A program made the position numbers and the translations under genes. Positions 1 to 64,000 of a stretch of 64,000 nt of DNA are shown here, piece after piece (the first letter of the stretch is position 1; every line of letters begins with the position of its first letter). The stretch comes from a virus: positions 124,001-188,000 of the IMG/VR virus record IMGVR_UViG_3300042923_000474; one strand, 5' to 3'. The notes under the pieces were generated by a model. The model was not told where the DNA came from. It was given only the letters and a program-made list of their open reading frames with translations, and did no database searches.

Positions 1-3000
1 GTAGGGCACCTACACCGGGGATTCGACTAAGCATGCCACCAAGGCGACCAACACCAGGGATACGGCCCAGTTTGCCACGCAGCCAACGACCAGCTCCCTT
101 GGTCTTGTTCCAGAGCTTACCCAGTCCTTTCTTACCATGCTCTGCCAAATCAGCAGCATTAGCAGCGTCCTGCAGATCCAACCCACCTTCTTCATCCTCC
201 TCTTTCTTCTTGCCCCCGAACAAACCTTTGAGCTTATCACCCAAAGCGGCCAGTAGCCCACCGCCAGCAGCGGCCTTACCAGCACCCCCAGCACCCATGG
301 CCTCACGATCCTTATCCTTCTCGGACTTGGCGTTGCGCTTGGCTAGGATGTCCTGCCAGCTACCTTCCACGACACCGTCACCATCTCGGTCACCGGTCTT
401 ACGCTTCTTGTTCGCTGGGTTCATCTGGGCGATCTGTTCAAGGATCGCAGTTTGCACCTCAAGTTGAGCCGACAGGATTCCGTTTGCGCCCGAGTCTTCA
501 CTCAGCCAACGGTTGATCTTGCCACCCAATCCAGACAGGGAACTCAACGCCCAGTTGCCGAAGCCCTTGGCACGTTTCAGTACGCCCTTACCGAAGTTCT
601 TGAGACCTGTGTAAAGCTTCTTGCCATTTTCCCACGCAGCATTGCCCATCGCTTTAACGCGACTGACTGCCGTGAGCCAGTTGGCCTTGACCTTTTCGCC
701 GTACTGGTCGACCAAGCCCTTACGCATGTCATCCAATGACAGTACGAGGTTACCCTGCAAGTCCACCACGTCGCCCTTGATGTCGCTGAGCTTGGTGATG
801 ACCTTGTTAGTGGCCTTGTCGATGTACCCGCCGTTCTGCAACACGAACTTGAGCAGACGAGGTGTGTCCTCACCCGCCACGTAGACGTCGTGCAGCTCGG
901 TCATCTTGCCCCAGGCCCAGTCTTTAGCAGACTTGAACGCGCCAGTGATCTTGCCGGCCAAATTACCCCAAGCCCCAGATACCCGCTCAAACAGGTTCTT
1001 GCCCAAGTCCTTGACGTTCTTGATACCGGCCATCACAACACGGCGACCCAGTCGGTCATGCAGACCCTTCTTGATGTCGTCGATGGTCAGGACAATGCGA
1101 GTGGTACCGTCGTCCATCAACTCTTCCACTTCCCCGGTGATATCGGAAAGCTTCTTGATGATTTTGCCGGTGACCTTGTCGCGGTACATGCCCAGTTCAA
1201 TCTTGCGGGCTTCCAGTGCAGCGCGTTCCCAACCCTTGACATAGACGTCAACGATCTGACCTTTCCAGTTGTCGGCAAAGGTAGCGAGCTGCCCCATCTT
1301 GTCCTTACCGAAGGACAACGCCTTGCCTGCTGTTTGACGAGCAGAGGTCAGACGATTGCCGACTGCTTTACGGGCTTTACCGAACATGTCACGAGCGCCT
1401 GTGAGCGCGCGCTTGCCACGGTTCTTCCACACGGCACCTTCGGTACCCAGTTGCTTGCCATTCACGATGAACAGATCGTCAGACACCACCACGTTGGCTT
1501 GTTGACGGCCGTCCGTGAGAATGTCCATGATCTCTTCCAACACCAGCGTTTGATAGCCTGAGTTGTAAGTGTCGTTCATGCTTTGCAGCGCTTCAATGAT
1601 CTTGTCCATACGGGACATGTATTCATCGATTGGACCACAGCATGCATCATCGTCGTTCTTAGCCTTGGTGTCTTGCAGAGCCTTGGCCATGGCTTCGCCC
1701 ATCAGGTTGTAATTGATGGTGCCACCGGTTGGGAGCAGGGGTTGCTTACTGCGGTTCTGTTGAGCCAGCAGCTGTTGGTTGGTGAACTGTTGCAACGAGG
1801 TGGACAGATTGTTGATGGCCTTGTTACCAGCACCTTTACCGCCGCCGCCCCACTGACGACCTTTAGGTGAGTAGGCCCGTGGACCGAAGTCCTGACCCGC
1901 CTGCCCTTCACCCAAACGCAGATCATTGATCGCATCAAGGTTCAGTGTAACGTGGCCGTCCTTCTCATTCAGCAGACCAGCAGCAATCAGTTCTTCCTTG
2001 TACCCCGCATCCACCAATGTTTTAATCATTGGCATTGGGTCTTGGAAGTTGTGACGCATGCCCTGCAGCAGGTTACCAATGTCGGCTTCCTTGTTGTTGA
2101 TGTCTTCCGACGGGCTGGTGAACGAGCCATCCACTTGACGACCAAAGCGTTTGGACAGCAGATCCCGTACCGCAGCTTTACCCGCAGCACTGCCCGGACC
2201 GTACATCGCACCGCCGTTAGCCAAAGCCTTGACGTCGAACTTACGGTTACGCATGTTCAGCTCAGCCAAGTGACGTTGCAACGCTTTACGGCCATCGCCT
2301 TTGAGTTCACCGTCTGGATCAATCTCTTTGATGATCTTGTCCAAACCCTCAACGTTGTACTTGTCCTGGCCTTCGGTCATGAACTGATTGACCACCCGCT
2401 TGACCATGGACTTGGAATCGGTAAAGACTCCAGAGGTCGCGTCGTAGCGAATCATCGGCACGTCTTCATCACCCGTACGGAACTTCACCACCTCATGGTG
2501 GATACGGGCAAGCAAGCCTGGGATGACATCAATGATGGAGCGGTTGGTCAACTGGTTGAAGTTGTCCGGCATATGGCCTTGTTGTAGGTCATTGCCTTTA
2601 AGCGAGGTTTCCAGTTGAGTCGTGTGCAACAACGAACGGCCCAAGTCCTTGAAGAACCCTTTAACGGTGCCATCGTTCTCACGCTTACCAGCCTGCTCAT
2701 CCAACCAGCGGCCACCGTTGGTCATGACGTTACGGAACATGCCCTGACGGGAGTTGAACTTGTCGTGTTGACCGAACTTCGCCTTGACGCGGTCACCGTA
2801 CTTGTTAACAACCCAATCAGAACCCACACCCAGACCCAAGTCGAGAATGGTTTGCAGGCTGTCGTCTTCACCACCCTGCTGCTTCAACTCGTTCTGCATC
2901 TGGATGACGTCACCAGCGGCATCAGCACCGCCACGGAAACCATCACGAGCCGAACGCAGTTTGTCACCAATGGTACGGGTAACGCGGCCTTTAATGTTGT

Positions 3001-3901
3001 TGGTCGTCTTGGCCAGGTAATCGCCTAGATTACCCGAGAGTGCCTGCGACACCTGACCCAGCAGACGCTGTTGAGTCAGTCGGGTGAACTCTTCAGACTT
3101 GGTGATCTTCACAGCCTCAGGCAAGGCGGTGTTCTTGACGATCAGGTCCAAGCGGTTCAATGTATCGGCGGTGGCTCGGGTGACGTTGTCCACCAAGTCG
3201 GCCATCATGAAGTTTTGGTTCAGCTGCAGTTCAAGCGACTTGCGCTTCCAGCGAGCATCCACCCCTTCATTGTAATCGCGCAGTTGCCGCAGCGTGGTGT
3301 CCATCGACCCGAACGCGGCCATCTGCGTGGTGAAGCGTTTACGAACGTTGACTTCACCTGCAATCCGACGAGCCTCAGCGGTTTCCTTATCGGCAACGGC
3401 TTGGTCATTCTGGATGCCCATGATCTCGTCAAGTTTGGACGCAATGTCTTCTTGACGCTCTTGTTCCTTCGACTTGTAATTGCCGTAGGAATCATCTTCC
3501 CCGGCTATCTTGTCAAGGAACTTGCCTAACTTATCAGGGAGACTCCCCCGCACTTTTGGCAAAGTACGACGAAGGGTTTTTTGCATGTCGGTCTTGGTCT
3601 TTTGGACCTCGCCCATGTTGACATCAAAAATATCTTTCATGCTGGAGGCAGTATCGAAACCTACCCCGACAACATCGCTGTAAGCCCCTGGCATTGTTTT
3701 CGTCAGAGTCTTACGGATACGACCAGGGTCAGCTATCGTCTTGCCAACAGACTTCATTGCGGTGGAGGCGACTTTGCGCACTGGAGATCGGTCGTCCTTT
3801 GGTTCTTCGAAAGCATCATCGAAGTCAAAGTCCGGCCAATCCAGGTCGTCCATGTTGTCGATATCGAAGTTGATATCTCCACCCTTATCTTTTTTGGCCA
3901 T
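1..3901 (-). CDS. Giant tail / tape-measure-like virion protein, phiKZ gp181-like (3' end outside window)
   Basis: An uninterrupted minus-strand frame of 1300 codons runs off the left edge. It begins MAKKDKGGD; an in-frame ATG four codons upstream (3913) is an alternative start. The protein is long, polar and Gly/Lys/Ala-rich, with an acidic N-terminus (many Asp at residues 10-40) and long helical stretches, as expected of a tape measure or inner tail protein. Two imperfect internal repeats near positions 1035-1270 and 690-905 share a DVYV...G.Y.DK.T.K.I.KLSDI pattern. In phiKZ the gp181 virion transglycosylase/large tail protein lies next to RNAP gene 180, and here the gene is divergent from the RNAP gene, which is the main support. 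No transglycosylase motif is visible in the part present; it could lie beyond the edge. Identity is inferred from context, length and composition. Confidence 0.6.
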   Translation of the reverse strand, partial: MAKKDKGGDINFDIDNMDDLDWPDFDFDDAFEEPKDDRSPVRKVASTAMKSVGKTIADPGRIRKTLTKTMPGAYSDVVGVGFDTASSMKDIFDVNMGEVQKTKTDMQKTLRRTLPKVRGSLPDKLGKFLDKIAGEDDSYGNYKSKEQERQEDIASKLDEIMGIQNDQAVADKETAEARRIAGEVNVRKRFTTQMAAFGSMDTTLRQLRDYNEGVDARWKRKSLELQLNQNFMMADLVDNVTRATADTLNRLDLIVKNTALPEAVKITKSEEFTRLTQQRLLGQVSQALSGNLGDYLAKTTNNIKGRVTRTIGDKLRSARDGFRGGADAAGDVIQMQNELKQQGGEDDSLQTILDLGLGVGSDWVVNKYGDRVKAKFGQHDKFNSRQGMFRNVMTNGGRWLDEQAGKRENDGTVKGFFKDLGRSLLHTTQLETSLKGNDLQQGHMPDNFNQLTNRSIIDVIPGLLARIHHEVVKFRTGDEDVPMIRYDATSGVFTDSKSMVKRVVNQFMTEGQDKYNVEGLDKIIKEIDPDGELKGDGRKALQRHLAELNMRNRKFDVKALANGGAMYGPGSAAGKAAVRDLLSKRFGRQVDGSFTSPSEDINNKEADIGNLLQGMRHNFQDPMPMIKTLVDAGYKEELIAAGLLNEKDGHVTLNLDAINDLRLGEGQAGQDFGPRAYSPKGRQWGGGGKGAGNKAINNLSTSLQQFTNQQLLAQQNRSKQPLLPTGGTINYNLMGEAMAKALQDTKAKNDDDACCGPIDEYMSRMDKIIEALQSMNDTYNSGYQTLVLEEIMDILTDGRQQANVVVSDDLFIVNGKQLGTEGAVWKNRGKRALTGARDMFGKARKAVGNRLTSARQTAGKALSFGKDKMGQLATFADNWKGQIVDVYVKGWERAALEARKIELGMYRDKVTGKIIKKLSDITGEVEELMDDGTTRIVLTIDDIKKGLHDRLGRRVVMAGIKNVKDLGKNLFERVSGAWGNLAGKITGAFKSAKDWAWGKMTELHDVYVAGEDTPRLLKFVLQNGGYIDKATNKVITKLSDIKGDVVDLQGNLVLSLDDMRKGLVDQYGEKVKANWLTAVSRVKAMGNAAWENGKKLYTGLKNFGKGVLKRAKGFGNWALSSLSGLGGKINRWLSEDSGANGILSAQLEVQTAILEQIAQMNPANKKRKTGDRDGDGVVEGSWQDILAKRNAKSEKDKDREAMGAGGAGKAAAGGGLLAALGDKLKGLFGGKKKEEDEEGGLDLQDAANAADLAEHGKKGLGKLWNKTKGAGRWLRGKLGRIPGVGRLGGMLSRIPGVGAL

Positions 3902-3964
3902 AGCAACACCCATTGGTCAAAAGTTTCTTAATCATACATTAACTTGAAATCGGTGAAGGGCCTT
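3902..3964. promoter_or_regulatory. Divergent intergenic region between the giant tail gene and RNAP beta'
   Basis: This A+T-rich spacer must hold promoters for both directions. On the minus strand a TATG (complement of 3934-3937) lies about 30 bases upstream of the tail gene start, resembling the short TATG element described for phiKZ late promoters. On plus, a GAAGGG Shine-Dalgarno stands just before the ATG at 3965. The promoter reading is inference from a four-base motif. Confidence 0.35.
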
Positions 3965-5584
3965 ATGAAAAAGACCATGCTGCCCGCCAACGTCTGGATT
4001 CTTGACACCAATTTACCTAAGGTCAAGAGTCTGCGCACCGTTACCACGTTGGACATCAACGAAGGTGCGACCAGGGTGCTTCACCCTGAGGGACTGTTCT
4101 CTACCCAAATCTTCGGGCGGGTAGGTGCGGATGAGCGCGACACCACATTTGGTAAGATTGATCTGGCCGTGCCAGTCTTCGATCCGACCACGTTTGATTT
4201 GTTGATGTCGCTTAAAGGCTTGTACCCAGCCATTATCAACGAGCAGAAGTACGCCAAGTTCGATGACGTGGAAAAGGACTTCATCGTCTCTGATCCTGTC
4301 AACGGCGATACCGGCTTTGACTTCTTCTTTAAGCACTGGAAGAAGATCCAGTTCACTCGCAACAACTCAGATCGCCGGAACATCAAGATCCAGCAGATCG
4401 AGAAGTACAAGGACGTCGCTGAGATTCGGCACTTCGCTGTTTTGCCAGCCGGGTTGCGTGAAATTGAAGTGAACGATGCAGGGCGTCAGGAAGAGCACGA
4501 GATTAATGAGCTGTACCGTCGTGTGCTCTCCTCTGCGCGTGTTATGAACATCGGCAATACAACGGGCGACATTCGTTCGTTAAACGCCCCACGGCGCTCC
4601 CTGCAGCGTGCCATTCAAGAAGTCTGGCAGTACCTGTTTGACTTCATCGGTGGCAAGCGTGGTTACATGGCCGTGCGCATGGCCAGCCGTCGAGTGTTCG
4701 ATGGTACTCGAAACGTGATTACTGCAATGGACCCGGTACGCGCTGAGATTGGCGTCGGTGAACCATTGGACCTGAACCACACCCAGGTCGGCATCTTCCA
4801 GACTGCCAAAGGCACTCGCCCGATGACCATTGGTCGTCTGCGTAAAGCCATGTTTGACCATGTGTTTGAGAACTCACCTGAGTCCACTCACGCTTGGCTC
4901 ATCAATCCAAAAGACTTTGCCCGTGTGCATGTCAATGTGGGTCACCAACTGAAAGACCGTTGGACCACCAAAGACGGGTTGGGTAAAGTCATCGAATCGT
5001 TCCGTGAAGACAGCCTACGCCAGCGAGCGATAATGATCGCAGGTATGTATGTAGGTCTGGTGTATGAAACAGAAGACACCTTCAAGGTCTTCTACGACAT
5101 GGCCGAGCTGCCGAAGGAATTGGATCGTGCGAAAGTGCGCCCCATGAACTTGACGGATTTCATCTATCTTAACTGTATCGATGATTGGCTCAAGTGCTAC
5201 GTCTTCCCCACCCGCTACCCTGTGGCAGGTGCTGGTTCTATTTATCCATCGAAACCCAGCCTGGTCTCTACGGTGCCGTCTAAGCAGTGCCGTGAACTGG
5301 ATGACAACTGGGAACCGTCGGATCGGGTGATCGCAAGCTACCCGGTTCTGAACGCAGTCTATTACGACTCGATGTCGGTGCACATGGCCATGCTCGTGGG
5401 CCTGTCTGCTGACCATGACGGTGACATGACCTCAGCCAACTATGTATTCTCTAAAGAATCCATCGCCGAACTGCAAGCGCACTTCGACAAGGCTGAAACT
5501 TACTTGAACCCAGATGGTGGGCTGAAGTCCTCCATGGACTACTACACGCTCACGCTGGTAACGCACAACATGAGCCGGAGATAA
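3965..5584 (+). CDS. Multisubunit RNA polymerase beta'-like subunit (N-terminal/catalytic part), phiKZ gp180-like
   Basis: This 539-residue protein carries the universal beta' metal-binding motif as DHDGD at residues 483-487 (NADFDGD in bacteria), with all three Asp kept to chelate the catalytic Mg. It ends about 50 residues later, so it holds only the N-terminal part of a full beta' subunit; the C-terminal part must come from another gene, as in phiKZ-like phages where subunits are split. The start chosen is the ATG at 3965 with a GAAGGG ribosome site, not an in-frame TTG at 3944. It is followed after two bases by the beta-like gene. Location beside a tail gene suggests the virion RNAP that is injected and reads early genes; that assignment is inference. 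Confidence 0.85.
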   Translation: MKKTMLPANVWILDTNLPKVKSLRTVTTLDINEGATRVLHPEGLFSTQIFGRVGADERDTTFGKIDLAVPVFDPTTFDLLMSLKGLYPAIINEQKYAKFDDVEKDFIVSDPVNGDTGFDFFFKHWKKIQFTRNNSDRRNIKIQQIEKYKDVAEIRHFAVLPAGLREIEVNDAGRQEEHEINELYRRVLSSARVMNIGNTTGDIRSLNAPRRSLQRAIQEVWQYLFDFIGGKRGYMAVRMASRRVFDGTRNVITAMDPVRAEIGVGEPLDLNHTQVGIFQTAKGTRPMTIGRLRKAMFDHVFENSPESTHAWLINPKDFARVHVNVGHQLKDRWTTKDGLGKVIESFREDSLRQRAIMIAGMYVGLVYETEDTFKVFYDMAELPKELDRAKVRPMNLTDFIYLNCIDDWLKCYVFPTRYPVAGAGSIYPSKPSLVSTVPSKQCRELDDNWEPSDRVIASYPVLNAVYYDSMSVHMAMLVGLSADHDGDMTSANYVFSKESIAELQAHFDKAETYLNPDGGLKSSMDYYTLTLVTHNMSRR

Positions 5585-5586
5585 TC

Positions 5587-8500
5587 ATGGTTCGTTTCGA
5601 AGCATTTAACCGCCGACACGGTTTGATCAGATCTGAGTATCTGAGCATGCCGCGTTTGGCGGACATGGTTAAGGTGGAGTTCCCCGCAGCGTCGGTGATT
5701 CACTATCTGCCTGAGAGCGATGTGGATTGGTGGCCCGAGCCTACGTGGTGGATGATCCGTCAGACCGCTGGCGACATTTGGGTTGAGCATAGCCTTGAGT
5801 TCAATGCGACTCACGGTAAAACCATCCCGGTCACTGGCAGTCCGCAGAACGCTATCCGCAAGTATCACCAACGTTTCCCTACGCTTAAAAAGGTGATCAG
5901 TCAGGACGCAGCCCTGCGCAACGAAATGAGCTGCTTGGTTATCAACCATGCAATCGCCCGTCACTTCCTGAAGTATCAGGGTACTCAGTTCATCGAGTAC
6001 AGCCGCAACCGCAACATCCGTGACAACATCTTCGACGTTATCGCCAAGATGGTTAAGCAGGTAGATCGCCAGCACTTTGTGCCGATCCGCATGCCAACCA
6101 CGTTCCCGGTGTTGAATCAGATCCAAAAGGCTGAGCGTGAAGAGATCCTGACCATTGACTCGGTCAAGCGCTTTACGTCGCTGGAGCATTTGATGTTCCT
6201 GGAGATCTGGCGTTGGTTGGGTGATCCGGGTCCTCGCAAAGGTAAAGGCGGTGAAGACCTTGATCGTGGCGTATTGTCTCAGTTGCTCAAGATTCCAGAA
6301 GACAAGCTCCAACATGTGAACTTCGTGTTCACGGTGCGTGGCAACTGGATGATGTACAACTTGGCGGATCTGGCAGCGCTCAAGAAGATCGAGGCCAACC
6401 CCAAAGGCAAGTGGGAACCTCTGCAGATGCAGAAGCGTTTCCTCAACGCATTGATTCAATTGGTAGAAGCCGGCATCAATGCGGAAAAAAAGCCAGAAGG
6501 GTTGCTCGATCAAGAAGCGCCGGAAGAGCAGTCCAACCAAAAGACAAACCAGGAGATCCAAGCCCACAACGAAGTGATCTTGTCCCAGGTACCGGTGTCG
6601 AAGGAAATCTCGTCGAAGATCGAACGGAACCAGCCATCGACATTGTCGACGATCGGCGTGGACAGCTCCCAAGGAACTACAGTCCTTCCGCGCTCGGTCG
6701 AGGAGGAGGTGGCAGCGAAGGATCAAGCGAGCAAGGAGAAGGAATTATCGGAAGCGTTATCCGCCGCCTCGCAGGGCGCAAAGGTTTCAAGTGATCTGAC
6801 GGACGAGGAAATCGACGCCAACCTTGAAGCACTGGAACGCGTGGAACAGATTCAGCAGGGTGCTGACTTCCATCCGGTGAACCCGAACGCCAACCCATTA
6901 GAGGAAGGCATTCTCTCCCGTGGTCGTGCATTGGCCAAAGACGGGGTGATCTCGGGCGCTGAACTGCGCCGCATTGAGAACCTCGCTGAAGGCTACAAGA
7001 AGATCAAGAACCCCTTCGGTCCTGGTCTGATGCACGAAGCTGCTGTGGTCACGCCTGAAGAGCTGGTGGTTGAGCCTGAGGAGTATCACGTCAAGGGCCC
7101 GATCTTCGATCAGTCCATGCTGTCTTCTTCGGTGCGGGTAGCGAACGCCAAGTACGTCAAGCACACCATGAACAAGGACGTGGTGAACTGCATCCTGAAC
7201 TTCCAGCGTACAGGTTTGGCAGTGACAGGTGTGGAACTGGACAAGTCCAAGTCCATTTTGGGTGAGCAGAACATTCTGTCTATCCGCTGGCAACCAATCG
7301 GTGGGGCTGCTTCTACAAGCCGCATCATCTATCCGGTGGTCAACGAGGAAGGTGTGTTCAAAGCAGGTGGCACCCGCTACCGCATGCGCACTCAGCGTAC
7401 CGACGTACCGATCCGTATTGTGGCCCCTGGCCGAGTGTCTTTGACCAGCTACTATGGCAAGATCAATGTCTCGTTGTCTGAGCGTGAGATCCACAACTAT
7501 GGCCGTTGGTTGACTGACCAGATCAGTGCACTGTCGATGGAGAGCAATGGACCCATCAAGGAGATCCACTTCACCAACGTGTTTGACCGCTCGATCGTAG
7601 CGCCTAAGGCTTACACCCGTTTGGCCCACAGTGTTCACACGATGCAAGTCGGTGACATGAACCTCAACTTCAAGCACAAGGAACGTTTGAACTTCGCTAA
7701 GGAAGCGGAGATCTTTGCACTGGAGCAAGACGGTTCTGTGGTCGTGGGTAAAACCAATCTGGGCCAACTGATCACCATCAACCCTGAGAACCAGTTCGTG
7801 GTCAAAGGGCAGCCTCGTGGGACCATCGAAGAGATCCTGAAACTGGATCAAACCGGTGCACCTCATCAGGTGGCGATGATGCGTCTGCGTGGTCAGTGGG
7901 TTCCGTTGGGCGTGATCATGGCCAGCTACATTGGCCTGTCTGCATTGATCAGTCGAGTAAAGGCTACTGTCCGTCGTGTCAAGGCGGGCGATCGCATGAA
8001 CCTCGAACCCCACGAGTACGCGATTCGTTTCAGCGATGAGTCTCTGGTGTTGGATTCCCGTGAACAGCTGCCGATGTTGCTGCTGTCGGGTTTCCGCTTC
8101 TATCACAAAGAGATCCGTCAGATCAGCGTCTACAGTTTTGACAACAAACCTGCGTACGGCATTCTCCTCGATGCCAAGTCCCGTAACGGGGCGTACACAG
8201 TTGAGTTGGAAATGCTGAACGACCTGTTCGTTGATCCGATGACCCGTGACCTACTCAAGGAGATGAAGGAGCCTACTGAGTGGCAACCTCTGATCATGCG
8301 TGCAGCGCAGCTTCTGCTACAGGACTACGCGCCGGATGAAGTGGACGGGGCGTACATGTTGCTCAAGGGTTACGAGCGTGTACCGGGTGCTGTGTACCGT
8401 GAGCTGGTAGCTGCAACGCGTCAGTACAAGTTGCGTAGCCGTGTGACCAAAGCCTCTATCGACATGAAGCCCACCGCTGTGTGGAATAGCTTTACTGCCG

Positions 8501-9942
8501 ACAGTGCAATCAGTCCGGTCAACGACTGCAACCCGATTGCGGATCTGCGGGCTTCTGAAGCCGTGACCTACATCGGTGCTGGTGGTCGTAGCAAACGTTC
8601 CATGGTGGCTCGTACTCGTAAGTACCATCGCAACGACATGGGTACGATTGGCGAACAAACGGTGGACAGTGGTGACGTAGGTATCAACGTCTACATGAGC
8701 GCCAATCCACGCATTGTCAACACACGCGGTCTCACTAAGCCTGCTCCTAATGCTGACGTGGGCATTTCGTCTTTGGTTTCTACTGCTGCCATGCTGTCTC
8801 CAGGCGCAGACATCGACGATCCAAAGCGTGTGAACTTTATCGGTATCCAGCATGGTTCCGGTATTGGTGCAGTCGGTTATCGCACCATGCCGTACGCCAC
8901 TGGTTATGAGCAGGTCATTGCTCACCGCTCGGGCAAGAAGTTTGCTTACGCGGCCAAAGGTAAAGGCGTGGTGGCCAGCATCAAGAACAACGTCCTGAAA
9001 GTGAAGTACGAGGACGACTCTGTCGATGCAGTAGAAGTGGGCCGGGTGTTCACAAGCGGGGAAGGTCACACTTACCCGAACGACTTGATCTGTACGGTCA
9101 AGGCGGGTGACACAGTGGACGTGGGTGACATCCTCGTTTACAACAACTGGTTCTTTGAGCCGTCGCCTTTTGCACCGCGTCAGGTTACCTACAAGCATGG
9201 CGTCCCTGTGCGAGTGGCCCTGTTGGAATCGGTGAACACGCTGGAGGACAGCTCGCGTATTTCGTCGAAGATCTCTGCGGCGATGCGAGCCTACGAAACT
9301 GAGATCCGTGAGTTGGTGCTGGACTTTAAAGTCACGCTCCACGCACTGGTTGAAGAAGGCGAAGAGGTTCACCCGGACGATACTCTATGTACCATGGAAG
9401 ACCCCACCTCTACGGCGGCGGATCTGTTCTCTGAAGTCGGTGTCAGCTCGCTGCAAATGCTGGTTGACAAGGCTCCACGTGCCAAGCTGCATGGTCGGGT
9501 AGACCGTATCGAGATTGCCTACAACGGTGAACTCGAAGACATGTCGCCTAGTCTGCGCAAAGTAGTGGAAGAGGCTGACCGCAAGCTGCGGAACAAGAAC
9601 CGGGATCTGGGTGATGACGTTAGCGAAGGCCGTGCTGATGAAAGCATGCGCGTCAATAACCAACCACTGCAGATGGACCAGCTCGTCATCCGAATCTTTA
9701 TCTCTCACGGGCGTGACGCCTTCGCGGGCGACAAAGGGGTACTGGGCAACCAGATGAAGTCGGTGTTCGGGCAGGTTATTCCGGGTACGTTCGAAACAGA
9801 GTCGGGTGTTCCACTGGACATGGAATTCTCGGACAAATCCATTGAAGACCGGATTGTTCGTTCGTCTCGTAAGTCGGGCATGATGAATGCTCTGCTGATA
9901 CACACAGGGTCAAGAGGTGTAGCTGCTTACCGGGGCGCGTAG
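5587..9942 (+). CDS. Multisubunit RNA polymerase beta-like subunit, phiKZ gp178-like
   Basis: The 1451-residue product has the beta C-terminal signature GDKGVLGNQMKSVFG at about 1381-1395, followed by ESGVPLDMEFSDKSIEDRIV, which corresponds to the bacterial GNKG(V)ISK...G.P.D..L region; the Lys of GDKG matches a conserved active-site lysine. The N-terminal 300 residues form a compact region, then residues about 300-420 are a low-complexity Glu/Lys/Gln/Ser/Ala linker before the larger C-terminal part, so two beta segments may be fused through a linker. The ATG at 5587 has GGAG six bases upstream and follows the beta' stop at once. The stop codon lies in the loop of the terminator hairpin. Confidence 0.85.
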   Translation: MVRFEAFNRRHGLIRSEYLSMPRLADMVKVEFPAASVIHYLPESDVDWWPEPTWWMIRQTAGDIWVEHSLEFNATHGKTIPVTGSPQNAIRKYHQRFPTLKKVISQDAALRNEMSCLVINHAIARHFLKYQGTQFIEYSRNRNIRDNIFDVIAKMVKQVDRQHFVPIRMPTTFPVLNQIQKAEREEILTIDSVKRFTSLEHLMFLEIWRWLGDPGPRKGKGGEDLDRGVLSQLLKIPEDKLQHVNFVFTVRGNWMMYNLADLAALKKIEANPKGKWEPLQMQKRFLNALIQLVEAGINAEKKPEGLLDQEAPEEQSNQKTNQEIQAHNEVILSQVPVSKEISSKIERNQPSTLSTIGVDSSQGTTVLPRSVEEEVAAKDQASKEKELSEALSAASQGAKVSSDLTDEEIDANLEALERVEQIQQGADFHPVNPNANPLEEGILSRGRALAKDGVISGAELRRIENLAEGYKKIKNPFGPGLMHEAAVVTPEELVVEPEEYHVKGPIFDQSMLSSSVRVANAKYVKHTMNKDVVNCILNFQRTGLAVTGVELDKSKSILGEQNILSIRWQPIGGAASTSRIIYPVVNEEGVFKAGGTRYRMRTQRTDVPIRIVAPGRVSLTSYYGKINVSLSEREIHNYGRWLTDQISALSMESNGPIKEIHFTNVFDRSIVAPKAYTRLAHSVHTMQVGDMNLNFKHKERLNFAKEAEIFALEQDGSVVVGKTNLGQLITINPENQFVVKGQPRGTIEEILKLDQTGAPHQVAMMRLRGQWVPLGVIMASYIGLSALISRVKATVRRVKAGDRMNLEPHEYAIRFSDESLVLDSREQLPMLLLSGFRFYHKEIRQISVYSFDNKPAYGILLDAKSRNGAYTVELEMLNDLFVDPMTRDLLKEMKEPTEWQPLIMRAAQLLLQDYAPDEVDGAYMLLKGYERVPGAVYRELVAATRQYKLRSRVTKASIDMKPTAVWNSFTADSAISPVNDCNPIADLRASEAVTYIGAGGRSKRSMVARTRKYHRNDMGTIGEQTVDSGDVGINVYMSANPRIVNTRGLTKPAPNADVGISSLVSTAAMLSPGADIDDPKRVNFIGIQHGSGIGAVGYRTMPYATGYEQVIAHRSGKKFAYAAKGKGVVASIKNNVLKVKYEDDSVDAVEVGRVFTSGEGHTYPNDLICTVKAGDTVDVGDILVYNNWFFEPSPFAPRQVTYKHGVPVRVALLESVNTLEDSSRISSKISAAMRAYETEIRELVLDFKVTLHALVEEGEEVHPDDTLCTMEDPTSTAADLFSEVGVSSLQMLVDKAPRAKLHGRVDRIEIAYNGELEDMSPSLRKVVEEADRKLRNKNRDLGDDVSEGRADESMRVNNQPLQMDQLVIRIFISHGRDAFAGDKGVLGNQMKSVFGQVIPGTFETESGVPLDMEFSDKSIEDRIVRSSRKSGMMNALLIHTGSRGVAAYRGA

Positions 9943-9960
9943 CCCCGGTGTTTCTTTTTT
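9929..9960 (+). terminator. Rho-independent-type terminator of the RNAP operon, overlapping the stop codon
   Basis: An eight-base-pair stem (ACCGGGGC at 9929-9936 with GCCCCGGT at 9942-9949) encloses the beta stop codon, followed by a T-rich tract to 9960. Confidence 0.85.
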
Positions 9961-9985
9961 GTTCCATTGAAGCTGGAGATCGTCC

Positions 9986-10177
9986 ATGGACGTCAATCAA
10001 ATCCGTCTGATCGAGCACAACACCGCGGTGGTGGCCAACGTGCTTAACGTCGTTACTCTGGCCATTGGTCAGGTGGCTGGCAAACAGGTTCAGCGTAAGC
10101 TGGATCAAGAAACCGTCTCCGATGAAGCACTGACCAGTCTGGTTGCTGCTCGTCTGAAAAACACCCTGAAGTTGTAA
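9986..10177 (+). CDS. Small hypothetical protein (63 aa)
   Basis: A short Val/Leu-rich, probably helical protein beginning MDVNQIRLIE, with GGAG seven bases before the ATG. It sits between the RNAP terminator and a 476-residue gene with ten bases to spare, so it probably opens the next operon. No family recognised. Confidence 0.6.
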   Translation: MDVNQIRLIEHNTAVVANVLNVVTLAIGQVAGKQVQRKLDQETVSDEALTSLVAARLKNTLKL

Positions 10178-10187
10178 GGAGCGCCCA

Positions 10188-11618
10188 ATGTTTAATCCAT
10201 CCGTTTTGGCCGAAGCACAAGCTCTGGCCACCTCGACTGCTGAACGTGGGATTGCCATCAACAGCGCTCAGGAAAGCTTTCTCGACAACCTGGTTAACCT
10301 GAGTCACAACTCCCTCGACACACAAGTGGTCTCGATGGATGAAGCAGGCACTCGTTTCGAGCGCAGTTCCTCGTACGGTGATCCAGAACTCGCCTGTGCA
10401 ACCCACACCGCCTTTACCGATGAGTCGGCACTGGCTGTGGCTGAAATTGCATCGCGCAATATTCTCGTGGCCCGTACTGACGCCCTGCCTTTGATTGGCC
10501 AGGTGATGGAGCAGTTCGAGCAGATCATCAACCCTGACATTCCTTACGCTTATCGCAAGCGTTCGGTAGTGCCTGTTGCTTTCCACCCTCTGTGGAGCAG
10601 CGAGTATGTGTTGGGCGTGGGTGATACTTACGCTGATGGCGGTGATGCAGGTCAAGTGCCGGCAGGTCTGATCCTGTCCGCCGACGAAGAGCAGTTCACC
10701 AACTTCCTGGAGCTGACCAAGACCGGTCTGCCTGCCGTGGATGCCCAACTGGCGAACCTGCTGAGCGGCTACGAAGATGAAGACCTGCGTCGTCTGTTCA
10801 AGGACGTATTCAGCGGCGGTCACCTGCCAGTGGTGCGTGGTCCTTACTCGCTGACCGAAGGCTGGGTGAACGATCAGATCTTGATCCATGTTTGGGCCCG
10901 TGCCCTGGCTGACAAGTCGCCGAGCAAGTCGAGCCACAACCTGGCTTCGTACCGCACTGGCTTGGCCACTGTTGTTGAGCGTTCTGGCAACAACATCTGG
11001 CACATCAACAAGATCCGTTCGAACTGCGCCGAAGGTGGTGTGATCGTTCTGGCTTACGCGGGCGATACCATTCACGTTCACTCGGACATCTACACCGAAT
11101 GGCTGAAGCAGGAAGGTGCAGGCAACTGCCCTGAAGTTGTGCTGGGTGCTTCGCTGCTCACCGGTCAACTGCGTCCTGCTACTGGTGCCGAGTTGACGGC
11201 CTCTGGTGAAGCGCTGGTAGCCAAGTGGAACGACTACGTCTCCATGTCCAGCCGCACTGAGCAAGAGAACCTCAACGCTCAAGCGCGCATCGAGTTGTTT
11301 CGTCTGATCCGCACTCACGTTGACAAGCGTCTGGCCGAAGGTCTGGTGCCGGTCTACGAAGATGCGATGGCCGTGCTGAACGATTCCATCGAACGCCTGA
11401 AGACCAACTTCATCAAAGACCCGTACGAGCCTATCCGCGACATCATCCTGGATGTGTTCTACGCCGGTACCGAAGTGAAGATGTTCGTCATGGCGATGGA
11501 TGAGATCGAGGAAGACGACGACGACCTCGAAGAAGAAGAGATCGCGTTCCTCGCTGTTGTCAACTACCTCACTGACTGGGCAGCTTGCTTGCTGGTCAAA
11601 AAGAGCGGTCAGCTCTAA
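10188..11618 (+). CDS. Hypothetical virion-type protein (476 aa)
   Basis: Good coding character and an AAGGAG site six bases from the ATG. The protein is acidic, mixed alpha/beta by eye, with a strongly acidic patch (DEIEEDDDDLEEEE) near residues 433-446 and a hydrophobic C-terminus (VVNYLTDWAACLLV). It stands two genes upstream of the prohead protease, so a structural or assembly role is likely. I do not recognise the family. Confidence 0.6.
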   Translation: MFNPSVLAEAQALATSTAERGIAINSAQESFLDNLVNLSHNSLDTQVVSMDEAGTRFERSSSYGDPELACATHTAFTDESALAVAEIASRNILVARTDALPLIGQVMEQFEQIINPDIPYAYRKRSVVPVAFHPLWSSEYVLGVGDTYADGGDAGQVPAGLILSADEEQFTNFLELTKTGLPAVDAQLANLLSGYEDEDLRRLFKDVFSGGHLPVVRGPYSLTEGWVNDQILIHVWARALADKSPSKSSHNLASYRTGLATVVERSGNNIWHINKIRSNCAEGGVIVLAYAGDTIHVHSDIYTEWLKQEGAGNCPEVVLGASLLTGQLRPATGAELTASGEALVAKWNDYVSMSSRTEQENLNAQARIELFRLIRTHVDKRLAEGLVPVYEDAMAVLNDSIERLKTNFIKDPYEPIRDIILDVFYAGTEVKMFVMAMDEIEEDDDDLEEEEIAFLAVVNYLTDWAACLLVKKSGQL

Positions 11619-11629
11619 GGGGGTAGGGG

Positions 11630-12352
11630 ATGGACATCAGCCGTCTTAAGCGTGACCCGGATAAGGTGAATAGCAACATCATCGTCCGGGGTAATGAGAT
11701 GGTCACCAAGGTCCCCTGCAAGATCCTGGTTCCTGCTCGGTACATCGAGCAGGGGCTGGGGGTGCTGGAGCCTGAAGTTTATGTGATCGCCATCTATGCC
11801 ATCGTAATGGAAGACAGCTACTACGCTGTGTCCAGTGCGCCGTCCATGATGCGTCTTACGCCAACCGACATCAACCACGTCACGATCGACGATGTGGAAT
11901 ACGTTGAACTGATCTTCCCTAAGGGTGCTGTTGTTTGCCCTCAGTTGAACTTGGTGATGCGTAACGAAATGGTTTACTACGTCTACAACGAACTGACTTC
12001 CAAGGGTAACTACGGTTGGTGGTGCGAAGAAGACGACATGACCATGCCGTTTGAGAACGCTGAGGAGTTCTGCGGGGTGCGTGTGGGTTCCAACCATGCG
12101 ATCATGCAGATGGTGGCTTCCTCCTGTACTCGTCTGGCCAGTGACAAGTCCATTCAGTTCAGGCATGCGGTCAAGACGCCTGCGGATGAGCAGAAGCTCA
12201 AGTTCACGATTATCCCCCTAAGGTCTATTATTTGGGGTCCGACGAACACGTTTGCTCGGGCGATCGGTCCTTACTTCAAGGAGGGTTTGACGACTGCGCT
12301 GGTGAACCCATCGACCAAGTCTGAGACCATCGAGGAAACGTTAAGAGGGTAG
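11630..12352 (+). CDS. Hypothetical protein (240 aa), prohead-protease operon
   Basis: The gene follows the previous one by eleven bases with a GGGGGTAGGGG leader and is followed six bases later by the protease gene. It starts MDISRLKRDPDKVNSN and contains beta-type stretches such as CKILVPARYIEQGLG; I recognise no catalytic motif. Its position suggests a head or portal-vertex assembly role, which is inference only. Confidence 0.6.
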   Translation: MDISRLKRDPDKVNSNIIVRGNEMVTKVPCKILVPARYIEQGLGVLEPEVYVIAIYAIVMEDSYYAVSSAPSMMRLTPTDINHVTIDDVEYVELIFPKGAVVCPQLNLVMRNEMVYYVYNELTSKGNYGWWCEEDDMTMPFENAEEFCGVRVGSNHAIMQMVASSCTRLASDKSIQFRHAVKTPADEQKLKFTIIPLRSIIWGPTNTFARAIGPYFKEGLTTALVNPSTKSETIEETLRG

Positions 12353-12358
12353 TCGGTC

Positions 12359-13153
12359 ATGGCCGCTAAATCAATCAGCTACGGATGTACGGCGCTTTTG
12401 GGCGTCAACAAAAAGGGCATCATTAAACCCGATGCCAACGGCTATTACGAAATCACCGTGGGTGGATTCAACGTCCACAACTACGGTGGTGCGTACTACC
12501 CGCTCGGTAAAGCCGAGCAACTGTTCAAGGATAGCGGGTCGTTGATGCGTCGTATCAAGGCCGGCTGCCTGCGTGGTGAACTGGGGCATCCTCGTCAAGA
12601 GAGCCTCGGTCCATCGGCTTACTTCAAACGGCTGAACGAGATCCACGAAGACAAGGTGTGTGCCCACTTTGCTGAAGTGCGTTTGGACTACGACAACTAC
12701 AAGTCTAAGTCGGGCTTCCCGATGGTGGCTGTGATTGCTCGTGTCAAGCCTGCTGGTCCGTACGCCGACACGCTGCAAAAGTCCTTGGACAACCCCGAGG
12801 AAGAAACCTGCTTCTCCATCCGCGCTGCTGTCGTGCCGGAAATGGAAGGCGGTCGCGAAGTCCGTTACATTGAAGACATCGTGACTTGGGACTATGTGAA
12901 CGAAGGCGGCATTGCCATCGCTCGCAAGTATTACTCCATGGCTTTGGAGAACATGGGCGGTGCTGTAGCCGAACTGTCTGACAACCTGATTGTTACACCT
13001 GCGATGCTGCATGTGGCCAAGCAGAACGTGCAGACAACCATGGGTCTGGAATCCAACGAGATGTTTGCGTTGGACAGTCTGGAGAAGCGCCTGGGCTGGT
13101 CTCGTCCTGCTGAGACCAAGTTCGATCGCCCACGTTACCTGAACTGGAGATAA
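12359..13153 (+). CDS. Prohead core protein protease (T4 gp21 / phiKZ gp175-like, peptidase S80)
   Basis: This 264-residue protein shows the two best landmarks of phage prohead serine proteases: GELGHP with His77 and ETCFSIRAA with Ser153, in the right order and spacing for the His-Ser catalytic pair of the T4 gp21/herpesvirus assemblin fold. It would cleave scaffold, inner-body and capsid proteins during head maturation; the phiKZ enzyme cuts after small-X-Glu sites. GAGGGT precedes the ATG. The C-terminal third (after about residue 205) is basic and may be the self-cleaved tail. Family assignment rests on motifs; the third catalytic residue was not assigned. Confidence 0.85.
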   Translation: MAAKSISYGCTALLGVNKKGIIKPDANGYYEITVGGFNVHNYGGAYYPLGKAEQLFKDSGSLMRRIKAGCLRGELGHPRQESLGPSAYFKRLNEIHEDKVCAHFAEVRLDYDNYKSKSGFPMVAVIARVKPAGPYADTLQKSLDNPEEETCFSIRAAVVPEMEGGREVRYIEDIVTWDYVNEGGIAIARKYYSMALENMGGAVAELSDNLIVTPAMLHVAKQNVQTTMGLESNEMFALDSLEKRLGWSRPAETKFDRPRYLNWR

Positions 13154-13156
13154 GCG

Positions 13157-13348
13157 ATGGAAGTTGTCTACGCGAATACCGTAAAGCGACAAGCCGCGGA
13201 CAATAAGGTGATCCACTCTGTGGGCACTGCGTTGATCAATGGTTACTCTGCCCGCTGCCTGTTGCGAGTGGGTAAGTTGGAAGCAGGTACGCTTGAGCGT
13301 CACAGTCTTCGACGTGGGCAGCTCATCCCCGCATATTGCCGGCGCTAA
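13157..13348 (+). CDS. Small hypothetical protein (63 aa)
   Basis: It starts three bases after the protease stop and has a basic composition with LERHSLRRGQLIPAYCRR at the end. The stop codon directly abuts the next terminator. No family recognised; it is probably translated from the same message as the protease. Confidence 0.5.
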   Translation: MEVVYANTVKRQAADNKVIHSVGTALINGYSARCLLRVGKLEAGTLERHSLRRGQLIPAYCRR

Positions 13349-13387
13349 CATAATCCCCAGCCCTTTGCGGGGCTGGGGACTTATGCC
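13349..13387 (+). terminator. Terminator hairpin with CATAA ... TTATGCC flanks
   Basis: A nine-pair stem CCCCAGCCC (13355-13363) / GGGCTGGGG (13370-13378) is bracketed by CATAA (13349) and TTATGCC (13381-13387), which extend the pairing across a small bulge. There is no T tract. It closes the RNAP-protease block and precedes the small-gene cluster. Confidence 0.75.
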
Positions 13388-13466
13388 ATTGAATGATTTT
13401 TCAGACCTAGATTATTCATGTGAGCATCCCCCAAAGGTGTTCGATTCCCCCAACGAGGTAACACAC

Positions 13467-13733
13467 ATGACTGAGATGATAATCAGGAGAACTCAAGAAC
13501 GAGTCAGTAATCGATACCTAGGAGCGACCTCACAAGTACACGTTTACAACAAGCGTAAAAAGATGTGGGAATGGAAGTCACTGTGGAACTTTCAAGTGTG
13601 TAACAAAGAAGCTGTTACGCAGGAGATACCTCCACCGGGATCTGACGTCATCACACTTACAGCTATCACCCCGACGAATCATTACGAGGATCGGTGTGAG
13701 GATCTTAATTTGAAACATTGGGGAGTTAAGTAA
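13467..13733 (+). CDS. Small hypothetical protein (88 aa), first of an overlapping cluster
   Basis: The ATG at 13467 has GAGG eight bases upstream; the frame is open further upstream through the terminator, so that extension is rejected. The product MTEMIIRRTQERVSN... has a WEWKSLWNF aromatic patch. Its last base is the first base of the next start codon. No family recognised. Confidence 0.5.
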   Translation: MTEMIIRRTQERVSNRYLGATSQVHVYNKRKKMWEWKSLWNFQVCNKEAVTQEIPPPGSDVITLTAITPTNHYEDRCEDLNLKHWGVK

Positions 13734-13996
13734 TGACCAACGCAGGATTCCACCACTACAGCAATCGTCAAGTTCGTCTGTCTGATGGCAGTGTTCGTTG
13801 TAGTTTTGTGGGACTCCTGGAAGAGGTGGTAGCTGGCGGGGCTCGCAAGGGCTCCGCATCCCGCACCGTCTCTATCCGGGATAAGGCTGGGAGCAAACGG
13901 GTAATCAGCAGGCTGGTCCTCTGCCATCCAACCAAAGGAGTAGTGCGACGTGGCTTCGTCTTCAAACCTCAACAAGCAGCGACGCTCTGGGGATAA
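13733..13996 (+). CDS. Small hypothetical protein (87 aa), Asn-x-Gln family
   Basis: It starts on a TAATG overlap with the previous gene. The N-terminus reads YSNRQVRLSDGS, one of several small proteins here sharing aromatic/His-x-Asn-x-Gln near residue 10. The rest is basic and beta-rich (SRLVLCHPTKGVVRRGFVF). Function unknown. Confidence 0.55.
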   Translation: MTNAGFHHYSNRQVRLSDGSVRCSFVGLLEEVVAGGARKGSASRTVSIRDKAGSKRVISRLVLCHPTKGVVRRGFVFKPQQAATLWG

Positions 13997-14201
13997 TCTG
14001 TACGTCTACCAAATGGTCATGGGCCGTGAGGATGGCGAATTCGAACCAAGGTGGACCGAGAAGGTTTACGCCTTTGGTCATTGTCAATTTTCCCAACACC
14101 ATTCATTCAGCAATGGTCGGGAACGCATCTACGGAGATCCTCCACCGTGGATTAAGGGAGTGTTCAAAGATGAGAAAGACACTCGAACAATCTCTTTCTG
14201 A
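13950..14201 (+). CDS. Small hypothetical protein (83 aa)
   Basis: A GTG start at 13950 has AAAGGAG nine bases upstream and overlaps the previous gene by 47 bases; the first internal ATG (14013) lacks as good a site. The protein has a central GREDGEFEPRW segment and a C-terminal GDPPPWIKGVF. Unknown function. Confidence 0.5.
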   Translation: MASSSNLNKQRRSGDNLYVYQMVMGREDGEFEPRWTEKVYAFGHCQFSQHHSFSNGRERIYGDPPPWIKGVFKDEKDTRTISF

Positions 14202-14430
14202 ACATGTCAAAGACTTCATGCTTGTACAGACACGCAATGTTCAGAAAGACGGACAGATTCTGATGGAGCAAGCTCAGATCAGTTTCGGTCCAGATCGTCG
14301 GTTGATGAAGGCGCCTCAAATCGTCTTGATCCATCGGCAGAGTAATGCACCAGCCTTTGCCAGTTACTGGGCAGAGAACGGTACTTTCCGAAAGCGGGGG
14401 TTAAGGAACTTCCATGATCCTGCGTCGTAA
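14170..14430 (+). CDS. Small hypothetical protein (86 aa)
   Basis: The start MRKTLEQSLSEH at 14170 overlaps the previous gene by 32 bases, with GGGAG nine bases upstream. An NVQKDG element followed by a beta-type stretch resembles the neighbouring small proteins. Unknown function. Confidence 0.5.
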   Translation: MRKTLEQSLSEHVKDFMLVQTRNVQKDGQILMEQAQISFGPDRRLMKAPQIVLIHRQSNAPAFASYWAENGTFRKRGLRNFHDPAS

Positions 14431-14611
14431 CAGCATGCAGATCAACCGTGGCCCTAACGATCAGGTGGGCATGGACTGGGAGTGGACTGCCAAAGGCGTA
14501 AGTCGATTGGTAGCCCATGACATCTCAGGCGGTACGTTTACCTACCACGGGTTGGCTAAGCGTGCAACGTTCTATGCTCGCATACCCCCATGGAAAGGAG
14601 ATGGCACGTAA
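14414..14611 (+). CDS. Small hypothetical protein (65 aa)
   Basis: It overlaps the previous gene by 17 bases and ends on the first base of the next ATG. The product MILRRNSMQINRGPND... contains DWEWTAKGV and FTYHGLAKR, a compact beta-rich fold by eye. Unknown. Confidence 0.5.
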   Translation: MILRRNSMQINRGPNDQVGMDWEWTAKGVSRLVAHDISGGTFTYHGLAKRATFYARIPPWKGDGT

Positions 14612-14952
14612 TGCTTGTCACCCACACCAACTCGCAATGCAACTTGGGCAATGGCTACACTCAGACCTTTCAGTCTCGGGTGATTAAAGAGCCATCGGCC
14701 AACGAGGTCATTACGGCCAACGTAACCGGTACCAACTTCAAAGACGGTAACGATTACGCGCAGGTGAACCAGATCAGCTCCCATTGGCCCTTCATGGACC
14801 ATGGTGTTGCAAGGTTCCGCAAGTCCTATATCCGTGCTCGACTGATGTCGCCACAGCGTTACTACGAAGAGATGCTGGTTGACAAATCCGACGGTCTTCA
14901 TTTAGACCTAGGTTCCGGTATTACATTGCACGCTGTATGTGATGTGAAATAA
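14611..14952 (+). CDS. Small hypothetical protein (113 aa), Asn-x-Gln family
   Basis: The ATG at 14611 overlaps the previous stop (TAATG) and has AAAGGAG eleven bases upstream. The N-terminus MLVTHTNSQC carries the HTNxQ signature also seen at 16877. Rich in Asn, Thr, Gly and beta-prone residues. Unknown function. The next 113 bases are a spacer with no clear element. Confidence 0.55.
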   Translation: MLVTHTNSQCNLGNGYTQTFQSRVIKEPSANEVITANVTGTNFKDGNDYAQVNQISSHWPFMDHGVARFRKSYIRARLMSPQRYYEEMLVDKSDGLHLDLGSGITLHAVCDVK

Positions 14953-15065
14953 AGAAATCTGAACCCTAAACTATCAAGTTGAACAATGCTTCTTGAAAAG
15001 CTGTTCACACTCATTCCTCTGCCCATGGTCTGGTCAGGGGTCTAACTTTTAAAGGAACGTATTAC

Positions 15066-15563
15066 ATGGCAATCCAAAAGAAGCTGTCCAAAGGCACCAC
15101 CCACTTGCTGGCTCGCCTGGAAGCTGAAGTGAAAGCAGTCATCGGCGACGACAAGATGCCGGGCGATCTGGAAATCACTCTGGACAATGCGAAGCTCGGC
15201 GAAGTGCTGACCGACTATCGCACCACCACTTCCGTCGGTGAGCGCGCAGTGACCGTTGACGACATCGAAGCCGTGGGCAACTTCCGTCGCGATCTGCAGA
15301 ACGCTACCCGCATGTTCGCAGGCGATACTGGCCTGACTTACATGCAGACCAACGAAGACGCTGACAGCTATCGCATCACCGTCAACACCCAGGACAACGC
15401 CCTGTCGGTGCAGTCGGCATTCTTCCGCCCAGGCAAAGAAGAGCAAGGCAACACCAACTTCGTCAGCATCACCGATCAGTGGACCGGCAGCGACGAAGAC
15501 AAGGCGATCGAGAATCACCTGAAAGGCCTGACCAAGACTTTGGCAGGGGCTGTTAAGAAGTAA
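15066..15563 (+). CDS. Hypothetical protein (165 aa), likely abundant
   Basis: It has its own leader with AAAGGAAC before the ATG, strong codon bias toward C-ending codons and its own terminator, which together suggest high expression as an independent unit. The protein starts MAIQKKLSKGTTHLL, is acidic and mixed alpha/beta, with a Lys-Lys C-terminus. No family recognised. Confidence 0.6.
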   Translation: MAIQKKLSKGTTHLLARLEAEVKAVIGDDKMPGDLEITLDNAKLGEVLTDYRTTTSVGERAVTVDDIEAVGNFRRDLQNATRMFAGDTGLTYMQTNEDADSYRITVNTQDNALSVQSAFFRPGKEEQGNTNFVSITDQWTGSDEDKAIENHLKGLTKTLAGAVKK

Positions 15564-15574
15564 TCATCCCCGTT

Positions 15575-15612
15575 GACCGGCCGCCAAGGATGGCATGCCG
15601 GTCTTTTTTATT
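15575..15612 (+). terminator. Rho-independent terminator
   Basis: Stem GACCGGC (15575-15581) / GCCGGTC (15597-15603) with a 15-base loop, followed by TTTTTTATT. Unlike most terminators here it uses a T tract and lacks TTATGCC. Confidence 0.8.
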
Positions 15613-15648
15613 CGGTTGTTTCTTTTTTGTTTAGCAGGAGGGGTTCTT

Positions 15649-16680
15649 ATGTTTGGCTTCAATGAGAAGGAAATGCAGGAGGCTGAAAAGCTCGCGGACC
15701 TTTATGACCGTCTGCGCAGGTACGCTCGCGAAGCCAAGGTCAAGGTGATTGTTGCTACCGCAGGTGTTCAGTCTGCTGTGGACGTTACTGACATGACCGT
15801 TAGCTGGCACCCCAGCGAGCCTCGTGTGGTGGACTACCTCAACATCGTTCGCACCAAAGAGCGTCCGGTGTCTGAGAAGATGCATGAGCTGTCCTGGGAC
15901 TTCACCATGCCCATCGGCTACAGTGCCCTGCGCGATGGAGTACGTCAGGTGATGGACGGCGAGAACGACCCTGTCAGACCCTCCCTCACTGCCAAGGATA
16001 TCGCGGCCTTGTTGGAGAAACATCCTGACATGGACAAGTGGACACTCAATGGCGACTTCGTCTATCCGGTAGGTGGCAGTGGTGAGCCAAGTCATCGGAT
16101 TCCTGTCGTGGGTGCAAAGCATGACCACATCAGTGACCGTGATGTTGAGTTCATGTATCAGGGGCGAGCCAGATTGATCGGGGTTAGTACGCCATCGGCT
16201 CGTTCAGACATTCTGGACGACTCGGTCAGGCACACCTACCCACATGGTCGAGTAGAGGCTCAGTTGGGGTTGTCCCGCGAAGACCTGGAAAGCCTTATGC
16301 AGGAATACCCAGTGGGTAAGCTGGACCTGCCGGAGATACTTGCCAAAGCTGCTGAGAAGTTTGGCATCGATCCAGGGGTGCTGGAAGCTGTTATGCGGGT
16401 TGAAAGTGCAGAAGCCTACCGTGATCCCATCATCGTTGGTGGCCGGCAACCTGGGCGTGATACTCGTCTACTTGGCCTGGCGCTTGACCGTCTGGACAAG
16501 GTTGAGACTGTCCATGGGTGGGCTGCTGACTTCGATGGTCAAGTGGCTGGGCCCAAGCGTTTCATCTCCAAGCGACGTTATTGGGGAGAGGGTGCAGATA
16601 CACCAGAAAGCGGTGCACGCAAACGTCGTCAGTCTGACGTGCATGTCAATGGCAAGCCCAAGAAGGGGTGGCAAAAATGA
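15649..16680 (+). CDS. Hypothetical protein (343 aa)
   Basis: The ATG at 15649 is preceded by AGGAGGGG. The N-terminal 40 residues are a charged helix (EKEMQEAEKLADLYDRLRR); the C-terminus is basic (KRFISKRRYWGEG, ARKRRQSDVHVNGKPKKGWQK), suggesting nucleic-acid contact. It overlaps the next gene by ATGA. No family recognised. Confidence 0.55.
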   Translation: MFGFNEKEMQEAEKLADLYDRLRRYAREAKVKVIVATAGVQSAVDVTDMTVSWHPSEPRVVDYLNIVRTKERPVSEKMHELSWDFTMPIGYSALRDGVRQVMDGENDPVRPSLTAKDIAALLEKHPDMDKWTLNGDFVYPVGGSGEPSHRIPVVGAKHDHISDRDVEFMYQGRARLIGVSTPSARSDILDDSVRHTYPHGRVEAQLGLSREDLESLMQEYPVGKLDLPEILAKAAEKFGIDPGVLEAVMRVESAEAYRDPIIVGGRQPGRDTRLLGLALDRLDKVETVHGWAADFDGQVAGPKRFISKRRYWGEGADTPESGARKRRQSDVHVNGKPKKGWQK

Positions 16681-16877
16681 AAGCTTCTTTTGCATACAGG
16701 CGTTCGGTGGTCAAGGCTAAGCGGGCTCTTAAAGTTCTGGCTGATTACCTCCGAAAGATGTTTAAGCAGATGATGGATTGGGCCGAGAAGTACCGCTCCC
16801 ACATCCAAGCCCAGACCAAACTGCGTCCAGCGTATGGTCGCAACGGCAAGCCACTCAAGAGTTGGCAAGCATGGTGA
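16677..16877 (+). CDS. Small basic hypothetical protein (66 aa)
   Basis: An ATGA overlap links it to the preceding gene, with AAGGGG upstream. It is very basic and helical (RRSVVKAKRALKVLADYLRKM). Its tail NGKPLKSWQAW resembles NGKPKKGWQK at the end of the preceding protein, a possible short shared sequence. Unknown role. Confidence 0.5.
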   Translation: MKASFAYRRSVVKAKRALKVLADYLRKMFKQMMDWAEKYRSHIQAQTKLRPAYGRNGKPLKSWQAW

Positions 16878-17161
16878 TGGAACGAGTGCTCCACACCAAT
16901 CGGCAGGAGCGCTTCACTCGTCCAGACGGAACAACCGATCTGTTCTCACGCACCAGTGTGGAAGTGATAGACCTCGTCAATTCTGCACACAACCACGTCA
17001 TGCACATTGACTCTGGTTCTGGCAAGTACGTCACCTCCACCGATCATGAGCGTTTCGTTAAGGTTTGCACCCTTCATGGACCGGTCAGGACTTTCTGGGA
17101 CAAGCGTGTTCCTTTGTCGATAAAGATGCGGGGGTTTCGCCATGATGATTCTGAGGACTAA
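16877..17161 (+). CDS. Small hypothetical protein (94 aa), Asn-x-Gln family
   Basis: Start on a TGATG overlap; an in-frame ATG two codons earlier (16871) is an alternative. The N-terminus MERVLHTNRQERF shares HTNxQ with the gene at 14611. A DGTTDLF element follows. Unknown function. Confidence 0.5.
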   Translation: MERVLHTNRQERFTRPDGTTDLFSRTSVEVIDLVNSAHNHVMHIDSGSGKYVTSTDHERFVKVCTLHGPVRTFWDKRVPLSIKMRGFRHDDSED

Positions 17162-17435
17162 TGTTCAGCAATGTACTCTGTTCTCTGATGGGGTGGTGGC
17201 AGTACACACTCACCATACTCAACAGTTACACGAGCAAGGTTTCATGGGTGGCTTTGTCATCAACCACATAGACAACCCAGCCAATCCATCTCGCACCGGC
17301 AGCTTCTACAGCTCCCGCAACGTTAGCTGGGGTGAGGGATCTATTCTTGATCGCGAGGAAAAGCGCAGTGGCCTGTGGCGGGAGACTGGGTTGTCTGTGC
17401 AATTGCAGGGGGTTAGTCGTGGAAATGACGATTAA
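17142..17435 (+). CDS. Small hypothetical protein (97 aa), Asn-x-Gln family
   Basis: It overlaps the previous gene by 20 bases. MMILRTNVQQC near the start matches the TNxQ signature, followed by a His-rich segment (AVHTHHTQQLHEQ). Unknown function. Confidence 0.5.
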   Translation: MMILRTNVQQCTLFSDGVVAVHTHHTQQLHEQGFMGGFVINHIDNPANPSRTGSFYSSRNVSWGEGSILDREEKRSGLWRETGLSVQLQGVSRGNDD

Positions 17436-17700
17436 ACAAACACAGACACAGGGCGAAGATTGGCGTGGTGCTCAAACCGCTGGCGTACTTTGTCAGATCG
17501 GGGTTGATGAGAACGGGTTCAATTGGTGCAGTACGGTGGGTCACATGACCCGAGAAACGCTCGACAAACCTGCCCCTCACTGGGCGGTTAGTGAACGTAG
17601 CTTTTACGCCGGTCACCTGAACTTCCACGGGTGTCTGAACATTTATGCCAGCGCCTCGTTTAACGAAACACCGCTGTCCGTTGTACCGCGTAAGTTTTAA
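17419..17700 (+). CDS. Small hypothetical protein (93 aa)
   Basis: A GTG at 17419 lies six bases after AGGGGG; the ATG two codons later (17425) is an alternative start. It overlaps the previous gene by 17 bases. Contains FNWCSTVGHM and a C-terminal beta-rich half. Unknown. Confidence 0.5.
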   Translation: MEMTIKQTQTQGEDWRGAQTAGVLCQIGVDENGFNWCSTVGHMTRETLDKPAPHWAVSERSFYAGHLNFHGCLNIYASASFNETPLSVVPRKF

Positions 17701-17761
17701 CCATGCGACTACGGGCGTTCCCTGTAAGTTCGCCCGATAGTTACATACCGAGGATTGTTTC

Positions 17762-17920
17762 ATGGACCGTGATCAAATGAACGAGTTCCTGAATACCGCT
17801 TCACCTGACTGGGACGATGTAGAAGATCGACGAGACTTCTACGCCGCTCAAATGTTTGTATTGATTTTTATTGTCATTGTTTGCCTGGTTCTTTGGGGAG
17901 TATCCAAATGGCTGGGCTAA
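17762..17920 (+). CDS. Small single-pass membrane protein (52 aa)
   Basis: MDRDQMNEFLNTASPDW begins an acidic 30-residue N-terminus, followed by one strongly hydrophobic helix (FVLIFIVIVCLVLWGV) and a short SKWLG tail. Upstream is GAGG before the ATG. By charge balance the tail would be cytoplasmic or the helix a signal anchor; orientation is not certain. It could be an inner-membrane effector; no family recognised. Confidence 0.5.
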   Translation: MDRDQMNEFLNTASPDWDDVEDRRDFYAAQMFVLIFIVIVCLVLWGVSKWLG

Positions 17921-17931
17921 GGGGAAATAAG

Positions 17932-18807
17932 ATGGGCCGTACACTGGAAGACTTTTTCGTACATGGCAAGAAGCACAACTGCCTGTCGAACCGCACATTC
18001 ACCCGCATTGGTGGCGTCCTCTACGAGCAGACGGCTACCGATTGGACGCTGGTCTCTTCGCCTACCTTTCAGGACATCGTCTCTGGCAAGGTGCAGTCCA
18101 AGCCGTTCGGTCAACACCTGCCTGACCATGCAAAGGTCGGCATCCTGGGTGGGATGCGTCCACGTGACGTCTTCAGCCGGGAGCGTGAAGAGAGCATGAC
18201 CAATCAGAACTTCATGGCCAACACTGTGGCAGAGCGTCGGCTGTCTACACGACCGGCGAAGCGTACTCAATTGCAGCTGAGCGAGCTGGCCGTCTCTGGC
18301 CACATGTTCAAAGTGGGTAACCTAGCCCTAGAAGCTGCCGTAGTCGAAAAGTGGATCATGCTGGGCCATCAGGAACCCCAAGTCGAAATGGCTCGGGTGA
18401 TGGAGATCGATCGTCTGGTGAAGGGAAGTGCGATTGCAGCCTCGTTCGTGTGCCGGATCATCAACCACCTGTTCGAACCTGCCGCGGCGATGGACCCCAA
18501 CACCTACGAGTTCACCTCTCGCACCCTGCAAGAGATGAACCACATGCAACTGGGCGACGTGTTCAGGAATGCTCGTCCTGTCAGGATGGCCATCACCGAC
18601 ATCTCCCGTGCGTTCAAGCAGGTGCAGGCAACGTTGCCGCATGTGAAGTACGTTTACTTCAACAACGACCTTAAGTGGAAGTTTGTTGATCGCGACTTCA
18701 AGGCTGTTCAAGTAGACGGCATTATTCCTGATGACGTCTTGGAAACTGCAGTGCTCGCGGCAGTAGACCGCGGCGTACTCAACAAATGGCTGAACCCAGC
18801 CGCTTAA
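17932..18807 (+). CDS. Hypothetical protein (291 aa)
   Basis: MGRTLEDFFVHGKKHN... starts at 17932 with AAGGGG eight bases upstream; an earlier in-frame ATG at 17908 (MAGLRGNK) also has GGGGAG and would overlap the membrane-protein gene. The middle (TRPAKRTQLQLSEL) is basic; the C-terminal part is mixed alpha/beta. No family recognised. Confidence 0.55.
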   Translation: MGRTLEDFFVHGKKHNCLSNRTFTRIGGVLYEQTATDWTLVSSPTFQDIVSGKVQSKPFGQHLPDHAKVGILGGMRPRDVFSREREESMTNQNFMANTVAERRLSTRPAKRTQLQLSELAVSGHMFKVGNLALEAAVVEKWIMLGHQEPQVEMARVMEIDRLVKGSAIAASFVCRIINHLFEPAAAMDPNTYEFTSRTLQEMNHMQLGDVFRNARPVRMAITDISRAFKQVQATLPHVKYVYFNNDLKWKFVDRDFKAVQVDGIIPDDVLETAVLAAVDRGVLNKWLNPAA

Positions 18808-18864
18808 AGTTCCACCACTCGACTGTATAGTTTGCAGTCCTCCCAAACCAAGGAGCAATACCCG

Positions 18865-19200
18865 ATGAAACTCGTTATCGTAAACGCTGGTCTGATCGCT
18901 GCTTTCGAGAAAGTTGAAGGCAAAGAAGGCGTGGTTAAAGCCAAGGTTCTCTCTGGCAGCAACAGCGAAGTCGCTCGTCTGACTGCTCTGGGCGGCGCCC
19001 CAATCGATCTGGCCATCGAAGGCCTGACCAAGGGCCACACCCTGACCATGGGCGAAGAAGTTCAGTTCACCGCTGACGGCACTTTCGCCGTTGAGCCTTC
19101 GATCACTGCTCCTGCCGAGAAGGCCGAAGAAGTGCGCAAGACCACCGGCGGCGCAAGCCCTGCCATGCCGGCTGAACGCTCCAATCGTTTCACCAGCTGA
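18865..19200 (+). CDS. Hypothetical protein (111 aa)
   Basis: AAGGAG precedes the ATG. The leader has TGTATAGT (about 18824-18831) inside a GACTG/CAGTC inverted repeat, a possible promoter. The product begins MKLVIVNAGLIAAFEKVEG, is small, beta-rich and Ala/Glu-rich with a disordered Ser/Pro tail. Followed by its own terminator, so probably separately expressed. Confidence 0.55.
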   Translation: MKLVIVNAGLIAAFEKVEGKEGVVKAKVLSGSNSEVARLTALGGAPIDLAIEGLTKGHTLTMGEEVQFTADGTFAVEPSITAPAEKAEEVRKTTGGASPAMPAERSNRFTS

Positions 19201-19215
19201 TTAGCACCCGGCCTG

Positions 19216-19244
19216 CCTCCGTCCTACGGGACGGAGGTTTATGC
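19216..19244 (+). terminator. Terminator hairpin followed by TTTATGC
   Basis: Nine-pair stem CCTCCGTCC (19216-19224) / GGACGGAGG (19229-19237) with a TACG loop, then TTTATGC. No upstream CATAA half here. Confidence 0.8.
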
Positions 19245-19258
19245 ACTAAGGATAGAAG

Positions 19259-19807
19259 ATGACAACTATCGTTTACAGTCACGATGAGCGCGCTATTGCT
19301 ACCGACAGCCGCGTCATCCGTAACCAAGGCACTAGTGAGGCTGAAATCTCCACCTTTGCCGAAAAGGTCTACACCAGTAAGTGCGGGCGCCTTTACCTGA
19401 CCAAAGCAGGTCCGGGTTGGACTGATGAGTTCTTTGAGAAGGTTGCCGTGGCGTTAATCCCTAAGTTGTTCAAGCTTAAGGACAAACCCAACACCTTGCT
19501 GAACCTTGGTCGATTGATGGCCAATACCAGTCAGGACGTCTTCTCCTACAGTGACACCGTTCTGGCGGTTACAGCTGACGGGGCATACGTGCTAGAAGAG
19601 CGTAAGACACGCATTCTAGCTGCAGGTGACATTGTCGCTATGGGTAGCGGGGAGTATTACTCTCGCGCAGCTGTAGTGGCCGGACAGAGCGTTGTAGACG
19701 CTGTCAAGGTTACCCTTCGATTCGATCGGTTGTCAGGTGGTGGGGTTCATCACTACAAGGCCTCTGATCTTAAGCCAATGGTTCAAGAGGAGATGGTTGA
19801 TGAGTAA
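19259..19807 (+). CDS. HslV/proteasome-like Ntn hydrolase (182 aa)
   Basis: The N-terminus MTTIVYSHDERAIATDSR matches HslV-type proteasome subunits, where Thr2 becomes the nucleophile after Met removal; Asp16 and Lys36 fall where the supporting Asp and Lys are expected, and AMGSGEYYSRAA (residues 127-138) matches the HslV GSGxxYAxAA signature. It could be a threonine protease or an Ntn-fold amidase; no HslU-like ATPase gene is visible in the window, so it may act alone. An ATGA-type overlap couples it to the next gene. Confidence 0.6.
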   Translation: MTTIVYSHDERAIATDSRVIRNQGTSEAEISTFAEKVYTSKCGRLYLTKAGPGWTDEFFEKVAVALIPKLFKLKDKPNTLLNLGRLMANTSQDVFSYSDTVLAVTADGAYVLEERKTRILAAGDIVAMGSGEYYSRAAVVAGQSVVDAVKVTLRFDRLSGGGVHHYKASDLKPMVQEEMVDE

Positions 19808-20378
19808 CCTCTGCCTGTTCAAAGATGAACGCATCCGCTTCTCTCCCATCATCGAAAGTTCCTCCCATCCACCGATCATGCAAGAGCTGGAAGACTGGTT
19901 AACACCGGAAGGTCTGGTTCTGCCGCTGACTCGTGGTGCGTTGGAACTGCGTGAGGTTCTGCTCGACCCGACCTATCACGCTGATCTGATGTATGAAGAC
20001 GGGATCATGGGGTTGGTAGTTCGGCCTAACGGTCGACTGGTAGTAGGTGAGTTCACTCGCAACGAACGTAATCGTTCGCTGACCCGACCTATCTTCATGG
20101 TGCGCCCTACTGGCAAGAATGCCAAATGGGCAATGGCGGGCTCACGACTGGCTGAACAATCAGCGATGGTCATGTTGGAGTTCACTGAGGATCTGAGTAA
20201 GGTCATTGACGACCTCGATCGTATCGAACCGATGCTGACCGGGGGTTACGAGGAATGGGATTATGCGAAGCTTGTCGAATACGTCGCAGGAGAAGTCAAA
20301 GCCCGGTTCCCAGCTAAACCCAAATCTCCCACTCGAAGGGGAATACATACCAGCGACGAAGGGGGAGACTCCGAGTAG
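19800..20378 (+). CDS. Hypothetical protein (192 aa)
   Basis: MSNLCLFKDERIRFS starts inside the end of the Ntn hydrolase gene. Residues 55-105 contain beta-type segments (GLVVRPNGRLVVGEF). Its last 116 bases overlap the next gene. Co-translation with the hydrolase hints at a partner or substrate, which is inference. Confidence 0.5.
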   Translation: MSNLCLFKDERIRFSPIIESSSHPPIMQELEDWLTPEGLVLPLTRGALELREVLLDPTYHADLMYEDGIMGLVVRPNGRLVVGEFTRNERNRSLTRPIFMVRPTGKNAKWAMAGSRLAEQSAMVMLEFTEDLSKVIDDLDRIEPMLTGGYEEWDYAKLVEYVAGEVKARFPAKPKSPTRRGIHTSDEGGDSE

Positions 20379-20688
20379 TCACTCCTTCGCTGCCGAAGAT
20401 ATCTACGGGTTCGATGAAGTGTTGGAAGCGATTGTTAAACTTGAGGACGTCTTTAAGACGGTGATTGTTAACCCTCAAGTCTCAGACGCAGGAAGAATTC
20501 TACCTGACCTCTTTAATCAAGATGGCACGTTGAATGAAGCGGCAGTTACCGAAAGGAATCGCCGCATAGAAGCCGTACGCGCTCGCCAGAAGATCCAGTC
20601 TGATGTTGATGACTTCATCTGGCGAGTTGGTATGCCACTGTTAGGTGTCATGTTGATTGGCATCGCAGTGATGACACGTTTTATTTAA
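20263..20688 (+). CDS. Tail-anchored membrane protein (141 aa), long overlap with upstream gene
   Basis: The ATG at 20263 has GAGGAA seven bases upstream and no later in-frame ATG precedes the membrane segment, so a real 116-base overlap in another frame is likely. The protein has a disordered N-terminus, a helical middle and a C-terminal hydrophobic helix (MPLLGVMLIGIAVM), fitting a tail-anchored inner-membrane protein. Unknown role. Confidence 0.5.
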   Translation: MRSLSNTSQEKSKPGSQLNPNLPLEGEYIPATKGETPSSHSFAAEDIYGFDEVLEAIVKLEDVFKTVIVNPQVSDAGRILPDLFNQDGTLNEAAVTERNRRIEAVRARQKIQSDVDDFIWRVGMPLLGVMLIGIAVMTRFI

Positions 20689-20724
20689 TCCACTAGAGCC
20701 CCACTTGGGGTAAGGAACCGCCAC

Positions 20725-21108
20725 ATGGCACAAGCAAACACGATTGAACAACAAGTAATGGCGTATCTGGTACAGTGCGCTATTGAACGCCGGACAACTA
20801 CCTACGAAGAGGTGGCTGCCCATTTCGGCTTACCGACCACCTGGCCCCGTTTGAGTCAGGTACTGTCGCCCATTCTCTACCGCATCTATGACTGGTGCGA
20901 TAAGAAACGCCTGCCTAAGCTTACCATTCTTGTGGTGCGTAAGTCGGGTGCCGACATGGCATTGCCGGGTAAAGGCTTCTGGTCGATCAGTGGGTTGCAC
21001 CACACCGACCGCAAGGAACGCATCCTGTTAACCGAAATGTGGACCACGGAAGTGTACGCCTATTTCGAAGTACCCACGACTGGGTTTGAGGGCGGCAATG
21101 GCCATTGA
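20725..21108 (+). CDS. Winged-helix-like hypothetical protein (127 aa)
   Basis: TTTYEEVAAHFGLP (about residues 24-37) looks like a helix-turn-helix start, followed by LSQVLSPILYRIYDWC and KLTILVVRKSGADMALPGKGFW, an arrangement seen in small winged-helix domains attached to restriction-type or alkyltransferase-like proteins. A DNA-binding role is inferred. AAGGAACC precedes the ATG. Confidence 0.5.
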   Translation: MAQANTIEQQVMAYLVQCAIERRTTTYEEVAAHFGLPTTWPRLSQVLSPILYRIYDWCDKKRLPKLTILVVRKSGADMALPGKGFWSISGLHHTDRKERILLTEMWTTEVYAYFEVPTTGFEGGNGH

Positions 21109-21340
21109 AGACGAGTACCTGCATATCTACCAGAACATGCAAGGCCGTTATGAAGACGGCCATCGCACGGTTACTTCTCGGGTGGATGTGATCAATGAGG
21201 ATGGGATGTACGTGCGTGAGTTTGAGGAGGAGATCCCGGTTCCCCATCGTAAAGGTGTCGGCACCATCTGGACTCCCAACAGCTTCGACGCCTTCGCAAC
21301 CCCTCCACCCCGCCACCGTTATCGGAGTCGGATCGTATGA
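21098..21340 (+). CDS. Small hypothetical protein (80 aa)
   Basis: MAIEDEYLHIYQNMQGRY starts inside the end of the previous gene with GAGGG six bases upstream and ends in ATGA overlap with the next. It has a basic RHRYRSRIV tail and a YQNMQ element weakly like the Asn-x-Gln family. Unknown. Confidence 0.5.
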   Translation: MAIEDEYLHIYQNMQGRYEDGHRTVTSRVDVINEDGMYVREFEEEIPVPHRKGVGTIWTPNSFDAFATPPPRHRYRSRIV

Positions 21341-21552
21341 GAGAGCTAAGATTCGTCAACACCCAGTGCCACTCGCCGGATGGCGTTCCTATGGGGCGCT
21401 CTTCGATGTTCACCGTCATGGATCAGGAAGGGCGTGTGGTGGCCTCGCAGTGGGTCAACAAAGAGGGTGGACCTCGCAAGCGCTACACCTTCTACCCCAA
21501 TACCTCGGCCTGGCAGCGTAGCTACCCATTGTCCGAACGGAGGGTGCGATGA
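21337..21552 (+). CDS. Small hypothetical protein (71 aa), Asn-x-Gln family
   Basis: ATGA overlap at the start. MRELRFVNTQCHSPDGVP carries the aromatic-x-Asn-x-Gln signature followed by DG, then a beta-rich core (FTVMDQEGRVVASQWVN). Unknown function. Confidence 0.55.
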   Translation: MRELRFVNTQCHSPDGVPMGRSSMFTVMDQEGRVVASQWVNKEGGPRKRYTFYPNTSAWQRSYPLSERRVR

Positions 21553-21755
21553 GTATCCAATACACCAACAAACAAATGCTGGTCATGGGTCCTTACCGTT
21601 GGCCAGAGGAACATCAGGCTCGCGCCTTCTTTACGGTGACCACACCTGAGTACAAAAACTTGGTCAGATTCTGGCCTTGGGATGGCGTGCGAGATCACTT
21701 GTCCATTGGTCCAGACTGGGCGTGGAGTAAGCACTATCCACGTAGCACTCAATGA
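21549..21755 (+). CDS. Small hypothetical protein (68 aa), Asn-x-Gln family
   Basis: ATGA overlap with the previous gene; ACGGAGGG upstream. MSIQYTNKQMLVMGPYRW has the signature at residues 5-9; the C-terminal half is Trp-rich (FWPWDG, DWAWSKHY). Unknown function. Confidence 0.55.
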   Translation: MSIQYTNKQMLVMGPYRWPEEHQARAFFTVTTPEYKNLVRFWPWDGVRDHLSIGPDWAWSKHYPRSTQ

Positions 21756-21973
21756 AGACTCTTCTCTACTACAACCAGCAAAGGCCCGAGGCCCATAGAA
21801 CGAAGGTCGATCATGTAGTCATCGTTGATGGTGAGCGCTGCTACGGTCGATTCACGATCACGCTGACCGATGGTACGGTTGATGACGACTGGGTCTTCAA
21901 CTGCCGCAAGTGGGCGAAGAACATCACGCCTCCTTTCGTTTACAAACCACCGCCTAACTACGAGTTCATCTAA
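21752..21973 (+). CDS. Small hypothetical protein (73 aa), Asn-x-Gln family
   Basis: ATGA overlap. MKTLLYYNQQRPEAH shows the signature at residues 6-10, followed by HVVIVDGERCYGRFTI beta strands and a Pro-rich tail. Unknown function. Confidence 0.55.
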   Translation: MKTLLYYNQQRPEAHRTKVDHVVIVDGERCYGRFTITLTDGTVDDDWVFNCRKWAKNITPPFVYKPPPNYEFI

Positions 21974-22185
21974 TGAGCGACGTTATTACCAGCACGCAGC
22001 GACGACAACTGTCTGGCGAAACCCTCAATACCTACAACCGGTATTTGGGTGGTGGTAACCGTCAACTTGTCTGTCGCTTGACCAACGATAAAGGTGAAAG
22101 TTCGTACGCCATGAATGGCACCTACGATCGTGGGGCCTGTACCAACTACCCGTGGTTCAGGAAAGAAGGGCCACCAGCGTTCTAA
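21973..22185 (+). CDS. Small hypothetical protein (70 aa)
   Basis: Starts on a TAATG overlap. STQRRQLSGETLNTYNRYL then a strand LVCRLTNDKGESSYAMNG; aromatic tail YPWFRKEGPPAF. It ends the overlapping small-gene cluster just before a strong terminator. Confidence 0.5.
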   Translation: MSDVITSTQRRQLSGETLNTYNRYLGGGNRQLVCRLTNDKGESSYAMNGTYDRGACTNYPWFRKEGPPAF

Positions 22186-22191
22186 GCATTG

Positions 22192-22241
22192 CTCCCCTAC
22201 CTTCGGGTAGGGGAGTTTATGCCCTCACCTCTTTTTTTTTT
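22192..22241 (+). terminator. Strong terminator, TTCG loop, TTTATGCC and T tract
   Basis: Perfect ten-pair stem CTCCCCTACC (22192-22201) / GGTAGGGGAG (22206-22215) with a TTCG tetraloop, then TTTATGCC and, after a gap, ten T residues. It ends the plus-strand cluster at a convergent junction. Confidence 0.9.
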
Positions 22242-22247
22242 GTTCGA

Positions 22248-22276
22248 CGGCATAATGGCCGGGCCGAAGCCCGACC
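22248..22276 (-). terminator. Minus-strand terminator of the tail tube gene
   Basis: Read on the minus strand: eight-pair stem (22257-22264 with 22269-22276) with TTCG loop, followed by TTATGCCG (complement of 22248-22255). Thus each strand of this convergent junction has its own hairpin plus TTATGCC. Confidence 0.8.
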
Positions 22277-22282
22277 ACCACT

Positions 22283-23158
22283 TTACGCCTGCAGACCAAC
22301 GGCGTTCTGCGCAGCTTCCTCGATCGACTTCTTGTAGCCTCGGCCAGCGGCCTCGACGTCGGCGTGGATGCTGTCGAACGCAGCCGGACGGTTGTTCGGA
22401 GACACGCCAGTCAGGGAGATGCTGTTGAGCACTTCCTGGGCGAACTCGAACACAGCCTGAGTCGACTCGGTCACAGAGGTGAACTCCATGGACAGGGTCA
22501 GCGCAGTGTCGCCTTCTGGCAGGTTGCGAACCATTTCGCGAGGGATACCGGACGAAGGCATCATGTTGCTGAGCAGGGCAGCTTCCACCACGTAGCGGTG
22601 GGTTGGGTCTGGCTCGATGAAGAGCATGCTCATTGACATGAAGTTTTCCAGGATTTCCTCTGGCATGTCCGAGACAGCCATGTGGAGGATTTCCGGGAAC
22701 TTCGTTTCCGGGTTCATCATCGCAGTACGTTGCCAGTAGGTGTAGAAACGGGTGATGACCTTCCCGTACTTCTCCTGATAGCTGAACGAAGGCGTGGATT
22801 CCGCCTGCATCATGTTCTGGATGATTCGCAACTTCTGGCCACCGCCGCCCACTGCAGTTTCTGCAAACTCAGGCGTGATGGTGAGGTTGATACCCTCGAT
22901 GGAGAGTGGATGCTCTTCGACCAGAACCTTGAGGGTTTCGATCAACAGCTGACCACCGTCGATGTAATCCATGAACAGCGGATGCTGAACAAGGATCGGA
23001 ATCATCGACTTCCGGGTGTAAGGGGTGTTGCTGGGCAGTTCGCGGAAGTTGGGCATGAAGCCCATCTGTTGACCCATCCGCGGGTCCACTACGGGCGAGT
23101 ATGCACCCTTCACGAACCCCTGCTTACCCAGCATGCGGTTTACATAGTCGTTTGCCAT
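22283..23158 (-). CDS. Tail tube protein (phiKZ gp30-like)
   Basis: A 291-residue protein directly downstream of the tail sheath gene, the standard sheath-tube order of contractile tails and of phiKZ gp29-gp30. It starts MANDYVNRMLGKQGFV with GAGGATGC before the ATG. The beta-rich middle with long polar segments and the C-terminal part (FEFAQEVLNSISLTG) fit a tube subunit. Identity is from synteny and size rather than a diagnostic motif. Confidence 0.75.
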   Translation of the reverse strand: MANDYVNRMLGKQGFVKGAYSPVVDPRMGQQMGFMPNFRELPSNTPYTRKSMIPILVQHPLFMDYIDGGQLLIETLKVLVEEHPLSIEGINLTITPEFAETAVGGGGQKLRIIQNMMQAESTPSFSYQEKYGKVITRFYTYWQRTAMMNPETKFPEILHMAVSDMPEEILENFMSMSMLFIEPDPTHRYVVEAALLSNMMPSSGIPREMVRNLPEGDTALTLSMEFTSVTESTQAVFEFAQEVLNSISLTGVSPNNRPAAFDSIHADVEAAGRGYKKSIEEAAQNAVGLQA

Positions 23159-23179
23159 GACAATAGCATCCTCATGTCA

Positions 23180-23199
23180 CTCTCCCCTTGCGGGGAGAG
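23180..23199 (-). terminator. Hairpin between tail sheath and tail tube
   Basis: Eight-pair stem CTCTCCCC (23180-23187) / GGGGAGAG (23192-23199), four-base loop, no T tract. It could set the sheath to tube ratio or protect the message 3' end. Confidence 0.6.
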
Positions 23200-23212
23200 C
23201 GGGGGGTGGGGG

Positions 23213-25288
23213 TTAAGCCGCGGCGGCTACGCCTTCCAGGGCTTCCAGGCGGTTGGTGCGCACGGTGAACGAACCCACGGTACGCAGAGGGCCCATGTAG
23301 AGGTCCACACGGCAAGACCACGAGAAGCCGCGCTTGCTATCCGACGGGGTGAACATGGTGTTTGGAACCACCGTTACACGACCATCGTATTTGCCAGCGA
23401 CTTCTTTGGCGATCAAGTTGTTCGAGCGCTGAATGAACTGCGCTTCGGTGAGACCCTTGATACCGACCAGCTTGGTCCAGACCTTACGGCAGACCTTGAT
23501 GATGTCGACAGCGGCGATCATGTTGAACGCGCCATTGAGCACCGAGGTGTCGTCTTCAAACACGGTCTGATAGGCCGGGATGAATTGGTCACGACGGTCG
23601 ACGTACTGGGCCCAGACGATGCCGTTTTCCCAGAAGTTGTCGATCATTGCTTCGGACTTGCTGCGGGCGTTGATCTCGGTGTAACCCTTGACCACGTTGT
23701 TACCCGGCTCGTCTGGCATCTTCTCACCGTCCCACAGCTGAGTACCGGCACCCATGTACTGGGCGCAGTCGTCTGCGAACTTGTAGGTGAGCGGCACCAC
23801 GGACTTGACTTTCGCCTTCGGCATGGTACCTGCGTGACCGATGATGATCGCGCGGCAGCAACCGGTGCCGTAGAGGGTGGACTCAGGATACGACATGAGT
23901 TCGTTCTTGAGCGCCACGCCGATCGAGTAGTCCTCGTTCTCTTCGTTGGCAGGCTTGCCCCACACCTGGGTAGACAGCACCAGGTAGATGTCATCGCGGT
24001 TAGCGAGCATCTGTGGGAACTTCAGCTTGGTCTCCAACGAGAAGCCCGAGTCGTACATGCAGGACATCGGCACGCGCCAGCGGTCCCACAGACGGGACGG
24101 ATGGTTCATGAAGTTGTCCAGGAAGTCGCCGACGGCCTTGTCGTAAGCTGCGTCATCCAGAGTACCGTCACCGCCGCCTTGAGCGAAGTGAGTGGTGGAC
24201 TCAGTGAAGAGCAGACCGCCGGAGGCAGGACCTTCAACTTCGATCGTGTGATACGGGTAACCCAGGTACGACTGACCAGTCAGGAAGTTAACCATGTGGA
24301 AGTCGTCTTCGGTATCACCAGCGCTACCGAACGGCAGCTCGTCTTCGTGCAGCGCCTTGAGGAACTCTTCAAGGTACTCTTCGTAGACGTGGTAGCCCGA
24401 CCAGGTACCGAAGGTATCTGGACCACCGTCGTCGGACTTGGCATTGTAGGCCTGTTTAAAGGTCTCTTCAATGCCGTATTCGGCAGCAGTGGTTTTGTCG
24501 TACACGCCTTCTTTGAACGAGAAGGTCAGGTACTGGTCACCGTCGATGGTGGTTTGGATCAGCGCGCTGGAGCGATCGTTCTTGCGCTCCATGGCCTGGA
24601 AGCGATACAGGAAAGCACGCTGATCTTCGATCAGGTCTTCACGAGTACCACCCGAGCTGCGGGCAGTCGGCGCGAGAAGGCGGAAGCCACCACGGTCGCC
24701 AGCCTTACCGCGGAACGGACGCTGGAATTCGAACAGTGGATATTTCTCGGAGCTGGAACCATCCTCGTCAGAAACGAGGTCGCCGGTACCAGCCACTTGC
24801 TGACCCAACTCGTTGCCTTTCAGCGCCGAACTGGTGATCTTCACGCGCTTTTTGGCGATGGTTGGAGTGCTCTCATCGACCAGCGGTCCAGTCGGGCCCA
24901 TTTTATAGGTGCCGTCAGAATTACGCTGATAGTTAGGGCGCACGTCTGAGACGTATTCACCCCAGATGGTGATACCTGCAGGCTTTGGAGCATCGGCCGC
25001 AACAATGCGGCAGATCATCTGCTGGTTACCAGCTTCGTTGATAGCTTCCGACAGCAACGATTGATGGCAGAAGTAGCCACCTTTGCGGTCATACATGTCA
25101 TCACCGTACAACCGCTTCATGCGAGCCCCGGAAACGATCTCGTCGGTTTCAGGACCCCAGGAAGTACGGAGCAATAGCAGCGGGGTATGCGTTGCAATCT
25201 GCAACGGTTCTACGGGCAACTGCTGATTAGAGTTGTCCTCGAACCCGTCGAAGAGAAAACGCGGGGCCGCATTTTTAACTGTGGCCAT
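23213..25288 (-). CDS. Tail sheath protein (phiKZ gp29-like)
   Basis: The 691-residue product is close to the length of the phiKZ sheath. N-terminal residues (ATHTPLLLLRTSWGPETDEIVSG...) form the strand-rich anchor typical of sheath proteins, and the C-terminal part (DGRVTVVPNTMF...FSWSCRVDLYMGPLRT) resembles the conserved sheath core with its final strand exchange. AAAGGAG precedes the ATG. Strong C-ending codon bias indicates high expression. It polymerises around the tail tube and contracts on infection. Confidence 0.9.
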   Translation of the reverse strand: MATVKNAAPRFLFDGFEDNSNQQLPVEPLQIATHTPLLLLRTSWGPETDEIVSGARMKRLYGDDMYDRKGGYFCHQSLLSEAINEAGNQQMICRIVAADAPKPAGITIWGEYVSDVRPNYQRNSDGTYKMGPTGPLVDESTPTIAKKRVKITSSALKGNELGQQVAGTGDLVSDEDGSSSEKYPLFEFQRPFRGKAGDRGGFRLLAPTARSSGGTREDLIEDQRAFLYRFQAMERKNDRSSALIQTTIDGDQYLTFSFKEGVYDKTTAAEYGIEETFKQAYNAKSDDGGPDTFGTWSGYHVYEEYLEEFLKALHEDELPFGSAGDTEDDFHMVNFLTGQSYLGYPYHTIEVEGPASGGLLFTESTTHFAQGGGDGTLDDAAYDKAVGDFLDNFMNHPSRLWDRWRVPMSCMYDSGFSLETKLKFPQMLANRDDIYLVLSTQVWGKPANEENEDYSIGVALKNELMSYPESTLYGTGCCRAIIIGHAGTMPKAKVKSVVPLTYKFADDCAQYMGAGTQLWDGEKMPDEPGNNVVKGYTEINARSKSEAMIDNFWENGIVWAQYVDRRDQFIPAYQTVFEDDTSVLNGAFNMIAAVDIIKVCRKVWTKLVGIKGLTEAQFIQRSNNLIAKEVAGKYDGRVTVVPNTMFTPSDSKRGFSWSCRVDLYMGPLRTVGSFTVRTNRLEALEGVAAAA

Positions 25289-25474
25289 CGGTGTAACTCC
25301 TTTAAAGGAAGGTGTTCATTCTTTGCAAAGAGGTCGCCTACCGGTCAACGCTCCCTTAGGGCCATGGTCCCCCTCGGAAGAGGCAGGCCTTGCGATAGGC
25401 CAATTTGAGTTAGCCATAAGATAATAGCTTAGCTTTCAACCGATCTTTCATATACACAACGTGCCGAGGCCAGC
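25289..25474. promoter_or_regulatory. Divergent promoter region, tail sheath / structural operon
   Basis: A 186-base spacer between divergent genes. On the minus strand two TATG elements occur (complements near 25414-25417 and 25450-25453) upstream of the sheath gene, matching the phiKZ-type late TATG element; the region 25409-25460 is A+T-rich. No TATG is seen in the plus direction. Confidence 0.35.
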
Positions 25475-26350
25475 ATGATCATTGACCCCTACGAAACAAC
25501 CCTCACCCGTCCTTACCTTGCAGACAAGATCCGCAATGGGGTCGTTCAAGCAGCCCTGGCCGACAGTCCTTACGGATTGCTCTTCCGTATCGCTGACGAG
25601 CACAGTGAAGTGCCGTCCTTCACCCAGCCCATGGTTTTCGAAACGCCGGGTAATAAAGGCAAACGCATTGCAGTGGATAGCCGTCAGTACAAGGGTTCCA
25701 GTCCGTTCGTGAAAGAACAATTGGACCTGTTGGAAATGCGCGCTGCCCTGACCCTTTACGGTGTACGTGAAGAGAACCTGGCTGCGTTCTACCATCCGGT
25801 GGCCTCGACGGCCTTTGCCAACCTGATCGCTGGCATGGTCAGTCAACGATTTGGTGTAGACCCTCGTCTGAAGCTCTACATCACCGTGGTAGCGGCTGCC
25901 CACTACTACAACATTACCCATGCACTGGACAACGGCTACGGCGATCAAGACTTGCCGATGCTGATGCAGAACATCATGCGTGATCTGCGCCTGCCGGCTG
26001 ATGTGGTGGAAGCTGCATTGGACAAGTGCGAGTACGGTGACACCATGGCCTCGCTCTGCGAGAACATCAAGCGTGTCGACGATACCGATCGTACCAAGTC
26101 TCTGGTGCCCGGTTTGATCATCAACAGTTCGGGTGGTCTGTGGTTTGGCATCAATGCTGCTGAAACCGTGGGCGTGGCTTTCGAACATGCACCGACCTTC
26201 TGTGCTTTGCTGTTCAATGCGCTCGGCGATGGTTCTTACAGCCGTGGTGAAATGGCCAAGCGTTTGAAGAACGTCAACAGCGTACGTCAGAAAGCGGAAC
26301 TGTTCCGCAAGTCGATGCGCACCATTCAGGCGGAGATCACCAATGCCTAG
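25475..26350 (+). CDS. Virion structural protein (291 aa)
   Basis: First gene of a run sheath // this gene, 898 aa, 569 aa, terminase, parallel to the phiKZ gp28-gp25 region, so a virion role is likely. It is largely helical (LTLYGVREENLAAFYH, ADVVEAALDKCEYGD). It overlaps the next gene by eight bases. No domain recognised; a neck or tail-completion protein is one possibility. Confidence 0.6.
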   Translation: MIIDPYETTLTRPYLADKIRNGVVQAALADSPYGLLFRIADEHSEVPSFTQPMVFETPGNKGKRIAVDSRQYKGSSPFVKEQLDLLEMRAALTLYGVREENLAAFYHPVASTAFANLIAGMVSQRFGVDPRLKLYITVVAAAHYYNITHALDNGYGDQDLPMLMQNIMRDLRLPADVVEAALDKCEYGDTMASLCENIKRVDDTDRTKSLVPGLIINSSGGLWFGINAAETVGVAFEHAPTFCALLFNALGDGSYSRGEMAKRLKNVNSVRQKAELFRKSMRTIQAEITNA

Positions 26351-29039
26351 TGAGTACCTCGTTGAGCATGCCCAGGCGAATGTCTGGTGCACGCCCGACC
26401 AGGACTACCAGACAGTTATCGCCCCCCACCGTATTTCCGATTATCTCGGGGTGAAGGGTTCGTTGCGCGTGGAGATGGGCCAAGACATCACGATGCCTCT
26501 GCCCGATGTGAAGTTCCACGTGTACCAGATCGGTAACTTGCACCCTGGCCTGATCGGGTTGTTCCCTCGTGCGGGTCATTGGGCGAAAGCCACTGACCAC
26601 ATGAACGTGCAGGGCATGATCATTAATGTCTACGACAAGATGGGCATCAACCTACCGCGCTTTGAAACGTGGTTCGTGGTGCTCCCCAACCGTAACCTGC
26701 TCGTGGCCATTGCCGATCAAGGCGATCGCTTCGACCTGTTGACCCGTCCGATCTTTGTGCGCTGCTATTCGAACGCGTTCTTTGAATCGGACCGCAGTGA
26801 TGATCACCCGCGCATTCCTGACTCCGTCTACATCGAGAACCCTGAGAACGACTGGGCTAACCTCGGTGGGTTGAAGTCGGGCAACTTCGGCGACGTGCTC
26901 ATTGAAGGCACTCGCTGCAAAGTGCGCAATGACCTCATGGTCATGAACAACCGCGTCAAGACGCTGCGTGACATGAACGTGGGTAAGGTCACCTGCTACT
27001 ACAACGGGTTGCTGGTGCCTGACTTCGATGGCCGCTTCTACACCGCTGCCATGTTCAAGCCGGGCGACTGGGTTGAGGTGGTATTGGATGCTTCGATGTC
27101 TGAGGTCTTGGAATTCAAACTCCAGAACCTTGACACATTCGACTCCATCCTCGACGGCCTGCGTAAGTACCTCCTGCACCGTCCTACAGACGTGCTCAAG
27201 GAGATTCAGTTCAAGGATGATCTGGATGTCTGGTTAACTCGTCCGGTGGGCTCAGATCGCTTTGAGGGACGTTACTTCTATCAGAACACTCGACGAGCTG
27301 TTCGACAGGTGACGCATCAGGACTGGGCTATCCCTGTTCCCTTTGTGACAGGTTTCTCTGAGGCAGGGACTGACTTCAGTAACCCGCTGCAGTGGACTGT
27401 CCGCGTGTATGTCCGCAAGTCGGGTTACGCCCGTGAGTTGGTGAATGAAGCGGCCCGTATCAACGAGCTGTATCGTCTACCGGCTACCCAGCGTCGTCGT
27501 GCCATGTTGGGGATGGATTCGAACCTACCCTTCTGGCGTGCGGATAATCTGGAAGCTGGGATGTACGCGTTCCTGATGCAGGACTTCCCAGGGATGTTCA
27601 CTCGGGCTCAGGTGCAGGAAGCTTACGGCTACAACGCCATCAGTAAGTTGGTGGCTGACAGTCCTCTGGCGACCGTTAACCAGAACGGTAACAAGATCGT
27701 CATGATGCCTCCGGGGCTACAACGTGAGGCGACGGTCTACGAGTACGACAAGGATGGGCTGCTGCTCGGCTACTACCAGACTTACGGTACCTTGCATTAT
27801 GGTTGCCGCAATGACAACGCTGCCTTTGTAGAAGGCCGTGTGGGTTTCGGTGGTCCTAACCTGTCGACCGTGTTTGGTGTGGCACCTGTCACGATCAATC
27901 CTGACTGGGATTACTTCTGCATGAAAGTGCAGATCTGGAACGGGGAGATTACTGGGGAGTGGGAAGCGGCTATCCTGGACAAGGACTATGTGATCCGTAA
28001 CGGAGAGATCCGTTGGAACTTGGATGGCAAGGCCTGGCTCTGTGTGGTGCGCAACAACAAGAACTTCTTGGCCTACGACATTGAACTCGATGCCCGCGAT
28101 GGTCTCATGATCTTCAGTGTGCAGTCTGAGGAAGCGAACGAGTACGAGCCGGCCAACCGTGTGGAAGCAGTTCCCTACGGCAAGTTGGACCTGTGGCTCA
28201 ATCGTCGTCCTTTGATCGAGGGCATTGATTACGTGGTGCGCTGGCCACAAGTGGTCATCTGCAACAAAGAGTTCTTGCGTCTGGCTGACACGCAGTTGGT
28301 CTCCATTCGCTGCACAGGTTTGCCGATGGTGGATGAGGCGGGTAAGTTCTACCGTCAGCTGCCTCTGGACGTGGGCTTTGTTCAGTACGGTCAACTGTCT
28401 CGCAACAACCGCTACAACGTACGGGCCGACAAGGTTCAGCGTTTGGTGGTGCGGGGTAAGGTCAAACAGCCGAGTGAAGTCTCGTACCCAGAAGACGGGG
28501 CGGGCATCAGTGTGGGTGGCATTACCAACGGTGATCCGTATTCCGTTGAAGAGGTGATTGTTCCAATCGGTACCTTTACTGTGGACGGGACGTATCCGCT
28601 GCGGAATCAGGCACTGGTGCGGGACCGTCAGGTTGAGGACTACATGTCTCAGTACATCGTGGACCCGGTTGAGGAGAACTACAACCCGATCCCCGCCAAG
28701 TACGACCTCTTCAGTCCGTTCCTCGCCAAGATCATCCGCGACCTGCAACACGGGTATCTGGTGATCGAGAACAAAGAGGTGCCGCTGACCAATGCTCAAG
28801 TGCGCGACAAGCTTAAGGACTACATGTACCTGCTCGAATACGATCCGACCCGCTTGGATCTGCCGACTGACTATGTGGAAATCCATGTGCACGACAGCTA
28901 TCAGCTGATCACCTTGGGTGTCTATCATTTCTACCTGCTGGAAATGGCAGCCAAGCTCTGGATGCCAGGGCAGGTTGACATCAGCCGTTGGGTGGGTATC
29001 GACACCAACTGGGTTCCGATTCCGATTGGCCCTGCATAA
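26343..29039 (+). CDS. Large virion structural protein (898 aa), phiKZ gp27-like by position
   Basis: A long beta-rich protein with many Trp, Tyr and Asp, starting MPSEYLVEHAQANVW. Length, composition and position between sheath and terminase fit a large structural protein of the phiKZ gp26-gp28 group, perhaps neck or baseplate. Synonymous codon bias is strong. The stop codon falls inside a hairpin loop. Confidence 0.6.
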   Translation: MPSEYLVEHAQANVWCTPDQDYQTVIAPHRISDYLGVKGSLRVEMGQDITMPLPDVKFHVYQIGNLHPGLIGLFPRAGHWAKATDHMNVQGMIINVYDKMGINLPRFETWFVVLPNRNLLVAIADQGDRFDLLTRPIFVRCYSNAFFESDRSDDHPRIPDSVYIENPENDWANLGGLKSGNFGDVLIEGTRCKVRNDLMVMNNRVKTLRDMNVGKVTCYYNGLLVPDFDGRFYTAAMFKPGDWVEVVLDASMSEVLEFKLQNLDTFDSILDGLRKYLLHRPTDVLKEIQFKDDLDVWLTRPVGSDRFEGRYFYQNTRRAVRQVTHQDWAIPVPFVTGFSEAGTDFSNPLQWTVRVYVRKSGYARELVNEAARINELYRLPATQRRRAMLGMDSNLPFWRADNLEAGMYAFLMQDFPGMFTRAQVQEAYGYNAISKLVADSPLATVNQNGNKIVMMPPGLQREATVYEYDKDGLLLGYYQTYGTLHYGCRNDNAAFVEGRVGFGGPNLSTVFGVAPVTINPDWDYFCMKVQIWNGEITGEWEAAILDKDYVIRNGEIRWNLDGKAWLCVVRNNKNFLAYDIELDARDGLMIFSVQSEEANEYEPANRVEAVPYGKLDLWLNRRPLIEGIDYVVRWPQVVICNKEFLRLADTQLVSIRCTGLPMVDEAGKFYRQLPLDVGFVQYGQLSRNNRYNVRADKVQRLVVRGKVKQPSEVSYPEDGAGISVGGITNGDPYSVEEVIVPIGTFTVDGTYPLRNQALVRDRQVEDYMSQYIVDPVEENYNPIPAKYDLFSPFLAKIIRDLQHGYLVIENKEVPLTNAQVRDKLKDYMYLLEYDPTRLDLPTDYVEIHVHDSYQLITLGVYHFYLLEMAAKLWMPGQVDISRWVGIDTNWVPIPIGPA

Positions 29040-29044
29040 GGGCC
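29028..29044 (+). terminator. Small hairpin across the stop codon
   Basis: GGCCCT (29028-29033) / AGGGCC (29039-29044) with loop GCATA that holds part of the stop codon. Short and without a T tract, so partial termination or processing is more likely than a full stop. Confidence 0.45.
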
Positions 29045-29069
29045 CTCCACCTTTCACGAGAGTATGCGC

Positions 29070-30779
29070 ATGTCTACTATCAATACCAATCCATCGATGC
29101 AGATCGACCGTAACCGGCCGTGGCAGTCGTGGAACATCACGCAGATCTTCGTGCCCGGTGGTGCGGGTGGTCTGATCGTGCCCAACATCGACGACGAGAT
29201 CATGCAATGGGGTAGCAACAGCTACTTCGTGTACCGCTGCTCTGATGTCGATTACACCACGGGTAAGTCTACCCTCGAACTGATGCACGAGACGCCTTAC
29301 ACACCCCCTACCGGTGTGGAAGACATCATCCTGTCCAGTGGACCGGGTACTCCGGTTGAAGCGTTCCGTGCCTACGTGGACCGCAGCGTTAAGCCGGCTA
29401 CTATCTCGGTGGACCGTCAGTTCTACTTCCTCGGGACCATGGCTCGCTATGTGAAGATCTACCGCGGCACCAACACCGGTGCAACGGGTCAGGTCATCTC
29501 TGCCATGTACGACCAAGGCGGGGCGGGTGATCTGCTCGGTGAGAACATCCCCCTCAAACAGGTGGCTACTGCGAAGTTGCCGGCTGCAGGGTTGGTGGAA
29601 GCGATTGACTCGGCGGTGAAGATCGTTGAGACCGGTTATCTCACTGTGGATGTGCCGGACAACGAAATCATCACTGTGGTGGCGTTCGACGACAATGGCA
29701 ACATCGTTCAGCAACGAGCGATCACTGTCTACAACACCAGCTTTTCCCTACAGGTGGACAGCTCCCGTCGCTATGTGCGTGACGTGCGGCTGAAGACCCA
29801 GTTCCTGTCCGAAGGCGATAACACCGTTATTGCTGTTCCTCGGAACATGACCCTGGAATCCATTCTGGCCATGGGTGAGGTGATCTACTCCGACGGCTCC
29901 ATCGAATCGCATCCGGTAGATGGCACCAAGATGGCGGTGCACGGACTCTACTCCAACCGCTTCATCGCTAACTCCGATGGCGCACGTGGGCGGGTGGTTC
30001 TGATGTATCGCTTGGATGCCAACGAGTATCTCTACGGGGCACAGGTGGGTGAATTCCCGCACATGTCCAAGGCTTACTCGGTGGAATCGGTACCGTTCGA
30101 AAAGGCTTTCGCCTGCCGTATCTGGGCCTTCCCGCAATGGGTCGACGTCAACAGTGGTTATCGTATGAGGTATTTCCTCTCGACCTTGCGTCGTGATCAC
30201 CTCTATGACATCACCGATAAGGTGCGCATGGCTCCGGCCTCGCCTGCCTTTAACCCTCTGGCGTACGGTCAACTGCAGAACTTGGTTCTGACGGTAGACA
30301 TGCAAAAGGTGGACGACGCATTCAAGTCGTGGAAGTACGTGCAGCCAACGGGTATCACCCTGTTCGCTCCTGCTTCGGCCGGTGATGAAACCAGCTACAC
30401 CGTGAACTTCGATCCAGCTGACAGCACGGTGTTTGGCCTTAAATTGCAGGTGAAGGGCGACTACCGTTCAGCCGGTGTTTGGATGATGGATGTGTCGATG
30501 AAGGCGGGTAGCAAAGAGGACTGGCTGGATAAGCTGTTCTTCAATGCTCGCCCTATCTACAACACAACCAGTGAGATGCGTGCCCCGCCACCTACTCACT
30601 TCAATCTGGTGATTGCAGGCGTTCGTAAAGAGTTCTCCGTGAATAACTGGATGACTCCTTTGCAAATGAATGCGCAGCCTGGACCAGGCGAGATGATCCT
30701 TTTCGAATGGATCATGCGCGATGGCAACGGGGATCACCTGCTGGGCGTTACCGCCGTTCCAATGTTCCAAGTGGACTGA
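29070..30779 (+). CDS. Virion structural protein (569 aa), phiKZ gp26-like by position
   Basis: The ATG at 29070 (MSTINTNPS) has CGAGAG seven bases upstream; an ATG two codons earlier is too close to that site. The protein is beta-rich with Gly/Thr loops (FVPGGAGGLIVPNIDDE, GTNTGATGQVISAM). It directly precedes the large terminase. Structural role inferred from context. Confidence 0.6.
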   Translation: MSTINTNPSMQIDRNRPWQSWNITQIFVPGGAGGLIVPNIDDEIMQWGSNSYFVYRCSDVDYTTGKSTLELMHETPYTPPTGVEDIILSSGPGTPVEAFRAYVDRSVKPATISVDRQFYFLGTMARYVKIYRGTNTGATGQVISAMYDQGGAGDLLGENIPLKQVATAKLPAAGLVEAIDSAVKIVETGYLTVDVPDNEIITVVAFDDNGNIVQQRAITVYNTSFSLQVDSSRRYVRDVRLKTQFLSEGDNTVIAVPRNMTLESILAMGEVIYSDGSIESHPVDGTKMAVHGLYSNRFIANSDGARGRVVLMYRLDANEYLYGAQVGEFPHMSKAYSVESVPFEKAFACRIWAFPQWVDVNSGYRMRYFLSTLRRDHLYDITDKVRMAPASPAFNPLAYGQLQNLVLTVDMQKVDDAFKSWKYVQPTGITLFAPASAGDETSYTVNFDPADSTVFGLKLQVKGDYRSAGVWMMDVSMKAGSKEDWLDKLFFNARPIYNTTSEMRAPPPTHFNLVIAGVRKEFSVNNWMTPLQMNAQPGPGEMILFEWIMRDGNGDHLLGVTAVPMFQVD

Positions 30780-30787
30780 TACAGACT

Positions 30788-30815
30788 GCCTCCTCTCCCG
30801 CAAGGGAGGGGAGGC
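30788..30815 (+). terminator. Terminator between structural gene and terminase
   Basis: Twelve-pair stem GCCTCCTCTCCC (30788-30799) / GGGAGGGGAGGC (30804-30815) with a GCAA tetraloop, just before the terminase ribosome site. Confidence 0.75.
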
Positions 30816-30832
30816 ATTTAGGAGCGACGATT

Positions 30833-33013
30833 ATGATTTTACACGACGGGGATATTGACCAGTACCCCGGTGCCATTTACGACGTACACACGAGCAATAA
30901 AAGCTTTGTGCGTTATGTGGCGCTGCTGCGAAAGATGGGCGTTAAGAACGCCTACTTCTGTTTGGCCCTGCTGCACCCAGAATTGCAAGGCGTAGACCCG
31001 CACGATCCAAACTTGGATGAACAGACCAAGGTGAAGATCTGGCGGGAGTGTATGGAGAACCCGTGGTACTTCATCCGGGAAGTGATCCGCATTAAAGCGG
31101 GTGACATGATTCCGTACATCGCCAACCGTGGCAACATGGCTTTGATGTGGCTCTTCCTTAACCACATCGACATGTTCCTCATTCAGCCTCGTCAGACCGG
31201 TAAATCGGTGGGGGCTGACTGTTTGATGTTGTGGTTGATTTACTTTGGCTGTTATAACGTCGACATACAGCTAATTACAAAAGACGCCAAGCTTCGAACG
31301 GACAACATCCTTCGACTCAAGGCGATGCGCGACGGCATACCGCAGTGGTTGGTACTCCATTCCAAGGGAGACCCGGACAACACGGAAGAGATTGGTTATG
31401 AAGCGCGGAAGATGCGTTACATTGCAAAGGTACCACGTGCATCTGCCACGGACGCTGAGAAAGTAGGTCGGGGTGCTACCAGTCCGATCCTGCAGTTCGA
31501 CGAAGCACCCTTCATCAACCACATTGGCATTACCCTACCTTCTGCAATGGGTTCCTCTACTCGGGCCCGTGAGAACGCCAGGCGCCTAGGTGCGCCGTAT
31601 GGGGTACTGTACACAACCACGGCAGGCAAGATCGACAGCCGTGATGGTCGTTTCGTTTACGACATGCTGCAAGGCGCTGCAACGTGGAACGAGCGTTACA
31701 TGGATGCTGGTTCTCAAGAGCAGCTTGAGCAGATGATCATGGACCACTGCACGGGCGATGTTCCGCTCATGAACGTGACCATGTCTCACCGTCAGTTGGG
31801 TTACACCGACGAGTGGCTGTGGGAAACCATGGCTCGAAACAAAGCCTACGGCGAGATCGCAGAACGAGACTATATGAACCGCTGGACCAACGGTACCGGT
31901 AGTAACCCTATCGATGCCAAAACCCTGGAACGCATCACCAAGTCTGAGCGTGAGCCGGATTGGGTGGAGTTGTCCAAAGAGGGTTACATGGTCAACTGGT
32001 ACATCGAGAAGGAAAAGATTCAGCAGTTCATGTCCACACGTCGTTTCATCATGGGCCTCGATACGTCCGATGCTATCGGTCGAGATGGTATCGCCATGGT
32101 GATCATCGATACACGGTCTTTGGCTGTGGTGGCTTCGGGTGTGTTCAACCGCACCAACATCTACCGCTGGATCAGTTTCTTGGGTGCGTTCATGCTGGCC
32201 TATCCAACGGTCACGCTCATCCCAGAACGCAAGTCGTCGGCTCAGTCGATTGTGGACGGCCTCATTCAGATTCTGGATGCTGCCGGTGTCGATCCATTCC
32301 GTCGGATCTTCAACCACATCGTCGACAACCGCGAGCGCTACTCGGACGAGTTTGTCAACACCAGCAACTCGCTCATGCGTCGTCGTATGTTCGAAACGCA
32401 CAAGCAGCACTTCGGGTTCAACACCACAGGCGATTCTCGTACTCAGCTCTACGTCAACGTACTCAACAGTGCGCTGGATGATGCTGCTGGCAAGATCCAA
32501 GACAAGAAGCTGTCTGGCGAGTTCAGAAGCCTTGTGGTCAAGAACGGTCGGATCGACCACCAAACTGGCGGGCACGATGACTGCATCATTGCCTACCTCA
32601 TGGCCAACTGGATGTTGCTCCATGCGAAGAACCTCACGCACTACGGCATTCAGAAGTCTGACGTGCGCACCGAGGTGATTAAAGGTAAGGATACCATCTC
32701 TGTACAGGACATGATCAAACAAGACCGTGCCCGTAAGATCCGTGAGCAACTCGATGACCTGTTCATCAAGCTTGGGGATGCAGAGAGTGATGTGGAAGCG
32801 GTTCGCTACGAGCATGAGATCCGTCACGTGATGACGATGTCTGTGGAGATTGGTGAATCGGCTGAGAGTATTCAGGAGTTGATTGACACTGCGACCGTGC
32901 GTCGTCGTGAACGTCTGCGTACTCGCCGCATGGGTGGTTCCATGGGGAATGGGAACTATGGTTGGATGAACAACCGCAGTCAAGGCTACACCCCTCCTCC
33001 AATGACCTGCTGA
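30833..33013 (+). CDS. Terminase large subunit (phiKZ gp25-like)
   Basis: The 726-residue protein has an N-terminal ATPase with Walker A QPRQTGKS (118-125) and Walker B ILQFDE with Asp223-Glu224, then a C-terminal RNase H-like nuclease with Asp410 (FIMGLDTSD), Glu465 (LIPERKS) and Asp582-Asp583 (GGHDDCIIAYLMANW). It cleaves concatemeric DNA and drives packaging into the prohead. AGGAG lies seven bases upstream of the ATG at 30833. The C-terminal 80 residues are charged helix ending in a Gly/Asn-rich tail. No small terminase is recognised nearby. Confidence 0.95.
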   Translation: MILHDGDIDQYPGAIYDVHTSNKSFVRYVALLRKMGVKNAYFCLALLHPELQGVDPHDPNLDEQTKVKIWRECMENPWYFIREVIRIKAGDMIPYIANRGNMALMWLFLNHIDMFLIQPRQTGKSVGADCLMLWLIYFGCYNVDIQLITKDAKLRTDNILRLKAMRDGIPQWLVLHSKGDPDNTEEIGYEARKMRYIAKVPRASATDAEKVGRGATSPILQFDEAPFINHIGITLPSAMGSSTRARENARRLGAPYGVLYTTTAGKIDSRDGRFVYDMLQGAATWNERYMDAGSQEQLEQMIMDHCTGDVPLMNVTMSHRQLGYTDEWLWETMARNKAYGEIAERDYMNRWTNGTGSNPIDAKTLERITKSEREPDWVELSKEGYMVNWYIEKEKIQQFMSTRRFIMGLDTSDAIGRDGIAMVIIDTRSLAVVASGVFNRTNIYRWISFLGAFMLAYPTVTLIPERKSSAQSIVDGLIQILDAAGVDPFRRIFNHIVDNRERYSDEFVNTSNSLMRRRMFETHKQHFGFNTTGDSRTQLYVNVLNSALDDAAGKIQDKKLSGEFRSLVVKNGRIDHQTGGHDDCIIAYLMANWMLLHAKNLTHYGIQKSDVRTEVIKGKDTISVQDMIKQDRARKIREQLDDLFIKLGDAESDVEAVRYEHEIRHVMTMSVEIGESAESIQELIDTATVRRRERLRTRRMGGSMGNGNYGWMNNRSQGYTPPPMTC

Positions 33014-33015
33014 CA

Positions 33016-33052
33016 TACGCCCCCTCCCCGTAATGGGGAGGGGGCTATGCCG
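33016..33052. terminator. Bidirectional terminator at convergent genes
   Basis: Ten-pair stem CCCCCTCCCC (33020-33029) / GGGGAGGGGG (33035-33044), loop GTAAT. It is followed by CTATGCCG on plus and by GTATGTC on minus, so TATG lies after the hairpin in both directions, serving terminase (plus) and the next minus-strand gene. Confidence 0.8.
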
Positions 33053-34372
33053 TTACCACTTGATGTCTTGGAGCAGTTGAGCGAGAACTTTCTTCTTGTC
33101 CTCGTCGGTGTTGGGGTCGTCCATCTCAGATTGGATCAGAGAACGAACAGCCTTGGCCTCTTCCACGTTAACGCCGTATGCAAAGCGCACCAACGTGTTG
33201 TAGACCGCAATCTCCAAGTTGATCAGGTCAATCATGCGACTGACCATTTTGATGTAGCCCTTGGCGATACCAATGCGGGTTTCCAACGCCTTCTTGAAGT
33301 CGGGCGGCAACTTAACACCCACGTCAGCCAAACGCTTTTCCTGTTTAGGTAAGTCGTTCTTGACCTTGTCGATGTCAGACACCAGTGTCGCGTACTTGTC
33401 AAGCTTCGGTGGTTCGAGCTTACGTTCGCGACGTTTCTCCATGGCCTCCAAGCGAATGGTCAGTTCGTGGTCAGAACGTTCGCTAGGGGCAGTGGCCCAT
33501 TCCAGGAAGATCCTGACTTCCTCATCGCTACCACCGCGCATGCGGCCAGCAATATGCTTGACATACATGGACTCGCAACGGCGACGCAGATAGGTGGCCA
33601 AGTCCTCCATGCTGGACCAGCCGATGAAGGTCGAGTTGGCATGGGCCATCAGGAACTTCGGTGTGATGAGTGAGCTGGAAGAGCTGTTAGCAAACTTCAC
33701 AGCTTCGTCCAAGTAGGGTACCAGTTGACCATGGTATTCTTTCCACACCGACAGCTTGGCTTTCTCCAGCGCATCTTCCAGCGACTTACCGGGCTCCTCC
33801 ATCCCATTGAGGATCAGACCAATGGAGGCGTAGACGTAGTTGGACGGGCGGCTCTCAAGGAAAGCAGCAACCACCTTAGCGCGGGCTTCCTCACGGGCTT
33901 TGCGAGCAGCATCAGCAGCGATGACCTGATCACGTTCAGCCGCATGCATCCGTTCACGCCATGCAGCGTTGGCAGCCACGGACTTCTTGTAGTCGTCATC
34001 CATCTTGGTGTTGATGTCGCTGATCTTCTTCTTGTTGGCATTCATGACCCAGAAGATCAACGTGCCGAAAGCTGCGACGATTGCCACACCGATTGCAACC
34101 TTTACCGCAGTGCTCAGTGCCTCTGTTGCCACCGGGAAGTTGGTGTTGGTCACCTGTGTGGTGAACGACTCCATCGCGATCTGTGGTGGGAGGATGCCTT
34201 TGAACTGGCTGGCCTGCTCCTTGGACACCCCACCTGCTTGCTGGATGGCTTCCAACTGCATCTGGAATTCAGCAGCCCGCTCATTGGCCATTGTTTCCAG
34301 ATCGTCCAACTCCTCGATGCTCATGTTGGCGAGGGATGAAAGATCGACATCGGTCAATCCTGGAATAATCAT
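33053..34372 (-). CDS. Putative inner-head virion protein with membrane-like segment (439 aa)
   Basis: Residues about 87-110 form a hydrophobic segment (VKVAIGVAIVAAFGTLIFWVM); the remainder is highly charged coiled coil (AAERDQVIAADAARKAREEARAKV). Upstream of the hydrophobic part is QIAMESF, and ATEALS nearby; both are small-X-Glu sites of the type cut by phiKZ-like prohead proteases. This suggests a processed inner-body or head protein, by inference. It follows the 441-residue gene by ten bases in one operon. Confidence 0.5.
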   Translation of the reverse strand: MIIPGLTDVDLSSLANMSIEELDDLETMANERAAEFQMQLEAIQQAGGVSKEQASQFKGILPPQIAMESFTTQVTNTNFPVATEALSTAVKVAIGVAIVAAFGTLIFWVMNANKKKISDINTKMDDDYKKSVAANAAWRERMHAAERDQVIAADAARKAREEARAKVVAAFLESRPSNYVYASIGLILNGMEEPGKSLEDALEKAKLSVWKEYHGQLVPYLDEAVKFANSSSSSLITPKFLMAHANSTFIGWSSMEDLATYLRRRCESMYVKHIAGRMRGGSDEEVRIFLEWATAPSERSDHELTIRLEAMEKRRERKLEPPKLDKYATLVSDIDKVKNDLPKQEKRLADVGVKLPPDFKKALETRIGIAKGYIKMVSRMIDLINLEIAVYNTLVRFAYGVNVEEAKAVRSLIQSEMDDPNTDEDKKKVLAQLLQDIKW

Positions 34373-34382
34373 GATGGTCCCT

Positions 34383-35708
34383 TTACTTGAAATAGTTCAT
34401 GGTGATTGCACGGACCACGATGTAGAGTTCCAGTGCGGTACGCAGCGAAGCGATTTGGGATTCGGACTTGGACAGCTTGGACTTGCGAACAATCTCTTCC
34501 GCATAAGCACGAGCCTTGATCAAGCCTTGATCCTTCATACGGGAGGCCCCGTACAGGTCTTTGAGTTTGCTAACCAGACCCGCCAGATTGTCCACAGACT
34601 TGACGTCGATGCGGTTGACCTGAATGTAGTCGATAGCGTGCAGCACCAACTCTTCAGCCAGTTCTGCCGTCTTGACCTTGGTCCGACCACTGTGAGCGGT
34701 ACACACCCACTTGAGCAGTTCCCAGAAAAGACCTTCCGATACTGTGCCCACCATTTCACGCACAACCGTAACCACCTCTTCACGGATAAACGTGTTGGGG
34801 TCGTTCATGACAGACTGAATGTACGTCACGTAACGTTTGTTGTCGTTGGTGTTGGACTTGAGCATCAACTCCCCGTCAATGACCAGGGTTGCAGTCGTCG
34901 TACGGATGCGGCCGCCGTTACGGCGAATGTCCATGTGTACTTGGAAGATCTTCTTGACCACTTCACGCAGACGGTCCTGTGGCTCTGTTACAGCGTAGGT
35001 AACACGGCTGTCGGGTGCGTAGTGGGTCACGACGCGAGCGTGGATCGCATTAGGCTTGAGGAAGTCCTCAGCACGCTGTGTGAACCACAGATCCCAACTG
35101 CCTGCCTTCTTGATACCCCACTTGAGGTCCAGCGAGGCGTAGGTGGCTTTGGCTTCTTCGATGCTGGCTGGCTTGTCGTAATAGTGCGACAGAAGGGACG
35201 TGAACAGTTTGACCTGCAACATGTAGAACACGTTGATCTTGGCCTGTTCCTTTTCCTTGATGGTCAGCTTGTTGGAATTATGCAGGCGGTAAAGCAGATA
35301 CAGCGCTGCCGTGTTGTACGGGTCAGACAGACGAGCCCAGTCCGAATCGATCAGTGGGGTCTTGATGATCAGTTGACGAGCATCGTGCTCATCCAAACCC
35401 ATCACGTCTTGAAAGAAGGCATCACGGTCCATCTTGGTGTGACGCACAATCTCAACGCCGAGCAAGTTACCGCCGAAGAAAGCGATGTGGTCTTCGTTCT
35501 TGTTGATGAACCCGGACTTGTATTTGCGGATACGGTCAACCAGATACTTGTCTGCTACCAAGTCAACGCACAGTTCGTCGTAGACCTGTTTAATGGCATC
35601 GCCGGTAGCACCCAATGCTTCCAACGCCATGAGGGGTTCTGGGTTGGTCAGGTGCAGTAAATCGAATTCTTGGTCGAACCCGTAGGTACTCGATTGTTCG
35701 TAGGACAT
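34383..35708 (-). CDS. Putative virion protein (441 aa)
   Basis: Mostly helical, beginning MSYEQSSTYGFDQEFDLL, with MALEALG near residue 27 as another possible small-X-Glu protease site. First gene of the two-gene minus-strand operon and divergent from the 35847 cluster. No domain recognised; grouping with head or inner-body proteins is inference from its neighbour. Confidence 0.5.
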   Translation of the reverse strand: MSYEQSSTYGFDQEFDLLHLTNPEPLMALEALGATGDAIKQVYDELCVDLVADKYLVDRIRKYKSGFINKNEDHIAFFGGNLLGVEIVRHTKMDRDAFFQDVMGLDEHDARQLIIKTPLIDSDWARLSDPYNTAALYLLYRLHNSNKLTIKEKEQAKINVFYMLQVKLFTSLLSHYYDKPASIEEAKATYASLDLKWGIKKAGSWDLWFTQRAEDFLKPNAIHARVVTHYAPDSRVTYAVTEPQDRLREVVKKIFQVHMDIRRNGGRIRTTTATLVIDGELMLKSNTNDNKRYVTYIQSVMNDPNTFIREEVVTVVREMVGTVSEGLFWELLKWVCTAHSGRTKVKTAELAEELVLHAIDYIQVNRIDVKSVDNLAGLVSKLKDLYGASRMKDQGLIKARAYAEEIVRKSKLSKSESQIASLRTALELYIVVRAITMNYFK

Positions 35709-35772
35709 AATGGATTCCCTAGGGAGTTAACTGACTATACGATAAAGACCGGTTTTAACCAGAATTCAAACC

Positions 35773-35780
35773 TATAATAC
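35773..35780 (+). promoter_or_regulatory. Early-promoter-like TATAATAC
   Basis: TATAATAC sits 74 bases upstream of the 35847 gene in an A+T-rich divergent spacer (35709-35846). It differs by one base from the TATATTAC element reported for phiKZ early promoters and also contains a perfect bacterial -10 hexamer, though no good -35 is seen. It could drive the run of small genes to 41.2 kb. Confidence 0.45.
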
Positions 35781-35827
35781 CTAAGTGAATGACAGTCAAT
35801 AATGATCGTCGTTTAACCTATTCCCAA

Positions 35828-35841
35828 GTCCTAAGGAGGAC
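35828..35841 (+). promoter_or_regulatory. SD-hairpin leader, copy 1
   Basis: GTCCT-AAGG-AGGAC: a five-pair stem with the AAGG of the ribosome site in the loop, five bases before the ATG at 35847. Flank ATTCCCAA is identical to copy 5. Confidence 0.75.
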
Positions 35842-35846
35842 ACATC

Positions 35847-36731
35847 ATGGAACAAGCGAACATTACTTTCACCGAAGACGCTGAAGGTGCACTGATCTTT
35901 CAATACGCTGGCCGTAAGTATCTCTACGCCGGTCGTAAAGATGGGATCATGTACGGCATCTCCACCGCTCGTAAAGAGTGGAAGGAGTTGCTGGAAGATG
36001 CTGGAAACCGCGAATACGAGAAGGTTGGTAGTCGGGCAGTGGCCATGGGTCTGGACTTTGTGCACTTCGATCTGGGTATCCTCAAGATCGACGTCGTCGC
36101 TAAGTTGACGGATCTGATGGAGACCTACGATGACTTCGAAGGTCTGGGCATTATGACCATCAGCAAAACCGATTGCCGTTCTCCAGACGGCATCACGATC
36201 GGTTTGATCGATGGCATGATCGCCATGGCTCGGGTTCTGCGTAAGGCCAACCTTGGCTCGGCAGAAGTGCAAGAGGCTCTGAAGGACTTCACCACCGATG
36301 AGGATGTGAAGTGGCTGATGGAGCACTCGGTACAGAACTGGGAGTTCGGCGCGGATGCTGACAAGGACTGGGAACTGGGTGATCCACTGCAGGTGGTCAT
36401 CCCTGAGTCGGCCCTTCAGTCGGCTGTGGAGCCTTCCAAAGATGGCAAGTACAAGGTGGAATACTGCCAGAAGACTTGGCCAGCTGGTTGGGATCACGAG
36501 GACTCGACCATCGAGTTTGATAGCCGGGATGAAATGAACACCTGGCTATTGGGGAAGATTGAGTGGTGCAAGTATGAAGATAACGGTTTCCGCTGCCGTG
36601 TCTACTTGTACAAGGACAACTTCCCTCACTCGATCGGTAAGGGCGAGTGGCTCTCTGACCAGTTCGTCAGTGTTGGATTGAGCTGGGTGCCTACCCTGGA
36701 CATCCTCTCCGACATGGAATGGATGAAGTAA
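35847..36731 (+). CDS. Hypothetical protein (294 aa), first of SD-hairpin cluster
   Basis: Acidic, mixed alpha/beta protein starting MEQANITFTEDAEGALIF. Its leader has the SD hairpin and the early-like promoter lies upstream, so it is probably an early gene. Contains repeated Trp-Asp/Glu motifs (WLMEHSVQNWEFG). No family recognised. Confidence 0.55.
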   Translation: MEQANITFTEDAEGALIFQYAGRKYLYAGRKDGIMYGISTARKEWKELLEDAGNREYEKVGSRAVAMGLDFVHFDLGILKIDVVAKLTDLMETYDDFEGLGIMTISKTDCRSPDGITIGLIDGMIAMARVLRKANLGSAEVQEALKDFTTDEDVKWLMEHSVQNWEFGADADKDWELGDPLQVVIPESALQSAVEPSKDGKYKVEYCQKTWPAGWDHEDSTIEFDSRDEMNTWLLGKIEWCKYEDNGFRCRVYLYKDNFPHSIGKGEWLSDQFVSVGLSWVPTLDILSDMEWMK

Positions 36732-36742
36732 CGCCGCAACAC

Positions 36743-36770
36743 CCTAGCCTGCCAATGGTGGTGGGCTAGG
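36743..36770 (+). terminator. Terminator hairpin
   Basis: CCTAGCC-TGCCA (36743-36754) pairs with TGGTG-GGCTAGG (36759-36770) around an ATGG loop, followed by ATTTATAACC, a TTATA variant of the usual TTATG tail. Confidence 0.65.
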
Positions 36771-36782
36771 ATTTATAACCAC

Positions 36783-36796
36783 GTTCTAAGGAGAAC
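36783..36796 (+). promoter_or_regulatory. SD-hairpin leader, copy 2 (compensated variant)
   Basis: GTTCT-AAGG-AGAAC: relative to the other copies one stem C-G pair is replaced by T-A on both arms, so pairing is kept. ATG at 36802. Confidence 0.75.
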
Positions 36797-36801
36797 ACAA
36801 C

Positions 36802-37218
36802 ATGGCTTTCAAAGACTACAACCGCAATCAACTGATCACTGGCCTCGTACTGCTGGCTGTTGTTTTCATCGGCGCAGTTCTGGGTTTCATGTTTGTCTAC
36901 AAGTTCGTAGGCAAGCTGGCTACAACGCTTTTGACGCTGGCAGCGATTGTCTACTACGTGTGGCAATACTTCCACTTCAAGAGCAACGCAAAGGCAAAGG
37001 CCGATTACATCGGTGCCCTGCGTGCGTCTCTGTACAAACAAACTGTCACCAACCATCTGGTGATGATCTTGAACCTGACCAATGTGGCAGCGTTGCTGGC
37101 TCTGGTCATTATGGGTTGGTGGTTCGTGGCGATCTGTGGGGCAGTGATGTCTTACATTACACTGGGGCATGTTCGTGAAGCGGAAGCTTTGCACAATGCT
37201 TCCCTGGCCACCCGCTAA
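36802..37218 (+). CDS. Multi-pass inner-membrane protein (138 aa)
   Basis: Four hydrophobic stretches are visible: about residues 12-32 (TGLVLLAVVFIGAVLGFMFV), 36-55, 87-103 and 105-122. The loop after the second is basic (HFKSNAKAKAD), placing it in the cytoplasm. A phage-coded inner-membrane protein in a probable early cluster may modify the host envelope or exclude other phages; function unknown. Confidence 0.6.
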   Translation: MAFKDYNRNQLITGLVLLAVVFIGAVLGFMFVYKFVGKLATTLLTLAAIVYYVWQYFHFKSNAKAKADYIGALRASLYKQTVTNHLVMILNLTNVAALLALVIMGWWFVAICGAVMSYITLGHVREAEALHNASLATR

Positions 37219-37265
37219 TCCTTCCTCCACCCGCAACCTCAATCTCATTTTCAAGGAATACAGCC

Positions 37266-37709
37266 ATGCAAAACTTCAACGTTAACACTCTGACCATCCT
37301 CGCCGCCCTGCAAGCTGAAGGCTTCAACGCTCGCCTGGAAAAAGAAGGCGCTTCCAACAAGAAGCACCAACTGCTGGGCGTGGTGGTCTGCTTCGTCGAT
37401 AACGCTGAGCAGTATGTCTGCCCGGCCTACACCGACCTGGCAACGTTTGAACTGAACCCAATCCGTCTGCGTGAAGGCAAACTGATCGTGGGCTCTAGCT
37501 CTGTCGGCACTGCTGACAGCGGTGGTCACAAGTGGTTCGAGTCGATCGCCAAAGACTTCAAAGGTGAACTGTTCCCAGTTTCCCTGGAGCCTGTAACCGA
37601 GGAGTACACTCCTCAACCAATCATCGAGCCAGTCGTGCCGGTGGTGTCCAAAGCTGAAGCTGCGGCCAACGCTTCTGAAGCTGTAAACGCTACCCCAGCG
37701 GCTGCTTGA
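37266..37709 (+). CDS. Hypothetical protein (147 aa)
   Basis: CAAGGAA precedes the ATG; this gene lacks the SD hairpin. It begins MQNFNVNTLTILAALQAEG and has a folded N-terminal 105 residues and a Pro/Ala/Glu-rich flexible tail. Strong codon bias suggests good expression. No family recognised. Confidence 0.55.
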   Translation: MQNFNVNTLTILAALQAEGFNARLEKEGASNKKHQLLGVVVCFVDNAEQYVCPAYTDLATFELNPIRLREGKLIVGSSSVGTADSGGHKWFESIAKDFKGELFPVSLEPVTEEYTPQPIIEPVVPVVSKAEAAANASEAVNATPAAA

Positions 37710-37715
37710 TGTACA

Positions 37716-37748
37716 GGGCCTTCCTTCGGGAGGGCCCGCTCTTATGCC
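37716..37748 (+). terminator. Terminator hairpin followed by TTATGCC
   Basis: Nine-pair stem GGGCCTTCC (37716-37724) / GGAGGGCCC (37729-37737) with one G-T pair and a TTCG loop; TTATGCC at 37742-37748. Confidence 0.8.
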
Positions 37749-37785
37749 CATTCATTTCGAGTGTGCATAAAAGTCTAATCACCAG

Positions 37786-37799
37786 GTCCTAAGGAGGAC
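37786..37799 (+). promoter_or_regulatory. SD-hairpin leader, copy 3
   Basis: GTCCT-AAGG-AGGAC, five bases before the ATG at 37805. Confidence 0.75.
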
Positions 37800-37804
37800 T
37801 AGCA

Positions 37805-38923
37805 ATGCGTACACTTAAAGATTACACCGCAGAACAAATCGCTGCTGCCAAAACGTGGATGTCGAATGAGTTGGAGGCGATGTCTGAAGCCAACTACGAC
37901 AAGACCCTGCTGCAGGTGCTGGAATTCCACCACCCAACTGGTCACGTGGAAGACATCCAGCCTGTTGTGATGGCTGCTCCTAAGCCGCTGGAAGGCGAGT
38001 TCCAACAGGGTGAAGAACCTGTGCTGGAAATCTACGGCAAAGAGGATGAAGTCAAGGCCATGCCTGAATTCAGCCAGTCGGGTCCTAAGGAGTTCGAGGA
38101 CAAGGTGGTTCAGCGCCTCATGCTGGCCATGGCTCGTGGTGAAATCAAGCTGGAACTCGATGGCACTCCTGAAGGCAAAGCTCGGGACGCCAAGGTGGTC
38201 AAAGATTACCTGACCCGCAATGCCGCGTACTACCCTCACGAATCCCGTGACGAGTGGTTGCGTGAGAACGGTGGCGTTTCCTCGGATGGCAAGGGCACTT
38301 TGTGGTTTGAATACCCAGGCGATGGCATGAGCGACATCAACCCACCTCGTCCTACCGAACAACACGGGGCTGAATTGGCTGCTCGTTTGGCCAATCAAAA
38401 GTTCCCACTCGACCGTTTCGGTAAACCGGGTAAGGGTGTCGAGGTGACTGTTCATCCCGATCACCTGGTCATGTTGGACAAGCCAGTCTACGTCGAGATA
38501 GACATCTCCAAGCTGGCAGAAGGTGACAGCTACATAACGCCGGACGGCAAGACCTACACCAAGGTGCATGGTCGTATGGTGCCAGCAGACGCCGTGCAGA
38601 CCGCCCTGTCGTCAATTCACCTGGACCGTCCTACCTCCGCTGCTCGTCAGCAAATGCATGAAGGGTCCCGTGCTCAACAGGACCTGACCAAGCCTGCTGG
38701 TCCAACCATTACCACCGGCATGGAGATCTTCATGGACCCGATGTCGATCGCTAAGCGGTTGGTGGGTCCGTGGGATGGTCCGGGCTGGGACAAGGGCATG
38801 GATGAAAAGGTGCGTCAGGAACGTTTGGAGTTGTTCGAGACCTACTTCGCCAATCGTCATCCTGATCTGTCCCGCGGTAAAGATGTAAAGCTGCACATCG
38901 TCCCTGTAAAGAAAGACGATTAA
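37805..38923 (+). CDS. Hypothetical protein (372 aa)
   Basis: A charged protein beginning MRTLKDYTAEQIAAAK with several Pro-rich turns (INPPRPTEQHGAEL) and a beta-type patch near residues 212-250 (VEVTVHPDHLVMLDKPVYVE). Largest gene of the SD-hairpin cluster. No catalytic motif recognised. Confidence 0.55.
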   Translation: MRTLKDYTAEQIAAAKTWMSNELEAMSEANYDKTLLQVLEFHHPTGHVEDIQPVVMAAPKPLEGEFQQGEEPVLEIYGKEDEVKAMPEFSQSGPKEFEDKVVQRLMLAMARGEIKLELDGTPEGKARDAKVVKDYLTRNAAYYPHESRDEWLRENGGVSSDGKGTLWFEYPGDGMSDINPPRPTEQHGAELAARLANQKFPLDRFGKPGKGVEVTVHPDHLVMLDKPVYVEIDISKLAEGDSYITPDGKTYTKVHGRMVPADAVQTALSSIHLDRPTSAARQQMHEGSRAQQDLTKPAGPTITTGMEIFMDPMSIAKRLVGPWDGPGWDKGMDEKVRQERLELFETYFANRHPDLSRGKDVKLHIVPVKKDD

Positions 38924-38938
38924 TCAACACATACCCAC

Positions 38939-38952
38939 GTCCTAAGGAGGAC
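38939..38952 (+). promoter_or_regulatory. SD-hairpin leader, copy 4
   Basis: GTCCT-AAGG-AGGAC, three bases before the ATG at 38956. Confidence 0.75.
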
Positions 38953-38955
38953 AAG

Positions 38956-39825
38956 ATGTCTAAAGAACAACGTGCACTGATCGATTCCCTGACCCCAGAG
39001 AATCGCAACATCCTGCTACTCTTGCAAATGCGCATGGGTTGCTACATGGATGGTGAGATTGAGTTCTGTAGGCGAGTGAATGTTATCCGCAACAATGGGG
39101 TCGAATACCTGTGCCCGGCTCGTAACCCTTCGATCTATAAAGGGATCGCCACTCAGCCGCTCGTACTCAATGCCTTCGGAGAGATCATTCTGGCTAATGA
39201 GACTGTGACCATCGGTGGTGCCCCTGTGTATGTCGGTTCGCTGGACATCATGGTGGGTGCCGCTGAGTTGCAAGAAGGCATGCGCCGTAACTCGGTAGAG
39301 CGTCGTAAGGTTGCGTCCACTCCGTTGATGGGTGGTCGTCGCATTACGGATGGGCCGGGTGTTAACCCGTTGTCACAGTTGGGAGAGGGCATCGAACTTC
39401 CAGTAGGTGGTCGAGATGCTCGTAAGTTCCGCAATGTTACCGTTGGCGAAATGGACCCTCTTCCAGATCGCTCTGACGTAGTGATCTCCCTGGATCGTCA
39501 TCGACCACTTCGCCAGAGTCCTATTCGGATTCATGGCGAGTCTGAGATCAACACTGAACGCTTAGGGCTTAATCTGAACCCAGAAGTGTTGGCGTCCATT
39601 AACAGCTTCATCGGTGAAGAATCTCGCAGTGCCTCGGCATCGCTGGCAAAGAACATGATGCCGCTGAGCGATTCGGAATACTTCAATCGCAAGATGCAGC
39701 TCCCTGGCTACACCCCACCTAAGTTCAGCTTCTGGACTCGGATGGGTTGGAAGTGGGAAAGCTTCAAGGAACGTGTGGCAGAAAGCCGTGTTGGCCAGTT
39801 CTTCCGCAATCTGTTTAATCGTTAA
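38956..39825 (+). CDS. Hypothetical protein (289 aa)
   Basis: MSKEQRALIDSLTPENRN opens a protein with a beta-rich first third, an Arg-rich disordered middle (RRNSVERRKVAS) and a basic/aromatic C-terminus (FWTRMGWKWESFKERV). The C-terminal amphipathic helix could bind membranes or nucleic acid. Unknown. Confidence 0.5.
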   Translation: MSKEQRALIDSLTPENRNILLLLQMRMGCYMDGEIEFCRRVNVIRNNGVEYLCPARNPSIYKGIATQPLVLNAFGEIILANETVTIGGAPVYVGSLDIMVGAAELQEGMRRNSVERRKVASTPLMGGRRITDGPGVNPLSQLGEGIELPVGGRDARKFRNVTVGEMDPLPDRSDVVISLDRHRPLRQSPIRIHGESEINTERLGLNLNPEVLASINSFIGEESRSASASLAKNMMPLSDSEYFNRKMQLPGYTPPKFSFWTRMGWKWESFKERVAESRVGQFFRNLFNR

Positions 39826-39835
39826 TTATTCCCAA

Positions 39836-39849
39836 GTCCTAAGGAGGAC
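39836..39849 (+). promoter_or_regulatory. SD-hairpin leader, copy 5
   Basis: GTCCT-AAGG-AGGAC, three bases before the ATG at 39853, with the same ATTCCCAA flank as copy 1. Confidence 0.75.
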
Positions 39850-39852
39850 ACA

Positions 39853-40050
39853 ATGGTTTCTGTTAAAGGTATCGCTACTCTGGTTCTCGGCATGGTTGTG
39901 GGTGGTGTGATTGTGAGCAACTCGACACTGATCCAAGGTAAGCCTGCGGTTACTCCGGCTGAAGAAGTTGTCACCGGTCACCGCGTTTCCCCTCTGGGTC
40001 AAGAGATGCTCACCTACAAAGGTGCGCGTACTCAGATCGTTGCACTCTAA
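39853..40050 (+). CDS. Small membrane-anchored or secreted protein (65 aa)
   Basis: A hydrophobic N-terminal helix (IATLVLGMVVGGVIVS, residues 7-22) after a short positive start, then a 40-residue polar tail likely in the periplasm. No signal-peptidase site is obvious, so a signal anchor is favoured. Unknown role. Confidence 0.5.
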   Translation: MVSVKGIATLVLGMVVGGVIVSNSTLIQGKPAVTPAEEVVTGHRVSPLGQEMLTYKGARTQIVAL

Positions 40051-40074
40051 TCACTTACTACCCGGAGAGATACC

Positions 40075-40473
40075 ATGGACCTGTTTGACGTAGTAGAAGT
40101 TGCAGCCACCACTCGCCGCATGAAATTCCAAGACGACTGGTTTACCGGTTGCTGTGGCATGCAAGCGTTTGCGCATGCAGTAATTCCAGATACAGTACCG
40201 GGTGATGTCCTCTTCACCCACGCACCTAGCGGCAACCGTACCATTGCTGTGGTAACGCCGCTGGGCAATGTGATCCTGCAGGAGATGGAGCGCGATGCGC
40301 GCCAAGTGCTCCTGTGGTCCACCAAACTCTTGGAGGGTTTGTGGGGCAAGGGTCTCATCCCTGAAGATCAGCTGGAATCCCTGCTTGGTCTTTGGGGGAA
40401 AGATAACGTTGGCATTCGCATTCAGCAGATGCTCAACCAGCAAACCAACATCCATGAAACCAAAGGAGGTTGA
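40075..40473 (+). CDS. Hypothetical protein (132 aa)
   Basis: CGGAGAG precedes the ATG. The product (MDLFDVVEVAATTRRMKF...) has a Cys-Cys pair (FTGCCGMQAF) and a helical C-terminal half. One base separates it from the next gene, implying co-translation. Unknown. Confidence 0.5.
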   Translation: MDLFDVVEVAATTRRMKFQDDWFTGCCGMQAFAHAVIPDTVPGDVLFTHAPSGNRTIAVVTPLGNVILQEMERDARQVLLWSTKLLEGLWGKGLIPEDQLESLLGLWGKDNVGIRIQQMLNQQTNIHETKGG

Positions 40474-40474
40474 C

Positions 40475-40822
40475 ATGGTCAGCAACAACACAGCAGTCCT
40501 TTATATTCGCAACCCCGATGAGAACTCCCGCGAACGCCACATCGCTGTCGATGACGATCCCAAGTGGATCGCCAAAGTCAAGTACGTCCTCGACAACGGC
40601 GCTGAGTATGCAGATCTTGTAGGTCCGCTGCTCGTGGCCCACGACGTACCGGGTGGCGGTCGCATGATGTTCTACCCGCTGCCGTACATCTTCCGCAGTG
40701 AGCGTGAGCGTGCAGCAGCGGCTGCTCGCCATGGCAAAACCCCACCGCCTGAATCCTGGGTTCAGCGGAAGGTTCGTGTACTGCAGAAAGTGTTTGGTCG
40801 TCAAGACCCACAGGCCGCCTAA
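40475..40822 (+). CDS. Hypothetical protein (115 aa)
   Basis: AAAGGAGGT lies before the ATG at 40475. Contains beta strands (NTAVLYIRNPDENSRERHIAV) and a basic helical C-terminus (VQRKVRVLQKVFGR). The stop codon is in the loop of the following hairpin. Unknown. Confidence 0.5.
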   Translation: MVSNNTAVLYIRNPDENSRERHIAVDDDPKWIAKVKYVLDNGAEYADLVGPLLVAHDVPGGGRMMFYPLPYIFRSERERAAAAARHGKTPPPESWVQRKVRVLQKVFGRQDPQAA

Positions 40823-40835
40823 ATCTTAAGGCGGC
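40814..40835 (+). terminator. Hairpin with stop codon in loop
   Basis: GCCGCCT (40814-40820) / AGGCGGC (40829-40835) with an eight-base loop including part of the stop codon; no T tract. Confidence 0.6.
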
Positions 40836-40846
40836 GCATTCCCCAT

Positions 40847-40860
40847 GTCCTAAGGAGGAC
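40847..40860 (+). promoter_or_regulatory. SD-hairpin leader, copy 6
   Basis: GTCCT-AAGG-AGGAC, five bases before the ATG at 40866. Confidence 0.75.
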
Positions 40861-40865
40861 AAGTG

Positions 40866-41234
40866 ATGAAGTCGATCCGTGAAAACGTAATGGAAACGAA
40901 ACTCCACCATACCGAACGTACAGTTGTAGACGGCATGGTGTTGGCACATGGCTTGTTGGGTTCGTGCAGAGCCTGGCAGCAAGATGCCATTCAACAAGGT
41001 GATGTCGGGGAGACGCATACGCGCCTGCTGCATGACCTTGCTTTTCTGTTGCACTGCATGCCTAAGGAAGAAGCCAACGCAACGCTCACCAATCTGGAGA
41101 GTCATGGTTTCTTGGTTGGGTGTGAGCAGGAGACTTCTCGTGTAGCCATTGCGTGTGATGGTCACCAGTTGTCCGCTGTCATTACCCGCGAGCAGGCGCT
41201 GGCGTACCACACAAACAATCTCACCACTCACTGA
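40866..41234 (+). CDS. Hypothetical protein (122 aa)
   Basis: The ATG at 40866 is preferred over the GTG three bases earlier because it keeps the spacing seen in the other SD-hairpin genes. It begins MKSIRENVMETKLHHTERT; largely helical and His-rich (HDLAFLLHCMPKEEAN). Unknown. Confidence 0.5.
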   Translation: MKSIRENVMETKLHHTERTVVDGMVLAHGLLGSCRAWQQDAIQQGDVGETHTRLLHDLAFLLHCMPKEEANATLTNLESHGFLVGCEQETSRVAIACDGHQLSAVITREQALAYHTNNLTTH

Positions 41235-41251
41235 CCCGATAAGGAGGACGC

Positions 41252-41749
41252 ATGAACAAGCTTGTAGATGTAACGTCCTCCATCATCGCGCAACATTACG
41301 GCCTTGCCTGGCATGGACACTCACTGACTCTCAAGCGATGGGGGTCAGTGGGTTGCCTGTCCAGTTTATTTTTTGTCTCCGTGTTCGATGGTTTGGTTTT
41401 AGTGGACCGTGTCAATGTGTCAGCCGAAGAGCAAGGGATGCGTCTTAAGCTCCCAAGCTTTCACATCTCCCCTCGGATGATCAATCAGATCTCAGGCAAT
41501 GTTCACCGCGTTTGGTATCTGGTAGCTGATGGGGAATTGTTCTGGATCAAAGACCGTGACTTCGATCGGTTGCTGCACCGCGTCAGGATTACCATTGTGG
41601 GGGATGACATGAATCACTTTGAACAGGACGTCATCGGTCCTGACATCGAGATTCGACAAGACTACATTCCGGGGCGTGGCAGACAACGTCGCGATTACTG
41701 GAAGAACCACCTCAATCGAAAACCCAGACCCGTCCTAGTGGCGTCATAA
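41252..41749 (+). CDS. Hypothetical protein (165 aa)
   Basis: Its leader keeps AAGGAGGAC but has lost the 5' arm of the SD hairpin. The product begins MNKLVDVTSSIIAQHYG, with a hydrophobic stretch (CLSSLFFVSVFDGLVLV) and a basic C-terminus (RGRQRRDYWKNHLNRKPR). It is the last gene before a strong terminator. Unknown. Confidence 0.5.
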   Translation: MNKLVDVTSSIIAQHYGLAWHGHSLTLKRWGSVGCLSSLFFVSVFDGLVLVDRVNVSAEEQGMRLKLPSFHISPRMINQISGNVHRVWYLVADGELFWIKDRDFDRLLHRVRITIVGDDMNHFEQDVIGPDIEIRQDYIPGRGRQRRDYWKNHLNRKPRPVLVAS

Positions 41750-41750
41750 A

Positions 41751-41796
41751 CCCTCTCCCATTACGGGAGAGGGGATCTATGCTGTCTTTTTTTTTT
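41751..41796 (+). terminator. Strong terminator with TATG and T tract
   Basis: Nine-pair stem CCCTCTCCC (41751-41759) / GGGAGAGGG (41765-41773), then CTATGC and ten T residues (41787-41796). The upstream TCATAA is the end of the preceding gene. Confidence 0.9.
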
Positions 41797-41881
41797 GTGT
41801 CGTGGTGGCTCATTGATGCCAGTTTTGCTTGGGTTAATCTATGTAGTACCTTGTTAATCCCCTTATGTACGGAGTTTACCC
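41797..41881 (+). promoter_or_regulatory. Probable promoter region of the macrodomain pair
   Basis: A short A+T-richer spacer following a strong terminator with two TATG elements (41840-41843 and 41864-41867) and CGGAG before the next ATG. A promoter is required here if the upstream terminator is efficient; the TATG assignment is tentative. Confidence 0.35.
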
Positions 41882-42271
41882 ATGCCTCTAGCATTGGTTG
41901 AACGCATCGAGTCAACGAATCAATCCAGGTTTGTTCTGGACGGCAGAGGTCCCTCTGCTGCTCAGTATTGGGGCGACTATCGTGGTCTTGAGGCCATGCT
42001 CTCTGAACGGCATAGCACGGCGCTGTACATGGCGCACGCTGCTAAGGAAAGGGGTGAACTAGACAGGAAGTTCTCGACCGACATTCCCCAACGTGTCCTG
42101 AACGACTACATTGTCCAAGCACCCTCGATTCTGCGCAAGCTGGACAGAGATATCAAAAACATCATTGATGCAGGAGGAGCCGACGCCATAGTGTACTTGA
42201 AAACACTATCCACGGTGAGAGGCGCGTTGACGGAAACGATCACGCACTTTGGCCGTATCGTAGGAACCTGA
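41882..42271 (+). CDS. Hypothetical protein (129 aa) upstream of macrodomain
   Basis: Helical, basic protein (MPLALVERIESTNQSRF...; YIVQAPSILRKLDRDIKNI). It ends two bases before the macrodomain start, forming a two-gene unit bounded by a terminator, so it may be a functional partner. No resemblance to DarT is seen. Confidence 0.5.
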   Translation: MPLALVERIESTNQSRFVLDGRGPSAAQYWGDYRGLEAMLSERHSTALYMAHAAKERGELDRKFSTDIPQRVLNDYIVQAPSILRKLDRDIKNIIDAGGADAIVYLKTLSTVRGALTETITHFGRIVGT

Positions 42272-42273
42272 CC

Positions 42274-42720
42274 ATGACTGTACTTGTCACTTATCAAAGC
42301 GTGTTCGACGCCCAAGCACAAGCGTTGGTCGTCACGGTGAACTGTGTCGGTGTGATGGGTAAAGGGGTTGCAGAGATTTGCAAACGCCGTTATCCGTTGG
42401 TGTTCATCGACTATGTACGCCGGTGTAGAAGTGGCAAGGTTAAACCTGGTCGCATCAGCAACGAGGATTGTTACCAATTACCTGATGGGCGATACATCAT
42501 CCTGTTCCCCACCAAGAATCATTGGCGACGTAATACTGAAGCCTGTTGGGTTGAGACTGGCCTAGCGGATCTTCTGCTCCACTGCCACCGTCTGAGCCTA
42601 GACGACGTGGCACTTCCTCCCCCTGGCTGCGGTAATGGCGGCTTGGAACTGACCGAGGTACAGCCGATGATCGACCTCATGTTTGAGGACGAAGACATTG
42701 AAGTTACCTTATGTATATAG
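42274..42720 (+). CDS. Macrodomain ADP-ribosyl hydrolase, DarG/TARG1 type (148 aa)
   Basis: The ADP-ribose loop TVNCVGVMGKGVA (21-33), the ILFPTKNHWR segment with Lys81, and PPPGCGNGGLE (116-125) follow the DarG/TARG1 macrodomain pattern closely; Lys81 is where these enzymes have the catalytic lysine that removes ADP-ribose from nucleotides or acidic side chains. Length equals a stand-alone macrodomain; the C-terminal DNA-mimic/antitoxin half of full DarG is absent. The likely role is removal of host-added ADP-ribose from phage DNA or proteins (anti-DarT-type counter-defence), or Appr-1''-p processing. The domain is certain by motif; the role is inferred. Confidence 0.85.
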   Translation: MTVLVTYQSVFDAQAQALVVTVNCVGVMGKGVAEICKRRYPLVFIDYVRRCRSGKVKPGRISNEDCYQLPDGRYIILFPTKNHWRRNTEACWVETGLADLLLHCHRLSLDDVALPPPGCGNGGLELTEVQPMIDLMFEDEDIEVTLCI

Positions 42721-42959
42721 ACGCGTTGCTGCGGCTAGATCCTTACCCTGAGGAGTTGACCAGCGATCTGGGAATACCAGACATGGTTGGCGAGACGGGT
42801 GCGGCGGTGGGCTTTGTGTCCTTTCACCACCGCAAGTTGTACAAGGCTAGTTATCCCCCGATGGCTAGGTTGTGCAGCCTACAGAGCATGGGGGCGTCCC
42901 GCCCTTGCCCGCCCCACCCCCGTGCTCTGTGGGGTGCTTTCCTCATCGCACCAGTGTTT
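42721..42959 (+). ncRNA. Highly structured gap, possible noncoding RNA or leader
   Basis: No convincing gene fills 42721-43041. A long hairpin is present: 42881-42894 pairs with 42917-42930 over 14 positions (one G-T pair) around a C-rich 22-base loop. A second small hairpin GGTGC (42932-42936) / GCACC (42947-42951) follows. An open frame from 42711 crosses all of this and the terminator and is probably chance. No tRNA shape is seen. Confidence 0.35.
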
Positions 42960-42988
42960 AGGCCGGCCTTCGGGTCGGCCTTTATGCC
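42960..42988 (+). terminator. Terminator hairpin followed by TTATGCC
   Basis: Nine-pair stem AGGCCGGCC (42960-42968) / GGTCGGCCT (42973-42981) with TTCG loop and one wobble pair, then TTATGCC (42982-42988). Confidence 0.8.
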
Positions 42989-43041
42989 CACACCCATTCT
43001 ATGCGACACCCCAGTCGTAGTTAACCCCAAAGGAGACACCC

Positions 43042-43560
43042 ATGAAAATTGATGTGGCCAAAACGGCACAGGAAAACCTGATCGCGCTGATCGTTGCCGC
43101 TAACCCCGGCAAAGAGTTGGCAGCCAATCAGTTCACCGCAGCCGCTCCTGTCGTCATCCCAGACGACGCTGGCCGCAACACCACCATCACTCTGTCCGCT
43201 GTTGTTGGTCAGGGCTACGGTGCTGGTGATGCGACCTTCAAATACACCCGTCTGTCCCTGGCTGGTGTGAACGTTACCCCTGTCACCAGCGTTCGCGTTG
43301 TTGACGGTGATGACGAGGCTGCTACCCTGACCAAAGTGCTCGCTGCTACCGGCATTCTGGCCAGCGAAGTTGATGCGTCGGATTACAACGCACCGACCGA
43401 TGATTCGGTTCCGGGCATGATCACTCTGACCCCGAAAGCAGGTTCCACCCTGTACGTCGGCGAAGAAGTGGTTATCGAACTGACCTGGGCCGCTGAAGCA
43501 GAGCCTACTCTGGGCGAAACCTTCACCGTGACCGATCTGGACGGCTTCGAACCCGCCTAA
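43042..43560 (+). CDS. Paralogous beta-rich virion-type protein, A module only (172 aa)
   Basis: Belongs to the window's large paralogous family. Submodule A1 has NTTITLSAVVGQGYGAG...YTRLSL, A2 has LAATGILASEVDAS, and A3 ends ETFTVTDLDGFEPA. It is the only plus-strand member and lies tail-to-tail with a minus-strand paralogue that ends NLNGFEPA. AAAGGAGAC precedes the ATG; strong codon bias. A surface or decoration role is guessed from repeats and expression. Confidence 0.6.
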   Translation: MKIDVAKTAQENLIALIVAANPGKELAANQFTAAAPVVIPDDAGRNTTITLSAVVGQGYGAGDATFKYTRLSLAGVNVTPVTSVRVVDGDDEAATLTKVLAATGILASEVDASDYNAPTDDSVPGMITLTPKAGSTLYVGEEVVIELTWAAEAEPTLGETFTVTDLDGFEPA

Positions 43561-43573
43561 GTCGTAATTGCGA

Positions 43574-43610
43574 CATAAACCCCCGGCCTGTTGAGGGCCG
43601 GGGGTTTATG
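43574..43610. terminator. Perfect bidirectional terminator, CATAA...TTATG
   Basis: Fifteen-pair perfect inverted repeat CATAAACCCCCGGCC (43574-43588) / GGCCGGGGGTTTATG (43596-43610) with a seven-base loop between convergent genes. TTTATG follows the hairpin on both strands. Confidence 0.9.
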
Positions 43611-43611
43611 C

Positions 43612-44292
43612 TCACGCTGGTTCAAACCCGTTAAGGTTCTTGACATCAAACACATCAGCCAAAGTCGGCAGCGACCCCATCGAGACGAAACTACCCGCCA
43701 CGAAGAAGTAGCTGTCCTTGTTGGCAACCAGATAGATCGTGTTGGCTGTAACCTTACACTTGGTCAGGTCAAAGTCAGCATCTTCTACCAGAATGCCTTT
43801 GGCACGGATTGCAGCGATCACCGCAGCAACGTTGGCGTAGTCCTTAGGTACCAGTTTCAGTGCAGCCAACACGTTGATGTAACGACGGTTGTAAACAACT
43901 TGCACCGGTACACGGTAGGCACTGGTTTCTGTGGGGGAGATGGTCACAGTGGTTTGAGCACCGGAGCCATTCGCCACGGGTTTACCAATGGTCAGCGTGT
44001 TCCAGTCTGGCTGCACCGTCATCTTGCGAGCGGTCATGGTCTTGAAGTTATCCAAGCCCGTGATGTCAAACGGCAATGTAACAAAGCCATCAGCCACCTG
44101 GGAAACCAGAACCCGGACACCTTGAAGCTTGGCGAGGGGTATCACGTTCTGGGCAACCAACATCCGCGCTTGGGCAACCCGCACCTGAGGATTGGGCTGT
44201 TCGATCACAATCCCTTGGATCGAGAACAGGTCCGTCCCTATGCGGTCCTTTTCAATGACCACACCTTGCAATGTAAACAGATCAGTATCCAT
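43612..44292 (-). CDS. Paralogous virion-type protein with N-terminal repeats (226 aa)
   Basis: The first 70 residues hold four short repeats (DLFTLQGVVIE, DLFSIQGIVIE, VRVAQARMLV, VRVLVSQVAD), like the short Gln-Val repeats at the start of many phage fibre or decoration proteins. An A module follows, with TTVTISPTETSAYRVPVQVVY, IAAIRAKGILVEDADFD and an end of DVKNLNGFEPA. Last gene of the minus-strand array; AAGGGGAA before the ATG. Confidence 0.6.
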   Translation of the reverse strand: MDTDLFTLQGVVIEKDRIGTDLFSIQGIVIEQPNPQVRVAQARMLVAQNVIPLAKLQGVRVLVSQVADGFVTLPFDITGLDNFKTMTARKMTVQPDWNTLTIGKPVANGSGAQTTVTISPTETSAYRVPVQVVYNRRYINVLAALKLVPKDYANVAAVIAAIRAKGILVEDADFDLTKCKVTANTIYLVANKDSYFFVAGSFVSMGSLPTLADVFDVKNLNGFEPA

Positions 44293-44302
44293 GGCATTCC
44301 CC

Positions 44303-45352
44303 TTAACGTGCTAATACGGTAAGGGAAACCTCTAGCCCAGTAAGGGCTGTGGCAGGAAGGCTCTCATCGTTGGTATGAGAGTTGTTGGCCACAGCCAGTG
44401 CCGGGTTACCCAAAGACACTGTCGGGTTCAGCACCAAGTCACGAGTATCCTCATGCGTGCCTCGCACAACCTTGCCACCGAGGTTGGCAGGAATGCCCTG
44501 AGTATAGGACGCACGACTACGGAGCATGATGCCGTTGACGTTGGACTGAATCGGTAACACGTAGCCGTCCACTGGCTTGAGTTTCAGCACAGCGTTCGCA
44601 CCATTACCCACCACGTATTTACCAGCATCGGCAGCGTGATCCTTCCAACCCAGGACATTGGCAATGTTGGTGACGTCCCAGTTCTGGCTGGACACTACCT
44701 GCATTGGAACATCAGAAATGTCCTGAGGCCCCAAACGCCCGCTAGGAGTATCGTCGCCCATGTCTGCAGTGGCGTAAATGTCGGTGATGTACAAACGCTC
44801 CGTGCCAGAGACTGGGAAGCCTATCTGCCAGGTATTGGCAAGCAGTGCATTCACGTCGGTGCCATTGGTGATGGTGACCGTCACCATGAACCGGCCATCA
44901 ACGTAAACCGATACGGTTCGATCAGTGCGGTTGAACACCATCTCCACGTACCATTCGGTAATCAGCGCTGGCACCGTGTACGACGGATAAACTACAGCCC
45001 CCCGAAATAGAGGGATTGCCAATGCAGCCAAGGCACTGGCCTTGCGCTTGTAGCGAATGCCGATAACGAACGAATTAGCGGCCTGAGGGGTGAGGTGGGC
45101 GATATTCATCGCGAACTGGAAGAAGAGGTTGCTTGCACCGTTACCGGTACCGCCTCCCAACCAATACTTGTTACCCACCTTTTCTACGGCCAGGGCAAAG
45201 CTGTCCTGATAGGGACTCCAACTGGAGCCTGCGGTTATCGCAGGCAGTGCGCCAGGCAAGCCCAAGGACCCAGCGCCAGCAGCGGTAGCGATGCTGGACA
45301 ACTCAATGCCCGTTTGCACTCCGCTGAAGTTTTCGAGTTGTGTAATGGCCAT
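44303..45352 (-). CDS. LamG-like (concanavalin-fold) virion-type protein (349 aa)
   Basis: N-terminal 215 residues form a LamG/lectin-like sandwich by pattern (ITEWYVEMVFNRTDRTVSVY, YVDGRFMVTVTI), then the hinge RLGPQDISDVPMQV and a second beta-rich domain with NGIMLRSR. The same two-domain plan occurs in the genes at 45352 and 47545. Glycan binding on the host surface is plausible. Starts on a TAATG overlap. Confidence 0.6.
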   Translation of the reverse strand: MAITQLENFSGVQTGIELSSIATAAGAGSLGLPGALPAITAGSSWSPYQDSFALAVEKVGNKYWLGGGTGNGASNLFFQFAMNIAHLTPQAANSFVIGIRYKRKASALAALAIPLFRGAVVYPSYTVPALITEWYVEMVFNRTDRTVSVYVDGRFMVTVTITNGTDVNALLANTWQIGFPVSGTERLYITDIYATADMGDDTPSGRLGPQDISDVPMQVVSSQNWDVTNIANVLGWKDHAADAGKYVVGNGANAVLKLKPVDGYVLPIQSNVNGIMLRSRASYTQGIPANLGGKVVRGTHEDTRDLVLNPTVSLGNPALAVANNSHTNDESLPATALTGLEVSLTVLAR

Positions 45353-46431
45353 TATGCAGGGTCCTTCAGAGTGAGGCTGAAGTCAACCGAAGCCAAGGGC
45401 ACGTTCGCCGCCGCAAACTCGGTACGCGGACGTGTCCAGTTAACGACATCGGCAGTCGTAGTGTTGAAGTTGATGGCGGCAGCGTTGGTGTACTTGGTCC
45501 CATCCACGGTCTGAGAAACATCGACCACCGGAATCACGGTAGCCGCACGTCGACCGCCCATCAGGATACCTGCAGCCAAGACCTTGCCAGTGATACCGGC
45601 CATGTCCAACTTGAAGTTCACCGCACTGTTGGCGTCAGTCAACTTCACTGTACCAGCAGGCTTGGACCATGGACCACCTGAAGCGGTGTTGACCAGTGGT
45701 TGGTTCAAAATGGCCTGGGTAGCAGCAGCATCTTTGTTGGCACCTGCAACACTTGTAACGAGCACAGGAGCACGTTTGATGTTGACAGGACCCAGGCGCT
45801 TGGTGACACCTACGCCATCGTCCACAATAGCGTAAATGTCGCGGACTTTGAACTGGTCAGGACTGACCTTGGCCACACCCGCATTGGTCCACGGCGTGGC
45901 GTTCTTGAACATCACCCCGGTGGTCAGCAGACGGTTGTTGTAGATGTCGTTATAGAGCGGCCCAAAGGTGGTCGACATTACCAACTCCGCCACCAGTATT
46001 CCATCCTTGTAGTAGCGGACACGGTCGGTTGGGAAGTCGATCTCCAGTTCGAGGAAGACCTCCGGCGTACCTGTACCGCCCAGCAGCCCCAAGGACGGGT
46101 GGTTGGTCACCATCGGGTCGTTCAATGCCTGGGTAGACTGAAAGCGAAACAGCCCGTAGCCGGCGTTGTTGACGTTGCGGAAGCGAGCACCGAAGATGTA
46201 GACCTTGTTCTTCTCGAAAGTGAGTGATTGGATAAGTTGGCCACGGTACTCGCCCGCGCCATTGCCTTCCGCACCGCACATCCAACCCGCTTCATCAATG
46301 CAGGGTGGCTGGGTCCAGCTACCCGAGGTGTTATAGATGCCACCCACAATGGGGGCTAGGCCGAAACTCTTGAGATCGGCACCCCCGATAGAGCGCATGT
46401 TGTCAAAACAAAGAGCATACAAGAGACTCAT
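45352..46431 (-). CDS. LamG-like virion-type protein (359 aa)
   Basis: The ATG at 46431 (MSLLYALCFDNMRS) has AAGGAGGG upstream. LamG-like part with EVFLELEIDFPTDRVRYYKD, hinge RLGPVNIKRAPVLV and C-terminal domain with AAGILMGGRRA, paralogous to 44303 and 47545. Probable tail-fibre or surface protein. Confidence 0.6.
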   Translation of the reverse strand: MSLLYALCFDNMRSIGGADLKSFGLAPIVGGIYNTSGSWTQPPCIDEAGWMCGAEGNGAGEYRGQLIQSLTFEKNKVYIFGARFRNVNNAGYGLFRFQSTQALNDPMVTNHPSLGLLGGTGTPEVFLELEIDFPTDRVRYYKDGILVAELVMSTTFGPLYNDIYNNRLLTTGVMFKNATPWTNAGVAKVSPDQFKVRDIYAIVDDGVGVTKRLGPVNIKRAPVLVTSVAGANKDAAATQAILNQPLVNTASGGPWSKPAGTVKLTDANSAVNFKLDMAGITGKVLAAGILMGGRRAATVIPVVDVSQTVDGTKYTNAAAINFNTTTADVVNWTRPRTEFAAANVPLASVDFSLTLKDPA

Positions 46432-46441
46432 GGTACCCTCC

Positions 46442-47533
46442 TTACACGGAACCAAGACTGAGAGAGGTAAAGACCGTCGACAGAGCAGGCTTGCGGCCCA
46501 CTGTGAGCGTGTAGGTACCCTTGAAGAGTGGAGAGGTAGCCTTTGCCTGCAGTGTCAACGTAAACGTCGTCAGGCTGTCCTGAGCCACTACAGGGAGGTC
46601 TTCCAGATCGTAGATCGTGAACGGGATGCCGGTGATCGCATTGATCGTTGGCAGAATGTGGTGAACCGTGGTGTCCTCCAAAACCTTGACAGTTGTGGGA
46701 AACGTGAAAGCCGCCATGCCTGACAAATCAACACGGTTGTAGAACACATTCTTACTGATCGTACTCTGCCCATCCACGCTCGGGTAAGTCACGCCGCGCT
46801 TGATCTCACGAATACTGGATGGACCGGTATTGAGCGATGCACTGTCGGCAAAGGTTACCGAGGCAGGTGTCAGGGTGCGGCCCAAGATAGTTCCCAATTG
46901 GGTCACAAAGGCCGCTTTGGCAAAGTACGCGGGCAGTGCAGCCAACGTAGCTGGCCAGGACAACCCCACAAGCTCCCAATCGCGGTCTGAGGGGCACATC
47001 CACCCAACGTTGACCTGAGTCCCCGGTTGGAAGTACAAAGAGTTCTCAGAGGCTTCCAGGGTGCATGGGCCATCTTGGGGGATGGGTGTACTCTTAAAGT
47101 CCGAAGCACTCAGTGCCGTACCGAAGGTAGCATTGAATCGTGGGATCACCTGATCGGTTGTGGTCATGACCTTGTCGTACTTCAGGGTATCGAGGTTACG
47201 ATCCCGGACGATCTCCTTTAAAGGGAATCGGTAGTAGGCAAAGTCCAACGAACCACGGTAACCCGAGCTGGGCTTGAAAGTCACCGGCAGTTTGGCATTG
47301 AACCGATCTTTGACAGCAGCCGATGGCACACCGAATGTCAGGTCAGCCAAGACGAAGCTTTTCTGCCACGTCGAGTTGATCGAGTTAACGATGTGCTGAT
47401 TGACTTCTACTGTGAATGGATCTGTGGGGGGAGAGGACAAGACCGCGTAAGCCGCGATCTGATCCAGTTTCAACAACGCGGGTTGCTGTAAAACAGCATA
47501 CGCCGCAATCTGATCAACTTTTACAGTTGCCAT
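46442..47533 (-). CDS. Paralogous virion-type protein, two A modules plus repeats (363 aa)
   Basis: Begins with two near-identical repeats VKVDQIAAYAVL and LKLDQIAAYAVL, then two consecutive A modules: one with SSGYRGSLDFAYYRFPL and FNATFGTALSASDF, the second with KNVFYNRVDLSG and NAITGIPFTIYDL. An internal domain duplication in one chain. AAGGTG precedes the ATG. Confidence 0.6.
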   Translation of the reverse strand: MATVKVDQIAAYAVLQQPALLKLDQIAAYAVLSSPPTDPFTVEVNQHIVNSINSTWQKSFVLADLTFGVPSAAVKDRFNAKLPVTFKPSSGYRGSLDFAYYRFPLKEIVRDRNLDTLKYDKVMTTTDQVIPRFNATFGTALSASDFKSTPIPQDGPCTLEASENSLYFQPGTQVNVGWMCPSDRDWELVGLSWPATLAALPAYFAKAAFVTQLGTILGRTLTPASVTFADSASLNTGPSSIREIKRGVTYPSVDGQSTISKNVFYNRVDLSGMAAFTFPTTVKVLEDTTVHHILPTINAITGIPFTIYDLEDLPVVAQDSLTTFTLTLQAKATSPLFKGTYTLTVGRKPALSTVFTSLSLGSV

Positions 47534-47544
47534 CGACGTTCACC

Positions 47545-48678
47545 TTAGAGAGCGGCCGCCAACTTGACGGTGTATTTATCAAGTTCCGTTTTGGCAGGGG
47601 TGGCAGCAATCGACTTGAACGCCATGCGACGCGCCAGACCAGTGGCCTGAAGTGCACGGGTGTAGTCGAACGTTTGCTGGAAGGTTGCCGTTTGGCTCTG
47701 GTCACTAGCACCGCTCTTGAGCAGGTCCAGCTTCAGGTTGGACGAGCCACTGGTAGCCAGCGCGTCTACCTGAACCATCAATGCCTTCACAGTATCCGTG
47801 TCGCTGATACCCGCAGTATCGAGGGTGACCACACCACTGGCATCGTTGTCGGTGACAGACACCGTGGTTGGTGTACCGACAGCCGCGTTGAAAGTGGCGT
47901 GTGCGTCGTTCAGGGATTCGACAACAGTCTTGCCTGCCACGTCGGGCGTCCATGTGGGGGCATTGACGGCTTTGACCGGAAGGGACTTAAGACGCACAGG
48001 GCCAACCTTCTTGACCATATCGTTGGCTGCAATCTCGGACAGGAGAATGTCTTTGAAGGCATCGTCACGATACAGCTCAGCGTAACCGCCACCGTTCGTG
48101 GTCTGAACACCCACCCAGAACGCAACCAGCTTAACCCCAGATGCGGCTAGGCGGGCGGAGATGGACAGGGTTTTCAGGTAGACGTTGTCGCGATAAACGG
48201 TGACTTCGCCGGTGACACGATCCACGGTGATCTCAAAATAGTGACCAGTGCCGACTGTGTTTGGTGTGGCCCAGTCTGCCGCCATCACAATGGAAAGTGG
48301 GGCCAACGAATCAGAAAGACGCAGACCAGCACTTGAGACCAGTGCGCCAGAGGTTCGAGCCTCGTGGGTCACACGAAAACCGAACGACAGCATCGAGGTG
48401 CCAGCCTGCAGCCCGGCTTCAGCGTTTTCCAACATGGCCTCAACGGTGGCCAAGTAGGTGCCGCCAGAGTAGTTGGACAGATTACGGGCACGTACCACCA
48501 ATGCATCTGGGTCGGTGCCTTTGCGGATGCCAAAGGTTGGACCAGTAGGCGCGTAGGCGTAAGGGTCGGTATACCCCACCGTCATTCGACTGCCTTCGAT
48601 CTGACCAACATAAGGGGTGTTGGTGTTGAAGAGACCGGTGGGGGCCTTGGTAAAACCGTAGGCTTCAATAATGCGCAT
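47545..48678 (-). CDS. LamG-like virion-type protein (377 aa)
   Basis: Third member of the LamG-like set: sandwich domain with YFEITVDRVTGEVTVYRDN, hinge KVGPVRLKSLPVKAV, and a C-terminal beta domain ending DKYTVKLAAAL. AGGAG before the ATG. Placed between paralogous-array genes, suggesting a shared appendage. Confidence 0.6.
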   Translation of the reverse strand: MRIIEAYGFTKAPTGLFNTNTPYVGQIEGSRMTVGYTDPYAYAPTGPTFGIRKGTDPDALVVRARNLSNYSGGTYLATVEAMLENAEAGLQAGTSMLSFGFRVTHEARTSGALVSSAGLRLSDSLAPLSIVMAADWATPNTVGTGHYFEITVDRVTGEVTVYRDNVYLKTLSISARLAASGVKLVAFWVGVQTTNGGGYAELYRDDAFKDILLSEIAANDMVKKVGPVRLKSLPVKAVNAPTWTPDVAGKTVVESLNDAHATFNAAVGTPTTVSVTDNDASGVVTLDTAGISDTDTVKALMVQVDALATSGSSNLKLDLLKSGASDQSQTATFQQTFDYTRALQATGLARRMAFKSIAATPAKTELDKYTVKLAAAL

Positions 48679-48693
48679 GCTGAACTCCTAGGC

Positions 48694-49017
48694 TTATCGG
48701 CCGTAGTGCATGTACAAGCGGCGGCTGTCCTGACCTTCCAGATCCTGAAGGCGGATACCCACCACACGCTTGAACAAAGGGTTGGTCGGCAACATGTCGT
48801 CGTTATCACCTACATAGATGATCTCGGCGCCTTCGAGGGAGGTCAGGTCGGTACCGGTGGTAACCCACTTGCCCTGATCCTCGGTGGGGTCGTACTGACC
48901 CAGTGCGGCCGACAGCGTTGTAAGTTTGTCTTCCGGGATGGGGCCTAACTCCAGCTCATTCAAGAATTCCTCGAATGGGGCGAAGTCAACGCGGAAGAAG
49001 TTGGGCAAAGTTTGCAT
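48694..49017 (-). CDS. Stand-alone B module of the paralogous family (107 aa)
   Basis: The whole protein matches the C-terminal B module of the longer paralogues: VDFAPFEEFLNEL, a central Trp, PTNPLFKRVVGIRL and the terminal RRLYMHYGR (compare LHYN/FHYN ends of others). It starts two bases after the stop of the A-module gene at 49020, so the pair looks like one paralogue split in two. GGAG lies before the ATG. Confidence 0.6.
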   Translation of the reverse strand: MQTLPNFFRVDFAPFEEFLNELELGPIPEDKLTTLSAALGQYDPTEDQGKWVTTGTDLTSLEGAEIIYVGDNDDMLPTNPLFKRVVGIRLQDLEGQDSRRLYMHYGR

Positions 49018-49019
49018 GG

Positions 49020-49517
49020 TTAACTCCAGTCGAAGTAGGGTTCGGGAATGGCTGCAGAGATCGACGGAATACCGCCACTGAACAACGTGCAGCTACCTTT
49101 CCAGAAGATACCCGTAGATTTGGCGGTCAATGGGATTTTGAATGTCCCGTCACCGTTATCGATCAGGGCCGCATCTTCCACATCGTCGGCATCAAACAAC
49201 ACGCCAAACGTTTTGAGGATGTAGGGGAAGCAGTCGTAAACACGGGCTGCGCCTGTCAGTACATTGGTCTGAGCAGTGCCCGCACTGGCGCCCAAGACGG
49301 CCAAGTCCACACGGTTGTACTTAAACGACCGGTAGTCCTTATACGTTGGGTTGGTCCCTGTTGCCGTGAGTTTGATTTTGGTGTCAAACCCTTCTGGATC
49401 ATTGGCCAGCGCCGAGGGCGGCGAGAGGGTCCAGAGGTTGGCAGCAGAATAAGCGAGGGCATGATTGGCCTGCAGCTGAATAAGCAGGCTGATCTTGGAA
49501 CCTTGTTTTAAGTCCAT
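49020..49517 (-). CDS. Stand-alone A module of the paralogous family (165 aa)
   Basis: Contains A1 (YRSFKYNRVDLAVLG), A2 (ILKTFGVLFDADDVED) and A3 (IFWKGSCTLFSGG) and ends where full-length paralogues continue into the B module, which is encoded by the next gene. Gene fission, or fusion in the others, is the simplest explanation. Confidence 0.6.
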   Translation of the reverse strand: MDLKQGSKISLLIQLQANHALAYSAANLWTLSPPSALANDPEGFDTKIKLTATGTNPTYKDYRSFKYNRVDLAVLGASAGTAQTNVLTGAARVYDCFPYILKTFGVLFDADDVEDAALIDNGDGTFKIPLTAKSTGIFWKGSCTLFSGGIPSISAAIPEPYFDWS

Positions 49518-49524
49518 GGCTCAC

Positions 49525-50418
49525 CTACACCTTGTAGTGAAGCAAGAATTTACCCACGAACCAACCACCCGCCGCAGGTGGAGTAATGACCACCACATTG
49601 TTGTAGTCTGTGGAGTTTGCCTCGGGCACGTTTACGTTGGGTAGGGCATACTTGATGCAGCGAGCATCTTGCAGGCCACCCTCAGTCGCAGCCGGAACAT
49701 AAGCGTTGAGCTTACGGCCAGCCACCAGGCTCATGTACGACACCAAGTCTTTCGCCTGCGCAGTGCTGGGCAAAACCTGAAGCGTGGTCAAAGACTGCAG
49801 CAGTGCACTGAACTTGGAGAAGTCCGTCCCATAGGTCATGAAGTCGGCCATGGGTTTCGGGTTACCGCCCGGCGCTACTCCACTAACCAAGGTCAGCAGG
49901 AGCGGGGTGGTGGCAGGCACCTGTTCAGACACAGGCTTTTTGGTAGCCTTGCGGTTCCAGCGAAAAGACCCAATCCACGCGGGGTTGTTAGTCGGGAAGT
50001 TCCAAATGTAGCCGGTTTGCACCGTATTGGGAACCACTGCACGGTCCGAGTCCGAGGCGATGAACTTGGTGCCATACTTCTGGTTGATCCAGCGCATCGC
50101 CGATTCAATCTTGACGTTGACGCCGGTCAAGTCGTCAGGCGTGGCGTAGTCGTCGATTACCGGTACGCCTTGTTGGAACAAGACATCCGAAGACAGACGA
50201 CGGTAGGTGAGCACGGTGGTGGCCATGTAGCCGGAACCGGTACGAGGCATCACCGAAATTTGTGTGTTGCGAATCCCCTGACCAGTGATCGCTGCCGGAA
50301 CACCCAAACGACAGTTATCTGGCGTGAGTTTGTACGGCAGCTGAGGATTGTCCCGATTGATCAAATCAAAGACCAATTCGGCAGATGTTTTTCGATAGTC
50401 TAAGTCCATCTTCTTCAT
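49525..50418 (-). CDS. Paralogous virion-type protein, A+B (297 aa)
   Basis: VFDLINRDNPQLPYKLTPD starts the A module; SGYMATTVLTYRRLSSD, AMRWINQKYGTKFIASD and a B module ending GKFLLHYKV follow. Start may be MKKM at 50418 or MDL three codons later. Unknown role; virion surface suggested by copy number and beta content. Confidence 0.6.
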   Translation of the reverse strand: MKKMDLDYRKTSAELVFDLINRDNPQLPYKLTPDNCRLGVPAAITGQGIRNTQISVMPRTGSGYMATTVLTYRRLSSDVLFQQGVPVIDDYATPDDLTGVNVKIESAMRWINQKYGTKFIASDSDRAVVPNTVQTGYIWNFPTNNPAWIGSFRWNRKATKKPVSEQVPATTPLLLTLVSGVAPGGNPKPMADFMTYGTDFSKFSALLQSLTTLQVLPSTAQAKDLVSYMSLVAGRKLNAYVPAATEGGLQDARCIKYALPNVNVPEANSTDYNNVVVITPPAAGGWFVGKFLLHYKV

Positions 50419-50431
50419 CCCAGTTGGAAGG

Positions 50432-50450
50432 GGCCGGGGAGTACCCGGCC
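50432..50450 (-). terminator. Hairpin inside the paralogous array
   Basis: GGCCGGG (50432-50438) / CCCGGCC (50444-50450), five-base loop. TATGCC lies on the plus-strand side only, the opposite of what gene direction predicts, an exception to the terminator pattern. Confidence 0.6.
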
Positions 50451-50459
50451 ACTATGCCG

Positions 50460-51344
50460 TCAGTCCGCCGAGTTCGGGTTATCCGGGTCGTTGAAGTGCA
50501 GGTAGAAGCGACCAGTGGGTGTGGTCACGCCGGTACGCAGCTCCAAGCACATCACGTACTTGTACGACTGGTTGGTGGGGAAGACCATGGTGTTCAGACC
50601 GCAGAAGATCACTTTGGCGCCGTTGAGCGACCAGGTGTTGCTGCTGTCGGAGTTGTTCCACAGTGTGGCGCCAGGACCCTGATCGAGTGCCTTAAGGGCC
50701 GTCACCAGGATGTCAGCATTGGCGGAAGACAGTACGCCTTCGGCCATGGCCAGCAATTGGTCACGGTAACCTGTCAGGTTCAGCGGGTAGGCGTACAGCA
50801 GTGCCGAGGTCTGAGTCGCCGGATCGGCCACTGGGTAGTTCAAACCATTCAACGCCTTGACCGTGGTCAGGGTGTCGATGTTTGCACCACCTTGAACGAC
50901 ATCAAAGGACAACTGACCCAGCCACAGAGGCGAAGCGTCCTTGGCCTTGATGGTCACGGTACCGGCACCTTGGCCATCCAGCACCACAGGCTCGCTGAGA
51001 ATATCCTGCGGACCCAGCACGAGGCCGAAGTAGTACAGGATGTTCGACAACAGGTCGATGGTCGTTGCAGGTTGGTAAACCGGCAGAGGGCGGGTAGGAC
51101 GGAACTTGGCGAAGTCTGCCAACTTCAAGCGATCGTATTTAACGGTCGCCTTACCTTCGAAACCAGCGCCTTGTTTCGGCGTTACCTTGGCGTAGGTGTT
51201 TTTGGTGGTAGTACCCTCCATCCACGTCCCGGCGATCGGCTTGGGATCGGACCAGGTGAGGTTGGCTGCAGTGAACTGCGTGGTACTGTTGGCCGCATTC
51301 AAATAGTTGAAGAGGGCCTGCTTGGAATCTACGAAAACAGACAT
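50460..51344 (-). CDS. Paralogous virion-type protein, A+B (294 aa)
   Basis: A module with AGFEGKATVKYDRLKLAD, LSNILYYFGLVLGPQDIL and LNGLNYPVAD; B module with PTNQSYKYVMCLEL and end GRFYLHFNDPD. GAGGAGGC precedes the ATG. C-ending codon bias is strong, consistent with abundant expression. Confidence 0.6.
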   Translation of the reverse strand: MSVFVDSKQALFNYLNAANSTTQFTAANLTWSDPKPIAGTWMEGTTTKNTYAKVTPKQGAGFEGKATVKYDRLKLADFAKFRPTRPLPVYQPATTIDLLSNILYYFGLVLGPQDILSEPVVLDGQGAGTVTIKAKDASPLWLGQLSFDVVQGGANIDTLTTVKALNGLNYPVADPATQTSALLYAYPLNLTGYRDQLLAMAEGVLSSANADILVTALKALDQGPGATLWNNSDSSNTWSLNGAKVIFCGLNTMVFPTNQSYKYVMCLELRTGVTTPTGRFYLHFNDPDNPNSAD

Positions 51345-51356
51345 GGCTGCCTCCTC

Positions 51357-52244
51357 TTAAAGGTTGAAGTACAGAATCCACTTGCCTGCGAGGCGTGGGT
51401 TGCTGGCGTCGGTGACCGTGAGGATCTTCGCGTAGGCAAAACCTGGCTTGTTCGCCTCGGGGTGTATGGCGCTCGGTAGCGCCACCGCGGAGAACGTGCC
51501 GTTGGACATGTTCCACGGAGCTGTATCGGCATTGTAGGTGCCCACAGCAATCGGCCAACCCGTCAAGCGAGTGATCTCGGCAATTACGCCGCCCTGACCA
51601 CTGAGGACAACCGTGTTGCTAGCGGTCCAGCCTTGGGCCAGTGCGAACTCAGTGAAGTCCAGACCTGCAAAGACAAACTCAGGACGCAGACTGCGATCTG
51701 GCTTGGCCACGAAGTCGTTACCGCCTGGCCATTGGGCGCCATCCAGTTCAGTCACGGTCAGAATGTCGATACCGACTTGCTGCAGGCCACGGTTCCAGGT
51801 GACGGTGAAGCTACCCACGTAGGCCAGGTTATCGGCAGTGGCCGTCCAAACGCGTGCGGCACCGCTGTTGGTAGAGTTCCAGACGCTGCCCGTGATGCCG
51901 GACACTGTCAGGTTCACGCCGTACAGTTGGTTGACGTAACCGATGGCCTGGGCCAGGGTCATGGAGGCGCCATCGTTCAGCCAGCGAGTGAATGCGATGT
52001 TGTTACCACGGAACAGGCTGGTCAGATCGCGGCGACGATACAGAACTTCCAGCACGCCTCGGTACTTGCTGGAGGACTTGGCCGTGATCTTGAGCTTGGT
52101 ATTGCGACCGAAACTGTCAGCGGCAACAACCACGGGTTTACCGAAGATGAAGTCGGTGGTATTGATGGGCCATGGCAGCGTCGGGTTATCCGCGTTGATC
52201 TGCGCGATGGCCTCTTCGAGAGGACTGCCTGTGAGAATTGGCAT
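51357..52244 (-). CDS. Paralogous virion-type protein, A+B (295 aa)
   Basis: A module with INADNPTLPWPINTTDFIFG, SSKYRGVLEVLYRRRDL and IGYVNQLYGVNLTV; B module with HPEANKPGFAYAKIL and end GKWILYFNL. Spacing to both neighbours is about ten bases. Same inferred role as its paralogues. Confidence 0.6.
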   Translation of the reverse strand: MPILTGSPLEEAIAQINADNPTLPWPINTTDFIFGKPVVVAADSFGRNTKLKITAKSSSKYRGVLEVLYRRRDLTSLFRGNNIAFTRWLNDGASMTLAQAIGYVNQLYGVNLTVSGITGSVWNSTNSGAARVWTATADNLAYVGSFTVTWNRGLQQVGIDILTVTELDGAQWPGGNDFVAKPDRSLRPEFVFAGLDFTEFALAQGWTASNTVVLSGQGGVIAEITRLTGWPIAVGTYNADTAPWNMSNGTFSAVALPSAIHPEANKPGFAYAKILTVTDASNPRLAGKWILYFNL

Positions 52245-52254
52245 GTGCTTTTAC

Positions 52255-53022
52255 CTAGGCTGGATTGTAGTGGAAGTACATGGCGCCTTGTAAAAGGCCG
52301 CTCTGCACAGTCGACTGAATAACGACGCGTTTGAACACAGGGTTGGCATCAGGTACTTCTGCCGTTGCCTTGTCCACAACTTTGCCTTTAACCCAGTCAG
52401 GGATACCCATGGCACGAGTCACTGTTTGAACGAGCGCCCAATCGGAATACTCGCCCTTGGCAGTTGGCTTCAATGCATCCTGGATACCAGAGAAGTCCGC
52501 ACCCCACGTCCACATCCGGCTGGATTGTCGGTTGGTATTGTTGGGGTGTTTGAAGATGTCCAGATCGGTCTTGCCAATCATCGAGTCCAGCCACGAGGGA
52601 CCGAACGACAGATTGAGGTCCAGACCACCGAACCACTGCAACGAGGTCTCTGCAATCTCGATGCGCGAAGAGATCGCCTCACCATCACCCAGCACAGGTG
52701 GGGTGTACTCTTCGAAGTCTTCGGGGTTGATGTCGAGGCCAAACTTGTTAGCCAGGCCCAGCACAATCATTTCACGGTTCATGGCTTCCAGAGAACGGAA
52801 GTCAAAAGACGTCACGTAGTCTGCCAGATTCATGCGGTCATAGTAGACATCGACCTCACCGTAGTAACCGCGCCCCGGAATACCGGAGATGGTCACCAGT
52901 GTGTTGCGGTCGTGCTCTGTGGTCGGTTGGGGTACCGAGAACGAGAGCCGCTTTTCCGTGAACTCCTTGGGTGGAGTGAACATGTCGTTTAGAACGACAA
53001 ACATCCGTTCGGCGTTAGCCAT
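52255..53022 (-). CDS. Paralogous virion-type protein, A+B (255 aa)
   Basis: Shortened family member: NTLVTISGIPGRGYYG and VYYDRMNLADYV, then GLANKFGLDINPEDFEE, a reduced A3, and a B module with PDANPVFKRVVI ending GAMYFHYNPA. GGGGGTG before the ATG. Confidence 0.6.
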   Translation of the reverse strand: MANAERMFVVLNDMFTPPKEFTEKRLSFSVPQPTTEHDRNTLVTISGIPGRGYYGEVDVYYDRMNLADYVTSFDFRSLEAMNREMIVLGLANKFGLDINPEDFEEYTPPVLGDGEAISSRIEIAETSLQWFGGLDLNLSFGPSWLDSMIGKTDLDIFKHPNNTNRQSSRMWTWGADFSGIQDALKPTAKGEYSDWALVQTVTRAMGIPDWVKGKVVDKATAEVPDANPVFKRVVIQSTVQSGLLQGAMYFHYNPA

Positions 53023-53032
53023 GGTTCACCCC

Positions 53033-53875
53033 CTATGCCAGGTCTGGATCGGGTTCATTGAAGTGAAGCGTCAGCTCACCTGTCAGACCCAAGCAGTTGG
53101 CATCCACCAGCATGACCTTAATGAAGCGGTCGTACTTCGGGTTGGCTTCATTCGGATGCTCGGCGGAAATACCCACCATGCGAATCGTTGCACCGGCCAG
53201 ACTGAAACGGCTGATGCCTTCGATCTTCCAATCGTCACCTGTCTGCGTTTTAAGCAGAGGACCCAACACGTTCACCGGGGCATCACCCACCACGATGTCC
53301 TTGAGCTGCTCGTAGGAGGTCGTGAAGTCACGCCAGTACGAATAGATCTGGGCATACGGTCGAGTGGTGGTCGCCGATGGGTAGCGCAGACCGTTGAGAC
53401 GGGTCACCTTGAGGTAGTCCGCCAACTGGTAGCCACCCGGACGGGTACCCACCGAAACAGTGCCAGTCCATGCCAAGCTGGTAGGCAGTGCCTCCAACTC
53501 AACCACGCCGCCTTGAGCTTTCTCTTCGTCAGTCAGCGCACGGATCAGTACATCTTTATCCGTGAGCAGTGTGCCGTAGCGTTTGTTCATGGCCGCAATG
53601 ATGTCACTGGTGCTTTGCGGTTCTTTGACCGGCACCAACAAGGTCACTTGCGCAGCCAAGTCGGACAATGGGTTGCGATGGTAGCGGAACGTCTCGGAAC
53701 CGGAGTACGCTGTCTCTTGGTTTTTGGCAGTGAGCACGATCGTCGTATTGAACTGCCCTACCGGAGTAATCGCGATAGGTGCTTCGAAGATGTATTCACT
53801 GGCCACCAAGTCAAGCTTGTTCAGCCGGTTGATCGATTCCACCATCACATCCAAAGAGGGTTTATAAAGCGACAT
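53033..53875 (-). CDS. Paralogous virion-type protein, A+B (280 aa)
   Basis: NTTIVLTAKNQETAYSGSET and YHRNPLSDL, AAMNKRYGTLLTDKDVL, LNGLRYPSATT, then B with HPNEANPKYDRFIKVML ending GELTLHFNEPD. AAAGGGC before the ATG. Same family, role unknown. Confidence 0.6.
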   Translation of the reverse strand: MSLYKPSLDVMVESINRLNKLDLVASEYIFEAPIAITPVGQFNTTIVLTAKNQETAYSGSETFRYHRNPLSDLAAQVTLLVPVKEPQSTSDIIAAMNKRYGTLLTDKDVLIRALTDEEKAQGGVVELEALPTSLAWTGTVSVGTRPGGYQLADYLKVTRLNGLRYPSATTTRPYAQIYSYWRDFTTSYEQLKDIVVGDAPVNVLGPLLKTQTGDDWKIEGISRFSLAGATIRMVGISAEHPNEANPKYDRFIKVMLVDANCLGLTGELTLHFNEPDPDLA

Positions 53876-53886
53876 AATCGTGCCCT

Positions 53887-54720
53887 TTAGGAAGTGAGGT
53901 TATAGTGGAAGTAGGCGATACCCGAGTAGTCCATGGTTTGCACGTTGGCAATATCCTTGATCACCTGAACAAGCACTCGATCGTAGTCCTTGTTAGCTTC
54001 CGGTACCTGCGCCGTACTGTAGTCGAACATGGGGTTGTTCCATGCCACGGGCCAGTTCGAGTAACCGAACGAAGCCATCAGTGTCCGCATGGCGTTCCCG
54101 TCGTTAACGATGTTGTAGAACGGGTGCTTGCGAACTTTGGCGTAATGTTCCGACCAGTCTTCACTGTAAGTGAACAACGTGATCGGTCGCTTGTTCAGCG
54201 TGTCCAGCGTTTGACCCGGATGCAACATGACATCGAGATCACGCATGACGACAACCTCAGACAGCAGAGGACGACGTCGGGTAAAGCGAATAACAAACTG
54301 GCCGATGTAGGACAATGAAGTGGTAAGGGCTACGAGGGGGATGTTGACCTCTTCGTTTTCGCCCAACCAGCTGTAGTCAACCTGCTCGAAGTCATCGACA
54401 TCCAACTGGATGCCCAACTCTTGGCCGATATACGGCAACATCGAATGCAGGTTTCCGTTACTCAGCCCATTGATCCGGGGACGGATATCACCAAACGCGC
54501 TTGTAAGGTCCATCCGCTCGTACTCAACGGGGACCATGCCTTCATAGGTCGTATCGGGAATCGGCACAACGACACTACGGACCAGGGTAGGTAGGGGACC
54601 CTGGACAAACTTAGGCGTGGTAAAAAGCACATCGTCCGGGTTCAACGGGGAGGGAAGGACATTCTGCTGATTGATGAGATCAACTAAAACGTCCCTGCCC
54701 TTTCCAGGGACAAGGATCAT
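53887..54720 (-). CDS. Paralogous virion-type protein, A+B (277 aa)
   Basis: The ATG at 54720 (MILVPGKGRDVLVDLIN) follows AGGAGAG; a longer frame from 54777 lacks such a site. A module with YEGMVPVEYERMDL and GQELGIQLDVDDFEQ; B module with PEANKDYDRVLVQVI and end GIAYFHYNLTS. Confidence 0.6.
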   Translation of the reverse strand: MILVPGKGRDVLVDLINQQNVLPSPLNPDDVLFTTPKFVQGPLPTLVRSVVVPIPDTTYEGMVPVEYERMDLTSAFGDIRPRINGLSNGNLHSMLPYIGQELGIQLDVDDFEQVDYSWLGENEEVNIPLVALTTSLSYIGQFVIRFTRRRPLLSEVVVMRDLDVMLHPGQTLDTLNKRPITLFTYSEDWSEHYAKVRKHPFYNIVNDGNAMRTLMASFGYSNWPVAWNNPMFDYSTAQVPEANKDYDRVLVQVIKDIANVQTMDYSGIAYFHYNLTS

Positions 54721-54815
54721 TTTTCTCTCCTGAAACCGTGATCTGAAGGGAAGGAATGTGTGCCGGATAGGAAACATTCACATAGGATTAGCCCTTGCTG
54801 AAATAAGATAGGTAA

Positions 54816-54847
54816 GGGCATAAAAGAGAGTGGCCTTTCGGCCACTC
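54816..54847 (-). terminator. Minus-strand terminator followed by TTTTATGCCC
   Basis: Eight-pair stem (54828-54835 with 54840-54847), GAAA loop on the minus strand, then TCTTTTATGCCC. It separates the most upstream array gene from the rest; only the downstream TTATG half is present. Confidence 0.8.
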
Positions 54848-54880
54848 CCAGTGAGTCCCTTCGTTCACGCACGTCAGGTC

Positions 54881-55444
54881 TTACTCGGCCGGCGGGGTTG
54901 CCGGAGGAGTTGGGTAGTTCAGACCAGACAGAGTGGTCACGGTGATCACGTCGGACAATGGGATGTCTTCAGCGGTCAAGGTCACGCTCAGGGATTCCAG
55001 GAAGACGTAGGAGTCTGCGTCAGCCGGGATCTGGATGATCTTGGTTTCGTTGGGAGTACCTTCCCAATCACCGATGTCGCCGTCGATGTAGTCGTCGGCG
55101 GTCAGGTTGATGCCGAGTGCAGTGTTGATCTCGTCGATCAGGTCTGCGAACTTGGCAGCGTCACCTACCGGGATCTCCAGCGCGCCAGTGATGCCAGCGG
55201 CGGCGATGAAGCCGTCGAGAGCCAGGCGGTTGTAGTTCACGGCCACTTCACCGGTATAACCGGAGTTAGGCAGAGCCGACACTTCCAACGTGGTGTTGGC
55301 CACTGGGTTCTGACCAGTAGCGGCTTGAGGCACGCCCAGACCCATTACGGTGCTGGAGATGGTCTTGCCAGGGTTGTCGAAGTTGATGAGATCGAAAATG
55401 ATCTCTTTTGGAGCTTTCTTGAAGTCACTGACATGGAGGGCCAT
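54881..55444 (-). CDS. Paralogous virion-type protein, A module only (187 aa)
   Basis: The ATG at 55444 (MALHVSDFKKAPKEIIFDL) follows AAAGGTG. Clean A module: DLINFDNPGKT, SGYTGEVAVNYNRLALD, INTALGINLTADDY, VITVTTLSGLNYP. Strong codon bias and its own terminator imply the highest expression of the array. With 43042 and 59776 it is a B-less version. Confidence 0.65.
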   Translation of the reverse strand: MALHVSDFKKAPKEIIFDLINFDNPGKTISSTVMGLGVPQAATGQNPVANTTLEVSALPNSGYTGEVAVNYNRLALDGFIAAAGITGALEIPVGDAAKFADLIDEINTALGINLTADDYIDGDIGDWEGTPNETKIIQIPADADSYVFLESLSVTLTAEDIPLSDVITVTTLSGLNYPTPPATPPAE

Positions 55445-55541
55445 GGGGACACCTTTTGGTTGCTGCGTGATGGAAAAAGGCCCCTTAGTAAAGGACCACA
55501 TATCATAGTAAAGTTATAGACGACCGCCTAGGGGCATTTAA
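55445..55541. promoter_or_regulatory. Divergent promoter region, paralogous array / thymidylate kinase
   Basis: On the minus strand CTATGATATG (complement near 55498-55509) gives two TATG elements upstream of the paralogous array. On plus, A+T-rich sequence and AGGGG precede the thymidylate kinase ATG. Confidence 0.35.
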
Positions 55542-56210
55542 ATGCAAGGGTTATTCATTACGTTGGAAGCAACTGAGGGGGCGGGCAAAGGTACCTCTCG
55601 TGGTTTCCTCGACGACTGTTTCAAAGCATCGGGTAGAACCACTACCTTAACCCGTGAACCGGGCGGTACACCACTGGCTGAAAAGATCCGTGAGCTGTTG
55701 CTGAGTCCCAGTGACGAGCCGATGTGCAATCAGACCGAACTGCTATTGATGTTTGCCTCTCGCATGCAGCACGTTGAGGGTGTCATTGGTCCTTACAAGG
55801 CCAAAGGCTGTGTGGTGCTCTGTGAGCGGTTCCTCGATAGCACGTACGCTTATCAGCATTATGCTCGGGGAATGCCTAAGGAGCTACTGGACGGGCTTGT
55901 GGAGCTACTTAAGCCACCGGTACCTGACTACACTTTCATTCTAGACATCGATCCGGTGATTGGGATGGCGCGTGCTAGCGCTCGTGGTGTGTTAGACCGT
56001 ATTGAGCAGGAGCACATCGACTTTTTTCACCGTGCTCGAAACGGTTTTCTATCACGAGCCAAGGAAGATACTTCAGGGCGTTTCCGTATTGTCGATGCAA
56101 CGCCACCGATTCCAGAAGTACGCAAGCAATACCTTGATCACCTACTTAACGATAACTTGATTACGCCAGAGGCTGCTGTCCTGGTGAGAGGAAAATACGA
56201 TGTCGCATAA
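55542..56210 (+). CDS. tmk: Thymidylate kinase
   Basis: Phosphorylates dTMP to dTDP. The P-loop EATEGAGKGT (9-18, Lys16), TREPGGTPLAEKIR (37-50) and CERFLDSTYAYQ (94-105, with Glu where many enzymes have the Asp of the DR motif) are all present, and length (222) is normal. It opens the nucleotide-metabolism block and overlaps the next gene by eleven bases. Confidence 0.92.
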   Translation: MQGLFITLEATEGAGKGTSRGFLDDCFKASGRTTTLTREPGGTPLAEKIRELLLSPSDEPMCNQTELLLMFASRMQHVEGVIGPYKAKGCVVLCERFLDSTYAYQHYARGMPKELLDGLVELLKPPVPDYTFILDIDPVIGMARASARGVLDRIEQEHIDFFHRARNGFLSRAKEDTSGRFRIVDATPPIPEVRKQYLDHLLNDNLITPEAAVLVRGKYDVA

Positions 56211-57690
56211 AGGCAAGCACCCCTATGAACTCAACCCAGTTGACTTCGTTAACAACCCAACTCACCGCGCACACATTCTCGAAGGTCTGGAAGGTTTCCT
56301 GAAACTGGATTACACCCTAGACCACAGCCCGGTGGCTGAAGGCCCAGCCGAAGCAGCCCGTAAATGGATTCGTCAGGTTATTGACTGGGCCCAGTGCAAT
56401 AAGGGCTACGCCGAGCAGATCGAAGAGGTCAAGTCTGGTGGTATGACCCGGCAACAAGCCGAGGATATGGTTGATGACATTCGCAAGGACGTTATCGGCT
56501 TCCACAAAGACGTGGATCGCTCACTGGAACTGATCAAGGAAATGCAAGCGCGTCCTGATGCCGACCCTGCGCTGGACTACATTGGTAAGGCTCTACGTCG
56601 TGCCAAATCGGGTGGTGGCATTGACGTGTTCGCTCTGTCGGCTAAGGCTGTCCGTCATAAAGACGTTGAGCAGATCATGCCGGTCAGCCTGCAACAGATT
56701 GCCCATCGCCTCCGCAGTCGGTCAGGACCTGTGGTCAGTCAGCTGGAAGTGATTGAAGCCATCGAAGCATTGCCAGAAAGCCTGCGTAAGCATCGCGATC
56801 TGGTGGGCCGTGGTCTGACCGAACCTAAGGTCACCTACGATCCAGTGGTCACCGAAGTCAAGCAGTACATCGAGAACGTTCAGGCGGCTCGTGGCTATCT
56901 CAGTCAAGCCGACATGCCTGACCAACTGGAAGAGGTGGAAGACTATCTGGTCGCCCACCTGCGTTGGCTGATGGCACCTCGCCATAACCTGAACCCGGTG
57001 ATGGAACTCAAACACATCGCCGAGATCATGCGCGATTGGATCGCTGCCGAAAGTTTGGCCTCGCATGTGAAGTTTGACATGTCGAACATGGTCGAGTCTC
57101 TGGAGAAGCTGGCTGCACAACACGCTGCTGCTCCGGTGGAAGTGAAGCTTGACGGTAGCGGTACTCGTACCGTATCGCGCCTTGAGCACACGCTGGAAGT
57201 CCTCTCTGGCGCCGCTGATGCTCACCCCCTGGACATCGACCAACAGAAGCTGCGTGAAGTTGAATTGTGGCTCAAGGCCATCGTCCTGAACAACCCAGGT
57301 TTCAAGAACCTCGGGCAAGAAGGCTACATCCTCGTACCGGCTGGCAACAACGTACCGGGCCGTGTGGTTGATGCGGTGAATGATTACCTCATCATGTACG
57401 GTCAGGGTACTCACAAGGCTGAAGACCTGCGTGGTCAGGCTGCTCGTTCTGGTTCTGCGGCCATCTGCAACATGCCTGAATGGTTCGCTCAGACCTACGG
57501 CCATGTCAGCAAGGGCGGCTTTGCCTCGCTGATGTACCACACCATGTTGGCGGTGGCTGCGCAGGACGAACCCAAGGGTGTCTACCTGAAAGGGGCGAAG
57601 GTCGAAGAGTTGGAAGCTGCCCTGAAGGCTGGGGTCAAAACGGCGTGGACCGACTTTGTCGAGTCTGCTGAGAAGGTGGATGCACGATGA
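56200..57690 (+). CDS. Hypothetical protein (496 aa)
   Basis: A mostly helical protein starting MSHKGKHPYELNPVDF, rich in charged coiled-coil segments (QAEDMVDDIRKDVIGFHKDVD), lying in tight overlap between thymidylate kinase and dihydrofolate reductase. No enzymatic motif recognised. Context hints at DNA metabolism, without direct support. Confidence 0.55.
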   Translation: MSHKGKHPYELNPVDFVNNPTHRAHILEGLEGFLKLDYTLDHSPVAEGPAEAARKWIRQVIDWAQCNKGYAEQIEEVKSGGMTRQQAEDMVDDIRKDVIGFHKDVDRSLELIKEMQARPDADPALDYIGKALRRAKSGGGIDVFALSAKAVRHKDVEQIMPVSLQQIAHRLRSRSGPVVSQLEVIEAIEALPESLRKHRDLVGRGLTEPKVTYDPVVTEVKQYIENVQAARGYLSQADMPDQLEEVEDYLVAHLRWLMAPRHNLNPVMELKHIAEIMRDWIAAESLASHVKFDMSNMVESLEKLAAQHAAAPVEVKLDGSGTRTVSRLEHTLEVLSGAADAHPLDIDQQKLREVELWLKAIVLNNPGFKNLGQEGYILVPAGNNVPGRVVDAVNDYLIMYGQGTHKAEDLRGQAARSGSAAICNMPEWFAQTYGHVSKGGFASLMYHTMLAVAAQDEPKGVYLKGAKVEELEAALKAGVKTAWTDFVESAEKVDAR

Positions 57691-58391
57691 GTAAGCGCAA
57701 GATTGCCTGTATCCTGGCAACCAACCTCGTCAGCACAATTGGCGATAAAGGTAAGTTGCCCTGGCACCTACCCGATGATTTGGCTCGCTTTAAGCGAATC
57801 ACTTCGGGCAACACCATCGTTATCGGTCGTCGTACTCATGAGAGCTTGCAAGAGTTTCGTGATACGGCTATCCGTGCCCATGACCGCAAGGTTAAGGAAA
57901 CGTGGGAGTGGTTTGACAGTGAGAAGGCGACTCTGGAAACACAGGGTCACTCAGAAGCCAAACTGAAACGCCTGATCAGTAAGAAGGCGTATCAACGCGA
58001 CCTGTCTCTGTCGTTGATCCATCCGGTCTACCCCACCCACAGTTTGCCTAACCGCAAAACCATCGTGGTGTCCAAGACCATGGCGGAAGTCACCGATAAC
58101 CCGAACATCGTTGTCGTGCGGTCGGTAGACGAGGCGATTGTGGTGTGGCGCGCTCGTGGTCAGGGTACGTTGTATTGTGCCGGTGGGGCTGAGCTTTACA
58201 AAGAGTTCTGGCCCCACATGGAGCTGCTGCACCTTACGCTGCTCAACAACAGCACTGAAGGTGACACCAAGTACCCGTTTGAACTCGCAGGTGGCGAATG
58301 GCGGATGCTCGCTCGTCAGATCATGCGCAAGGATGACGGGTCAGGCGAAGTGAGTCACACCTTCTTCACCATGGACCGAAAGGGCGCTTAA
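57687..58391 (+). CDS. Dihydrofolate reductase with ~60-residue insertion
   Basis: Reduces dihydrofolate for thymidylate synthesis. KLPWHLPDDLARFK (23-36; Asp30 catalytic), GNTIVIGRRTHESL (41-54), LPNRKTIVVSK and GTLYCAGGAELYKEF are typical. Between the GRRTHESL and LPNRK motifs, where usual enzymes have a few residues, about 60 charged residues (KVKETWEWFDSEKATLETQG...) are inserted, giving 234 instead of about 160 residues. ATGA overlap with the previous gene. No thymidylate synthase lies in the window. Confidence 0.88.
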   Translation: MSKRKIACILATNLVSTIGDKGKLPWHLPDDLARFKRITSGNTIVIGRRTHESLQEFRDTAIRAHDRKVKETWEWFDSEKATLETQGHSEAKLKRLISKKAYQRDLSLSLIHPVYPTHSLPNRKTIVVSKTMAEVTDNPNIVVVRSVDEAIVVWRARGQGTLYCAGGAELYKEFWPHMELLHLTLLNNSTEGDTKYPFELAGGEWRMLARQIMRKDDGSGEVSHTFFTMDRKGA

Positions 58392-58393
58392 CA

Positions 58394-58768
58394 ATGAAGC
58401 TTTGGACAATCCAGCTCGGCCAGTGGCGTCTAGCACAAAAGAAAAACATTACAATGGTTAACACCACGGTGATGTCTGGAATGTCCTGGCTTGCTCCTAG
58501 TTGGGACATGGTTAAAGGTCACAAGCTGAAAATCTACACAGATGCTCAGTACACTGCCAAGTTCATCCCCATGATGGTCTTGTCGGAATGTGACCACCGC
58601 GACAAATGGCTAGAACTTGCCAACATGGAAGAGGTAGCCATTGCTTGTTATTGTAAGGCTGGGGCATTTTGTCACCGCATGTTGCTGGTTGAGATACTGC
58701 GGGTATTCTGCGAACGAGAGGGGATTGAGTTTACTTACATGGGTGAACTCAGGAAGGAGGCAGCATGA
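58394..58768 (+). CDS. DUF488-like protein (124 aa)
   Basis: The motif ACYCKAGAFCHR (84-95) is characteristic of DUF488-type proteins, with two or three Cys and a His-Arg that could bind metal or act in redox chemistry. Starts two bases after dihydrofolate reductase and overlaps the next gene by ATGA. Function unknown. Confidence 0.6.
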   Translation: MKLWTIQLGQWRLAQKKNITMVNTTVMSGMSWLAPSWDMVKGHKLKIYTDAQYTAKFIPMMVLSECDHRDKWLELANMEEVAIACYCKAGAFCHRMLLVEILRVFCEREGIEFTYMGELRKEAA

Positions 58769-59319
58769 GCAATCACTACGCTTATCAAACGCACGGGATG
58801 TACAAGAATCTCGTGGCAGACATTGTTCATTCACTTCGCAAGAGTGATTGGCCAAATGAAAAGGAAGTGCTGGAGAGCCTGCCAGCCATTCCGGCTGGAC
58901 GTGGCGACATGTCCATTCATTTCTGTGTAACCAAGCAGGGCAGCATTGTCCTTATTGCCATGGAGGGTACTACTGAACTGGCTCACTGGCATTTGGACGC
59001 CTCTGATACTGGTGTTGTGGTGGATGAAGCCTCCATCATGAGCATCGGTCGGCTGCAGAACACCCTTGAGCAATTCTGGGACGCGTACATTAACAAGTGT
59101 ACCCGCATCGACATGAACCACCATCGGCGTGGGTTGACGCCCCAGACTATGAGAAGTCGGCATTACTTCGCTGATCAGGCACTGCGCTCGTGGTTGGAAC
59201 ACAAGTGCGTTGACATTACCGTTCGGCCAGGTGAGGTACGCATCGGTAACGATGTCTATCACACCAACCGTTCGTGGCGTCGTAGCGTACGTGACATGGT
59301 AGGTCTCAGTGAAAAATGA
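58765..59319 (+). CDS. Hypothetical protein (184 aa)
   Basis: MSNHYAYQTHGMYKNLV... with beta strands (GSIVLIAMEGTTELAHWHLD) and a basic C-terminal part (NRSWRRSVRDMV). GAAGGAGG before the ATG and ATGA at both ends show translational coupling. Unknown. Confidence 0.5.
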   Translation: MSNHYAYQTHGMYKNLVADIVHSLRKSDWPNEKEVLESLPAIPAGRGDMSIHFCVTKQGSIVLIAMEGTTELAHWHLDASDTGVVVDEASIMSIGRLQNTLEQFWDAYINKCTRIDMNHHRRGLTPQTMRSRHYFADQALRSWLEHKCVDITVRPGEVRIGNDVYHTNRSWRRSVRDMVGLSEK

Positions 59320-59741
59320 AGACCCCCATCAACTCTGTACTGGAAGAGTTTGTTAATGACGTAGGGCTAGCCCTGGGCATGGACTGGCGCTACCAATACC
59401 AACCTTACTACGACGACCCTGGAGCGGGTCTGGAGATTGAGATCTCGGTCTACGGAATCTTTATCTCTTATCCAAATTGTCACAACAGTGAGCGGACCAC
59501 TGTGACTTACGGTATCAGTGACAAGCAGTACCCGGTAGATTGGGAAACCCTTAGGGCAGGGTTGATCTTCTTCTATCGGTTGATTGGGCAGCACGTGTTA
59601 CCAGACTGCGTCACCCTTAAGCCGTGTGGGTTGACCAAGTTTGCGGTGGGCATGACCAAGGCAGTGATGCAAGGCATGCGCGATAGTCGAGTGGTGTTGA
59701 TGTCATTCAAGGATGGGCGTAACGACGTGGCATTCAAGTAA
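59316..59741 (+). CDS. Hypothetical protein (141 aa)
   Basis: Tyr-rich N-terminal half (WRYQYQPYYDDPG) and helical C-terminus. Last gene of the plus-strand thymidylate kinase operon, ending at a bidirectional terminator. Unknown. Confidence 0.5.
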   Translation: MKTPINSVLEEFVNDVGLALGMDWRYQYQPYYDDPGAGLEIEISVYGIFISYPNCHNSERTTVTYGISDKQYPVDWETLRAGLIFFYRLIGQHVLPDCVTLKPCGLTKFAVGMTKAVMQGMRDSRVVLMSFKDGRNDVAFK

Positions 59742-59782
59742 GGGCATAATCCCCCACCCGAAGGTGGGGGAGCACTTATGCC
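59742..59782. terminator. Bidirectional terminator, GGCATAA...TTATGCC
   Basis: Eight-pair stem CCCCCACC (59751-59758) / GGTGGGGG (59763-59770), CGAA loop, flanked by GGCATAA and TTATGCC (59776-59782), which are perfect inverted repeats. The minus-strand gene's TAA stop lies within TTATGCC. Confidence 0.9.
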
Positions 59783-60288
59783 GTCTGTGGGTAGTTCAAG
59801 CCACCCAGACTTGTGACGCGTATTACTTCAGACAGTGGGATCAGTTGGGGTTTGATCACTTCTGCCAGAATCTGACCTTTGTAGAAGAGTGAGTCGGGAC
59901 TTGCTTGGAGCATAACCATTGCTTCACCGTCGGTCCACTCAATGGGGCCATCGAGCAGGTCGTCGGTTTCCACGTTGAACCCGTACTTAAGTTGCAGTAA
60001 GGGAATCAGTTGGTGGATGGTTTGAGCGTAGGCTTCTAGTTCCAACGTATCCAGATTGATCTGTGAGAACAACCATTCCAGATCCAACTTATCAAAGGTT
60101 GAGACAACACTACCCGTCCAACGCTTTTGATCTAGCGATGTAATGGTAACGGCGGTATCACCCACCATGTCTGGGTTGTCGTTGATCCTGGGATCGCCTA
60201 CATACAGCAGGTCGTAGGGAATCTCATAGTCACTCGCTACAAAGATCAAGTCGAGCAGAATTTCCTTTTGGGGCCTTAATGTCGACAT
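59776..60288 (-). CDS. Paralogous virion-type protein, A module only (170 aa)
   Basis: The ATG at 60288 ([16 protein letters not shown]) follows GAGG. A module with [47 protein letters not shown] and [13 protein letters not shown]. An isolated member of the array family inserted in the nucleotide-metabolism region, on the opposite strand to its neighbours. TATG lies upstream on its strand. Confidence 0.6.
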
Positions 60289-60374
60289 GCGTGTATCCTC
60301 TGTGTGCGCATACCATTCTTCAACTCCCACACCCTAGGGACAATCTATCAGACCACTCAATCTCTGGAGCCACT

Positions 60375-61010
60375 ATGTCTTTCCTTTCCGATATCTCGAT
60401 CCGCGAACGTTGTGTTGCCCAGTTTCTAGGTAACCGACTTGCCAGCCCGATGATCGAACCTTTCTTCGAAGAATCGGTGAGGACCGAAGTTCGCAAGATG
60501 GGCAAATGTGATGTTAACGTTGACGTCTTCTCGTACGGTCTTTCCAGCTACGGTTATGACGTGCGGCTGGCCGATAGTCTGGAGATCTTCACCAACATCA
60601 ACAACGTGAGCGGTGACGCCAAGCGTCCAGCCAGCGGGAATAAGGTCAAGGCCGAGATCCTGACAGACAACTACGGTGGTCGCTTCGCATGGCTGCCCGC
60701 CGGTGGCTTCATGTTGGGTCATACCGTGGAATACTTCCGCATCCCTCGCAACGTCATCGTGATCTGTCTGGGCAAGTCCAGCTATGCTCGCGAAGGTATC
60801 ATCGTCAACGTGACCCCGCTGGAACCGGAATGGGAAGGTCAGGTAGTTATCGAGATCTCCAACACTTCCGGTGTACCGCAGAAGATCTACGTGGACGAAG
60901 GCATCAGTCAGTTCCTGTTCGGCATGGGTGACATGAACTGCGCCGTCTCCTACAAGGACCGTGGTGGCAAATACCAAGGTCAGACTGGTATCACTCACGG
61001 CAAGGTCTAA
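60375..61010 (+). CDS. dcd: dCTP deaminase
   Basis: Converts dCTP to d[11 protein letters not shown] (58-65), [10 protein letters not shown] (133-142) and [13 protein letters not shown] (151-163, with Glu160 matching the catalytic Glu) plus the C-terminal KYQGQTG are diagnostic. 211 residues, near the usual length. GGAG precedes the ATG at 60375. With thymidylate kinase and dihydrofolate reductase it supports dTTP supply; no dUTPase is recognised, so it could be a bifunctional form. Confidence 0.9.
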
Positions 61011-61012
61011 TC

Positions 61013-61261
61013 ATGCCTACAATGAAACTGAAGGACCACGTAGCACGGTACATCATCCTGAGTCCGATCAACGGTGAAGAGATCCGGTTTATTCTGGGCG
61101 TTAATGCACCAGAAGACCTGGGTCAGCAGGCAATGAAATGGTACGTGGACAACCCAGAGAGCACTGTCCATGATTTGGCCTTGTGGATGCAGGGTAAGAA
61201 CTGGGGCGTGGTAGCAGATTACGAGGCGGTCTCACTGAGCCGCCCAAGGAAGAAAGCATGA
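61013..61261 (+). CDS. Small hypothetical protein (82 aa)
   Basis: MPTMKLKDHVARYIILSP..., two bases after the deaminase stop and ATGA overlap to the next gene. Mixed alpha/beta with a basic tail (SRPRKKA). Unknown. Confidence 0.5.
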   Translation: MPTMKLKDHVARYIILSPINGEEIRFILGVNAPEDLGQQAMKWYVDNPESTVHDLALWMQGKNWGVVADYEAVSLSRPRKKA

Positions 61262-61764
61262 GACAAGACGATCCATGGTTGGTATCTCGTTACTCACCGA
61301 TCACGATTGACGGCACCATCTACTTCACCATCGCGGTGGGGTTGCCGGCGGGAACACTGCGTGAACGTAAGTCGCCTCGACTGGTTACTTACGTCGATCC
61401 CAAGACCGGGTGCGAATACACCCGTGAGGCCGACGACATGTTGCAGCGCTGCTGCTTTGCGACCCTCGATCAGGTTCAGGATACACTGGACTATCTCAAG
61501 CCCCACCATTACCGGGCCGTCCAGATCATGGCAGGGCATAAAGACGCCATCCCCGTCACCATGGTTATCAAGTCTTTCCCAGAAGCACGTGGGCAGGCAC
61601 TGAATATTCGGGACCGTGAGCTGATCCGTAAGTACAGCGCGGAACTTGATCCTCATGATCCTGCAAATTCTATTGTAGTGGCGGCGCGCTTGGTGGAAGA
61701 ACACCAGGCCACTCGGTTTATTCGTCTCTCCCGTATTTTGGGCGGGACTATCTGGAGCGTTTGA
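61258..61764 (+). CDS. Hypothetical protein (168 aa)
   Basis: MRQDDPWLVSRYSPITIDG... contains a Cys pair (DDMLQRCCFATLDQ) and a charged helical C-terminal half. Coupled by ATGA to the previous gene. Unknown. Confidence 0.5.
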   Translation: MRQDDPWLVSRYSPITIDGTIYFTIAVGLPAGTLRERKSPRLVTYVDPKTGCEYTREADDMLQRCCFATLDQVQDTLDYLKPHHYRAVQIMAGHKDAIPVTMVIKSFPEARGQALNIRDRELIRKYSAELDPHDPANSIVVAARLVEEHQATRFIRLSRILGGTIWSV

Positions 61765-61765
61765 A

Positions 61766-62023
61766 ATGGTAATGCGTGTTTGGCCAGCCAAGGTCAAGAT
61801 TGAAGTGACCCGCCTTCTGGATCAGGATGTTAAGGTTCCAGGTGATGCTATTATCCATCAGGAACAACTCATCGTCCGTGTAGAGGGCCTGTGTGCAGAT
61901 GCCGTGCTGCGCAAGATCAAGGACCACTACAAGGCCATCGACAAGAACTGCGACGTCAAGATTCTGAGCGGTGTCGACTGGTATCCTGCCGACATGATTG
62001 GCAAGGTTGAATTAAGTTTCTAA
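61766..62023 (+). CDS. Small hypothetical protein (85 aa)
   Basis: MVMRVWPAKVKIEVTRLL..., alternating strands and helices compatible with a ferredoxin-like small fold. Follows the previous stop by one base. Unknown. Confidence 0.5.
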   Translation: MVMRVWPAKVKIEVTRLLDQDVKVPGDAIIHQEQLIVRVEGLCADAVLRKIKDHYKAIDKNCDVKILSGVDWYPADMIGKVELSF

Positions 62024-62063
62024 AGGGTCTGCTAGATGTATTAGCAGAAAGTATAAGGATCGC

Positions 62064-62348
62064 ATGATGCGACGGATTCTCTTAGGGGGGTCGGGGTTGG
62101 GACTTGCTTTGGCTTTGGCTGCACTGGCACATGCCGTGGAGCCGGTTTGCGAAGGAGTGGAGTTGCCGTCTTTAGAGACGGACGACGTCGCTGGCCTACG
62201 CGTTGCCGCTAGCTCTCCCAACTCTCGATTCCCCGCCTATTCGGCTGTACCTACGAGCAGAGAACTAGGTGCCGCCCCTCTGAACCGCACGAGTCGGGAT
62301 CGTGTATGGACAGCTGGGGTCGCGCAGAGTCCGATGAAGACCTTTTGA
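62064..62348 (+). CDS. Putative secreted protein with signal peptide (94 aa)
   Basis: MMRRILLGGSGLGLALALAA is a classical signal peptide (Arg start, hydrophobic core) with a likely AHA cleavage near residue 24. The mature part is short, polar and low in regular structure; no lipobox Cys is seen. AAGGAT stands before the ATG. Codon use is less biased than in neighbours. Confidence 0.45.
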   Translation: MMRRILLGGSGLGLALALAALAHAVEPVCEGVELPSLETDDVAGLRVAASSPNSRFPAYSAVPTSRELGAAPLNRTSRDRVWTAGVAQSPMKTF

Positions 62349-62415
62349 ACCTAGGGTGCCATGCCGACTTAGCCCACTATCAAATTCGGCACATAAGGAA
62401 AACAAGGAGCATCAC

Positions 62416-62631
62416 ACGAACTACTTGATCCGCTGGGCACTAATCCTGCTCGGGTCAGTAGTCGCAGTACCAACTATTCTTACGCGGAATGCTACCGTTC
62501 TCTTGCCATGGACCGTGGAGGTCCCGCAGGTTGAAACGCGTTCTTCGTTTGCACAGTTGGTATGGAAAAGTGTGTTGGCTGGGATCGGCAAACTGCCTAC
62601 CCAAACCCACAGCACTTTCGCGACTGCCTGA
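62416..62631 (+). CDS. Possible small membrane protein without a canonical start (about 71 aa)
   Basis: The open frame has a hydrophobic segment (IRWALILLGSVVAVPTIL) and a polar tail. AAGGAG at 62405-62409 is followed six bases later not by ATG but by ACG (62416); TTG at 62425 is the next option and an upstream GTG at 62356 lacks a ribosome site. It may use a rare start, be mutated, or be chance. Confidence 0.3.
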   Translation, partial: TNYLIRWALILLGSVVAVPTILTRNATVLLPWTVEVPQVETRSSFAQLVWKSVLAGIGKLPTQTHSTFATA

Positions 62632-63035
62632 CAAACTCACAGGCCGCTTAGCCAAAGTAGAGGTTTAAATGGACCTCATTAGGGATGGCTCTCAGCCTAC
62701 CTGTATATCTGCACAGAATCCTGCTCGCGAGGACAAGGCATCCTGAGTTCCCACGGACCCAGACCCTGTACCTTACCCAGGCCTAGGCAGTGACCGCTCG
62801 ACGATACCCCTATTCCATACGCTTCCCTGATCTCTCTAGCACCAGCTGATGCGCTCAGCCGGTTTCACTGACGAGACTTGAGTGGCTATGAGTCTAGTGG
62901 GTATTCGTTGGGTATTCATTTTCCATTTATGCCCTTGGGTCCTTTTAAAGAGATTTGAGACCTAGATCATGAACTTGAATAGCTAACAGTAATGTTCGGC
63001 TTTTCCCTAATGTCCCAATACAAGGAACCTGTTTC
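62632..63035 (+). other. 404-base stretch without recognisable gene
   Basis: Every frame is broken by stops; no tRNA, repeat or strong terminator seen. TTTATGCCC at 62926-62934 occurs without a preceding hairpin, upstream of the 63036 gene, and the last 100 bases are A+T-rich, so a promoter for that gene is likely here. Confidence 0.5.
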
Positions 63036-63518
63036 ATGCGTCAGATCGACGAGCAAAACAATGAAGTCGCCATCGAGCGCATCCGGGCCACCTTTGATGC
63101 ATTGGTGGATGGTTTGGGTATTGACGTACCTGGCCTGCTCAGTGGTGAGAAGACCTACCTCGTCTTTCCCGAAGACTTGGTCAAGCCGAGTATCGTGCGC
63201 CCTGCTGAAGGCGACATGGTCTATGGCCTGAACAACAACGACGTGGAAACCATCGGGGTTTTCAATGTCATGGGTTGGGCACTGTTCTCCCGTGATGGTA
63301 GCTTTGAGCTGCCTGATGGTGCAGAAGAAGTTGACCCACTGGATATCTATCCGGTACACGAGCACTACGATTACTGGTACGAGCTGATTGGCAGCTATAT
63401 CCGTACCACCGACATGCCAGACAAAATCGAAGACCCTTACGACGACGAGATCAATGTCGAAGAAGGTTTCGGCGCTGCTGACGTTGACGGTGAACCAGTC
63501 GACCCGGAAGACGCATAA
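63036..63518 (+). CDS. Acidic hypothetical protein (160 aa)
   Basis: CAAGGAACC before the ATG. MRQIDEQNNEVAIERIRATF opens a helical start, the middle is beta-rich (KTYLVFPEDLV) and the last 30 residues are almost all acidic (DKIEDPYDDEINVEEGF). Such acidic proteins can be DNA mimics or inhibitors; here that is only a possibility. Confidence 0.55.
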   Translation: MRQIDEQNNEVAIERIRATFDALVDGLGIDVPGLLSGEKTYLVFPEDLVKPSIVRPAEGDMVYGLNNNDVETIGVFNVMGWALFSRDGSFELPDGAEEVDPLDIYPVHEHYDYWYELIGSYIRTTDMPDKIEDPYDDEINVEEGFGAADVDGEPVDPEDA

Positions 63519-63577
63519 GTCTAGCCGCTTCGATTTATCCTTTTGATGTTTTACCCATTTACTGGGGGAGAGTAACT

Positions 63578-64000
63578 ATGTCCGCTTTTCGTTTGAGTGA
63601 CCGTCGCCTGTTTATCCCAGGTGTTGGAATCATTCCGTATATCCGCTACTTGCGTCTGACCAAAGCTGGTCACCGTCAGTACCTGCTTGTGAAAGGAAAG
63701 CATGTTACACACAGTTTCGGCATCTATGGTGACAATGGGCGTGAGCCTTTGTTGCTCGCCTTGGAAGCCTTGGAAAAGGAGTATGGAGTAATCCGCACAG
63801 GTAGTGTACTGCGGAAGCGGGAACGCAAAGACAAAAAGAATCCAACAGGGATGGTGGGTGTCTTCCGTAAGGAAGGCTATCTGTCACAGCCGTATCAGGT
63901 GACCTGCCCTTACGAGACCAATGAAGCAGTAGGCAGTTTGTCGAAAGCTTACATGGTACGAGAAGCAGCAGTAGCCGAGTATGAACGCAAGAACATACTC
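63578..64000 (+). CDS. Basic protein, possibly AP2-like DNA-binding domain (3' end outside window)
   Basis: The frame starts MSAFRLSDRRLFIPG with GGGGGAG upstream and is open to the right edge (141 codons). The end, NPTGMVGVFRKEGY...KAYMVREAAVAEYER, resembles an AP2-type three-strand plus helix DNA-binding domain often joined to HNH endonucleases. The region before it has repeated Lys/Arg. Assignment is tentative and truncated. Confidence 0.45.
   Translation, partial: MSAFRLSDRRLFIPGVGIIPYIRYLRLTKAGHRQYLLVKGKHVTHSFGIYGDNGREPLLLALEALEKEYGVIRTGSVLRKRERKDKKNPTGMVGVFRKEGYLSQPYQVTCPYETNEAVGSLSKAYMVREAAVAEYERKNIL

Follow-up and report, generated by a model that had tools for sequence, protein, structure and literature searches.

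A free-standing DarG-type macrodomain beside a conserved partner gene and a predicted structured RNA in a probably nucleus-forming phage

Organization of the locus and the phage genome

The analysed stretch of DNA (the window) comprises 64,000 nucleotides and corresponds to positions 124001-188000 of a 231,724-base virus record (IMGVR_UViG_3300042923_000474). On its + strand, an intact ORF at 42274..42720 starts with ATG and encodes a macrodomain protein of 148 aa with the catalytic lysine K81, an assignment based on profiles, an AlphaFold model, a fold match and a tree. A partner ORF of 129 aa (41882..42271, +) ends 2 nt before the start codon of the macrodomain gene, and a conserved structured RNA of 229 nt (42714..42942, +), predicted from a four-phage alignment, its folding z-score and compensatory pairs, lies directly 3' of the macrodomain gene and overlaps its last codons. 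These three elements stay together in four related phages, i.e. the window phage and the contigs L002, L003 and L018, even where the downstream genes differ.

The phage encodes subunits of a multisubunit RNA polymerase as well as phiKZ-type virion proteins, and the macrodomain gene is located just upstream of virion structural genes. Outside the window, a search with PHIKZ054 detected a homologue of the nuclear shell protein chimallin (G000:C1:1297-2760, locus L123) at 7.2e-29 and 26% identity. Shell homologues are likewise encoded by the three related contigs, which makes a nucleus-forming phage probable. The record, which is perhaps incomplete, contains only one macrodomain. No match to DarT (PF14487) was obtained in its 231.7 kb or in two relatives, and none to NADAR or KptA in the record; the control genomes were positive in each case. 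The partner ORF offered nothing DarT-like either. At the DNA level, a direct search gave no match to annotated phages.

The gene product belongs to the DarG lineage

The motifs NCVGVMGKG, FPTKNHWR (K81) and PPGCGNGGLE, from which the initial annotation had argued, are all found in the 148-aa product. This protein matched Pfam Macro (5.9e-14), PHROG 335 'phosphatase' (2.5e-31) and the DarG profiles of PADLOC (1.3e-44, profile positions 7-142 of 329) and NCBIfam (1.1e-45, positions 8-145 of 338); going by these scores, the family match lies far beyond chance. The DarG-specific profiles cover the N-terminal DarG domain only. As the ORF stops at ~145 of the 338 profile positions, the gene does encode the proposed stand-alone macrodomain without the rest of DarG, and the DarT-binding C-terminal domain is missing. 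Because half of DarG is absent, the NCBIfam score of 156 bits stays under the 250-bit cut-off, which applies to full-length DarG. The top PDB sequence matches were the DarG macrodomains of M. tuberculosis (5m3i, 9e-32) and T. aquaticus (5m31, 3.4e-29), followed by the fused DarTG 7omu and then TARG1 (1.6e-6). Comparison with the gene of L002 gave a pN of 0.091 and a pS of 0.66; the macrodomain gene is under strongly purifying selection.

Predicted fold and active site

The AlphaFold model of the macrodomain, computed from 39 aligned rows of window and locus proteins, had a pLDDT of 96.2. Its nearest solved fold was Taq DarG (5m3e; TM 0.89, rmsd 1.5, 43% identity over the structural alignment). 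DarG macrodomains ranked first (TM 0.88-0.89), before Thermosipho DarTG and TARG1 (0.80-0.83), so the comparison that had been suggested between these two families placed DarG nearer. ADP-ribose readers without the catalytic lysine were not the nearest structures; in the phage protein this lysine is kept (K81 in FPTK, equivalent to Taq DarG K80). The earlier designation as DarG/TARG1-type therefore holds for a macrodomain of the DarG lineage, while profiles and structures both make the protein more DarG than TARG1. TARG1 (C6orf130) shares the fold and the position of the catalytic lysine, but is only 23-24% identical to the phage protein and uses a Lys/Asp pair (K84, D125), whereas the phage loop carries a DarG-like Asn for the Asp.

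Residue equivalences were derived from a sequence alignment to Taq DarG and the numbering of PMC5179494. The ADP-ribose hydrogen-bonding residues T20, N22, V31 and T79 of the Taq protein are kept as T21, N23, V32 and T80, and G117, G119, N120 and G121 as G118, G120, N121 and G122. Likewise, K29 and K80 correspond to K30 and K81, and the glycine-rich loop GxGNGG is kept as GCGNGG; catalytic lysine and loop are preserved in all four related phages. Two Taq contacts to ADP-ribose differ, with S9 in place of N8 and I35 in place of Q34; the loss of Q34 accompanies a change from LQF to EIC in the helix after the first loop. On this alignment, most ADP-ribose contacts of Taq DarG are retained. In the Taq enzyme K80 is essential, and the exchanges N22A, K29E and G119E, at the positions equivalent to phage N23, K30 and G120, lower activity (PMC5179494). 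On its own, the DarG macrodomain suffices as antitoxin, unlike its K80A mutant, and relieves E. coli of DarT toxicity (PMC5179494). Thus, a stand-alone copy makes mechanistic sense, and loss of the C-terminus alone does not abolish antitoxin function.

Altogether, the enzyme class, a DarG-type macrodomain, is secure, and DarT-modified DNA would be its target.

Partner ORF and flanking signals

The partner product is predicted to be mostly helical. Together with the macrodomain gene it is present in L002, L003 and L018, where the partner copies are 86, 74 and 46% and the macrodomains 84, 72 and 54% identical to those of the window, respectively. By whole-length identity these are the best-conserved genes of the region in L018, in which the genes directly downstream have no counterpart among the next genes of the window. 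Such conservation indicates that the partner ORF is a real gene. Database searches gave no family, PDB or annotated-phage match for it, and in IMG/VR only members of the same clade were recovered; it had been called unknown before, and no recognised relative appeared outside the clade in the databases searched. A sensitive search upstream of the macrodomains in 16 other phages found no partner homologues, and ORFs of similar length (130-139 aa) do occur at this place in those phages. The AlphaFold model of the partner was of low confidence (pLDDT 50.6) and too poor for a structure search. Profile-profile comparison did not support the partner as a degenerate DarT (probability 3.2%) or as a split-off DarG C-terminus (0.3%).

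A possible upstream terminator hairpin at 41751..41773 (+) is followed by a T-run after about 14 nt and recurs with different sequence at the same place in L002 and L003. Downstream, 3' of the RNA, a GC-rich hairpin with a short T tail but no good U-tract (42960..42981, +) may act likewise; a similar one with altered sequence occupies the same place in L002. A strict terminator scan scored neither, and in general the counts of strict terminators and of sigma-70 promoters equalled the shuffled expectation. The earlier description of the pair as isolated between terminators is thus borne out only in part: both hairpins are present, but the upstream T-run is set off from its stem, the downstream hairpin has a poor U-tract and the strict scan scored neither.

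The intergenic region 41750-41881 is well conserved in L002 and L003 and comprises the hairpin, the T-run and CCCCTTATGTACGGAGTTT before the start codon. A TATG motif at 41864..41867 (+), some 15 nt ahead of the partner's ATG-side end, is conserved in the same two contigs. TATG is the late promoter motif of phiKZ (PMC4666361), and the copy here might be a phiKZ-type late promoter, which we regard as a weak lead. As a general late promoter signal the motif was not supported, as it occurred in 7 of 64 upstream regions in the window against 9.4 expected.

A conserved structured RNA downstream of the macrodomain gene

The DNA from 42714 to about 42942 is conserved in the alignment of all four related phages, with counterparts of about 220-230 nt at L002:6441-6665, L003:6441-6661 and L018:5455-5690. 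The ORF across this region (42711-43052) lacks conservation over the full length of its product. The predicted RNA folds at -100.9 kcal/mol (z -2.79). RNAalifold placed 36 pairs in the first 134 columns, seven of which are changed on both sides with pairing kept, including one that reads U-A, A-U, C-G and G-C across the four phages; hairpins further downstream are also maintained with different sequences. The evidence for a structure is good, though four sequences give it little depth.

A covariance model located the RNA once per genome in the four phages, always at the same position, and gave no hit in ten other phages. Because the four sequences had gone into the model, its information lies only in the single copy number and in the lack of further hits. 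Rfam holds no family for this RNA, the best matches being at chance level, and beyond the clade no match was found in annotated phages, IMG/VR returning the same clade only. The RNA may be a gene of its own, may belong to the macrodomain operon as its 3' untranslated region, or may form the leader of the next gene. Its association with the macrodomain gene in L018, where the next gene differs, favours one of the first two.

Relatives in bacteria and other phages

A scan of GTDB genomes, which collected the best matches by similarity to the query and not all relatives, yielded 80 loci 39-48% identical to the macrodomain. Most bacterial homologues with a closed ORF (73 of 79) had the length of DarG (about 343-433 aa); ORFs below 300 aa occurred in seven of the 80 loci, one being phage L018. 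DarT adjoined the macrodomain gene in 56 of 79 cases by strict phmmer and in up to about 68 by looser clustering, in most of these loci directly upstream of the DarG gene, and a representative neighbour matched DarT at 5.7e-63 (Pfam) and 1e-77 (NCBIfam). The nearest cellular relatives of the phage macrodomain are, by this sampling, DarG proteins. Six bacterial DarG-type macrodomain ORFs are shorter than 250 aa (153-243 aa; L043, L046, L053, L024, L022 and L070), possibly stand-alone or truncated chromosomal copies.

Among 50,697 annotated phage records, tblastn found macrodomain relatives in 423, of which 407 covered at least 80% of the query; 16 representative loci were examined in detail. 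In a count that left out the window clade and phage phiMa, whose copy is a full DarG, 12 of 15 phage copies had an FPTK-type lysine motif or near variant with an aromatic residue after it. The remaining three, from VSe11, Peregrin and A3Wally, have no FPTK-type motif and fall outside the DarG-like group of the tree (support 100/99). The window protein groups with L002, L003 and L018 (98/87), and this clade adjoins the copies of phiKZ, Psa21, Caitlin and SPN3US (84/90), where several long branches make the deeper joins uncertain. The tree accordingly places the window protein among DarG macrodomains and jumbo-phage copies. With PHIKZ104 and the other stand-alone macrodomains of jumbo phages it shares the single domain, the DarG-profile matches and the occurrence in chimallin-type phages. 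It is only about 29% identical to PHIKZ104, and neither the partner ORF nor the RNA turned up in these other phages. All nine jumbo phages tested had a macrodomain, eight of them having been chosen for it and LucasX not, which hints at a general role.

Several of the loci merit mention in their own right. Thermus phage phiMa encodes a complete DarT-DarG pair (L099:1794-3550), annotated only as a hypothetical protein and as 'ADP-ribose 1-phosphate phosphatase related'. The macrodomains of Streptomyces phage Kela (L103:2501-2956) and Microbacterium phage A3Wally (L112:2501-2962) carry the annotation 'ADP-ribosyltransferase', which names the reverse activity. The macrodomain gene of Erwinia phage Special G is followed by gp155 (L108:2977-3858), whose C-terminal half matches SLOG (YAcAr) weakly and whose N-terminal half looks NADAR-like by eye; the profile search for the suspected NADAR gave no Pfam NADAR match in that phage, leaving the weak SLOG match.

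Discussion

A phage-borne DarG-type macrodomain is not new as a kind, and as such the gene is a solid but ordinary find. A survey reported macrodomains in 56% of jumbo phages and predicted mostly small ADP-ribose molecules as their targets, explicitly allowing that some may reverse the ADP-ribosylation of DNA by toxin-antitoxin systems (PMC9503650); in its general form, the counter-DarT hypothesis has therefore been published before. New here are the conserved partner gene and the structured RNA beside the macrodomain, which deserve a second look.

The explanation we consider best, at about even chances of being right as a whole, is a stand-alone ADP-ribosyl hydrolase from the lineage of DarG macrodomains. 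The ADP-ribose moiety would be bound in the macrodomain cleft and K81 used to cleave the bond to its acceptor, for which an ADP-ribosylated nucleic-acid base is the likeliest candidate. The enzyme would most probably serve to erase DarT-type marks that host defence has put on the phage DNA, and since the part of DarG that binds and blocks DarT is missing, the protein would act by repair alone. As an anti-phage defence, DarTG targets the replication of phage DNA (PMC11481870). Counter-defence is plausible given that the macrodomain alone reverses the modification (PMC5179494) and that phages carry other anti-DarT proteins (PMC11481870). SCO6735, likewise a stand-alone macrodomain but a bacterial one, reverses DarT marks and is active on thymidine-linked ADP-ribose; it belongs to a different subgroup and has Gln85 instead of the lysine (PMC9411070). 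AdfB of phage ICP1 and AdfA of T4/RB69 resemble the protein in candidate role only, as these anti-DarT factors, for which no enzymatic activity is recognised, are believed to work by binding DarT (PMC11481870), the opposite half of DarG function.

Several observations count against the counter-DarT role, namely the probable nucleus, the wide occurrence of the gene, the replacements S9 and I35 at ADP-ribose contacts, and results on the phiKZ homologue. Once the shell forms, DarT should be kept from the replicating DNA, which complicates the DarT model. Knock-down of PHIKZ104 in phiKZ lowers the shell protein ChmA during infection of P. aeruginosa, a host that was not chosen for DarT, and its authors also propose a benefit in hosts with other defence systems (PMC12571901). 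Given how common the gene is in phages, the surveys, the phenotype of the phiKZ homologue and the probable nucleus, erasure of DarT-type marks is a good candidate role, and a less surprising one than the initial annotation had rated it.

Targets outside the nucleus would be small ADP-ribose derivatives such as cyclic variants or ADP-ribose-1''-phosphate, which the macrodomain might hydrolyse as immune signals, toxins or RNA-repair products. The authors of PMC9503650 argue so for phage macrodomains generally, and the gene after the Special G macrodomain, with its weak SLOG match, fits such a setting. We rate this somewhat unlikely for the window protein, which belongs to the DarG lineage and not to other macrodomain groups, keeps the DarG/TARG1 lysine, and comes from a phage record in which no KptA-type RNA repair enzyme was found.

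The position just upstream of virion structural genes suggests a use in phage development, with ADP-ribose removed from proteins or RNA, or packaging of the protein into the virion, neither being specific counter-defence. PHIKZ104 is likewise situated amid head genes, macrodomain genes in the company of virion genes are mentioned in the survey (PMC9503650), the ChmA phenotype is in line with such a function (PMC12571901), and the related TARG1 acts on proteins (PMC5179494). The nearest relative is DarG and not TARG1, though, no ADP-ribosyltransferase was identified in the phage in searches for DarT and KptA, and the TATG late motif, despite its presence, is not enriched before window genes; a role of this kind seems unlikely to us.

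In the clade, partner, macrodomain and RNA might also form one cassette acting jointly against ADP-ribosylating defence, e.g. assembled into a ribonucleoprotein for targeting or sensing ADP-ribosylated nucleic acid, a quite unlikely arrangement in our estimate. The altered residues at Taq N8 and Q34 might suggest a protein that has lost its activity or that only binds ADP-ribose, as a reader or sponge; this is highly improbable, as all four relatives keep the lysine and the glycine-rich loop and selection is strongly purifying.

Should the macrodomain indeed erase DarT marks, it would add an enzyme, from a nucleus-forming phage, to the anti-DarTG factors AdfA and AdfB, and would raise the question why shell-enclosed phage DNA needs de-ADP-ribosylation. 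Either the shell would not be the whole protection, with exposure before its formation or through import, or the enzyme has another target. Hundreds of phages carry related genes labelled 'phosphatase', 'Appr-1-p processing' or even 'ADP-ribosyltransferase', and knowing the substrate of one such macrodomain would inform many phage annotations.
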